39,036 bases of DNA from Methanothrix sp. (GTDB taxonomy: Archaea; Halobacteriota; Methanosarcinia; Methanotrichales; Methanotrichaceae): positions 1 through 39,036 of the forward strand of contig JAPKXZ010000010.1 in the NCBI GenBank assembly GCA_026394555.1. Reading direction: 5' to 3'. The position numbers and the translations under genes were made by a program. Under the pieces are notes generated by a model. That model worked only from the letters and a program-made list of their open reading frames with translations, was not told where the DNA came from and searched no databases. How positions within the stretch are numbered: position 1 is the stretch's first letter; every line of letters starts with the position of its first letter. This document shows positions 1-39,036 of this stretch, piece after piece.

Positions 1-54
1 CATCTTGTATTGCTCTTGGGAGGGATCAAGCTTAACCAACAAGGTCTGAAGCAT
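1..54 (-). CDS. tnpB: TnpB transposon protein, N-terminal fragment cut by window edge
   Basis: Eighteen codons read on the minus strand from an ATG at 54 to the window edge, starting MLQTLLVKLDPSQEQYKM. This matches the usual start of IS200/IS605-family TnpB (IS1341-type) proteins, RNA-guided nucleases encoded by transposons. An IS-end hairpin lies about 60 nt upstream, as for the two other TnpB starts in the window. Nothing can be said about integrity because the rest lies outside. Confidence 0.6.
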   Translation of the reverse strand, partial: MLQTLLVKLDPSQEQYKM

Positions 55-67
55 AGTATTGTGTTTA

Positions 68-199
68 TCATTCAATAGTTAATATACTTATCGCACGGGA
101 CCGCCCAATTCCTCCCCACCCTGAAGAGATAGGGACTCCTTGGGCAACGAGTTGAATGTCAAGAGGCAATTGCTCAACGAACCTAGCGATGGTTGTCAT
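68..199 (-). pseudogene. Start of an unidentified host gene, truncated by a TnpB element
   Basis: An ATG at 199 opens a short frame whose first 20 residues (MTTIARFVEQLPLDIQLVAQ) look like genuine coding sequence. It then runs into the transposon left-end hairpin at 114-134 and stops at 68. The true gene portion is probably only about 138-199. An archaeal promoter lies just upstream, so the fragment may still be transcribed. The family is not recognisable from this short piece. Confidence 0.4.
114..134 (-). repeat. Left-end hairpin of the TnpB element at the window edge
   Basis: On the minus strand an imperfect stem with a TTCA loop (CCCTATCTC-TTCA-GGGTGGGG) sits about 60 nt before the TnpB start at 54. 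The same TTCA-loop hairpin lies 70-74 nt before the TnpB starts at 1750 and 38899. I infer it is the subterminal palindrome of the transposon left end. Confidence 0.5.
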
Positions 200-229
200 T
201 TTTCTCAATCAAATATAGGATGCCCAAGC

Positions 230-243
230 TTTTAATATTTATC
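230..243 (-). promoter_or_regulatory. Archaeal TATA-box promoter of the truncated gene
   Basis: On the minus strand GATAAATATTAAA is a good archaeal TATA element. Transcription would start around 212 and leave a leader of about 12 nt before the ATG at 199. Confidence 0.35.
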
Positions 244-489
244 GGCAAGGATGATTTCGCGTTTGGATTCTAGCTGATGCCCGATTCCTTGCGTGTTCCC
301 CCGTGCCCGTGAGCGAGCGACCGCTGGCCCGCCCAAGGGAATGGAGAGCTTGCAGTCTCATGCGTCATTTTAAGTCGACCGAATGGAAATCAAAGGAAGT
401 TTGCGCGTCTCTGCGTCCTCTGCGGTTAATAATCGTAGCTGAATAATTTAACTCAGGGGTTTACAGGAATAGCTCTACCCCAGGATGAA
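244..489. other. Non-coding stretch, no gene recognised
   Basis: No credible ORF, tRNA or hairpin array was seen. Around 398-430 it carries the phrase GTCTCTGCGTCCTCTGCGG, a low-information motif seen in many unrelated prokaryotic intergenic regions. The rest is featureless and probably decayed sequence between insertions. Confidence 0.3.
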
Positions 490-612
490 TGACAATGTGC
501 ATTCTCATATTGGGCTAGTCGGGATTCAAGCTCAATGATTTTTGCTTTAAGCAACTCATTCTCGCGCTCCAATTCTTCAATTCGATCTTGAGGTTGCTTG
601 ATTGTTTCTCCT
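490..612 (-). pseudogene. IS66-family transposase N-terminal remnant
   Basis: Read on the minus strand this is nearly the same as the N-terminal coiled-coil coding region of the intact IS66 transposase at 21894. It shares the ETIKQPQ start and ends with ESRLAQYENAH. It lacks about nine codons present in the intact copy, so it comes from a related but different IS66. It ends abruptly at about 490. At 612 it abuts the right end of a TnpB element, so the older IS66 copy was hit by a later insertion. Confidence 0.7.
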
Positions 613-615
613 GTG

Positions 616-641
616 AACGCTCCCCGCCCTAAAGGACGGGG
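616..641 (-). ncRNA. Right-end hairpin, likely 3' end of the TnpB guide-RNA scaffold
   Basis: On the minus strand a stem CCCCGTCC-TTTA-GGGCGGGG begins inside the last codons of tnpB and is followed by AGCGTTCAC. In characterised TnpB elements the omega RNA overlaps the 3' end of tnpB and stops at the transposon right end, with the guide taken from flanking DNA. Here that guide would come from the IS66 remnant at 612 and below. The assignment by analogy is good, but the 5' end of the RNA cannot be placed. Confidence 0.5.
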
Positions 642-1750
642 CTTCTATCGCTTTTGCGAACAGACTGCATCCCCAGTCTGAGAATGTTGATTGCTGCATT
701 GAGATCTCGGTCCATAGTCAAGCCACATTCCGAGCAGCTGTGGATTCTTTCAGAGAGATCTTTTTTGACTATCATGCCGCACCGTGAACACATCTGAGAA
801 GTGTACTTGGGATCAACCAGGACAACCTTAGAGCCAGCGTATTCTGCTTTGCTCTCGGTTGCTTTTACCAGCATTCCCCATGCAACGTCCGAGATGGATT
901 TTGCCAGGTGATGATTCTTGAGCATGTTCTGAATATCAAGATCTTCAAAGACTATTACGCCGAAACGGTTTACCAATTGGCGACTAACCTGATTGGAGAA
1001 ATCGGTTCTTTTGTCTCCGATTCTTTCATGAATTCTAGCCACCACTTTGGACGCTTTTCGTCTGAGAGAAGATCCTTTAGGAAGCTTATCGCGTTTGCTT
1101 TGTGCTTTGGCTAATGCCAACTCATCTTCTCGGAAGAATCTAGGATTATCAATCTTCTCGCCATTTGAGAGGGTGGCAAAGCTCGCCAAGCCTACATCGA
1201 TTCCTACAACAGATCCATCTTTCCAAGGAGGCCGTGGGATATCTCCCATCTCGGCGGAGAAGCAAGCGAACCATTTACCAGTTGGCATTCTGCGAATAGT
1301 ACAGGTCTTAATCTTACCAACAATTGGCCTATGCAACTTGATCTTGATATATCCAATCTTGGAAAGATGGAGCATTTCAGAATCCAACTCAAAACCAGAT
1401 TGGGAGTACGTGATGCTATCGTATCTACTCTTTCCTTTGAACCTTGGATAACCGGGTTCCTCTCCGGATTTGACTCTTCGGAAGAATGCTTTGAACGCCA
1501 GTTCCACCCTAAGAGCTACATTCTGAAGAACAAGTGAATAGACATCCTTGAGTTCGGGTACCTCCAGCTTCAGTTGAGGTAATCTATCCTGAGTCTCAAA
1601 TCGTTTAACCGTTCTTTGCTCAAGCTCCCACGCATTCTTTCGATATGCAAGCGTATCATTATAGACAAATCTGCAAAGCTCAAGTTGCCGTTCTAAGATC
1701 GTAACCTGAGATTTTGTAGGTTTGAGCCTGTAGCGATACGTTTTAAGCAT
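629..1750 (-). CDS. tnpB: RNA-guided endonuclease TnpB (OrfB, IS200/IS605 family)
   Basis: A full-length 373-residue TnpB with an N-terminal helix-turn-helix region (MLKTYRYRLKPTKSQ). RuvC-like nuclease motifs are intact: D in GIDVGLASFAT (around residue 186), E in FEDLDIQNM (around 270) and D in DRDLNAAINIL near the C-terminus. A four-cysteine zinc finger (CSRCG and CSECG) lies between the last two. TnpB proteins are programmable DNA nucleases that help the transposon persist. The ATG at 1750 is preferred because it gives the usual family start. The ORF ends inside the right-end hairpin. All catalytic residues are present, so it may be active, although transposition would need TnpA supplied from elsewhere. 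Confidence 0.92.
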   Translation of the reverse strand: MLKTYRYRLKPTKSQVTILERQLELCRFVYNDTLAYRKNAWELEQRTVKRFETQDRLPQLKLEVPELKDVYSLVLQNVALRVELAFKAFFRRVKSGEEPGYPRFKGKSRYDSITYSQSGFELDSEMLHLSKIGYIKIKLHRPIVGKIKTCTIRRMPTGKWFACFSAEMGDIPRPPWKDGSVVGIDVGLASFATLSNGEKIDNPRFFREDELALAKAQSKRDKLPKGSSLRRKASKVVARIHERIGDKRTDFSNQVSRQLVNRFGVIVFEDLDIQNMLKNHHLAKSISDVAWGMLVKATESKAEYAGSKVVLVDPKYTSQMCSRCGMIVKKDLSERIHSCSECGLTMDRDLNAAINILRLGMQSVRKSDRSPVL

Positions 1751-1823
1751 TAATAGATGATTGTATTATGAGCTTAAATAGTTATTGTTAGGCAGAAGCA
1801 GAGGCAAAGGACTCCGCTTTCAT

Positions 1824-1843
1824 CCCCACCCTGAAGGATGGGG
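1824..1843 (-). repeat. Left-end hairpin of the TnpB element
   Basis: On the minus strand CCCCATCC-TTCA-GGGTGGGG forms a near-perfect stem 74 nt upstream of the tnpB start. It shares its TTCA loop and spacing with the hairpins before the other two TnpB starts, while the right-end hairpins in this window have TTTA loops. Confidence 0.5.
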
Positions 1844-1849
1844 ACTTCC

Positions 1850-2125
1850 CACTTCGTCCTTCGCAATCCTACAAGTTAAAAACATAGCTGCCAGGATATT
1901 TGAATCCAAAGCTACCTTATCAAGCATCTCGATCCTCTCTATCATCTGTGCAGCACCGATTGCATTGGGCTTTTGATGCTTCCACAGTTGCTGAGCCTCG
2001 GCCAGGAGCCTTTCTTTTTTCTTTTCCCGAAACATTCTCAACAGGGTAGGCCACCCTACCGGACTGTTCAGCCAGGTAGACGCTGAGCTTGGCATATTTT
2101 GCTCATCTAGCTTTTTCGGATGCAT
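1850..2125 (-). pseudogene. Unidentified host gene truncated by the TnpB element
   Basis: The ATG at 2125 opens about 90 residues rich in Lys, Glu, Leu and Ala, with probable helices. They include FREKKKERLLAEAQQLW and MIERIEMLDKVALDSNI. The frame then passes into the transposon left-end hairpin and stops near 1820 after the artefactual tail VGSPHPSGWG. The family is not recognised. The missing C-terminal half was not found on the other side of the element, so a deletion or a second rearrangement accompanied the insertion. Confidence 0.4.
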
Positions 2126-2203
2126 GTTATGGTCCCGTGCAAGTCATGCAAAAGCTTTTTCCGCCCGCTGGCTGCAAAGGAGGCCTCGGCAGGATAACAA
2201 TAA

Positions 2204-3445
2204 ATGAGCGCAATATCATTTGAGATCTTAAGGCAGGATAAAGAGACACATGCCAGGCTGGGGCTGATTAAAACCAGACGAGGAGATATAGAAACACCCT
2301 ACCTGGTTCCGGTGGCGACAATGGGCAGCGTGAGGGCTTTGGGCTCCGACGATCTGCACAGTTTAGGCGTGCAGTGCACCCTTGCCAATACCTACCATCT
2401 TCACCTTAATCCGGGCGATGAACTGATCGCAAGGTTCGGTGGGCTGCACCGGTTCATGGGGTTTGACCGACCCATGTTCACCGATTCCGGCGGCTTTCAG
2501 GCATTTTCTTTAGGCTTTGCCAGAGAGCATAACATCAGCAAGATCGGCAACATCTTTCCGCAAGATTACCGGAAAAAATATGATGATAGGGAAGACGAAA
2601 AAGAGATGCCTAAAGCGGCGAATAAGGAGAATTTGACCAAGATCACAGATGAGGGCATCTCCTTCAAGTCCCTTAGCGACGGAGCCTGGCATTTCTTGAA
2701 TGCGGAAAAGTCGATGAAGATTCAATCCAATCTCGGAACAGATATCATCATGGCATTTGATGAATGCACTTCCCCCCTCTCGGATTACGATTACACCAAA
2801 AAAGCCATGCAGAGAACCCATAATTGGGCGGAAGAGTCCATTCGATACCACGATAAAAATCAAGCTCTCTATGGCATAATCCAGGGGGGATGGTTTGATG
2901 ACTTAAGAAAGGAAAGCACACAGGCCATCACTGAAAAGCCTTTTGACGGCATCGCCATTGGAGGCTCGCTGGGGAACAGCAAGCAGGACATGCATCAGGT
3001 CCTGGACTGGACCGTTCCCAGATTGGATGACGACCGGCCGCGCCATCTCTTAGGCATAGGCGAAATCGACGACATATTTGAATGCGTGGCGCGAGGAATA
3101 GATACCTTCGACTGCGTCTCTCCCACCAGAATCGCTCGCCGAGGAAGCCTCTTGCTCTCGCCGCAAGCGGGTGGATCGCAGGAGAACAAGTTTCACATAA
3201 ATATTAAAAATTTACAATTTAAAGAGGACTGCCGGCCCATCGACACCAACTGCTCCTGTTCGACCTGCCGCACCTACTCACGAGCCTACCTTCGCCATCT
3301 TTATGTCTCCCGGGAGCTGTCCTACTTCCGGTTGGCTACTCTTCATAATCTCCATTTTATGCTGCGCTTCATGGAAGAGATCAGGGAAAGCTTAAGAACC
3401 GGGACATTTGCGCAGATGAAAGATAAATGGCTGAAAGAGATTTAG
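2204..3445 (+). CDS. tgt: Bacterial-type tRNA-guanine transglycosylase, probably queuine-using
   Basis: This 413-residue enzyme exchanges guanine at tRNA position 34 for a queuosine precursor. It matches bacterial or eukaryotic TGT, not archaeosine TGT, which is longer and has PUA-type C-terminal domains. Visible features are TDSGGFQ (base D94), IIMAFDEC (D186), GIIQGG (Q227), the nucleophile D303 in DTFDCVSPTR, and a zinc site at C350, C352, C355 and H381. The base-specificity loop reads AIGGSLGNSK. The Val that selects preQ1 in bacterial enzymes is replaced by Gly257, as in the queuine-accepting eukaryotic enzyme. About 35 extra residues lie at 107-145. An AAGGAGG box lies about 20 nt before the ATG, rather far away. 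The transporter gene follows after one base, suggesting co-transcription and queuine salvage. Transfer from bacteria is likely. Confidence 0.9.
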   Translation: MSAISFEILRQDKETHARLGLIKTRRGDIETPYLVPVATMGSVRALGSDDLHSLGVQCTLANTYHLHLNPGDELIARFGGLHRFMGFDRPMFTDSGGFQAFSLGFAREHNISKIGNIFPQDYRKKYDDREDEKEMPKAANKENLTKITDEGISFKSLSDGAWHFLNAEKSMKIQSNLGTDIIMAFDECTSPLSDYDYTKKAMQRTHNWAEESIRYHDKNQALYGIIQGGWFDDLRKESTQAITEKPFDGIAIGGSLGNSKQDMHQVLDWTVPRLDDDRPRHLLGIGEIDDIFECVARGIDTFDCVSPTRIARRGSLLLSPQAGGSQENKFHINIKNLQFKEDCRPIDTNCSCSTCRTYSRAYLRHLYVSRELSYFRLATLHNLHFMLRFMEEIRESLRTGTFAQMKDKWLKEI

Positions 3446-3446
3446 A

Positions 3447-4166
3447 ATGCAGATAAAGACCGAGGGCCAGGACGAATGTGGGGGCCAGAGGACAAAGAGA
3501 AACGATGCCTTCCTGCTCAAGGGTGGTAAATTAGGGCTGGACAGGACCCAGGCCGCCATAATTCTCTCCGGCCTTTACCTCTTCTTCTCCCTGGCAGGCA
3601 ACATTGCCGCCACCAAGGTCACCTACTTCGGCGGCCTGGTCATGGATGCCGGCTTCATTTACTCTCTAACCTTCACCTGGCGCGACCTGATCCATAAGCA
3701 GCTCGGAGAGAAGGCGGCAGTAACCACTATCTGGCTGTCGGCAGCCGTCAACCTGCTCGCCGCACTTTATTTTCAGCTGGTGGTCCTGCTGCCGGCGCAG
3801 ACCGATTGGGCGAATGGCGGAGGGCAGACGGCCTGGGAATTTCTTTTTTCCCTGCAGATGAGGATTGTACTGGCATCCATCCTCACGGCACTAATTGCCG
3901 AGCTGATTGACACGAAGGTCTATCAACTCTGGACACGGGGCGGCAGAGAAAAATGGCCGCAATGGACCCGGGTCTTCGCCTCCAATTCCGTCTCCATTCC
4001 AGTGGACAGTCTGCTCTTTCCCGTCATCGCCTTTGCCGGGGTTGTGGGTGCACAGGGCCTGCAGCAGATGGTCTGGACCAACATCATCGTTAAAGGTCTG
4101 GTCACCGCGCTGGTCTTCTGGACGATCTACCTGGTGCCGGAAAAGCCGATTTACAAGGAGAGCTAA
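3447..4166 (+). CDS. yhhQ: Queuosine-precursor transporter, YhhQ/QPTR (DUF165) family
   Basis: A 239-residue integral membrane protein with about six hydrophobic spans and a hydrophilic N-terminal extension of about 35 residues. Family hallmarks are the early NIAATKV span, the TFTWRDLIHKQLG segment, and SNSVSIPVDSLLFPVIAF near the end. YhhQ proteins import preQ0, preQ1 or queuine. The gene begins one base after the tgt stop codon, so the two are almost certainly translated from one mRNA. Together they form a minimal salvage route: uptake of the free base and its insertion into tRNA. Which base is carried cannot be read from this sequence. The transglycosylase specificity loop favours queuine. 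Confidence 0.87.
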   Translation: MQIKTEGQDECGGQRTKRNDAFLLKGGKLGLDRTQAAIILSGLYLFFSLAGNIAATKVTYFGGLVMDAGFIYSLTFTWRDLIHKQLGEKAAVTTIWLSAAVNLLAALYFQLVVLLPAQTDWANGGGQTAWEFLFSLQMRIVLASILTALIAELIDTKVYQLWTRGGREKWPQWTRVFASNSVSIPVDSLLFPVIAFAGVVGAQGLQQMVWTNIIVKGLVTALVFWTIYLVPEKPIYKES

Positions 4167-4201
4167 AGAGTGATTTGGTGGCCGTGATTATCCCGTCTAT
4201 T

Positions 4202-5263
4202 TTACAGGATTGGTCCAGATAGTCGCACATTATTTACAGTCACAACGCCCTTCGACATACCAGCAGGCACATTCAAGTAAACGTCGTCTTGGTAGTCATA
4301 GACTCCGTTGCCGTTTACATCGAAGAAGCCCATCTTTGTAGTATCTGTGGCCGGTCCAAGGAAGCTCGCCAAGGGTGGCCAAGCCACCAATTTATTTTGA
4401 TCATCGTCAAAATTCGTGACCTTTGTCCCGGCGATCAGCTCACCCATTGAGCTTATTCTGACATCATTGGTTTGGATAAACTGGGCTCTTAGGTCGTATC
4501 CCTTGCGGTCGGCAGATTCATCACCCCGGCGGGGGCCATCCTCCACTCTTTCATGAGGTTGAATCTTGATGAGCCAGGTTCCAAGAACATGATAATAGTC
4601 TGCCTTTAGGCCGCAAACCACTTCAATGGCCAGTCCCCGCAATTCGCCGACTCTCCTTGGTCTTTTATCAAGGATTTTATCTGAAGTAAACAATTTATAA
4701 TTATCTGTAAATAGGACAAAGCCTAATCCCGGGGAAGATATCTCTCTGCCTCTATAGGGAAGACGCTCGCTAAAGCCTGTCATCATATTGGCTGAATTCT
4801 CAGAATCGTCACGATAAGAATAATCGGAATAATCGAAATGATGTAGGTAAACAGGATCATTAAGATCATATGCGCGACTGCCATGAATATCCAGGAAGCT
4901 GATTATCGAAGGCAGCTGCGTTATCGGCTTATTCATATCATAATCATGAAATGTCACCTTTGATCCGGCAGCCATATCATCTAAGAAAGTCAGTCTTACG
5001 TCGTTGGCATTGGTTGTGCCGCTGGCAGAAGGCCCAATGTGCAGATAAACCGGGTCTTCTTCATCATATCCGGGAGTTCCTATATCCCAGAAGGCCACAG
5101 TTGTCTCAGCCGGAAGAGGGAAAAGGGGTCTACCTATATCAGATTGATTCGGCAAGACTTTGCTGCCGAAAGGATAATCCGAACCGCTTGCTGGACTTGC
5201 CATCACGATTATGCTTGCCAATAAAAGTGTCCATATCAAGCTCTTCCTTTCCGGCACAAACAT
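4202..5263 (-). CDS. Secreted protein with duplicated Asp-rich calcium-loop-like repeats
   Basis: A 353-residue protein with a signal peptide (hydrophobic 9-26) and no C-terminal anchor. A unit of about 60 residues occurs at roughly 87-142 and 266-335. Its pattern is NDVR, then AG-KVT-D-D-NK, then SFL, then F-D-x-G-x-YD-x-D-VYL. A third copy of only the FWD-GYDEEDPVYLHI part sits at 56-75. The loop DVNGNGVYDYQDD resembles dockerin or EF-hand calcium loops. A GGAGG box sits eight bases before the ATG at 5263. I do not recognise a named family. A surface or matrix role with calcium binding is inferred from the repeats. It is convergent with yhhQ and stands as a single gene. Confidence 0.65.
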   Translation of the reverse strand: MFVPERKSLIWTLLLASIIVMASPASGSDYPFGSKVLPNQSDIGRPLFPLPAETTVAFWDIGTPGYDEEDPVYLHIGPSASGTTNANDVRLTFLDDMAAGSKVTFHDYDMNKPITQLPSIISFLDIHGSRAYDLNDPVYLHHFDYSDYSYRDDSENSANMMTGFSERLPYRGREISSPGLGFVLFTDNYKLFTSDKILDKRPRRVGELRGLAIEVVCGLKADYYHVLGTWLIKIQPHERVEDGPRRGDESADRKGYDLRAQFIQTNDVRISSMGELIAGTKVTNFDDDQNKLVAWPPLASFLGPATDTTKMGFFDVNGNGVYDYQDDVYLNVPAGMSKGVVTVNNVRLSGPIL

Positions 5264-5362
5264 CAGCTCACTCCTCCCATTTCATTCCCTTAACGCTTAT
5301 TGAGCTTTAACTATTAATATTTTATTATATTTTAAACTAAATATACATTAATTATAATTCAG

Positions 5363-5517
5363 ATGTTGCGGTTCTATTCAGGGAGATTGATGGAAAATTT
5401 GGCGAGAAGCAACTCCAAATATCGAGATCTCAACGCTTCAAAAAATATTCTCAGACTGGGACGACAGTCTGCGGCGAAAGCCTCTATGCCCATGAATTTA
5501 TTCGTGGAAGTCGTCAC
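5363..5517 (+). pseudogene. TnpB C-terminal relic with preserved right-end hairpin
   Basis: A short frame contains RDLNASKNILRLGRQS, the C-terminal TnpB segment with the last RuvC aspartate. Everything upstream, including the zinc finger, is missing. The relic ends with a hairpin at 5490-5507 (stem CCATGAA / TTCGTGG, loop TTTA) and a terminal GTCAC at 5513-5517, the same layout as the right end at 616-641. The element is a dead remnant that has kept its right end. That end also supplies the stop codon of the opposing DUF2284 gene. Confidence 0.7.
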
Positions 5518-6125
5518 TCCAGCAGTATCAGACCAAACAGCTCCACCATTTCCTTGCAGTCCTTGAGAACTCGCGGCTTATAGCCAGCGTTTTGCAGGGT
5601 TTTAAAGACATCGATGCCGCAGGCCTCCATGGAGGGCCGCATGAGCTCCTTATTCCTGCATTTCACGCTATCCATATCGAAGACCGCCTGATCCTTCTTT
5701 TGCATCTCCTCGATGATGCATGTATCGCAGAGGGCGCAGGGCATGGCGTTCATGCCGAATGCCTTATAGTAGCCGGCTAAAAAGGCGGCTCTCTCCAGCT
5801 CGGCCACGGTCTTTTGCATCTTGACCACGGAATTGGAGAGAGACCGGCCAGCGTGTTTGGTCGCGACCTTGGGGTCCGGCTTGGCCTCAAAACGGACCAG
5901 AACGGCATTTCTGTAAGCAGAGAGAACAGCTCGGGTCTCGGGCGGAGTAGGAGTAAAAGGCGGACACCCGAGATGATTTCCATAATTGCCACAGCCATAC
6001 CTGCACTTGAGCCGCACCCAATCAGACACGACTATTATCTCCGTAGGTATGAGCCGCAGATCTTCATGAACGGTCTTCAATTCACATAAGAGGCTTTCTA
6101 GGTCTTTATTCATTATCATTAACAT
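5514..6125 (-). CDS. DUF2284 putative metal-binding protein
   Basis: A 203-residue cysteine-rich protein with three conserved clusters: CRYGCGNYGNHLGCPP at about 42-57, CALCDTC at about 133-139, and C-RNKELMRPSMEACGID at about 153-170. These are the signature of DUF2284 metal-binding proteins of methanogens and anaerobes; the biochemical role is unknown, and a metal or iron-sulfur site is likely. The start may be any of three close Met codons (6125, 6119, 6113). The stop codon lies in the right end of a TnpB relic, so the original C-terminus may have been slightly different. An IS5 element now sits two bases upstream of the first Met and separates the gene from its former operon partner at 7288-7749. 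Confidence 0.8.
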   Translation of the reverse strand: MLMIMNKDLESLLCELKTVHEDLRLIPTEIIVVSDWVRLKCRYGCGNYGNHLGCPPFTPTPPETRAVLSAYRNAVLVRFEAKPDPKVATKHAGRSLSNSVVKMQKTVAELERAAFLAGYYKAFGMNAMPCALCDTCIIEEMQKKDQAVFDMDSVKCRNKELMRPSMEACGIDVFKTLQNAGYKPRVLKDCKEMVELFGLILLE

Positions 6126-6126
6126 A

Positions 6127-6130
6127 TACG
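6127..6130. repeat. Target-site duplication TACG, left copy
   Basis: TACG directly abuts the left inverted repeat of the IS5-family element. The identical TACG follows the right inverted repeat at 7271-7274. Confidence 0.8.
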
Positions 6131-7270
6131 GAGGATTCCTATTTACCCAGGATCAATCGATAGATTCCCTTAAAACGAGCCACAATTGCCGCAATGAGAA
6201 GAAATCTTACCAAATCAGTCTCATTTTTATCTTTATTTTGTCAATTTTTTGATAGCGTCCGCTAGGCTCAAATCACGTTCGCTTTTTTCAATGTGCAGAG
6301 CTGATATAGGTTAAAAGCAAACGCAGTAACCATCATTTTTACGCTAACTCTTCTAATCGTAGTAACCAAAACCCATCCGGAATTAAAAACTCTCTTGATA
6401 ACCGCATGAGGGCGCTCTCCTGGGGATCTCAGTTTGCTAATCAATCGATTTCGTTCCTTGTCAAGTTCCTCCAATGGCTTGTCGGTCGTCCTGCGCTTCA
6501 TCGTAAAATCGATTCCTATGGCCTTTGCTCCAAAGTATCCTCTATCTCTCAAAACTGGTTCGCCTTCAATTGAGAGATCTATCTGACTATCATGCAGCGA
6601 TGCAGTGGTAGTAGCGATTTCGCGTATTAGGGTGTAATCGATATCTGTTTTTTGATGAAGCTTGTAACCGAAATGGGTTTCATCACCTTTCTTTGCCCAT
6701 GTTCCATCTCTGCTGCGACGTGTCATGGCCTCATTACCACGTGGTTTTTTTGAAGATCCATGATCGGCCTCGATAAACGTGGCATCTTGGATCGTTCCGC
6801 GTTTGACCTGCAAACCCATAGCATCCAATTGCCTTTGAAGTTCTGCCCAGATAACTTCGTCCATTCCTGTCTCCGCCATGCGTTCTTTGAATAGCCATAT
6901 CGTCCTGGAATCTGGAGGCGGATTGGGAAAACCAAGAAATGACATAAATGATATGCGATCGGCCATTTGCCTCTCAACTTCCAGATCGTTCAAGCCAAAC
7001 CACTGTTGGAGTATCAGAATTTTGAACATCAGAATAACATCGCAGTTCGGCCTTCCACCTTTCTCGCCCTTATTGTGATACATTTCATCGAGTCTTCGAC
7101 GGATTGGCGTCCAATCGATCAAATCCGATATCTGTGATAATCGAGTCTTCCCCTGTTTCCGGCTAAGTCCCTGAAGTATCCATGTGGTAAAAGAAGCCAT
7201 ACTATATAATAGTAGTAATAGTATATATACTTTTCGATATTAAAAAGACAGTAGGTTTATAGGAATCCTC
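6131..7270 (-). mobile_element. IS5-family insertion sequence, complete, 1140 bp
   Basis: The left end reads GAGGATTCCTATTTACC. The right end, reverse-complemented, reads GAGGATTCCTATAAACC, so 15 of 17 positions match. A 4-bp direct repeat TACG flanks the element on both sides. One transposase gene fills most of it. The intact ends and perfect target duplication point to a recent insertion. It lies between the genes at 5514-6125 and 7288-7749. Removing it leaves only about 18-30 bases between them. Confidence 0.88.
6268..7200 (-). CDS. IS5-family DDE transposase
   Basis: A 310-residue transposase with an N-terminal DUF772-type domain (GGRPNCDVILMFKILILQQW at about 48-67). The DDE catalytic region is visible as DATFIEAD (about 139-146), VLRDRGYFG (about 217-225) and an Arg-rich segment ending in RPHAVIKRVF (about 263-272). 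Length and motifs fit IS5-group enzymes with no frameshift. It should be functional given the intact terminal repeats. The ATG at 7200 lies about 70 bases from the right end. Confidence 0.9.
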   Translation of the reverse strand: MASFTTWILQGLSRKQGKTRLSQISDLIDWTPIRRRLDEMYHNKGEKGGRPNCDVILMFKILILQQWFGLNDLEVERQMADRISFMSFLGFPNPPPDSRTIWLFKERMAETGMDEVIWAELQRQLDAMGLQVKRGTIQDATFIEADHGSSKKPRGNEAMTRRSRDGTWAKKGDETHFGYKLHQKTDIDYTLIREIATTTASLHDSQIDLSIEGEPVLRDRGYFGAKAIGIDFTMKRRTTDKPLEELDKERNRLISKLRSPGERPHAVIKRVFNSGWVLVTTIRRVSVKMMVTAFAFNLYQLCTLKKANVI

Positions 7271-7274
7271 TACG
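7271..7274. repeat. Target-site duplication TACG, right copy
   Basis: TACG directly follows the right inverted repeat of the IS5 element and equals the left flank at 6127-6130. Confidence 0.8.
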
Positions 7275-7287
7275 GTTCGAAAATATA

Positions 7288-7749
7288 TCATTTTCTCATC
7301 AGTTCGATCCAGATGTTGACCGCCGAGATGCTGATGAGGTTCAATGTGGTAGCCGCATACCAGAGATAGGACTCTTCTTGGCTCAGGCGCACTATCCAGC
7401 CGGACCAAAGAACGAAACATATGATGGAAAAGGTGATCAGAGTGTCGATGGCCAAAAAGAGCTTCGGTCTCATAAATAGCCGTCCCACCTCTGCAATGGT
7501 GCAGTACTCAAGGGGGGCCTCCCTACCGGTCAGGTGAAAGAAGACTCGTGCCAGGTTCATGAGCAAATCGGCCAGGGCCCAGGCCATGACCATCCATCCC
7601 AAGGTGGAAAGGGAGGCGGACGGTGCACCCGTGCGTAGAGCAAGCAGGCCGAAGAGCAGCTTGAAGATGCAGAAGGGAACTCCTATGGTCAGAGCCTGAA
7701 AGGTGGGAGTCAAAAAGAAGCTGTCTTCAACCTTTTCCGTCTGTAGCAT
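7288..7749 (-). CDS. Hypothetical four-span membrane protein
   Basis: About 153 residues with four hydrophobic segments (roughly 20-40, 52-70, 102-123 and 133-150 from the ATG) and no recognised family motif. The ATG at 7749 is preferred over a TTG at 7773, with a GGGAAGAG purine stretch just upstream. The gene ends 17 bases before the IS5 target site. Before that insertion it was directly followed by the DUF2284 gene on the same strand, so the two were probably one operon. Confidence 0.6.
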   Translation of the reverse strand: MLQTEKVEDSFFLTPTFQALTIGVPFCIFKLLFGLLALRTGAPSASLSTLGWMVMAWALADLLMNLARVFFHLTGREAPLEYCTIAEVGRLFMRPKLFLAIDTLITFSIICFVLWSGWIVRLSQEESYLWYAATTLNLISISAVNIWIELMRK

Positions 7750-8052
7750 GGTTTGCTCTTCCCGTTTGTCCAAATATCATCACAATTAATTCTCGCGTAC
7801 AAGTATACAAAATTAATGCACAGAAAAACCAAACCGTATAGCATAAATCGCTTTGCATTCTTTGAAGGAATAACATCAAATGAATTATTTGAATTAATTT
7901 TAAGTTATGAATGAATGCACCTTATTACAGAATTATAAATCTTTGCAAATAGACTCATAGAACTCATTTAAACAATCTGAGAACTCTGCCTTAAAATTAA
8001 TTACTAAAGAAAAATTCTTATACTAAAAGCACTATATCATTGATTGAGGATT

Positions 8053-8472
8053 ATGCTGGCCAGACCTAATTTGAACATTCTTCTTGCCGAGGACAACCCG
8101 GTAAATCAGAAGATGGCTCTGATTGCACTCAAGAAGCTGGGCCTACAGGCCGATACGGCCAAGAACGGCCGGGAGGTTCTGGTGGCTATGGAGGAGCATC
8201 ATTACGATCTGGTGCTCATGGATATTCAAATGCCGGAAATGGATGGAATTGAAGCCACCAAAATTATTCGCAAGCGGTGGTCGCAAGGCCCCAAGATAAT
8301 AGTTGTCACCTCATTTGAGGCGGAGATGTGCCGCGATCTCTGCTATAATGCAGGGGCCGATGATTATCTCAACAAGCCTGTAAAGATAGATGAGCTTGGC
8401 GCGGCCATTGAGCGCAATTTAGGTGCTATTGGTCTGCAAACTGCCGCGGATGCACAAGCTCTTTTCGTTTAA
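8053..8472 (+). CDS. Stand-alone response-regulator receiver protein
   Basis: A 139-residue single-domain receiver with no output domain. The acidic pocket is ED in [11 protein letters not shown], the phospho-acceptor is D57 in LMDIQMPEMDG, the switch threonine is in VVTSFE, and the lysine is in NKPVK. Such proteins act as phosphate carriers or bind targets directly. Its sequence is close to the last receiver domain of the hybrid kinase at 32195-35479, which suggests a common origin or pairing. The ATG at 8053 is preceded by TTGAGG; a TTG at 8044 is an alternative start. The gene overlaps the end of the convergent SHOCT gene by four bases. Confidence 0.85.
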   Translation: MLARPNLNILLAEDNPVNQKMALIALKKLGLQADTAKNGREVLVAMEEHHYDLVLMDIQMPEMDGIEATKIIRKRWSQGPKIIVVTSFEAEMCRDLCYNAGADDYLNKPVKIDELGAAIERNLGAIGLQTAADAQALFV

Positions 8473-8807
8473 CTTTTTTTGAGGTCTTCCTTCATCTGCA
8501 GAAAGATCTCTCGGGTCAACTCTCCCTTGGCATATCTCTCGTCCAAAACCTCTTCTGCAGTGGTTCTTGCCGGCGCACTGCTCTCGGCAGCAATGCGGCG
8601 TCCCGAATCGCGCATGATCAGATACAGTATCAGAAACAGTATGCCTATCCAGGGTATCAAGATCGGCAAACCCCATAAAAGCCCATTCATCTTTCTGGTC
8701 TCAGCATCCTTGTAGACCAGGTAGGCTACAGCTAACGAGATAAACCAGGCAAAGACTGTTCCAAATCCCATGAATGGGAACCAGTCCATCATATGATAGT
8801 ACGGCAT
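8469..8807 (-). CDS. Small membrane protein with C-terminal SHOCT domain
   Basis: About 112 residues: two hydrophobic spans near residues 11-32 and 42-63, then a polar linker. The C-terminal motif is TTAEEVLDERYAKGELTREI, typical of SHOCT (short C-terminal) domains. SHOCT domains are found at the ends of many membrane proteins and are thought to mediate oligomerisation. The ATG at 8807 is chosen because AGAGG lies seven bases upstream. A TATA element lies at 8868-8877. The substrate or partner is unknown. Confidence 0.75.
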   Translation of the reverse strand: MPYYHMMDWFPFMGFGTVFAWFISLAVAYLVYKDAETRKMNGLLWGLPILIPWIGILFLILYLIMRDSGRRIAAESSAPARTTAEEVLDERYAKGELTREIFLQMKEDLKKS

Positions 8808-8867
8808 ATCAATTCCTCTCATTACCCAATATTGTCGACTTCTGACTACGTAATGTTCGACATTTAA

Positions 8868-8877
8868 CTTATTTAAG
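8868..8877 (-). promoter_or_regulatory. Archaeal promoter of the SHOCT gene
   Basis: On the minus strand CTTAAATAAG is a consensus-like TATA box, placing transcription start near 8845, about 38 nt before the chosen ATG. Confidence 0.4.
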
Positions 8878-8891
8878 GTTGTGGTACCGAT

Positions 8892-9443
8892 TTATTTTTT
8901 GGCCATCTGCCTGATCTTGTCCCAGCCGGTTCCCCCCACTCGGAGAGGGTGATCAAGCACCACATCGATGAAGCCGAAGATGACGGGAGCATAAACGACA
9001 TAAAAGTCGCGAGCAAAAGACATGGCCTCCCCTAGATACTGGAAGTGGCGGGTCTCCATCTCCTCACCCGTTCCGGCAATTACGGTGCTTATACTGCTAT
9101 TGGCAACGAAGCCTGACAATCCGCAGGAGGCTTTGGCAGGCTGCACGGCATCGATGTTCACGGGCACGCTGCCATAGCATTCGTAGGCATAACGCAAAAG
9201 CTCCTCCTGCGTCTCCAGGCCGTCCAATCTTGCTTCCTCCAATATTTCCTCATCCAGAAAATCAAACTGGGGAATGAGTCCGGCATCGATGACGTAAGAG
9301 AATTCCTCCACGTCGCTTAGAGCCAGGTCCACAGCCTCCAGGACCAGGCCCAGCTTCACCGGCTCGCCATAGCCATAGCTGCACTGCCAGGAATCGCTCT
9401 CCACGTAGAGCTGCCTCTCGCTCAGATCTGTTATATTAAGCAT
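8892..9443 (-). CDS. Hypothetical acidic protein
   Basis: About 183 residues from the ATG at 9443, beginning MLNITDLSERQLYVESDS. The protein is acidic and soluble, without signal peptide or membrane span, apart from a moderately hydrophobic FARDFYVVYAPVIFGFIDVV segment near the C-terminus. No family is recognised. A longer reading from 9536 would add a hydrophobic N-terminus but overlaps the divergent gene's upstream region, so I prefer the shorter form. Reading-frame length and codon use support it as a real gene. Confidence 0.5.
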   Translation of the reverse strand: MLNITDLSERQLYVESDSWQCSYGYGEPVKLGLVLEAVDLALSDVEEFSYVIDAGLIPQFDFLDEEILEEARLDGLETQEELLRYAYECYGSVPVNIDAVQPAKASCGLSGFVANSSISTVIAGTGEEMETRHFQYLGEAMSFARDFYVVYAPVIFGFIDVVLDHPLRVGGTGWDKIRQMAKK

Positions 9444-9541
9444 TGTAAGCAATATTATTACTATTACATAATAAGTCTTTTCGATTGATGCAAATGCAGA
9501 AAGGTCTAAATAAAAGTTCTGAGGAGGAACAGTCACAATCC

Positions 9542-10015
9542 ATGTCCTTAGATCCCTATGATTATCTGCGCATCCAAACCCAAATGGATTTCCAATGCCA
9601 GCGTTGCGGCCATTGCTGCCGGGTAGCTGATCCCATTGACCTCTATCCCAAAGATATTCGCAGATTGGCGAGCTTTTTTAATATTTCTGAGGAGGAAGCG
9701 ATCGAAGAGTATACCGTCCCCCACCCCAGCGAGCCCGACCTTTTGGCCTTTAAGGCAACAGCGCCGTGCCGATTTTACGATGTTTCGCAAAAGGGATGCA
9801 AGATATATCAGGCGAGACCAATGGTATGCAGATGCAGCCCCTTTCTCAGCCCCGGCCAAATAGGACTTCAGGGCGTGGAGATCTACGAGGATTGCCCCGC
9901 TTCAGAGGAGAGTTACAAAAGAATTGAAAGAGATCTGGATATTCTGCTCAATCCGAATGCAAAGACGCAAAAAAAGCTAGAGAAGGCACTGGCCAAGATG
10001 ATGCAGATAGAATGA
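9542..10015 (+). CDS. YkgJ-family cysteine-cluster protein
   Basis: A 157-residue protein with the CxxCGxCC motif CQRCGHCC (about 17-24), then C-RFYD (about 76), GCKIYQARPMVCRCSPF (about 85-101) and a distal Cys. This is the YkgJ (UPF0153) pattern, thought to bind zinc or an iron-sulfur cluster. The ATG at 9542 follows GAGGAGG at 9521-9527; earlier TTG and ATG codons at 9485-9494 lack such a site. The stop overlaps the start of the prenyl reductase gene in an ATGA junction, so the two are translationally coupled. That suggests a role in maturing or supporting the reductase. Confidence 0.8.
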   Translation: MSLDPYDYLRIQTQMDFQCQRCGHCCRVADPIDLYPKDIRRLASFFNISEEEAIEEYTVPHPSEPDLLAFKATAPCRFYDVSQKGCKIYQARPMVCRCSPFLSPGQIGLQGVEIYEDCPASEESYKRIERDLDILLNPNAKTQKKLEKALAKMMQIE

Positions 10016-11199
10016 AGTGCGATGTCGTTGTAATTGGAGCTGGCCCTGGTGGGTCTATGGCTGCCAAGGCCGCGGCAGAATCGGGCCTGAATGTTGTACT
10101 TTTAGAGAAGCGGCAGGAGATAGGAGAGCCTATCAGATGCGCAGAGGGTGTAAGCCAAAGATCGGAACTGAGAGAATTGATCACCGTGCAGCCCGACTGG
10201 ATATCAACTGAGGTAAATGGGGTAAGGCTGCATTCTCCCAATAACGATAATGTGTCCATGACCATGGATAACCGCGAAGAAGTGGGCGGATACATTCTAG
10301 AAAGGAAGACCTTTGATCGCGGCCTTGCCCTCCAGGCGGCCTGCGCTGGAGCAAAGGTCCTGGTCAAGACCCGGGCAACCGGATTGATCAGGAAGAACGA
10401 TCTGTGCACAGTATCAGTCATCTGCCAGGGCGAGCCCCTCAAGATCGAGGCACCTCTGATCATAGGCGCGGACGGTGTCGAGTCCAAGGTAGCCAGGTGG
10501 TCGGGAATAGGTACCAGGCTAAAACCGGAGGACATAATGGTTTGTGCGCAGTATCTAGTTTTGGACGACGGCATTGACCAGGGATATTGTGAGTTCTTTT
10601 TCGGAAACAGAATGGCTCCGGGAGGCTACCTATGGATCTTTCCCAAAGGAGGCAGACTTGCCAACGTAGGCATCGGCATGCAGGGCTCCCAATCCTGCCC
10701 AGGCGAGCCCATAAGGCTGCTGGATAGATTCTTGCAGAGAAGGATGCCCCGGGCAAAGATCTTGCAGATGGTGGCAGGAGGAATTCCCACCTCTGGTCCA
10801 ATGAATAATACAACATCAGACGGCATAATGCTGGTTGGAGATGCTGCCCATCAATCCGATCCACTTACAGGAGGCGGGATCATAAATGCCATGAGGGCGG
10901 GAGTAATGGCTGGGCAGACGTCAGGCAAGGCAATATCTTCGGGGGATGTAAGTACAGCCGGCCTTAAAGAATATGAGGATCGTTGGAGATCATCTATCGG
11001 CAAGCAGATAGAGAAACGCTATAATGCTAAGAATTTCTTCCTGAAGCTTACGGATGATGATCTGAACCATCTGGCAGGATCGCTGCACGGGATGGATATC
11101 TCCAGGATGGATACGCGAGACCTGCTAAAGTTTCTGTTCAAGCAGAATCCAAAATTGCTCTGGAATCTGGGTATTTTAAAATTAATTGATACGTTATAG
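10012..11199 (+). CDS. Geranylgeranyl-reductase-family prenyl reductase (FAD)
   Basis: A 395-residue flavoprotein. It has an N-terminal dinucleotide-binding motif VIGAGPGGSMAA (about 7-18), the family motif RCAEGVS (about 43-49), LIIGADGVESKVARW (about 149-163), and the second FAD contact GIMLVGDAAHQSDPLTGGGI (about 273-292). Family members hydrogenate isoprenoid double bonds of archaeal membrane lipids, or of the side chain of methanophenazine. The gene is coupled to the YkgJ gene upstream, and a prenyl diphosphate synthase gene follows after about 35 bases. Which of the two substrates is used cannot be decided from this sequence. Context with a dedicated prenyl synthase leaves methanophenazine plausible. 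Confidence 0.88.
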   Translation: MKCDVVVIGAGPGGSMAAKAAAESGLNVVLLEKRQEIGEPIRCAEGVSQRSELRELITVQPDWISTEVNGVRLHSPNNDNVSMTMDNREEVGGYILERKTFDRGLALQAACAGAKVLVKTRATGLIRKNDLCTVSVICQGEPLKIEAPLIIGADGVESKVARWSGIGTRLKPEDIMVCAQYLVLDDGIDQGYCEFFFGNRMAPGGYLWIFPKGGRLANVGIGMQGSQSCPGEPIRLLDRFLQRRMPRAKILQMVAGGIPTSGPMNNTTSDGIMLVGDAAHQSDPLTGGGIINAMRAGVMAGQTSGKAISSGDVSTAGLKEYEDRWRSSIGKQIEKRYNAKNFFLKLTDDDLNHLAGSLHGMDISRMDTRDLLKFLFKQNPKLLWNLGILKLIDTL

Positions 11200-11233
11200 A
11201 ATCAGATGGGTATGTGGGGAGGAGAAAAGCTCA

Positions 11234-12268
11234 ATGGACTACACAGATGTGCTCGACAGCTATGGGGCAATCATAGAGGAAGACCTCAAGAGCCGATTGG
11301 ATGAGATGGTAAGAGATGGCCAAAAGTACCATCCCTTCCTGGCAGATGTTTATGATGCTACCCGTGAGTTTGTGCAAAGAGGGGGAAGAAGGCTGTCTGC
11401 CTGTAGCACTCTCATAGTCTACCAGGGCTTTACCGGTCAAATAGATGAGCGAATCGTCAGGGTATGTTCCGGCATTGAGCTGTATCGGCACAGCATCCTC
11501 ATACACGACGATATAGTGGATGCGGAAGAAAAGAGAAGAGGCGGGGACACGCTGCATAAAACAATCGCCAGGGGGTTTGATGAGCGCTTTGGCGTCGCTT
11601 CGGCCATGTTTGCCGGAAATATTCTTTATGCCCAGGCCATAGAATGCCTGATGCAATCCGGCTTTGAGCAAAATAAGCTTGTAGATGCCGCAAAACTGCT
11701 GGCGGCAGAGTTTCGGGCCGTCAATGAGAGTCAGATCCTGGACATGCTCTTCGAGTACAGGGATCCGGATGTCAAGGAGTGGGAGGTCATGGCCGGCAGA
11801 AGAGCAGCCTCTCTCTTCAAGACGTCGATGCTCGTCGGCGCAATACTGGCATCCGCAACTGAAAAAGACAGGGAGCAGCTTCTGATTGCTGCCAGGCACA
11901 TAGGATTCGCTTTTGATATTCAGGATGATATCATCGATACCTTTGCCACACAGGAGCAGTATGGGAGAGTACCCTGTGGGGACATCGGCAAGAGGAAAAA
12001 GCCGCTACACGTCATCCTGGCTCTGCAAAAGGAGAAGCGTTTGGCTGCAATCATGCAGGAAGAGAGATGTCTTAATGCTGCAGAGATCAAATATGTGCAG
12101 AGTCTGATAAGGGACTGTGGCGCTCTTGATGAGGCCAAGTCATTCTCAAGAGAGCATGCCGATCAGGCAGAAAAAATGATCGCCATGACAGGTATGAATC
12201 AGGATGCAAAGGACTTCTTCATATCGTTCATAAGATTCGTGGACCAAAGCCTGGACTGGTACAAATAG
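11234..12268 (+). CDS. Polyprenyl (geranylgeranyl/geranylfarnesyl) diphosphate synthase
   Basis: A 344-residue trans-prenyltransferase with the first Asp-rich motif in ILIHDDIVDAEEKRRGG (about 91-107) and the second in DIQDDIIDTFATQEQYG (about 227-243). RGGRRLSAC lies near residue 50. The enzyme condenses isopentenyl diphosphate onto allylic primers. The residue five places before the first DD is Ser, not the bulky aromatic that limits archaeal GGPP synthases to C20, so a longer product such as C25 is possible. The ATG at 11234 follows GGGGAGGAG; a longer frame from 11186 overlaps the reductase gene and is unlikely. It sits in a same-strand run with the prenyl reductase and a flavoprotein. 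Confidence 0.88.
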   Translation: MDYTDVLDSYGAIIEEDLKSRLDEMVRDGQKYHPFLADVYDATREFVQRGGRRLSACSTLIVYQGFTGQIDERIVRVCSGIELYRHSILIHDDIVDAEEKRRGGDTLHKTIARGFDERFGVASAMFAGNILYAQAIECLMQSGFEQNKLVDAAKLLAAEFRAVNESQILDMLFEYRDPDVKEWEVMAGRRAASLFKTSMLVGAILASATEKDREQLLIAARHIGFAFDIQDDIIDTFATQEQYGRVPCGDIGKRKKPLHVILALQKEKRLAAIMQEERCLNAAEIKYVQSLIRDCGALDEAKSFSREHADQAEKMIAMTGMNQDAKDFFISFIRFVDQSLDWYK

Positions 12269-12280
12269 GTGCAAAATAAA

Positions 12281-12820
12281 ATGAGGGTCTTGGCAGTGCT
12301 GGGAAGCCCCAGAAAAGGCGGAAACACCGAGATTCTTGTGGATGAGATTCTCAGAGGTGCAAAGGTAAAGGGCCACGTCACAGAAAGGCTGCGCCTCTAC
12401 GACTACGATATCCTGCCCTGCCTGGACTGCCGCGGCTGCAAGAGGGAAGCGTCCGGCTACACCTGCTCTCTTTCGGACGGAATGGGAGAGATCTATGCAA
12501 CGCTGGAGAGGGCCGACCTCATCATCTTCGGGACGCCCATCTACTGGTACGGGCCCACTGCCAAGATGAAGCTTTTTATCGATAGGCTGCGGCCTTACAT
12601 CGCCAGCCGCAAGCTTGCCGGCAAGAAGGGTTTGGTAGTTGCTCCCTCCGAGGAAGGAGCGGCATGCTGCGGACCGCTCCTGCAGATGTTTGCCATGTCC
12701 TTCGACTACCTGGGCCTGGAGAATGCAGGCAGCCTGCTCGCCCAGGCCTACGAGAAGGGGGAGATCACAAAGAGGCCCGGGGAGCTGGAGAGGGCACGAG
12801 AGATGGGATTGTCGCTGTAA
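12281..12820 (+). CDS. Flavodoxin-fold NAD(P)H-dependent FMN reductase-like protein
   Basis: A 179-residue flavodoxin-like protein. The FMN phosphate loop is GSPRKGGNTEIL (about 8-19), and the flavin-contact segment is FGTPIYWYGPTAKMKLFIDR (about 87-106). Between them, CLDCRGCKREASGYTC (about 46-61) resembles the cysteine region of archaeal iron-sulfur flavoproteins, but the spacing is looser, so cluster binding is uncertain. The ATG at 12281 follows an AGGTG site overlapping the preceding stop codon. It is the last gene of the YkgJ / prenyl reductase / synthase run and could supply electrons to the reductase. Confidence 0.82.
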   Translation: MRVLAVLGSPRKGGNTEILVDEILRGAKVKGHVTERLRLYDYDILPCLDCRGCKREASGYTCSLSDGMGEIYATLERADLIIFGTPIYWYGPTAKMKLFIDRLRPYIASRKLAGKKGLVVAPSEEGAACCGPLLQMFAMSFDYLGLENAGSLLAQAYEKGEITKRPGELERAREMGLSL

Positions 12821-12835
12821 TTAAATCCGTATGGA

Positions 12836-13402
12836 TTAGCGCTTAACTGCCCTGGCATTTCCGTCACCCAGGAATTTACCTCCGGAGCTGAGAATATAAG
12901 TTCCGGTCAGGGTATTATTTGCGGTATTATTTACCACAAACAGGTCGAGATCGTACTCTTCATATTTTTCTTTTGCGTATTCTGATTCAGCCGATTTAAC
13001 GGTCAATATGAGTTCCTTCTCGGCAAAAGAACCACTGGCAGTCACAGAATTCCCTGTGCCTCCCTTTGTCAGTGTGCCATAACCCATGACCTTGGTTCTG
13101 CCGGACGACCAAAGGGTCAGATCAAGGGACCTGTCTGGCCGATCATCGAATCTTATCGACCATTTGCCGCTCACATCATTTGGTATGGCCTTTGTCACTT
13201 GATTCTGGTTAGCAATTGTGCTGCCGGTTTGGTTGGGATTATTTTTTGGCTCAGGCGTATTCATGCTCGGACTTGTGATAATAGGCTTTGGCATGTCCAT
13301 GTTGGGAGCTTTAATGCTAGGCGCTGCGATTTCACCGGGTTCCATAGCGCAAGTTTGATAAGAAAGCAATATTGCGAATAACAGTAAGCTTGCCAATCTC
13401 AT
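12836..13402 (-). CDS. Secreted hypothetical protein with Pro/Asn-rich linker
   Basis: A 188-residue protein with a signal peptide (MRLASLLLFAILLSYQTCA, possible cleavage after TCA). A Pro- and Asn-rich linker follows at about 25-75 with repeated KAPNMDMPKP-like phrases, then a probable beta-sheet domain starting at VSGKWSIRFDD. The second half has alternating polar and hydrophobic strands (MGYGTLTKGG, TLTGTYILSSGG), reminiscent of lipocalin-like or extracellular beta-barrel domains. No named family is recognised. It is convergent with the flavoprotein gene and is probably a cell-surface protein. Confidence 0.6.
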   Translation of the reverse strand: MRLASLLLFAILLSYQTCAMEPGEIAAPSIKAPNMDMPKPIITSPSMNTPEPKNNPNQTGSTIANQNQVTKAIPNDVSGKWSIRFDDRPDRSLDLTLWSSGRTKVMGYGTLTKGGTGNSVTASGSFAEKELILTVKSAESEYAKEKYEEYDLDLFVVNNTANNTLTGTYILSSGGKFLGDGNARAVKR

Positions 13403-13877
13403 TTTACTAACCTCGTATCTGGGACAAATGGTTGACGGCAGTTTTTACTTGCGAAAGCGGCATTCCCCATAGAGTGCACATAATGTACTGTACAAAATCG
13501 ATAGCTTCTGATGAATACATCTTCCTCCCGATCGTTTCTATCTATCTGGCTAAGATTCAACTTCGTTCCAGCAGAGTTACCCGGAGAAATCTCCATAGGT
13601 GGCGAGTAGGGTGTTGAGGACATAAAGCTGATGGCAATTGTGGGATAGAAAATATGGCAAGGTAAAACTATGGAACGTAATGGTCAATATATGCCTTAAC
13701 AGCCGATGCTTTTACACATCTTCGCGAATAGTTCGCCCTGCTCAATCTGCGATGGATCGCGAGATCCTTCATATCCGTAGGCATAAGCTCCCATTTGCTT
13801 CTCGCCTGTGCCAGAACCTCGAACAACTCTTGCTGCATTGATAAGAAAGAAGTACCTTTAGGTAGAAGACAACGCAT
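13403..13877. other. 475-bp gap without a recognisable gene
   Basis: Several frames of 60-74 codons exist on both strands, but none has a convincing start site, family motif or codon pattern. It may be decayed sequence accompanying the insertion of the downstream Old Yellow Enzyme gene. The only functional hint is TTTAGGTAG about 15 bases before the ATG at 13878. Confidence 0.3.
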
Positions 13878-14945
13878 ATGGATCTATTCACTCCGTACGA
13901 ATTAGGTAGTTTCAGACTTTCGAACCGCATGGTTATGGCACCAATGACCCGTTGTCGCGCGATTGAAGGGAATATCCCCAATCCGTTATCCATTACGTAT
14001 TACGTACAGAGATCCCAAGCAGGTCTAATTATCACGGAAGGATCGCAAGTTAGCTCTCAAGGAGTTGGCTACATTCATACCCCTGGAATCTATTCCTCTG
14101 AGCAGGTTGCAGGTTGGAGAAAAGTGACTGACGCGGTTCACCAATCAGGAAGCAAGATTTTCCTTCAACTCTGGCATGTAGGAAGGGTATCACATCCTGA
14201 TTTTCTCAGAGGAGGACTACCGCTTGCACCTTCTGCACTTCCCGTTGAAGGCAACATCCATACTCCATTTGGCAAGAAGAAAATGGAGATACCACGTGCT
14301 CTAGAACTCGAAGAGATACCAAGTATCATCAATCAATTTAGAAGTGGAGCCGTGAACGCAAAAGCGGCTGGTTTTGACGGCGTCGAAATACATGGAGCCA
14401 ATGGCTATTTGCTTGATCAATTCTTGAGAGACGGTTCAAACCATAGAACCGATCAATATGGTGGTAGTTTGCATAATAGAGCGCGTCTTCCGCTTGAAGT
14501 CGTTGAAGCTGTTATTGATGTATTTGGTGCAGACAGGGTTGGATATAGAATTTCACCCCACTTCCAAAATTATTCAATGAATGATTCGAATCCGCATGAA
14601 ACCTTTTGCTATTTTGCAAAGGAACTAAGCCGCTTTAACCTTGGATATCTTCATATGATAGAGCGCGTTGGAGAACCGATGCGTGTAGCACCTGGGGCGC
14701 GATTTGCTTCGATTATTCGCAGTATATTTAAGGGAGCTTTTATATTGAATGGAGGATATGACGCGGACAAAGGAAATGCTGCGATTCAAAAAAGTGAAGC
14801 TGACCTTATCTCCTATGGCTCCCTTTTCCTGGCAAATCCAGACCTGCCTGAACGCTTCAGGAAGAACGCTCCGCTTAATACCCCTGACATAACGACCTTT
14901 TATGCAGGTGAAGAAAGAGGCTATATCGACTACCCGGTATTGTAA
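13878..14945 (+). CDS. Old Yellow Enzyme family NADH:flavin oxidoreductase (NemA-like)
   Basis: A 355-residue FMN enzyme of the classical OYE group, which reduces activated double bonds such as enones, maleimides and nitro compounds. It shows [15 protein letters not shown] near the N-terminus (about 14-28), [12 protein letters not shown] (about 95-106), the substrate-binding [25 protein letters not shown] segment (about 172-196) and the phosphate-binding region LNGGYD near 290. The sequence resembles bacterial or plant OYE more than the large iron-sulfur enoate reductases usual in anaerobes. Its coding sequence looks more AT-rich than the neighbours, and it is flanked by gene-poor stretches, so acquisition by transfer is likely. 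Confidence 0.9.
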   Translation: [355 protein letters not shown]

Positions 14946-15003
14946 TTGATAAGAGACATGACTACTTCAGGACAAAATCTGTAAAAAGTCTACAAACCCC
15001 TTG

Positions 15004-15137
15004 AATGGAAGACCCGCTCAAGATCATATTGAGCGTTCGGGCCGGGTCAGGCCAACACTATGCGGTGATCGGCTCCAGCCTATTAGGGCGCCGTGAATTT
15101 GGCGCTGGCCCGCCAGGGACTTGATATGCGTCCTTTT
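15004..15137. ncRNA. Candidate structured RNA or complex terminator, GC-rich island
   Basis: Within an AT-rich gap there is a GC-rich block of about 130 bases with three hairpins. The first pairs GACCC (15011-15015) with GGGTC (15044-15048), enclosing GCTCAA / TTGAGC. The second pairs GCGCC (15088-15092) with GGCGC (15101-15105), extended by CCA / TGG. The third pairs AGGGAC (15115-15120) with GTCCTT (15130-15135) and runs into TTTT. The T run suggests plus-strand termination. It matches no RNA family that I can name. It could also be the remains of a mobile element. Confidence 0.3.
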
Positions 15138-15274
15138 GCAAACTATTCCCAAAAGAGATTTTCCTCTTGCCTGCTAAAATAAACTGAAACATATCGGTTT
15201 CTATATTCCTCTCTAGGCATGCTTTTACTCCTAGATGAGCATAGTCACCTCTATCTATTTGAGCTTGTACCGTA

Positions 15275-15838
15275 CTATAGGGGCATCCCCCACATGGGAT
15301 ACCACTTGCTCTCGTCCTTTTCGATGGGCATTTCCTTCTCCATCAAAGCTTTCAGCCGAAACTCCCGGGATGTGTCGCGCTGCCGGTCGCTTGTCGGTAC
15401 AAAGGGATAGTAAGAGCCCAGCTTGAAGTTATAGATCCAGTAGATTACAGCCTCGCCCCGGAAGCGGTAGACGGCAGCCAGAAGCTGCGTTCCGAAGCCC
15501 TGCTCCATGAGGATCTGGCTTACCATTTGAATGTTGGTCACCAGATCTTCGAAGTCCGGGTCCGCCAAAACCACCCAGACGTAATTGTACTCATCCTTCT
15601 GGATTTTATACTCTGTGCCTGTCTCCTTGATGCTTATTTTGAGCAGCTCCTCGATCTCGGCTCGAGCTGCCTCGTAGCGGGATGATTCCATGGGCTTGAT
15701 GCAGACTCCAGCCGCTCCGTCCGCCTTGTAGCCCAGGCTTGCGTCTAGGGTGACGGCGGCGGTGGAGATGGCAAAGAGCCTGTCTGTCTTGGCCTCTGGA
15801 AGCCGTGTCTTTCCTAGAATGGAGTCCAAAAACCCCAT
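15275..15838 (-). CDS. pspAB: PspA-associated protein PspAB
   Basis: A 187-residue protein starting MGFLDSILGKTRLPEAKTD and ending SKWYPMWGMPL, both typical of PspAB. Internal landmarks are LFAISTAAVTLDASLGYK, DEYNYVWVVL, EQGFGTQLLAAVYRF and GSYYPFVP. PspAB proteins accompany HtpX or PspA in archaea and actinobacteria and belong to a membrane-stress response; their biochemical role is unknown. The ATG at 15838 lies one base after the htpX stop codon, with GGAGG inside the end of htpX, so translation is coupled. The longer frame from 15880 overlaps htpX and is not the real start. Confidence 0.85.
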   Translation of the reverse strand: MGFLDSILGKTRLPEAKTDRLFAISTAAVTLDASLGYKADGAAGVCIKPMESSRYEAARAEIEELLKISIKETGTEYKIQKDEYNYVWVVLADPDFEDLVTNIQMVSQILMEQGFGTQLLAAVYRFRGEAVIYWIYNFKLGSYYPFVPTSDRQRDTSREFRLKALMEKEMPIEKDESKWYPMWGMPL

Positions 15839-15839
15839 C

Positions 15840-16718
15840 TCAGGCCTCCAGTTCCATCTCGATATTCTGCAGTGCCGCAATCCTGGCTTCCAGAGTAGGG
15901 TGAGTGGAGAACAGTCTCATGAAGGACGAGCCGGAGACGGCAGGCGTGATGAAGAGCGCGCTGACCGCTCCCTCCACCTTTCTCAGGTCTTCTGTGGGAA
16001 CCCTAAAGCCGCTGATCTTCTTCAAAGCCGAGATGAGATGCGACGGCTGACCGGTCATGATTGCTGAGCCTCTGTCGGCTGCGAACTCCCGGTACCGAGA
16101 AAGGGTGCGAATGAGAATAAAGCTCACTATCCAGACCACCAGAGAAACCAGGAACAGCACTATGAAGTTGCTGCCGGAATCGCGATCGCGACTGCCTCCG
16201 CCAAAGAATGGCAGCCACTGCACCAATATCTGGGCCATGGATGAGAGGAATGTGGCGATTGTCATGACCATCATATCCCTGTTCTTGACGTGAGTCAGCT
16301 CATGGGCCAGCACTGCTTCCAGCTCATTGTTGTCGAGCCGTGCCATTATGCCCGTCGTCACAGCCACCACGGCATTCTTTTGATTTCTGCCGGTAGCAAA
16401 GGCATTGGGCATGCTGGTCTTGACTACGGCAATTTTGGGCATGGGCAGATCTGCATTAGCACAGAGCCTGGACACGATCTGATGAAGCTGTGGCTCTTCA
16501 CTCTCCGTGACGATCTTCGCGCCCATGGATCGCAGTATCAGCTTGTCCGAATAGAAATACTGCAAGAACATGAACCCGCCCATGAACAGTATTATCACCA
16601 TCTGACTGACGCCCATGGATAGCAAAATGGCTAAAAAACCAAGGTAGAGTACGGCCAGCAGGCCCATAGTAAGGAGCATTCTCACTTCGAGTCCTCGATC
16701 AGACTTCCATCTTCTCAT
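15840..16718 (-). CDS. htpX: Membrane zinc metalloprotease HtpX
   Basis: A 292-residue M48-family protease with two N-terminal membrane spans (about 13-33 and 36-53), the zinc motif VLAHELTHVKNRD (about 135-147), two more spans in the middle (about 152-170 and 185-206) and the third zinc ligand region YREFAADRGSA (about 211-221). HtpX degrades damaged membrane proteins. The ATG at 16718 is preceded by AAGGTGA at eight bases. The gene is immediately followed by pspAB on the same mRNA, a pairing known in other genomes. The protein appears complete. Confidence 0.93.
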   Translation of the reverse strand: MRRWKSDRGLEVRMLLTMGLLAVLYLGFLAILLSMGVSQMVIILFMGGFMFLQYFYSDKLILRSMGAKIVTESEEPQLHQIVSRLCANADLPMPKIAVVKTSMPNAFATGRNQKNAVVAVTTGIMARLDNNELEAVLAHELTHVKNRDMMVMTIATFLSSMAQILVQWLPFFGGGSRDRDSGSNFIVLFLVSLVVWIVSFILIRTLSRYREFAADRGSAIMTGQPSHLISALKKISGFRVPTEDLRKVEGAVSALFITPAVSGSSFMRLFSTHPTLEARIAALQNIEMELEA

Positions 16719-16800
16719 ATCTCAATTTCACCTTGTTATTCTATCTTATCTTTTTCTTGAATGTTGTCGCTACTAGGATATTAGACCTTCTCTTTTCGTG

Positions 16801-16809
16801 CATAAATAG
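16801..16809 (+). promoter_or_regulatory. Probable promoter of the FKBP gene
   Basis: CATAAATAG is a TATA-like element that would set transcription start near 16830, about 60 nt before the ATG at 16889, with AGAGGCGG as ribosome site. A second similar box (TCTAAATAG) lies 15 bases downstream. Confidence 0.3.
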
Positions 16810-16888
16810 TTCCATCTAAATAGTTGAAGCTGCACACATCAAATTGGATTTTTCGGAAAATAGGTGGAAGATAAGAGGCGGATAACAA

Positions 16889-17341
16889 ATGACGCAAGCG
16901 AAAATTGGCGACACCGTAAAGGTGCATTACAGCGGTATGCTAGATACGGGCGTTCTCTTCGATACCTCAGAAGGCTCCGATCCTCTGCAGTTCGAATTAG
17001 GCTCTGGTGGTCTCATCGCAGGATTTGAAGAGGCGGTGGTGGGAATGAGTCCCGGCGAATCTAAGACGGTGCATATACCTCCTGAGAAAGCCTATGGCCG
17101 GTACAGGGAAGATCGAGTGATTAAAATTGATAAAACAAATCTTCCCGAGGATATCGTACCAGCCGTAGGCATGACTCTTGAAGTATGCGCCCCCAATGGC
17201 GTAATGGTTCCCGTCCAGATTACCGAGATCGAAGAGGGCATCGTTACCCTCGATGCCAACCATCCGCTCTCCGAACAGACCTTGACCTTCGAGATTAAGC
17301 TCGTGGAGATCGCGGTAAGCCAGGAAGCAAAGGGTCAATAA
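16889..17341 (+). CDS. FKBP-type peptidyl-prolyl cis-trans isomerase (SlyD-like)
   Basis: A 150-residue short archaeal FKBP that speeds proline isomerisation and chaperones folding in the cytoplasm. The FKBP core is split by the insert-in-flap domain. The N-terminal part has VKVHYSGMLDTGVLFDTSEG (about 8-27) and GLIAGFEEAVVGMSPGE (about 41-57), then KAYGRY. The insert domain runs from about 70 to 125. The core closes with the family ending LDANHPLSEQTLTFEIKLVE. It is a single gene, divergent from htpX, which fits a general protein-quality neighbourhood. Confidence 0.9.
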   Translation: MTQAKIGDTVKVHYSGMLDTGVLFDTSEGSDPLQFELGSGGLIAGFEEAVVGMSPGESKTVHIPPEKAYGRYREDRVIKIDKTNLPEDIVPAVGMTLEVCAPNGVMVPVQITEIEEGIVTLDANHPLSEQTLTFEIKLVEIAVSQEAKGQ

Positions 17342-17470
17342 AGGGAAAAACCGTTATGTACCACATATTTTTATAGATGGTCGCGGAATAAAGGTTACCA
17401 AATGAGCGGGATTTGTACCAAACACAAATTTGATATACTATTGAATGAGAGTGATGCGAGGATAATGGTC

Positions 17471-17495
17471 ACTGCCGTTCGAAGCGGACGGCAGT
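17471..17495 (+). terminator. Perfect 8-bp inverted repeat between FKBP and NYN genes
   Basis: ACTGCCGT pairs exactly with ACGGCAGT across a nine-base loop, about 130 bases after the FKBP stop and 28 before the NYN start. No strong T run follows, so it may instead be a processing or regulatory hairpin in the leader of the downstream gene. Confidence 0.35.
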
Positions 17496-17522
17496 AATTA
17501 TAAATAAAGGTGGGAAACGATT

Positions 17523-18056
17523 TTGGCGGACCGTGCAGCGGTATTTATTGATGGTGCTTATTTAACCAAGATTCTAGATGTTGATTTTGGCAAACCCAAG
17601 ATCGACTTGGCCGGATTTTCGGATATCCTTTGCGGCAATTATGAGCGGCTGAGAACCTACTACTATAATTGCATGCCTTACCAGAGCTGCCCTCCCACGG
17701 AGGACGAGCGTCGCAGGTTTGCCGCCATGGACAAGTTCGTCTACACACTACGAAAGCTTCCCCGATTTGAGGTGAAGCTAGGGCGCCTGGGCTGCGTGGG
17801 CGGCGAGTTTATCCAAAAAAGGGTAGACATCGCTTTGGCTGTGGATCTGGTGCGACTCAGCTGCGGCAGGATGATCGGAAAGGCGGTCATCGTCACTGGT
17901 GACAGCGATTTCTTGCCGGCCATTGAGGCGGCAAAGGAGGCAGGCGTGCTGGTGACGCTCTACTACTCGCAAAGCTCCATCCACGACGAACTGCTCTCTG
18001 CCGTGGACGAGAGCGCAGTCATAGGACAGAATCTCATAGTTCAGGTGACGAGGTAA
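17523..18056 (+). CDS. NYN-domain (LabA/DUF88-type) putative ribonuclease
   Basis: A 177-residue PIN-like NYN domain spanning the whole protein. Acidic metal-binding residues are visible in AVFIDGAYL (about 6-14), KRVDIALAVDLVRL (about 99-112) and VIVTGDSDFLPAIE (about 120-133). NYN proteins are predicted RNases acting on tRNA or other structured RNA. The start is a TTG at 17523, with AGGTGG about ten bases upstream; no suitable ATG exists nearby. It is followed by a convergent ligase gene, so the transcription unit is probably monocistronic. Confidence 0.82.
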   Translation: MADRAAVFIDGAYLTKILDVDFGKPKIDLAGFSDILCGNYERLRTYYYNCMPYQSCPPTEDERRRFAAMDKFVYTLRKLPRFEVKLGRLGCVGGEFIQKRVDIALAVDLVRLSCGRMIGKAVIVTGDSDFLPAIEAAKEAGVLVTLYYSQSSIHDELLSAVDESAVIGQNLIVQVTR

Positions 18057-18092
18057 AAGCTGCAGGAAGCATTCTGCAGCCTTTGGCCCTTT

Positions 18093-19424
18093 TCAGCTCT
18101 TTTTCTTCGCGTTCTCGTCCTTGGCGTAGACGTCCCGCAGATCTACGACCTTCTTTGACTTTCCGGCCGTTCTGGGTATGGACCCCTTCTCCACCAGCTC
18201 GATCTTGCTCCTCACATTGAGCACGGACTTGATCTTCTCTTCTGTCTTCTTCTGGATCCTTGCCAGGTCCGTGAGTTCGCCGGTGAAGGCCTCGTCCTTA
18301 AGTTCCACCTGGATGCTGATCTCGTCCAGGCCGTGCTTCTTTCTGTCCACGACCACCTGGAAGTAGTTGCCAATCTCTGGAATGCTGACCAGCACATCCT
18401 CGATTTGGCTGGGGAAGACGTTGATGCCGCGCACAATGAGCATGTCGTCCGCCCGGCCCAGAAACCTGTGCAGCTTTCTGCTGGTGCGTTGGCAGGGGCA
18501 TTTATCTTCCATGATGTAGGTTACGTCCCCGGTGTGGTATCTGATGAGGGGCATGGCCTCTTTGGTTAGCGATGTAATTACCAACTCGCCCGGCTCTCCC
18601 GGTGCAGAGGGCTGCTCATTTTCATCCAGGATCTCGATCAGGAAGTGGTCCTCCCAGATGTGGAGCCCATTCTGCTCCTGGCACTCGAAGGCCACGCCCG
18701 GACCCATCATCTCGGAGAGGCCGTAGGAGTCATAGGCTTTGATGTGCAGTGTATCTTCCAGCTCCTTTCTCGATTCGTCCGACCAGGGCTCGGCTCCAAA
18801 GCAGCCGATGCGAAGCCGCAGCCGGTCCACCATGCCTCTGGCCTTAGCCGTCTCTGCCAGGTAAAGCGCGTAAGAAGGTGTGCAGTGCAGCACCGTCACA
18901 GCGAAGTCCATCATGATCTCGAGCTGTCGCTCCGTGTTGCCCACGCCGGAGGGCACCGCCATGGCCCCCATGCGCTCGATGCCGTAGTGCACCCCGAGAC
19001 CGCCCGTGAAAAAGCCGTAGTTCACAGCGTTCTGGAAGATATCGCCTTTCTTGACCCCCACCATGACAAAGTCGCGGGCCATGAGGTCCGACCAGGTCTC
19101 GATGTCTTTGGCTGTGTAGCCGACCACGGTGGGCTTGCCGGTCGTGCCGGAAGAGGCATGCACTCGCACCACTTCCTCTAGCGGAACGGCAAAGAGGCCG
19201 AAGGGATAGTTGTCCCGCAGATCCTGCTTTTTGGTAGTGGGCAGCTTTACCAGGTCCTTGAGACTCTTGATGTCCTCTGGGGTGATGCCCGCCTGCTTGA
19301 ATTTCTTCTCGTAAAAGGGAACGTTTTTGTAAACCTTCTCTACAACACTCTTGAGCCGCTGCAGTTGCAGCTCCTCAAGCTCTTTTCTCTCCATGAGCTC
19401 CAATTTCGGTTGCCAGTAATTCAT
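18093..19424 (-). CDS. paaK: Phenylacetate-CoA ligase-like adenylate-forming enzyme
   Basis: A 443-residue acyl-CoA synthetase of the PaaK type. It begins MNYWQPKLELM, a usual PaaK start, with AGGG seven bases before this ATG; the longer frame from 19475 is less likely. The adenylation motif is VHASSGTTGKPTVVGYT (about 88-104). Others are DSYGLSEMMGPG (about 233-244), YHTGDVTYI (about 303-311) and GRADDMLIVRGINVFPSQIE (about 328-347). It probably activates an aryl or short carboxylic acid to its CoA thioester through an AMP intermediate. Methanothrix-type methanogens often carry such genes although phenylacetate breakdown is not known there, so the substrate is open. Confidence 0.87.
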   Translation of the reverse strand: MNYWQPKLELMERKELEELQLQRLKSVVEKVYKNVPFYEKKFKQAGITPEDIKSLKDLVKLPTTKKQDLRDNYPFGLFAVPLEEVVRVHASSGTTGKPTVVGYTAKDIETWSDLMARDFVMVGVKKGDIFQNAVNYGFFTGGLGVHYGIERMGAMAVPSGVGNTERQLEIMMDFAVTVLHCTPSYALYLAETAKARGMVDRLRLRIGCFGAEPWSDESRKELEDTLHIKAYDSYGLSEMMGPGVAFECQEQNGLHIWEDHFLIEILDENEQPSAPGEPGELVITSLTKEAMPLIRYHTGDVTYIMEDKCPCQRTSRKLHRFLGRADDMLIVRGINVFPSQIEDVLVSIPEIGNYFQVVVDRKKHGLDEISIQVELKDEAFTGELTDLARIQKKTEEKIKSVLNVRSKIELVEKGSIPRTAGKSKKVVDLRDVYAKDENAKKKS

Positions 19425-19830
19425 TTTCATACCCTGGTGAATTTTAATTGCTCTGACTATGCGATACAGTGCCATGAGAGGAAACGTCAGGGTATATCAA
19501 TAATTCCCATGCTGCCCAAAAAATGGGCGAGGATGCTCGATGAGCCGGGACGAAAAATAGAATAATACTTTTTCGAGTTTAATTTTAAAATAAATTTAGT
19601 AATCTTTAATGCATGCATTTAGCTTTAAGGAAGAACTTCTGTATGCCGCGCAATGGAAAATAAAATTCGATTCATGAACTTGCCAGTATCGTGTTGGCGA
19701 CATTGGTAAAACAGAAAATCAATAAACTCCAGATACTGAGAGGAGCCTGTGTGGCCGCAGCCTGGCAAAAATTTAAATACATTAATCGTGCAAGAATATG
19801 TTTAGTTTTGGGGTTAACTAAGGTGAAAAA
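19425..19830. other. Intergenic region between divergent ligase and phosphoesterase genes
   Basis: No gene or RNA was recognised. It is AT-rich from 19560 to 19620. The only clear signals are the TATA box at 19772-19779 and AAGGTGA just before the phosphoesterase ATG. Confidence 0.3.
19772..19779 (+). promoter_or_regulatory. Archaeal promoter of the phosphoesterase pair
   Basis: TTTAAATA preceded by a purine-rich AAAAA (BRE-like) is a strong archaeal TATA box. Transcription should start near 19802, giving a leader of about 29 nt with AAGGTGA as ribosome site. Confidence 0.55.
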
Positions 19831-20703
19831 ATGTCGATTTCGATGATACTTGCTCTATCAGATACCCATCTGACTGGCCCTCTGGAGGATAGTAATGTTG
19901 TGTTTAAATGGAATGAAATTCCAGGAATTGATAATGAGAAGCTTAAGGATTTTCTAATTGAGAGATTTGGTGCTAATTGGATAAAAGGTGCGAGTATAGC
20001 AAAGAATGGTATGGTTATTACTATATCAGCCTCTGGTAAGTCACTTTCGTTGACGCTTAACGGAGGAAAAACTGAGGTGGTCATAATTTTCGATGGCCGC
20101 ACCAGTAAATTAAAAGCAATTTCAAACGGCAATTTGATAAATATATACGATATGAACTACTACCCCAAGCAGCTAAGAAGTCTGGTCAAGACAGCGGATT
20201 TGGTGCTTCATGCCGGCGATTTTGGATGCCAAGGAGCTTACGACGACCTGGTTAGATTATGCAATGATTCCCAATGTGAGCTATGGGCAATACAGGGAAA
20301 CCAAGCCACAATAATTTATAAGGATGGCGCTGGGTTGTCTGCGCAAAAGGCCGAAAATTGGTTTGGGATCAATATTGGCCTTATTCATTATGCAGTTAAC
20401 TCTCATGATCTATCTTACGTTTTGCGGGAAACAGCTAAAAAGGCTAAGGATATCGAGATGGAGAATACGGGAGATGTGGGCGCAGATGTCCTGGTTTTTG
20501 GGCATATTCACGAACCCATAATCAAGTGGCACAAGGACGGGAGTGACAAGATGAGACTGCTGGTCTGCCCCGGACCCGGCAGCAACAAAGATACTGTGAT
20601 CGATGATTCTCACGATTGCTCTCCTTATCCAACGGTAGCTTTGCTGGAATGCCATAATGGCAGCATTTCCAGTGCTGAAATCATCGCTATTAGCTGGCCA
20701 TAA
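19831..20703 (+). CDS. Calcineurin-like phosphoesterase with an inserted domain
   Basis: A 290-residue metallophosphoesterase of the YfcE/MJ0936 type. Motif I is ALSDTH (D11, H13), motif II LHAGDF (D130), motif III QGNQ (Asn157, with Gln in place of the usual His or Asp), then GLIHYA and the last motif FGHIHEP (225-227). Motifs I and II are normally some 25-30 residues apart; here about 115 residues separate them. The extra segment, about 33-107, begins with NEKLKDFLIERFGANWIKG and continues with three or four short beta strands ending LINIYD. It resembles a small free-standing alpha/beta domain. The metal-binding set is nearly complete, so catalysis is plausible. The second phosphoesterase gene follows 21 bases later. 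Confidence 0.8.
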   Translation: MSISMILALSDTHLTGPLEDSNVVFKWNEIPGIDNEKLKDFLIERFGANWIKGASIAKNGMVITISASGKSLSLTLNGGKTEVVIIFDGRTSKLKAISNGNLINIYDMNYYPKQLRSLVKTADLVLHAGDFGCQGAYDDLVRLCNDSQCELWAIQGNQATIIYKDGAGLSAQKAENWFGINIGLIHYAVNSHDLSYVLRETAKKAKDIEMENTGDVGADVLVFGHIHEPIIKWHKDGSDKMRLLVCPGPGSNKDTVIDDSHDCSPYPTVALLECHNGSISSAEIIAISWP

Positions 20704-20724
20704 AATGATAACCTAGGTGGGAAA

Positions 20725-21753
20725 ATGACAACGATTCTTGCTCTATCCGATACCCATCTCAACAAAGATGGAAAGCTTCATTCGGAGTTGAAAAAACTTG
20801 CCGCAACTGCAGACCTGGTGCTTCACGCCGGGGATTTTATCTCACAGGAGACTTATGATGCTCTGAAAAAAGCGTGCAAGGGCGAACTGCGGGCTGTTCA
20901 TGGATTTTGCGATAAAGGACTGAAGGATTCGAATGGCATTGTTTTGAAATCAGAGGAAGAATTTTCTCCTTCTACGTATATTGAATTTATCGGCAATGAT
21001 GTGAAGCACAATATCCGCATTTATATGGTAAATGATCCAAATGTAGTCGATAAAGAATTTCCTGAAAAAGAGGTAATGGCTAAGGCTGCAGCAAATGATG
21101 TAGATTTGCTGGTCTATGGGGTTAATTACCAACCATCAATCGTGTGGGGCAAGGATGGAACCGCAAAATACCGGATGCTTGTCTGCCCCGGCAACAGCTC
21201 ACCCTTTTATCACTCATCCCACTCCGCGGTCCTGCTGGATGTTAATGATGGCAAAATTTCCCGAGCAAAGGTGGTTCGCATTCCGATTACCTATCAGGTT
21301 GGATGGAGATTGTGCACAAAATGCAAAAGCTTGTTCTGGGGTCCAGGTGCGGATAAAAGCGTATGTCCAAAGGGAGGAACACATGTCATCGATGAACCAA
21401 ATCAATACTGCCTGGCACACAATGATCCAAATGCATTTGGACAGGCCAAGTGGCGATGGTGCAAAAGTTGTCAAAGCTTATTCTTTGCTCCAAAATCTGA
21501 AAAAAGCATATGCTCAGCGACGAACAAAGAGACGCACAAAACATTTAGCGGAAGCGGTGACTATACCTTAATACTTAATTATCCAAATGATGATCCAAAA
21601 GCGCCTGGTGAAGTTGGATGGCGATTGTGCAAAAACTGTTCTGGCTTGTTCTTTGCTGGAAAGGGAACCAGTAGTGGAGTCTGCCCAAATGCTCAGAAAG
21701 GAAAAGGAGCACACGTGAGCACCAGTGACGAATACAGGGTAGAGGTGCGATAG
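20725..21753 (+). CDS. Degenerate phosphoesterase fused to three zinc-ribbon-like repeats
   Basis: A 342-residue protein. Residues 1-185 are a YfcE-like phosphoesterase domain with motif I (LALSDTH, D9, H11) and motif II (LHAGDF, D37). Motif III is GFCD instead of GNCD, and the final GHTH is replaced by YGVNYQP, so several metal ligands are missing. Residues about 193-342 hold three copies of a unit of about 50 residues: GWRLCTKCKSLFWGP, KWRWCKSCQSLFFAP and GWRLCKNCSGLFFAG, each followed by another Cys and usually a His about 15-20 residues on. These look like small metal-binding surface modules known from unrelated proteins of bacteria and fungi. AGGTGGG lies before the ATG. Probably co-transcribed with the preceding paralogue; a binding rather than hydrolytic role is inferred. 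Confidence 0.78.
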   Translation: MTTILALSDTHLNKDGKLHSELKKLAATADLVLHAGDFISQETYDALKKACKGELRAVHGFCDKGLKDSNGIVLKSEEEFSPSTYIEFIGNDVKHNIRIYMVNDPNVVDKEFPEKEVMAKAAANDVDLLVYGVNYQPSIVWGKDGTAKYRMLVCPGNSSPFYHSSHSAVLLDVNDGKISRAKVVRIPITYQVGWRLCTKCKSLFWGPGADKSVCPKGGTHVIDEPNQYCLAHNDPNAFGQAKWRWCKSCQSLFFAPKSEKSICSATNKETHKTFSGSGDYTLILNYPNDDPKAPGEVGWRLCKNCSGLFFAGKGTSSGVCPNAQKGKGAHVSTSDEYRVEVR

Positions 21754-21783
21754 CAATGAGTGAAGGATATTGACCTGCGCTCA

Positions 21784-21791
21784 AAAAAATG
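21784..21791. repeat. IS66 target-site duplication, left copy
   Basis: AAAAAATG abuts the left inverted repeat of the IS66 element and is repeated exactly at 23249-23256. Eight bases is the usual duplication length for this family. Confidence 0.85.
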
Positions 21792-23248
21792 GTACGTGTT
21801 TAGCTCCCGATCAATCATTCCTAAATTTACCACAAAATGTTTTTCGACCAGAAAAATTAAATAATATGAGGATAATACTTATTCATTAGGAGTATGCACG
21901 AAGAAGAAACAATCAAGCAACCTCAAGAGCGGATCAAACAATTAGAGCTTGAGAATGAGTTGCTTAAGGCAAGAGTAGGTGAAATTGAGCCGCTTAAGGC
22001 TAAGATCTACGAGCTTGAAGCCCGGTTAGCTCAATATGAGAATGCGCATACCCCACCAAGTCTGAGACGTGGCCGCAATCGCAAAAAAGATCCGGATAAG
22101 AACAACAAAGGAAAGCCCGGACAAAAAAATGGACACAAAGGCGTAACAAGACCTTATGCAGCTCCTGATAGACAGGTAGAAGTCACAATTGATCTATGCC
22201 CAGATTGCGGGGCTGATCTTGGCGCTCCTTTTCGAATAGACTCGAAGATTATCGAGGAAATCCCTGAACCTCAGCCGATCATGGTCACTGGATACAAAAT
22301 TGCGCATTACAGATGTCCCTGCTGCCGGAAAGAAGTTGTTGCAAGCGATCCAGGCTGTCCACATGAAGGCAAATTCGGAAACAACGTAATTGCGCAGGCG
22401 ACAATGTTAAGATATGACGGTAGAATGCCTCACCGGATAATCCAAGACGCAATGATGAGACTGTTCTGTCTGAAAATAAGTCCTGCTACGATACTCGATT
22501 TAACCCGTCGCGCTGCTGATGCGGTTCAATCGGAATATGATGCGATTCTAAAGAAGATTCGAGGCGCTCCGATCCTGTATGTGGATGAAACGTCAATCCA
22601 TGTTCAGGGAGAAAGACATTGGATCTGGACCTTTTCCACATCATCTGAGTCTTTTTTCGTGATTCGGAAGAGCCGAGGCATGAAAGTCCTGACGGAAGTC
22701 TTGACGCGGAGATTCAAGGGAATAATCGTTTGCGACGGTTGGAAACCTTATGCCAGGTTCACAAATCGCATTCAGCGATGTTGGGCACATCTGCTTCGAG
22801 AGTCAAAAGAGATTGCGGAGAAGTTCGAGGAAGCTATTCCGCTACATAACATGCTCAAAGAGCTCTACAAGATACTAACCGAGGCTTTGGAAAATGATCC
22901 ACCGCCAAAAGTCAGAAAGAATTTATGGAAATTGGCGAGAAAAGTGCTTCGGCAATGGATCAGGAAAGTGTATTCTATCGAGAAAGTCCGGAAATTCATA
23001 GGGAAAATCAACAACGGGTTTGACTACTGGTTCACCTTTATCATCAATCCGGGTGTAGAGCCGACCAATAATCGAGCAGAGAGAGCGTTGCGACCCCATG
23101 TCGTTTTGAGAAAGATCTTGGGCACGCTTCGCAATGACAAAGGAACTTCGATTCATGAGCGAATTATGACGACACTGGCAACATGGGGACAGAGAGGATT
23201 GAATTGTCTCCAAATGCTAACCACGAAGCTAGCCAGCTAAACACATAC
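21792..23248 (+). mobile_element. IS66-family insertion sequence, complete, 1457 bp
   Basis: The left end is GTACGTGTTTAGCT (21792-21805). The right end, reverse-complemented, is GTATGTGTTTAGCT (23235-23248), 13 of 14 identical. A perfect 8-bp duplication AAAAAATG flanks the element. Only the large transposase gene is present, as in the single-gene ISBst12-like branch of IS66, with no TnpA or TnpB accessory genes. The intact ends indicate recent movement. Confidence 0.9.
21894..23240 (+). CDS. IS66-family transposase (TnpC type)
   Basis: A 448-residue transposase. An N-terminal leucine-zipper-like coiled coil (about 8-50, ending ARLAQYENAH) is followed by a Lys-rich linker, a zinc-binding segment (CPDCGADLG about 103-111 and CPCCRKEV about 142-149) and the DDE domain. 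Catalytic residues are in LYVDETSIHV (about 230-239), IVCDGWKPYARF (about 278-289) and NNRAERALRP (about 384-393). TTAGGAGT precedes the ATG. The stop codon lies inside the right inverted repeat. The N-terminus is closely related to the remnant at 490-612, so two IS66 lineages have been active here. Confidence 0.93.
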   Translation: MHEEETIKQPQERIKQLELENELLKARVGEIEPLKAKIYELEARLAQYENAHTPPSLRRGRNRKKDPDKNNKGKPGQKNGHKGVTRPYAAPDRQVEVTIDLCPDCGADLGAPFRIDSKIIEEIPEPQPIMVTGYKIAHYRCPCCRKEVVASDPGCPHEGKFGNNVIAQATMLRYDGRMPHRIIQDAMMRLFCLKISPATILDLTRRAADAVQSEYDAILKKIRGAPILYVDETSIHVQGERHWIWTFSTSSESFFVIRKSRGMKVLTEVLTRRFKGIIVCDGWKPYARFTNRIQRCWAHLLRESKEIAEKFEEAIPLHNMLKELYKILTEALENDPPPKVRKNLWKLARKVLRQWIRKVYSIEKVRKFIGKINNGFDYWFTFIINPGVEPTNNRAERALRPHVVLRKILGTLRNDKGTSIHERIMTTLATWGQRGLNCLQMLTTKLAS

Positions 23249-23256
23249 AAAAAATG
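23249..23256. repeat. IS66 target-site duplication, right copy
   Basis: AAAAAATG directly follows the right inverted repeat and equals 21784-21791. Confidence 0.85.
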
Positions 23257-23293
23257 ATATATTTTTTAAAAAAATGGCCAAGGGCGACTCTGC

Positions 23294-26200
23294 CTATCGC
23301 CCTTGCATCATCTTCTTAACCTGTCTTTGTAGACCGTCCAGCTCTCCTGTCGAGTAGAGATAGTACCCGGCCCCGATGGCTATGAGCAGCACCAGGATCA
23401 GGGCAATGAGCCAGTTTTTGCTCTCTGCCTTCTCCACATTTACCGTCTTGCTCTGCTCATCCAGGCTGATTCTCGTCAATCCCGGATCCTTGGGCTTGTA
23501 GCTGAAGCTGACCGTAGTGTTCTCGCCTGCTTTGACCGTCGTATTCTTGCTGCTTACAACGGTCTCGTTGGCCTTCAGCTCCAGCAAGCGAGAGTCGTCA
23601 TTGCTGGCGACGTTCTCTACAATGGCGGAGATCTTTATCTCGCTTCCTGCATTGGCCTTATCCGGCACCGTCAGATTAACGACCCTCAGAGACGAGGTTA
23701 TCATGATCTTCTTGGTGGCGGAATTGAAGCCCTCCTTTTCTGCCTTCAAGGTATGCTCGCCGGTGACATTGGCGGAATAGGTCATCGTTCCCTGAGCGGA
23801 GGTGCTTTTGATGCTCTCTTCATCCAGGAATAAGGATGCTGCATCCACAGGCGTCTGGTTGATGCCCTGCACCACGGTTATCAGGAAGTTTTCTCCCTTG
23901 ACAACCTCTGCCGGCGCATTGATGGTGAGCTGGCTGGCAAGCGTTCTATTGGCCTTCTCGAATGCAGACTGGCTGGCTGCCTCGGCCGCCGTCCTCACTA
24001 TCAGGCTGGCCTTACCGTCGTTATAGCCGTTCTTCTTGGCAACTATCTGGAAGGTGCCGACATTGGCAGGCGTATAGCTTATCAATCCGGTAATATCCGT
24101 AGTACCAACGGAGCTTCCATTCATCTGGATCTGAACTCCGCTCAGACCAACTGTTCCGGACTTGACACTGATAGATACCGGCTGATTCACAATGGCATCC
24201 GAAAGGCCTATGGTCATTTCTTTTCCGTCTCCGGTCTTGGTGGCAATGGGTGCCAGCAACCTCTTGGAGCTATCGGCAACCTCGATCCTTAAGTTCTCCA
24301 TGATGTCTATAACTCGCCCCTGCCCCAGGCTTATAGTGCCATCGTTACGCATGGTGATGCCGTCAGTTCCTAAAGCTTCCACCTTCATCTTGCCGTGAAT
24401 CTCACCCTCTTCTACAGATTCGGGGCTTTCAGAGACCTGGAAGACGGCATCAACGGTAGCCAGGTCGGACTCAGTGCTTCTAAAGACACTCTGAACATGA
24501 GCTGCAATAATTGGAACGTCTTTAATAGAGCCCATATCCACCTTATACAAATAGTTGGATGCCTTGTCCGTTGGATCGGCGGAAGGAGTTACCACCTTGC
24601 TGTCTACCTCTTTTCCATCCTGGGCTAAAGCCAAATAGACCTTATTGCCATTGAGGTCCACCTGCTTGATTCTCAGCTCATAGCCTTCTTCCAGTGATAG
24701 AACCGATCCGCTGGCTATTGTCTGGCTGTCGTCGCTGTCACGCAGGACCCTTCTTAGTTGCCCCTCGTTAATGGCACTCTCTTCATCCGTAAACTTGGTC
24801 TCATTGTTATAGCCTGCAAAGTACTTGTCAGCCATAAAGCCTATGACATCGTACTTGCCCCAGTTCTCGAACTTGAATTTGACAGGCTGGGGGCTCGTCT
24901 TGTAAATCAAGTCCTTTTCTTCAATCTTCGAGCCGCTTATCGTGACCTGCAAGCTCTCTGTCCCAACATCGTCGTCGATGTCGTAATAAAATCCTTCGAA
25001 GTTGTAAGGTGTCCAGGTAAACTCTTTGGTTTCGGAGGGATTTATCACTGTGCCCCTCACATCGTAGTTTCCTGATCTCTCCACGACCGGTGCAAAGCGA
25101 ATTTCATCGGCGTCCGCAACCAGGAATCCCACATTTCCGAAGATCTTGGTAGTGCTTCCTTTCCTAAGGGTGAGGGAATCCTCATTATCCATCTCTACAC
25201 CCTGGTCCGAAACGGAAGTTACCTTCATTTTATCGTACTTATCACCATCTTCAACCGCTGCAAATGTGTCGGATATTTGGAAGAGGCCGTCCACCGTTAC
25301 AAGTGCAGACTCGGCGCTGGCAAAAACATTGGAGATATGCGCCAGGATGATCGGAGTATCTTCTCCAGAAATATCGACCTTGTACTGGTAGGTAGCGCTC
25401 TTGACATCTTCCGGCGAGACTACTTTGCTGTCAACCTCTTCTCCATCCTTGGCCAGGGCCAGATATACTTTATTTCCGTTAAGGTCTATCTGCTTGATTC
25501 TAAGCTCATAGCCCTCTTCCAGGGGCATAACCGATCCTGTGGTAATAGTGCTCTCAGAGCTGCTGTCCATGAGCACCCTTCTAAGCTGGCCGTCATTTAT
25601 CAGGCTTCTATCCTTGTCGAAGACATCGTTGGCCTTGTAGCCGGCAAAGTACTTATCTGCCATGAAGCCTATAACCTGATAGCTTCCCCAGTCGCTGAAT
25701 TCGAAATCAGTATCCTGGGCATTGGTGCTGTAGGTCAGGTCGCCCGAGTCGATAGACCTTCCCGATGTCTGAAGCTTGATAGTAAGCTTTTCCGTGCCCA
25801 CATCGTTCTTCAAGTCATAGAAGAATCCGGAAAATGTCTGAGGCGTCCAGGTGTATTCAAGTGGACTAATTCCCTCTCTCCAAATCCGGTCCGTTCCAAA
25901 CTCGGTCTCATTAGATGTTGAATCACTTGATTTTGTTTCGCTCTCGCTTTTTATTTCGCTAGAATTACTGGATACGTTTTCGGATGTAATTGGTGATGCA
26001 CTCGCGGACTCATTCTGGGAGGCATTTTCATTAGAAACCACTGTTCCCAGAGTTAAATTCTCAGGAGGACTAACCGTCTCACTTGCCGTAGGAGCCAAAG
26101 AGGACTCTGTGCTGGTCGGTGTCGCTACAGTATCGGGAACGATCTTGTCCGGCGTCACTGTGGCATCGGCGGCAGGCGCGGTAGCGTCCGCTTTTGGGGT

Positions 26201-26533
26201 AGATGCTGCCGGTGGGGTTGATGCTGCCTGGGCAGGCGCGGCCTTGGCTGCATTCGTCTGTGCGGCAGTCGAAGATGTTTGAGATTCCACTAAAGCGGCT
26301 TTGCTCTTCGTTGTAGCCAGCGGCTTAAGTCCAACGTTGCGCTTGGCCAGCTTTTCTGCCGATATATCCTCTCCCTGCGTGCTCTTAGAAAGCAAGCTCT
26401 GGCTTATGATTGGGGCCGCCCCGTTCGCTGCATTATCGTTCACAGAAGGGGTTTGCGCCAATACACTAATTGGCAGAGCCGCAGCTATTATTAATAGAAG
26501 CAGACAGACTCCACCGACCCTGACATGATCCAT
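23294..26533 (-). CDS. Modular S-layer-type surface protein
   Basis: A 1079-residue surface protein. It starts at the ATG at 26533 with GGAGGAG four bases upstream; a longer frame from 26551 would swallow that site. Order: signal peptide (about 8-27); a Ser/Thr/Ala/Pro-rich stretch (about 28-210) likely glycosylated; two S-layer duplication domains (about 220-485 and 495-765) sharing YTWTP-FSGFFYD / FTWTPYNFEGFYYD, WG-Y-VIGFMADKYFAGY and LEEGYELRIKQ; then Ig-like or carboxypeptidase-regulatory-like modules (about 775-950), a CARDB-like domain (about 955-1040), a membrane span (WLIALILVLLIAIGAGYYLY) and a short basic tail. The duplication domain forms the S-layer lattice in Methanosarcina; there the protein usually goes from domains to stalk and anchor, as here. 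The long disordered N-terminus is unusual. Confidence 0.85.
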   Translation of the reverse strand: MDHVRVGGVCLLLLIIAAALPISVLAQTPSVNDNAANGAAPIISQSLLSKSTQGEDISAEKLAKRNVGLKPLATTKSKAALVESQTSSTAAQTNAAKAAPAQAASTPPAASTPKADATAPAADATVTPDKIVPDTVATPTSTESSLAPTASETVSPPENLTLGTVVSNENASQNESASASPITSENVSSNSSEIKSESETKSSDSTSNETEFGTDRIWREGISPLEYTWTPQTFSGFFYDLKNDVGTEKLTIKLQTSGRSIDSGDLTYSTNAQDTDFEFSDWGSYQVIGFMADKYFAGYKANDVFDKDRSLINDGQLRRVLMDSSSESTITTGSVMPLEEGYELRIKQIDLNGNKVYLALAKDGEEVDSKVVSPEDVKSATYQYKVDISGEDTPIILAHISNVFASAESALVTVDGLFQISDTFAAVEDGDKYDKMKVTSVSDQGVEMDNEDSLTLRKGSTTKIFGNVGFLVADADEIRFAPVVERSGNYDVRGTVINPSETKEFTWTPYNFEGFYYDIDDDVGTESLQVTISGSKIEEKDLIYKTSPQPVKFKFENWGKYDVIGFMADKYFAGYNNETKFTDEESAINEGQLRRVLRDSDDSQTIASGSVLSLEEGYELRIKQVDLNGNKVYLALAQDGKEVDSKVVTPSADPTDKASNYLYKVDMGSIKDVPIIAAHVQSVFRSTESDLATVDAVFQVSESPESVEEGEIHGKMKVEALGTDGITMRNDGTISLGQGRVIDIMENLRIEVADSSKRLLAPIATKTGDGKEMTIGLSDAIVNQPVSISVKSGTVGLSGVQIQMNGSSVGTTDITGLISYTPANVGTFQIVAKKNGYNDGKASLIVRTAAEAASQSAFEKANRTLASQLTINAPAEVVKGENFLITVVQGINQTPVDAASLFLDEESIKSTSAQGTMTYSANVTGEHTLKAEKEGFNSATKKIMITSSLRVVNLTVPDKANAGSEIKISAIVENVASNDDSRLLELKANETVVSSKNTTVKAGENTTVSFSYKPKDPGLTRISLDEQSKTVNVEKAESKNWLIALILVLLIAIGAGYYLYSTGELDGLQRQVKKMMQGR

Positions 26534-26648
26534 AGATCTCCTCCAATACATGACTGTTATAAGCTATCTTCTCGTATTTTCATTATTTATATTTTTTGTT
26601 TTTTTGAATTGCTTTCTTTCATTTTTCTTCCTGGCACCAGCATATCTT

Positions 26649-26662
26649 AGGCTGCTCAGCCT
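26649..26662 (-). promoter_or_regulatory. Hairpin in the leader of the S-layer gene
   Basis: AGGCTG-CT-CAGCCT is a perfect 6-bp inverted repeat close to the expected transcript 5' end of the surface-protein gene, about 115 nt before its ATG. It may stabilise the message. Confidence 0.3.
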
Positions 26663-26680
26663 GTGCATGGATGCAGTTTT

Positions 26681-26692
26681 CATTTATAAATG
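26681..26692. promoter_or_regulatory. Palindromic TATA element between divergent surface-protein genes
   Basis: CATTTATAAATG is a perfect 12-bp palindrome holding a TATA box readable in both directions. On the minus strand it places the S-layer transcript start near 26657, giving a leader of about 125 nt. On the plus strand it could serve the gene at 26776. Confidence 0.4.
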
Positions 26693-26775
26693 TGATCACG
26701 ACCGCATCGTTCCAATAGTGAAAATGCATAGCATTTAAGTGCTTAGCAGCTTATGGATTCAAGGGGAATTTCAGT

Positions 26776-27636
26776 ATGGGAAAGATTATATTTATTATGG
26801 CGGGGCTGATGATTGCTCTGCTTTTAGCAGATTTGTCCGCCTCACAGGGCATGGGCGGCTCTAAAGCCTACGATCAGAGTGGCTACGGGATGGGCACTCC
26901 AGTATCAAGTGGCGATCAGGTCGGCACTGTGGTACCGGACTACCTCGGCACATATAATGCCGGAAGAATGGAGTTGGATCCCTACGGGGTAGGCCAGGAC
27001 GCCTTCAGCTTGCAGCTTCTGCCAGCCGACCCGGCAAGTGAGGGACTGGTTGTTGCAGGCGGCGGTAAGCTGGCAAATCAGCTTTATCTGCAAAGGGGCA
27101 GAGACCTTTTAACACAGGGCACAATAACTCTTGGCGAGCAATATGTGCTCTGGGCGCGTGTAAACGGAAAGGGCAGCTTTCTGCTTTACGACTATAACCG
27201 CCAAATCTTAAACCAGGGCTACGTCACACCAGGCTGGTATAGGATAAACGGCGCCTATGCAAATTATCTTGGTGCGCACATCTATCGCTTCGTCTCGGCG
27301 GGGTTGGCCAGCAATAATCTTACCATCATGGTGGACTTTGGAAGCTATCCCACCTCCTTCAGTCTGACTGGAAAAGTGCTGGATCAGAGCGGTCAGGGCA
27401 TGCCCGGCGTTAAGGTAATTGTGTCCAATAACGAGGGCGGGAAATTCTCCACAATGACGAATCCTGCTGGGTATTATGCCATCGATGTGGCAACGGGAGT
27501 CTATCTCGTCAATGCCGAATTTCCGGGATATGTATTCAGCCAGACCTCCGTTCAAGCAATGACGGGCCAGGTATCGGCAGCAAGGCCGGTTGTTGGGACT
27601 CTTATGGGCAGCGCTACTCCTTCCATCTGGACGTGA
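26776..27636 (+). CDS. Secreted protein with carboxypeptidase-regulatory-like domain
   Basis: A 286-residue exported protein with a signal peptide (about 1-23, IIFIMAGLMIALLLADLSAS). Residues about 60-190 form an unassigned beta-rich domain (YVLWARVNGKGSFLLYDYNR within it). Residues about 198-275 match the carboxypeptidase D regulatory-like fold: FSLTGKVLDQSGQGMPGVKV, then AGYYAIDVATGVYLVNAEFPGY. That fold is common in archaeal surface proteins as a spacer or binding module. There is no membrane anchor. It is divergent from the S-layer-type gene and shares its intergenic palindrome, so the two may be co-regulated. Confidence 0.7.
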   Translation: MGKIIFIMAGLMIALLLADLSASQGMGGSKAYDQSGYGMGTPVSSGDQVGTVVPDYLGTYNAGRMELDPYGVGQDAFSLQLLPADPASEGLVVAGGGKLANQLYLQRGRDLLTQGTITLGEQYVLWARVNGKGSFLLYDYNRQILNQGYVTPGWYRINGAYANYLGAHIYRFVSAGLASNNLTIMVDFGSYPTSFSLTGKVLDQSGQGMPGVKVIVSNNEGGKFSTMTNPAGYYAIDVATGVYLVNAEFPGYVFSQTSVQAMTGQVSAARPVVGTLMGSATPSIWT

Positions 27637-27676
27637 GGGGGATTCCCATATCTTTTAAAATGGAAAATAAAAAGCG

Positions 27677-27706
27677 GATAGATCTGTCTATGCAAAAGGA
27701 TCTATC
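27677..27706. terminator. Inverted repeat ending two convergent genes
   Basis: GATAGATC (27677-27684) and GATCTATC (27699-27706) are perfect 8-bp complements with a 14-base loop. The repeat lies 40 bases after the secreted-protein stop and overlaps the last codons of the small membrane-peptide gene on the other strand. It may act as a terminator for the plus-strand gene. Confidence 0.35.
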
Positions 27707-27821
27707 TGGGCGGTGTTGCGTAGTTCCAGCGCCAGACTTTGAAGCTCGTTGCCATTATTCCCAGGAAGATTGCCAGTATCAGCAGGGCCTGAAGCCACTC
27801 GACAATAGTAATTGCATCCAT
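27702..27821 (-). CDS. 39-residue single-span membrane peptide
   Basis: A short frame from ATG at 27821 to TAG at 27702. It starts MDAITIVEWLQALL and continues as one hydrophobic helix (ALLILAIFLGIMATSF) followed by a basic aromatic tail, KVWRWNYATPPR. This is the layout of a genuine small membrane protein: acidic N-terminus, a helix of about 17-20 residues and positive residues after it, which predicts the tail in the cytoplasm. GGTG lies about 11 bases upstream. It is divergent from RNase Z. No family is recognised; such peptides often modulate a larger membrane complex. Confidence 0.45.
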   Translation of the reverse strand: MDAITIVEWLQALLILAIFLGIMATSFKVWRWNYATPPR

Positions 27822-27868
27822 TTCCTACACCAATAGAGAGCCGTCTCTTTTATCAGATAAAGGTTTGC

Positions 27869-28849
27869 ATGCAAAAGATGATATGGGAAAACATGTGTCT
27901 CTCCCCCGAGAGCTTTAACGAGGCTGAAAAGTTGCTAAATGTGACCTTCCTGGGAACCGCCGGATCGCTTCCAACGCCGGAGAGAAATCCTTCGGCCATC
28001 CTCATCAACCGCGAGGGAGAGATGATGCTCTTTGACTGCGGAGAGGGGACGCAAAGGCAGATGATGCGGGCGAGAACAGGCATGATGCGCTTAAATTACA
28101 TTTTCTTAACCCATCTGCACGCCGACCACATCTTAGGCATTCCCGGCCTCTTGGAGACTCTGGCCTTCCAGGGTAGAAAAAATCCAATTACAGTCGTCGG
28201 TCCCATCCATACTATGCATCTGGTGGAGTGCTTTAAGTCTGTCTGCTACTTCTCTCGCAACTTCGATGTCCAGGCGATGGAACTTGTGCCAGGGGACGTG
28301 CTGAAGATGAAAGGCTTTCAGGTAAGGGCCATCTCAACTAAGCACAGCGTTCCCAGCCTCGGCTACTCTTTAGAGGAAGACATGCGTCTTGGTCGATTCA
28401 ACCGCGATGCGGCCAATTCGCTGGGCATACCGCCTGGACCGCTCTTCGGAATGCTGCAGCATGGCCAGGAAATCGAGGTGAACGGCCAAAAAATAGAGCC
28501 CCATCAGGTTATGGGCCCCGCCCGACCGGGCAGAAGGGTCGTCTACACGGGAGACACAAGGCCCTGCAAATCAGTGCAGCTGGCCAGCATGGGGGCGGAT
28601 CTGCTCATCCACGACTGCGCTTTAGCTAGTGATATGGCGGATTGGGCCAAAGAGACGAAGCACAGCACCGCGCTAGAAGCAGCTGAAATCGCCAAAAACG
28701 CAGATGTGGGACAGCTTGTCTTAACTCATATAAGCTCGCGCTACTCTGAGGATACCTCCCAACTTTTAAAAGAGGCAAAATCCATCTTCGAGAGGACTAT
28801 TGTGGCCGAGGATCTGATGTCTCTGGAAATCTATCTCAAGGATGAGTAA
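27869..28849 (+). CDS. rnz: Ribonuclease Z (tRNA 3'-processing endonuclease)
   Basis: A 326-residue metallo-beta-lactamase-fold RNase that removes 3' trailers from tRNA precursors. It shows NVTFLGTAGSLPTPERNPSA (about 22-41), the zinc motif FLTHLHADHILGIPG (about 77-91), a His at KHSVPSLGY, YTGDTRPC (about 211-218) and the final LTHISSRY. The segment between about 150 and 210 carries the flexible-arm-like region. Length is normal. The ATG at 27869 has AAAGG six bases upstream; two Met codons further in (27878, 27893) are also possible. A longer frame from 27812 would read through the divergent small gene and is rejected. Confidence 0.92.
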   Translation: MQKMIWENMCLSPESFNEAEKLLNVTFLGTAGSLPTPERNPSAILINREGEMMLFDCGEGTQRQMMRARTGMMRLNYIFLTHLHADHILGIPGLLETLAFQGRKNPITVVGPIHTMHLVECFKSVCYFSRNFDVQAMELVPGDVLKMKGFQVRAISTKHSVPSLGYSLEEDMRLGRFNRDAANSLGIPPGPLFGMLQHGQEIEVNGQKIEPHQVMGPARPGRRVVYTGDTRPCKSVQLASMGADLLIHDCALASDMADWAKETKHSTALEAAEIAKNADVGQLVLTHISSRYSEDTSQLLKEAKSIFERTIVAEDLMSLEIYLKDE

Positions 28850-28878
28850 AAAAATTGTAGTGGATGCTCGTGCGCGAA

Positions 28879-29448
28879 TCACGGTTTTGCTCTTTTTTCT
28901 CGTTCCTCATGCAAAGCCTCCATAACCTGTTGGGATAATTCATCATCCCTTCCGATGAGGGATATATCCAGGGATTGCATGGCGCAATTGATCATATCTC
29001 GGCTGTGAGCGAGATCGACACCTTTGCTCTCACTGGCAATGCCCCTCCGATAGAGATCATCGATCTCATCTGGAGACCGGCCCAGAGCATTTGCAGCAGA
29101 AATGGCCCCTGCGAACATCTCCATCTCGATGTAATACTGCAGGCCGTCCCTGTAGAGCTTCTGGGAAAGAGCATCCCGGCCTGCGTTCTTGGCAATCAAT
29201 GCAGCCCAGAGAAAGTCTCCCGCATCCACCAGAATGGCCATGGCCTTATCGATCAAACCTTTGTCTCGGGCCAAAACGACGGCATACTCCGTCTCACCTG
29301 CTTTTGCCAGTACCTCTACGCCCTCTTTTGCTAAATCGTCAGGCAATTTTCTCAGGTTTTCTACAAGATAAGATACCTTTTCATCAAAGGACATTCTCTC
29401 GAATTCTTCCTTCAAACTTAAGTCCCCGGGTGGCTTTAGGAAATTCAT
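28879..29448 (-). CDS. Hypothetical all-helical protein, repeat-like
   Basis: About 189 residues, nearly all predicted helix and highly charged. Pairs of helices such as LRKLPDDLAKEGVEVLAKAG, EYAVVLARDKGLIDKAMAIL and FLWAALIAKNAGRDALSQKL resemble TPR-like repeats. No catalytic motif is visible. The ATG at 29448 is preferred to a TTG two codons earlier. A TATA-like stretch lies upstream at about 29516-29533. The role is unknown; a protein-interaction scaffold is a reasonable guess. It converges with RNase Z. Confidence 0.55.
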   Translation of the reverse strand: MNFLKPPGDLSLKEEFERMSFDEKVSYLVENLRKLPDDLAKEGVEVLAKAGETEYAVVLARDKGLIDKAMAILVDAGDFLWAALIAKNAGRDALSQKLYRDGLQYYIEMEMFAGAISAANALGRSPDEIDDLYRRGIASESKGVDLAHSRDMINCAMQSLDISLIGRDDELSQQVMEALHEEREKRAKP

Positions 29449-29515
29449 TTGCAATTAAGCTTTTGGATCGCGCCCTTGTATTGATATTAATAGTATTTGG
29501 TTTAACGCTTCGCAT

Positions 29516-29533
29516 GATTTATATATATTATAC
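29516..29533 (-). promoter_or_regulatory. AT-rich promoter of the helical-protein gene
   Basis: On the minus strand GTATAATATATATAAATC contains a TATA box; transcription would begin near 29495, about 45 nt before the ATG at 29448. Confidence 0.35.
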
Positions 29534-29655
29534 GTTTAATTATCTCAATCAGGCAAAACATCTTAATAGATTTGCCGCATTCTTGAAGCCACTTACAAAG
29601 TGCGGAAACCCTCATAGCCAGGACGAGGGCTCATGCATGAAGAATAAAAAAAACT

Positions 29656-29665
29656 GATATAAATC
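29656..29665 (+). promoter_or_regulatory. Probable promoter of the radical SAM / methyltransferase operon
   Basis: GATATAAATC preceded by a run of A residues fits an archaeal TATA box with BRE. Expected start is near 29687, about 39 nt before the ATG at 29726. Confidence 0.4.
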
Positions 29666-29725
29666 TCAGTTCGTTCATAGAAATATGGGGAAAATTATAA
29701 CTATTCATAATTGCTTGCTAATTCT

Positions 29726-31051
29726 ATGAAAATCGTATTCATATTGCCTTTTTTGAGATCACCATATTCCGCGTGCCCGGAACCTCCTTTGGGCCTGGCA
29801 TATTTAGCAGCATCCCTATTAAGATACAGAAATGATCTACATATTGAGATAATTGATGGCTTTCTTTTGGAGAGAGATGAATATTACCATAAGATCTCGA
29901 AGATAAAAGCCGATGTCATAGGGGTTACGACTACCATGGCACAACTCAATGAGGCTTTATTACTCCCGAGTATAGTAAAAGATACTAACACAAAATTTAT
30001 AATAGGCGGTCCAGGAGCCGTAAACCTACCCAGCTCCAAGCTTTACGAAAATGGCTATTCGATTATATGCTACGGAGAGGGCGAGAAGACGATTGTGGAA
30101 TTGGTCGAGGCGTTTGAAAATGGGCTACCTCTAAAAGATATAAAAGGTATATCATATTGCTCTAACGGTAGAGAGATCAAGACCCCACCAAGAGACCTAA
30201 TAGAAGATCTGGATGATATTCCCTTTCCTGCGAGGTCGCTTTTGGATATGGAAAGGTATTTGAGAATATGGAAGGAAAAGATGGGAGTTTCTGTAACACA
30301 AATCATATCTTCCCGAGGATGTCCTTTCTCCTGTAGATTCTGTGATAATAAAACTTTTGGGAGAAAAATTCGATTCATGTCCCCGCCTAGGATTATTGAA
30401 GAAATGAAATTAATTTATGATAGCTTTGGAGCGGAGATGATATATTTTGAGGAGGATTTATTCACTATTAATCGGAAGAGAGTGCTCGATTTTTGCGAGC
30501 TGATGGAAAAAGAGCTTCCAGGGAGAATTTGGGGAGCTCATTCCAGAGTGGACACAATAGATCTAGAAATGCTAACTCGGATGAAGCAAGCAGGATGCAC
30601 CGATCTTTTCTTTGGGGTGGAGAGCGGAAGCCAAAAGATTTTGGACCTCTTGGGAAAAGGATTTACAGTCGAAAAAATAGAGAATGCCTTCAGGTTGGCG
30701 AAGAAGGTTGGAATAAGAACACAAATGTATCTCATCATAGGCATCCCAGGAGAGACACATGAGGATATTGAGATGACCAAAAGAATTATAGCAAGATTGG
30801 AGCCGTCCTCAATAGATATCTCCTCTCTTACTCCAATCCCAGGCACGGAAATTTATGAGATGACCAAACATTTGATCGAGAAAGAGTTTGACTATAGCAA
30901 CTGCGATTTATTTAAAAATATTTTTATAAATAATATATTTGAAGTCGGAAATGAGGAAAAAAGGCGAGAAATATTAGATTTCTTTTTTTCCACGTTCGAG
31001 AGCAAGATTGATCCCAGACATAGTCCTGCTGAGCAAAATACCTCGCGATAA
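29726..31051 (+). CDS. B12-binding-domain radical SAM enzyme
   Basis: A 441-residue enzyme. An N-terminal cobalamin-binding-type Rossmann domain (about 1-145) contains PEPPLGLAYLAASLL, VIGVTTTMAQLNE and IIGGPGAVNLPSSKLYENG; the classic DxHxxG cobalamin ligand is not evident. The radical SAM core has SSRGCPFSCRFCDN (C199, C203, C206), then YFEEDLF, GVESGSQKILDLL and the family segment YLIIGIPGETHEDIEMTKRI. Relatives methylate or rearrange unreactive carbons in cofactors, lipids and peptides. The methyltransferase gene starts 21 bases after the stop. The substrate is unknown; the pairing suggests that both act on one product. The codon use is more AT-rich than in most neighbours. Confidence 0.87.
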   Translation: MKIVFILPFLRSPYSACPEPPLGLAYLAASLLRYRNDLHIEIIDGFLLERDEYYHKISKIKADVIGVTTTMAQLNEALLLPSIVKDTNTKFIIGGPGAVNLPSSKLYENGYSIICYGEGEKTIVELVEAFENGLPLKDIKGISYCSNGREIKTPPRDLIEDLDDIPFPARSLLDMERYLRIWKEKMGVSVTQIISSRGCPFSCRFCDNKTFGRKIRFMSPPRIIEEMKLIYDSFGAEMIYFEEDLFTINRKRVLDFCELMEKELPGRIWGAHSRVDTIDLEMLTRMKQAGCTDLFFGVESGSQKILDLLGKGFTVEKIENAFRLAKKVGIRTQMYLIIGIPGETHEDIEMTKRIIARLEPSSIDISSLTPIPGTEIYEMTKHLIEKEFDYSNCDLFKNIFINNIFEVGNEEKRREILDFFFSTFESKIDPRHSPAEQNTSR

Positions 31052-31072
31052 TTGAAGTGCAGGGGAAATGAT

Positions 31073-32059
31073 ATGATGCCGACAGAATTAGCCGCACGAA
31101 TCTATCGTGGAACTATTAGTTTTCTGGAAGAGAGAGGATACATAGATCATCTTAATAAATTGCTAGTAGAAGAATATATAGATGATCGCATGACCAGGAT
31201 CGATGTTCCATCCTGTGGTCTAGAAACTGTTGATGCTGTTCACTGCATCCTGGATAGGAACAGAACATTTGCATTTTTAGAGGCCATCGAGAAATCGGTT
31301 AAGCCCGGAGAGGTGGTCGTGGAAGCGGGATTGGGAACCGGCATACTGGCCATAATGGCTGCAGCTCTTGGCGCAGAGGTCTATGGAATTGAGATAAATA
31401 AAGAAACCTTGGATCTGGCCGAGCAACTCTCCAGGGTATTCATAAAAAATGGTTTATTCGAACAGGAAAACTTGTCACTGATTAAAGCCGATGCCTCCAT
31501 CTGGAATCCCTTGAAGCAAATCGATTTGATAATTAGCGAGAATATTTATGCAGGTATGTTCTATGAGATGCAAATACCTATCCTCAATCATCTGCTGCCA
31601 TTCATCAGATCTTCCAGTCGAGTGATACCGGAGGGCATGAGTTCCTATGTTATCCTGGCGCAAGCAGAAAAACCTTTGCATAAAGGGCATGGTGAATCAT
31701 TCTCTCCTTCTCAGGCAGAAGGTCGAAGCTATAAATCGCGAGAGCTTTCTGAGCCGTTTCTATATGATAATATTAACTTTAATCAGAAAAATAATCTGAA
31801 TTGCAGGATTGATGCAGCCATACCTATAATAAGATCGGGATTGATCAACTCGCTTATCATCTACAGTCCCGTCAAAGTCGCAAGAGACATTATTCTGAAA
31901 AGGGAAGATATGATCTTCATGGGAGAGGATATTTTTATTGTGATTGATCCGCCTCTGCATGTCGAGCCGCAATCTATCGTGAGGCTGAGGATGGAGTATA
32001 AAAGAGGCAACAAGCCGGAAGATGGAAGCTACTTTCTTGATCTACAAAAGGTTATATAG
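31073..32059 (+). CDS. PRMT-like SAM-dependent methyltransferase
   Basis: A 328-residue class I methyltransferase. Motif I is VVVEAGLGTGILA (about 81-93), and the ribose-binding acid is in YGIEIN (E107). The loop ISENIYAGMFYEMQ carries two Glu residues nine positions apart (E156, E165), the same spacing as the double-E loop that grips the substrate arginine in protein arginine methyltransferases. A C-terminal beta-barrel-like region ends IVIDPPLHVEPQSIVRLR, in register with the PRMT barrel. The THW loop is not conserved (MGED at that place), so the exact substrate may differ. The ATG at 31073 follows AGGGGA; a TTG at 31052 is less likely. It is probably co-transcribed with the radical SAM gene. 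Confidence 0.78.
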   Translation: MMPTELAARIYRGTISFLEERGYIDHLNKLLVEEYIDDRMTRIDVPSCGLETVDAVHCILDRNRTFAFLEAIEKSVKPGEVVVEAGLGTGILAIMAAALGAEVYGIEINKETLDLAEQLSRVFIKNGLFEQENLSLIKADASIWNPLKQIDLIISENIYAGMFYEMQIPILNHLLPFIRSSSRVIPEGMSSYVILAQAEKPLHKGHGESFSPSQAEGRSYKSRELSEPFLYDNINFNQKNNLNCRIDAAIPIIRSGLINSLIIYSPVKVARDIILKREDMIFMGEDIFIVIDPPLHVEPQSIVRLRMEYKRGNKPEDGSYFLDLQKVI

Positions 32060-32194
32060 TTGCATCTGAAGTTGATGCTATAAATAATCGAAGAATAGGA
32101 GAAGCATAGACGCAGATACAAACCTTTGCAAGCTTTGATGTGAATAAAGAAGGGACATTATCACCAAGCATCTGCATCGCCCCGAAGAGGTCGA

Positions 32195-35100
32195 TTGCAT
32201 CAGAAAGAGTTAACGATGCACAGGTCTACATTGGAAAAAAGCAGTTTGCCAACGTCTTCCAGAAATGAAGATATAGCAAGCCAAATAAAGCCCTCTTTAT
32301 CTAAAGCAGATGGCAGTATGCATTCTTTTATGCAGGGTCTGCAGGAAATGACCTTGCGAAATGCAGCGATCTTAGCTACTGCAATATTCCTGATTTACAT
32401 CGCTTTTTGGTACTACCTGAAAGACGATCCTTTCCAGAGCAAGATATTCAGCGATCTGAGTGCACCGGTCGTAATCGCTCTATCTGCATATTGCCTATTA
32501 TATGCAGCAAGAATATCGCATAAACATGATAAAAGGCTTTACCGTGTCTGGTTATTGTTTTTTGCATCGCAGTTTTCTTTTTTTTTAGGGGATACCATCT
32601 TTTCTTACTATGATATCTTTTCAGAGCAGGGCACTTCTTATCTGTCAGATGTATTTTATCTTCTCTTCTATCCATTATTCTTGGCTGGTGCACTATCATT
32701 GCCTTCGGCAGATTTCAAGATCAGTGAGCGAATCAAGCTGCTCTTGGATGCCGGAATAGTCCTCATTTCTTCCATCCTCATTTATTGGTCGATCTTCATT
32801 GCTCCTACTATTGCGCAGAATCTCAATGCTGATCCTATGATCATGTTTTTGGCAGTGGCCTATCCGATCGGAGATCTGATACTGCTGTTCGCCTTGGTCG
32901 AGATGCTCTTCAAGAGGCACAAAAATCAGGGCATTGATCCATTGCTCTTATTGGGTTTATTTTGTGCTAACACCATATTCGCTGATGCCATTTATATGGG
33001 CGAGTCCTTGTCGGGAACTTACATTTCCGGAGGTTCTATAGACGCTATCTACATAATTTCTTACCTTATTTTCGGCCTGGCCGGAATATCCCAAGTCAAT
33101 AATCTGCGATTGAGCCCATATAATGGTAAGTTATTGCCTAGTCATCATTATGGCGAGATAACATGGCTACTATACCTTCCTTATCTTTGCGCAAGCTTCG
33201 CTTTTATTATGCTGATTTACAGCTACTATAATCCTCTTGCCGTCCCATTTTCCATCCTTGCCGTCTCGGTAGGTGTGATTATAAGCCTTGTAATCGCCCG
33301 CCAGGTTTTGGTATTGAAAGAGAATGCAGTTCTTTACAAGGAGGCGCAGGAGGAGATTGCCGAGCGTAAAGAGGTGCAGACTCAGGTCATACGTCTCAAT
33401 GAAGAACTGGAGGGACGGGTTGTAGAGCGCACCTCCCAGCTAGAAGCGACCAACAAAGATCTGCAGAAACAGATCTTGGTGCGCCGGATGGCAGAGGATG
33501 CTCTTAAGGACTCCGAGCGCAGGCTGGCGGATATCATCAACTTCTTGCCTGATGCCACCTTCGTCATAAAAAGAGATGGCGTGGTAATTGCCTGGAACCG
33601 GGCAATAGAGAAGATGACAGGCATCAAGGCCGCCAACATTCTAGGAAAAGGCAACTATGAGTATGCACTTCCCTTCTACCAGGTGAGAAGGCCTATACTC
33701 ATCGACCTTGTCCTGAAACCCGATCTCGGTTTAGAAAAAGAATACGAGCGCATCAAATGGCAAGAAGACGGCACATTGGTCGGAGACTCTTTCAACTCCG
33801 ACATTCTGGGTAGGCCGGCATATTTATTGGGAAGCGCGGGAGTTCTCTATGACTCAGAGGGGACGATATATGGTGCCATCGAGTCCATAAGGAATATTAC
33901 CGATCGAAAAATGGCTGAAGAAGACCTGAAGAGTGCCAAAAACAGAGCTGAATCGGCTACCAAGGCCAAGTCGAAATTCCTGGCCAATATGAGCCATGAG
34001 ATTCGCACCCCCATGAATGCCGTCATAGGCATGAGCGATCTACTTTTGCAGATGGATTTGAATATCGAGCAGCGTGATTATCTGGAGACCATTCGTAGCA
34101 GCGGAAATGCCCTGCTCGCCATCATCAACGACATTTTAGATTATTCCAAGATCGACGGAGATAAACTGGAGCTGGAGATCCTGCCCTTTGATCTGGCCGG
34201 CTGCATTGAAGTCTCTATGGATCTGGTGGCTGCCAAGGCGGCAGAGAAGGGCCTGGAATTGACTTATTTCCAAGAGGATGATGTGCCTACAATGCTTATG
34301 GGCGATGAGATTAGGCTGCGTCAGATACTGATCAATCTCCTGGGAAATGCCGTGAAGTTTACAGAAAAAGGCGAGGTAGTGCTGTCGGTAAGCTCTACTC
34401 CCTGGCAGGGCGACAAAGTATTGCTTCATTTTAACGTTAAAGATACAGGTATCGGCATATCCCAGGAAAACCTGGGCAAGTTATTTCAATCATTTACTCA
34501 GGTTGACTCTTCGACCACCAGGTTTTATGGCGGAACCGGCCTTGGGTTGGCTATAAGTCGCAAGCTGGTGGAAATGATGGGCGGAGAGATCTATGTGGAA
34601 AGTACGCCTGGAAAAGGCAGCACCTTTTACTTTACCATTTTTTGCGACGTTTCCGTGCAAAATAGGGCGACATTGCCTGATGACCTAATTCTGGCAGGAA
34701 AGAGGGTGCTGATAGTAGAAGGCAGCGAATCTGTGATAAATATGCTTTCGAAGGCGGTAATGTCCTGGAAAATGAATGTGACGGCAATTGCTACGGGAAA
34801 GGAGGCGGCAGAGATTTTAGAGAGAGAGAAATATGACTATGTGATCATAGATGCCTTTTTGCCCGATATGGACCGCCGGCCCTTGTTGAGACAGATCAAG
34901 GCCATGCAAAGCCGTCCATTTATTGTGATGATAAGCCACATGGGAAGCAATGTAGAGCGAGATTCTTCTGTGAGCGGCTGGCTTAGCAAGCCCGTTAAGC
35001 CTCTCCAGCTCAAGCAGCTGCTCGTAAACTTGCTCTTTCCCGAGAGCCAGGAGATAAAAGCTGCAAAAGGCCAGCTTCCTCTCGGCCAGCCGAAAAGGAG

Positions 35101-35479
35101 GAATGATCTTGTCATTCTCCTGGCCGAGGATAATCCGGTAAATCAGAAAGTGGCCCTAAGCATGCTAAAGCGCCTCGATTATAAAGCTGATGTTGCCAAC
35201 AACGGCCTAGATGTTCTGTCGTCTCTGGAAAGAAAGGCTTATGATGTCATTCTCATGGACATACAAATGCCGGATATGGACGGACTGGACGCCACGCGCA
35301 GCATCCGCGAGCAAAAAATGAAAAAACAGCCTTGCATAATAGCCATGACGGCTTATGCTCTTGAGGGGGATCGAGAGGAGTTTTTAAAGGCCGGCATGAA
35401 CGACTATCTCAGCAAACCGATACGGATAGAAGAACTAAAGCTAGCATTAGAAAAATGCGAAAAGGTCCTAAAAAAATGA
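32195..35479 (+). CDS. Membrane hybrid histidine kinase with two receiver domains
   Basis: A 1094-residue signalling protein. The N-terminal sensor has about eight or nine membrane spans (about 55-390), followed by a coiled coil (about 395-445), a PAS domain (about 448-570), the HisKA domain with H601 in [15 protein letters not shown], and an ATPase domain ([29 protein letters not shown]). The first receiver (about 833-945) keeps the acceptor Asp in [11 protein letters not shown] and the Lys, but its acidic pocket reads LIVEGSES, so metal binding and phosphorylation are doubtful. The second receiver (about 970-1088) is complete, with D1022 in [11 protein letters not shown]. No output domain is fused. 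The start may be the TTG at 32195, which has AGAGGT upstream, or an ATG at 32216. The protein at 8053 resembles its last domain. Confidence 0.9.
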
Positions 35480-35484
35480 GAAGA

Positions 35485-36486
35485 TCATTCACTTACTATG
35501 TTGAAGGACCAGTGACCGGCATCACAGTTTTTACAGGGGTGACCTTCGGGGTAGTTTTTGGTCTCTTCCATCTTCCTTAAATTGCTATATCTTTCTTCAT
35601 AAAATATTTTTTGCAATGGCGTTTTGTTTGCATCGCCCATTTCTATTTGGCCCTCAAAATAATTGCAGCAAGACACTGTCCGCCCGTCCCACAAGACACC
35701 CATGTAGGTATTCATGGAAGAACAGATCTCGTTATAATCCGCCTGGTCTTTAAGTTCTAACCCCAGTGCCGTCTCCATCTCTTTCAGCTTCGAATACTTA
35801 AAATCAGGCGTCATTAGAGTATCTATTACGACCGTCATCCGTTTGCCTTGCCATTCCTTTACGAAGTCTTCTACATCCTTCCTGGTATGGTCGCAAAACA
35901 CCAAGTTTGTCGTTATCACGGGAAGCTTGCGATCACCTCTTGTCTCCAGCAGATCTTCGATGTTCTTTTTTACTGCCTCATAATTGGAACCGACTCTAAT
36001 TTCCTCGTGTTTCGCACCCACTCCATCAAGGCTGAAGTGGACCCATGGCAATTCCCTATCGCAGACAAGTTCTGAGTATTCATGATTCCAAAGACCACCG
36101 TTGGTGCTTATGACCGCCCTAAATCTTCTGGGAACCCTAGTTACATACTCCAGCATATCCATATACCTTGGATGCATCAGTGGTTCTCCGCCGTAGAACA
36201 GGTTGACCTGCTTAATGGTCGGTATCTCGCTAATTTGATCCACGAGCGATTTAAATAACTCCATTGACATGAAGCCTTTACTTCTTGGAGACGGATCAGA
36301 GTAGCACATTGTGCATTGGAGGTTACAATGATTTGTCGGCTCTATTGCCACATATCTTAATTCCGGGGTGGTCTTGCATTTTCTGTCGCATTTTTTTTCA
36401 TCCCCAAAAACCAGTTGGCAGAAACGATCCCCCGGTTTATAGGCCAATCCTTCGATTGCAGTCTTCTTATTTGCGGTCATTTCCAT
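35485..36486 (-). CDS. Radical SAM enzyme with SPASM-type C-terminus
   Basis: A 333-residue radical SAM protein. The cluster motif is EPTNHCNLQCTMCYSDP (about 49-65), followed by LFYGGEPLMHPRY (about 96-108), STNGG and SLDGVGAKHEEIRVG (about 153-167). The C-terminal part holds extra cysteines (SCCNYF about 277-282 and CKNCDAGHW about 319-327), as in SPASM domains that bind auxiliary iron-sulfur clusters. SPASM enzymes modify peptides or proteins, or build cofactors. No precursor peptide is obvious nearby. The start codon lies four bases after the HARP stop codon, so both genes are on one mRNA. The ATG at 36486 or the next at 36480 may be used. Confidence 0.87.
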   Translation of the reverse strand: MEMTANKKTAIEGLAYKPGDRFCQLVFGDEKKCDRKCKTTPELRYVAIEPTNHCNLQCTMCYSDPSPRSKGFMSMELFKSLVDQISEIPTIKQVNLFYGGEPLMHPRYMDMLEYVTRVPRRFRAVISTNGGLWNHEYSELVCDRELPWVHFSLDGVGAKHEEIRVGSNYEAVKKNIEDLLETRGDRKLPVITTNLVFCDHTRKDVEDFVKEWQGKRMTVVIDTLMTPDFKYSKLKEMETALGLELKDQADYNEICSSMNTYMGVLWDGRTVSCCNYFEGQIEMGDANKTPLQKIFYEERYSNLRKMEETKNYPEGHPCKNCDAGHWSFNIVSE

Positions 36487-36490
36487 TCTC

Positions 36491-37204
36491 TCAAATCATT
36501 CGTTCCTCTTCTTTCTCCTCTCTATACAGTTCCGGCAATGCGTTCATGTACTCCTTAATCATAATGGGAAATGATCTGGATTCCATGAAGCGAAGGCCGA
36601 GCTGCTCTGCCCAGCGTTGTATCCCTAAGTCTTGAGAGACAACGGCGGCATCCAGCTCTTTTGCCAATAACAAAACGTCGATGTCAGGGCCGCTGTCCAG
36701 GATGCCATAGCGCAGTGCAGCTCTGTATTTCTCTCGAAATTTGCGGATTATGCTGCCTACAATCTCCCGCTCGATCTCATCTTTCATATCCGCGAGACCG
36801 GTGCCGCTCTCGGAGAGGGAGATGCATCTGGAGACGGATTCCCAGATGGCCTCTTCGGAGATGTTCATGCCTTTGTTTATGCGGCTCCTCATGTAATCGA
36901 CATATTCATAAAAGATCTTGGAAGGCACCTTGACTTTGTACCTGTCCGGCGACTTTTTAACGAGCCAGGTATCGACTTTACCCAAGACTCGAACGTCACA
37001 ATTATTATGCCTGGCGAAATCCTTGATCTCATTGTAGACGGAAGGATAGGGAATGTAGCAGCTAATCCCCAGATGAAGCCTTCCTTCTGCCACGCGATCC
37101 AATATGGCATTCATTCCCTCGCAGATGCTGGCGGCACCCTCACTCTCCCAGGCTAAAGAGTCCGTGAGGGCAGTAGTATCCAGCACGAACCTTTGGCGCA
37201 ACAT
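36491..37204 (-). CDS. HARP, protein-only RNase P homologue ('RNA ligase partner' family)
   Basis: A 237-residue PIN-like protein. The typical N-terminus MLRQRFVLDTTALTDS with D9 fixes the ATG at 37204; the longer frame to 37354 is not real. A helical insertion follows (about 85-170). The C-terminal acidic cluster lies in YGILDSGPDIDVLLLAKELDAAVVSQDLGIQ (about 178-208), giving the remaining metal ligands. The MJ_0950 family was renamed HARP after the Aquifex member was shown to cleave tRNA 5' leaders. In archaea it coexists with the RNA-based enzyme and its role is not settled. The next gene on the same mRNA is a SPASM radical SAM enzyme. It is divergent from the NrpR-like gene. Confidence 0.88.
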   Translation of the reverse strand: MLRQRFVLDTTALTDSLAWESEGAASICEGMNAILDRVAEGRLHLGISCYIPYPSVYNEIKDFARHNNCDVRVLGKVDTWLVKKSPDRYKVKVPSKIFYEYVDYMRSRINKGMNISEEAIWESVSRCISLSESGTGLADMKDEIEREIVGSIIRKFREKYRAALRYGILDSGPDIDVLLLAKELDAAVVSQDLGIQRWAEQLGLRFMESRSFPIMIKEYMNALPELYREEKEEERMI

Positions 37205-37273
37205 TAATAATAGTACGGAAGAAGTGATATAAGATACCTTCTCATTGAGAATTGGATCATACAGGTGAAAAGC

Positions 37274-37281
37274 TAAATAAA
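37274..37281 (+). promoter_or_regulatory. TATA box of the NrpR-domain gene, leaderless transcript likely
   Basis: TAAATAAA with an upstream AAAAGC (BRE-like) lies so that transcription should start at about 37302, the position of the GTG start codon. No ribosome-binding site is seen before that codon, consistent with a leaderless message. Confidence 0.4.
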
Positions 37282-37301
37282 TCCTAAGTAGATAAGAAGA
37301 C

Positions 37302-38027
37302 GTGAAATCCTCCGAGCCCCTGGTATTCACCTTATCCCGGATTGAGAACCTCATGCATCAGGTGAGCTTTGATCCGGTGGAGATGAATGGAAAGATCATT
37401 ACCAACACATCATTGGTCGAAAAGGAACGCCTAAATGAGACGCTAGCTGTCTTTTACGATATCATTCAAAGTGGCCTTTCCGTCTCGCCTTTGATTATGC
37501 TGGAAGAAGAGAAAGGACTTATAAAGATTAAGACCGCTTGCAGCCTGACCATCAGCGGCGTTTTGCTTAAGTCTGGCATACCGGTACGTCCCAAAGGCGG
37601 CGGGCTGATAGAGGTGGTAGAGCGCGGGCCGACCAGATTCACAGACATGCTCATGTACTGGGCCACCACCATCGATCCCATAGACGTTCTTACCTCTCAA
37701 GAGCTTACGGATATCACGGGAATGATGCGCACGGGAAACGGACGCATCCTGGGCAATCTTCAGGAGGCTCCCATGCTGGCCAGGGAAAGAATCGAGGAGG
37801 TGCTAGACCAACTGACTGCGGCGGAGTTTACCGGAGTCCTGGAGCTTGGCGAGCCCAATATGAATGTGCTGGGCGTCTCTGTGGAAAGGGATCACGTGGG
37901 AATAGCATTGGTAGGCGGCACAAATCTGGTGGCTGCCGCGCAGGAATGCGGCATCAAGATGAGGCACGAGTCGATCAGCGACCTGACCGATGTCGCGGAG
38001 ATGAAGCATATTGAAGAGCTGATTTGA
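37302..38027 (+). CDS. Free-standing NrpR regulatory domain protein (DUF128, NrpRII-like)
   Basis: A 241-residue protein covered by one NrpR regulatory domain, with SRIENLMHQVSFDP at the start, GGGLIEVVERGPTRFTDMLM (about 107-126), LGNLQEAPMLARERIEEVL (about 150-168) and LGVSVERDHVGIALVGGTNLVAAAQECG near the end. NrpR represses nitrogen-assimilation genes in methanogens and senses 2-oxoglutarate through this domain. Here the N-terminal winged helix is absent, as in NrpRII of Methanosarcina, which works with a DNA-binding NrpRI. The start is a GTG, with a promoter 20 bases upstream. The partner NrpRI is not in the window. A sequence resembling csx3 follows three bases after the stop. Confidence 0.83.
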   Translation: MKSSEPLVFTLSRIENLMHQVSFDPVEMNGKIITNTSLVEKERLNETLAVFYDIIQSGLSVSPLIMLEEEKGLIKIKTACSLTISGVLLKSGIPVRPKGGGLIEVVERGPTRFTDMLMYWATTIDPIDVLTSQELTDITGMMRTGNGRILGNLQEAPMLARERIEEVLDQLTAAEFTGVLELGEPNMNVLGVSVERDHVGIALVGGTNLVAAAQECGIKMRHESISDLTDVAEMKHIEELI

Positions 38028-38029
38028 TT

Positions 38030-38143
38030 AAGCTCTACGCCGCGCCCGTTGCAATCATCGCATTCTACGATCCGCGCCTCGGCGCCGCGGTAGTGGCCAG
38101 ACAGCAAGCCATGCCCCTCTGCGCTTATAACTGGCATTGCTAA
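38030..38143 (+). pseudogene. csx3: C-terminal fragment of a csx3-like gene
   Basis: Read from 38030, the sequence encodes VAIIAFYDPRLGAAVVA, matching the C-terminal signature of Csx3/Crn3, the CRISPR-associated ring nuclease (family consensus VAVYDPRLGAVVV). The N-terminal two thirds are absent. After VVARQQ the match is lost, and the DNA becomes the tail of a DUF4258 gene in another frame. It is a deletion scar, not a working gene. Confidence 0.55.
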
Positions 38144-38258
38144 CTGGCGATGCTGTCATGCTGTGGTTGCGCTGTGCGAAAACCACTTGCGTATTGTCAC
38201 AGTCTACTGGCCGGAGGATGGAAAATGGATAGACCATATGACGAGAAGAAAGAGTTGA
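38094..38258 (+). pseudogene. DUF4258 toxin-like gene, C-terminal remnant
   Basis: Fifty-four codons from 38094 to a TGA at 38256 encode PDSKPCPSALITGIAN, CHAVVALCENHLRIVTVYWP and EDGKWIDH, the C-terminal half of DUF4258 proteins. Upstream in the same frame is a TAG at 38091 and no family match, so the N-terminus is lost. The end overlaps the first 34 bases of the YgiT-type gene, the usual arrangement of DUF4258 / YgiT pairs. The putative toxin is therefore inactive. Confidence 0.65.
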
Positions 38259-38512
38259 TCCCTGACACCTGCAACTGCGGTCGAGGCAGATTGCATCGTG
38301 GCTTCAAAGAGTATGTCACTAAAGTCAATGGGGGCGTATTGGTGATTAAGAACGTCCCGGCTTTGATGTGTGACCTCTGTGATGAGGCTTATCTCACACC
38401 GGAAGCGTCCAGAGAGATTGATAAGATGGTAAATGATTTTCGTGAAGGAAGGCTTCTGGCAAAGCCCATTGCTGCCGGTGAGGTCGAGCTTAAGATGAAG
38501 GAAGCGGCTTGA
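38225..38512 (+). CDS. YgiT-type zinc-finger protein, probable antitoxin
   Basis: A 95-residue protein whose N-terminal half binds zinc through CNCG (about 16-19) and CDLCDEAYLTPE (about 56-67), separated by VTKVNGGVLVIKNVPALM, the layout of YgiT/MqsA N-terminal domains. The C-terminal half is a helical tail (ASREIDKMVNDFREGRLL). GGAGG lies seven bases before the ATG at 38225; the longer frame from 38150 reads through the DUF4258 tail and is rejected. In many archaea and bacteria this protein neutralises the overlapping DUF4258 partner. Here the partner is a fragment, so the gene is an orphan. Confidence 0.8.
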   Translation: MDRPYDEKKELIPDTCNCGRGRLHRGFKEYVTKVNGGVLVIKNVPALMCDLCDEAYLTPEASREIDKMVNDFREGRLLAKPIAAGEVELKMKEAA

Positions 38513-38540
38513 TAGAATTGACATGCAAAAGGACCGGAAA

Positions 38541-38800
38541 ATGACCGCCCCCATCATCTACTCCATCGCCGTCTCCTCGCCGCGTGGGCTCGCTGCCCCC
38601 GCTGCCCGAGATCCCTCGCGGCTCGCTCGTCATCGTGGAGGGCCGCACTCCGGGGGTCGGGCAATGGCCCTGCATCTTTTGCGCGACTCGCCTGCCGCCG
38701 CCGTGGCCTGTCTGCCGATCCGTGCTTGAGGGCATTAGTGGCGGTCAGCCATAGCCGGGAGTGGCAGGTGGGGCAGGTTATAGGCGCGGGGTGCAGGGGC
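38541..38800 (+). pseudogene. csx3: csx3-like gene, frameshifted and truncated by a TnpB element
   Basis: Pieces of a Csx3/Crn3 protein appear in all three plus-strand frames in the correct order: MTAPIIYSIA, then LPEIPRGSLVIVEGRTP, then AMALHLLRDSPAAAVA, then VAVSHSREWQVGQVI. The family order is strands, GVVISGRGPIW, a His-rich helix, VAVYDPRLGAVVV and SHS-VGDVI. At least three frameshifts are needed to join them. The end runs into the left end of a TnpB element at about 38805. The region is clearly GC-richer than the rest of the window. Confidence 0.6.
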
Positions 38801-38808
38801 AGAGAAAA

Positions 38809-38828
38809 CTCCAGTCTTCAGGCCGGAG
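38809..38828 (+). repeat. Left-end hairpin of the right-hand TnpB element
   Basis: CTCCAGTC-TTCA-GGCCGGAG lies 70 nt before the TnpB start at 38899, with the same loop and spacing as the hairpins before the other two TnpB starts. Confidence 0.5.
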
Positions 38829-38898
38829 ATGAATCGTGCCTCGTGCCCCGCGATTATGCAGAAAACTATTAATACAATCAACTGCATAACAAGTATCT

Positions 38899-39036
38899 AT
38901 GCTTAAGGCGTACAAGTACCGGATCTATCCAACCAAGTCCCAAAGGACAGCGATGGAGAGAACCTTAGACTTGTGCCGATGGACATACAACCAGACCTTA
39001 GCATATCGAAAAGATTCCTTTGAAAAAGAAGGCAAA
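38899..39036 (+). CDS. tnpB: TnpB transposon protein, N-terminal part cut by window edge
   Basis: An ATG at 38899 opens 46 codons to the window end: MLKAYKYRIYPTKSQ, then LDLCRWTYNQTLAYRKDSFE. This matches the first 46 residues of the complete TnpB at 629-1750 with few differences, so both elements are close relatives. The catalytic part lies outside the window. The element inserted at the end of a csx3-like gene. Confidence 0.85.
   Translation, partial: MLKAYKYRIYPTKSQRTAMERTLDLCRWTYNQTLAYRKDSFEKEGK

Follow-up and report, generated by a model that had tools for sequence, protein, structure and literature searches.

The Locus

Within the window (the whole 39,036-nucleotide stretch of Methanothrix DNA that was analyzed), a gene for a bacterial-type tRNA-guanine(34) transglycosylase (bTGT) is followed on the same strand, after a single base, by a gene for a YhhQ-type queuosine-precursor transporter (QPTR) (Table 1). 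Archaeal neighbors in the window include genes for a geranylgeranyl reductase, a polyprenyl synthase, an S-layer protein of the Methanosarcinales type and an NrpR domain. Three transposase genes are found within this single 39-kb window. Several Methanothrix loci have, close to the TGT, open reading frames similar to the one for the probably secreted protein beyond the transporter.

Table 1. Features of the window discussed in the text.
Feature	Position	Strand	Remarks
Transposase, IS605 OrfB/TnpB type	629-1750	-	
bTGT	2204..3445	+	413 aa; ATG..TAG; no PUA domain; TIGR00430
Clade-specific insert of bTGT after Gly104 (residues about 105-142)	2516..2629	+	variable length; predicted disordered
Base-selection loop of bTGT, G253-G-S-L-G-N-S-K-Q-D-M263	2960..2992	+	one residue shorter than GGLAVGE...M
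QPTR/YhhQ (COG1738, PF02592)	3447..4166	+	239 aa; TIGR00697 and PF02592
Probably secreted protein	4202-5263	-	353 aa; no Pfam match
Transposase, DDE_Tnp_1 type	6268-7200	-	
Transposase, IS66 type	21894-23240	+	

The Transglycosylase

In profile searches the product of the first gene scored 478 bits with TIGR00430 (Q_tRNA_tgt, cut-off 306.75). With TIGR00432, the model for the archaeosine enzyme (arcTGT), it reached 131 bits, below the cut-off of 350. The same genome has a separate arcTGT (599 bits with TIGR00432) and an ArcS (602 bits with NF040592), and the original prediction of a bacterial-type, position-34 TGT in an archaeon stands. The top Foldseek match of an AF2 model of the protein (pLDDT 83.7) is the Z. 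mobilis TGT, with an E value of 3e-43 and a target-normalised TM of 0.91. The likeness to the E. coli and Z. mobilis enzymes extends to the fold, the three aspartates, the zinc site and the missing PUA domain, at about 40% identity. The catalytic Asp94, Asp186 and Asp300 and the zinc ligands Cys350, Cys352, Cys355 and His381 are invariant in a 36-member alignment of the clade described below; in Z. mobilis numbering, Asp102, Asp156, Asp280, C318, C320, C323 and H349 are all kept.

Family membership and the missing PUA domain point to position 34 as the target. Candidate substrates in the genome are tRNA-Asp(GUC), with the anticodon loop C-U33-G34-U35-C, and tRNA-His(GUG). ARAGORN identified neither tRNA-Asn nor tRNA-Tyr in this genome; the longer tRNA matches to which it gave no call probably include both.

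The Base-Selection Loop and the Insert

The loop that selects the base reads G253-G254-S255-L256-G257-N258 in the window TGT and has no counterpart of Glu235. In bacterial enzymes and in archaeal ones of the QueA type the loop reads GGLAVGE, GGLSVGE or GGLSIGE. In contrast to the E. coli and Z. mobilis bTGTs, members of the clade have a loop one residue shorter that lacks both Val233 and Glu235, an insert of roughly 20 to 100 residues after the Asp102 strand, and no QueA partner. GGSLG, Lys260, Asp262 and Met263 are invariant in all 36 aligned members. In the insert, Glu108, His109, Lys113 and Phe118 are likewise invariant across the clade and lie beside the active-site strand; pLDDT in the AF2 model is below 50 at residues 99-140.

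Gly257 had been thought to replace the valine of preQ1 enzymes, and this depends on where the one-residue gap is placed. Val233 aligns with Gly257 if the loop is anchored on the left and with Leu256 if it is anchored on the right. The further comparison with the human queuine enzyme is not supported in the form in which it was put, as there is no position-for-position match: the loop is short and without Glu, and Cys158 is kept. Human QTRT1 resembles the window TGT in having Phe at Z. mobilis Tyr106 and, with left anchoring, Gly at Val233, but it has a QTRT2 partner and a full-length loop with Glu. The residue equivalent to Cys158 is Cys188 in the window TGT, whereas human TGT has Val at this position (PMC3660597). 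GGSLG departs in one position from the published queuine loop motif, GG[LS][AS]G (PMC10723273): the fourth residue is Leu instead of Ala or Ser, and the agreement of the other four speaks for queuine.

With its short loop lacking Glu, its retained Cys158 and an insert bearing invariant residues, the predicted pocket of the clade is neither of the classic preQ1 type nor exactly of the known queuine type. Because the match of Gly257 to Val233 is alignment-dependent and Cys158 is not replaced by Val as in the human enzyme, queuine can be named only as the presumed base. The departure from the human and Chlamydia motif, with Leu fourth and no Glu235, counts against it, as does the ambiguous gap. 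An uncharacterised 7-deazaguanine, or some other large base, could be read by the short loop together with Glu108, His109 and Lys113 of the insert; these clade-invariant elements do differ from those of the characterised enzymes in the comparison, from E. coli, Z. mobilis and human (PMC3660597). Such a base appears quite improbable, since only the TGT and QPTR genes recur in most neighborhoods and no candidate biosynthetic gene was recognised next to the pair.

Distribution and Phylogeny

The TGT is present in 24 of the 26 Methanothrix genomes, with identities of 71-96%; completeness is 79% and 56% for the two genomes that lack it. At identities of at least 52%, GGSLG-type enzymes occur in 50 of 393 genomes drawn from the phylum, in families f1, f8, f9 and f29, and one Woesearchaeon also carries the gene (L053). 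The TGT/QPTR pair thus spans Methanothrix, other Methanotrichaceae, what we take to be the Archaeoglobaceae, two further families and the Woesearchaeon. Pair-bearing genomes presumably include those of M. soehngenii GP6, M. thermoacetophila PT, A. fulgidus, A. sulfaticallidus and Geoglobus acetivorans. In the presumed A. fulgidus genome, the neighbor of the TGT gene resembles PEP carboxylase by eye. Three Methanotrichaceae genomes, G197 and G242 (genus g4) and G352 (genus g6), lack a GGSLG-type TGT, and two of the three have a different QPTR; G242 presumably corresponds to M. harundinacea. The arrangement is therefore no peculiarity of one methanogen but belongs to a widespread archaeal clade, and queuosine genes in some archaea are already on record (PMC8204110).

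A bacterial-type gene in an archaeon might be a relic or a contaminant with no present role. Conservation refutes this, and the idea deserves next to no credence. The gene is intact, is kept by nearly all congeners and occurs in single-contig genomes, so that contamination and chance were rejected as explanations. It is under purifying selection, with dN/dS values well below 1 (about 0.05-0.16 across TGT pairs).

All sampled GGSLG members form one clade (100/99) in a maximum-likelihood TGT tree. The sister of this clade (99/98) is a TGT of actinobacterial type, which likewise adjoins a QPTR; bacterial sampling in this tree is thin and includes no Chlamydia or Patescibacteria sequences. Similar TGTs presumably exist in Patescibacteria, which are known parasites of Methanothrix, and an origin of the gene there was suspected but is not claimed. 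No relatives were found in the viral contigs scanned.

A second archaeal bTGT type, from families f3, f4 and f5, forms a separate branch of the tree. Like the window TGT it is a position-34 type in archaea, but its loop is GGLSIGE, QueA adjoins the TGT in eight of eight genomes, QueH is present in all eight and QPTR in none. The window clade combines GGSLG with QPTR, and the two archaeal types thus have opposite gene sets. Genomes G217, G267, G361, G367, G388, G391, G408 and G411 (L086-L093) have bTGT, QueA and QueH without a QueF or QPTR that would account for their preQ1. Castelle 2021 (PMC8204110) describes QueA, QueH and TGT in 34 archaeal genomes, DPANN and some Methanosarcinales among them, as a synthesis pathway; families f3-f5 would correspond to the Methanosarcinales named there.

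The Transporter Partner

The second open reading frame scored 79 bits with TIGR00697 ("queuosine precursor transporter", cut-off 50.95) and 115 bits with PF02592 (cut-off 27.2), in agreement with the YhhQ transporter predicted one base after the TGT. Values of dN/dS are about 0.16-0.20 across transporter pairs. QPTR is the same-strand downstream neighbor in 21 of the 24 TGT-bearing Methanothrix genomes; two of the remaining loci stop at a contig end, and in G024 (L023/L056) there is no adjoining QPTR although the contig runs on. Among clade genomes 47 of 48 have a QPTR, the exception being 73% complete, compared with 8 of 20 relatives without bTGT (Fisher p = 2e-7, shared ancestry ignored).

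In the QPTR tree the same-strand partners of Methanotrichaceae and f9 form one clade (100/100), and the convergent or unlinked partners of f8, f29 and the Woesearchaeon form a separate one (100/100). A long-branch-join warning for this tree touches deep placement and not these two clades. Members of both come, in this sample, only from genomes with GGSLG-type TGT; QPTRs of relatives without bTGT belong to other subfamilies. Since two distinct QPTR clades each accompany only the GGSLG-type enzyme, the transporter must have been exchanged without loss of the pairing. A swapped transporter with lasting pairing, the strongest point of these gene-set comparisons, fits an enzyme dependent on an imported base. 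Import is the presumed direction, and substrate specificity differs within the family (PMC5372724, PMC10723273).

Archaeosine and Queuosine Genes

Archaeosine is evidently made independently of the pair, because the genome has arcTGT, ArcS and a strong match to QueC. The QueC family (PF06508) is above cut-off in 25 of the 26 Methanothrix genomes. With QueC, the same cell makes preQ0, and the bTGT might place this base, or a derivative of it, at the wobble position, with QPTR as a supplementary source. Bacterial TGT has been crystallized with preQ0 bound (1p0b), and archaeal COG1738 proteins were predicted by Zallot 2017 to salvage preQ0 for archaeosine (PMC5372724). This alternative is rather unlikely; endogenous preQ0 would make a tight link to an importer unnecessary, and the QPTRs of relatives lacking bTGT are, as noted, of other subfamilies.

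A complete de novo queuosine pathway, which would have spoken against salvage, is not present: QueA, QueF and QueH were sought in the genome and all were absent. QueA is also missing from all 26 Methanothrix genomes and all 48 clade genomes, QueH from the 34 clade genomes tested, and QueF from 43 of 48 clade genomes; the QueF-family match in a few of them counts against queuine salvage. Where QueA is missing, QueG has no known substrate. One Methanothrix QueF-family match (L059, G022:C187) lies beside a second, unrelated QPTR; this locus is perhaps a piece of foreign DNA, perhaps a preQ1/preQ0 unit in its own right. No match to the Qng1-type nucleosidase (PF10343) was found in the genome of the window, and only weak partial matches, perhaps cross-matches of DNA glycosylases, in some f8 genomes. 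With no strong Qng1-type nucleosidase found, free queuine would have to be available outside the cell.

Probable Salvage of an External Base

The Q modification of tRNA is generally said to be missing from archaea. According to Zallot 2017 (PMC5372724), archaea are unable to make Q, a bacterial genome that has tgt alone implies queuine salvage, and TGT34 had never been found in Q-lacking organisms. TGT-only genomes are likewise read as queuine salvagers elsewhere (PMC10723273). For archaea, no paper on salvage by TGT and QPTR was found in the open-licence literature, although the supplement of Castelle 2021 may list part of the set.

The TGT is accompanied by its own importer and by none of the queuosine-finishing genes tested, and therefore bacterial queuine is probably imported. 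The QPTR would bring in a finished 7-deazaguanine, most likely queuine released by turnover of bacterial tRNA. The bTGT would exchange this base for guanine-34 of the Asp, Asn, His and Tyr tRNAs, which have GUN anticodons. The exchange would follow the usual covalent route with an Asp nucleophile and yield queuosine in one step, as it does in Chlamydia and eukaryotes. For position 15, archaeosine comes from a separate route by way of the cell's own preQ0, arcTGT and ArcS. That some external 7-deazaguanine is salvaged and exchanged into G34 is very probable. A two-gene unit for which that base is queuine is the best explanation and a reasonably probable one. The original suggestion of queuine scavenging is partly upheld, by the missing QueA, QueF and QueH, the conserved QPTR and the Chlamydia-like configuration; from the sequence, queuine, preQ1, preQ0 and another base are all candidates. 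Salvage by bTGT and QPTR in archaea is a plausible interpretation, with queuine as its presumed substrate.

Chlamydia trachomatis, for which direct salvage is described (Yuan et al. 2019, as cited in PMC10723273), also has bTGT and QPTR without QueA, QueH or QueF. The archaeal system differs in several respects. Its host makes preQ0 and archaeosine, its TGT has GGSLG without Glu235 and an EH...K...F insert, and the TGT clade is conserved in free-living archaea and not in a reduced pathogen.

Bartonella henselae offers another precedent. With only TGT and QPTR, it prefers preQ1 and has traces of preQ1 in its tRNA (PMC10723273), and E. coli YhhQ carries both preQ0 and preQ1 (PMC5372724). By analogy the archaeal QPTR might import preQ1 (or preQ0) and the TGT insert preQ1 at G34, the pathway stopping there for want of QueA and QueG or QueH. 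The Cys158 retained in the clade, as in preQ1 enzymes, would agree with this. The Bartonella TGT, however, has the E. coli loop GGLAVG and the clade a shorter GGSLG without Val or Glu; moreover, TGT and QPTR have been kept over many families and a long evolutionary time, unlike the outcome of a recent reduction. Salvage of preQ1 is accordingly considered unlikely.

If the queuine reading is correct, the wobble base in this archaeal clade, cultured Archaeoglobus and Methanothrix included, would be something other than preQ1-derived Q, namely bacterial queuine. A stronger form, with an undescribed 7-deazaguanine at G34 that is selected by a loop and an insert distinct from those of characterised TGTs, is a doubtful prospect. 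Bacterial queuine at an archaeal wobble position would make these archaea queuine auxotrophs like eukaryotes. Q-type wobble control would then extend to the third domain, dependent on bacteria as in animals, and the dominant methanogens of anaerobic digesters, together with Archaeoglobales, would be tied to a bacterial micronutrient. No chemical evidence of Q in archaeal tRNA was found in the literature, and we know of no report of Q among the tRNA nucleosides of A. fulgidus. Bulk tRNA nucleosides of that organism have been analyzed (cited in PMC6313347).

The sister type of the clade (99/98 in the TGT tree) is represented by Nocardia farcinica (L105). Its TGT resembles the archaeal enzymes in an insert at the same place, a shortened loop and a QPTR next door, which is convergent with the TGT (L105, 2420-4852). 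It differs in the loop sequence GGALEKHN and a Leu at Cys158, and identity is about 38%. The TGT and QPTR of L105 are likely another salvage pair.
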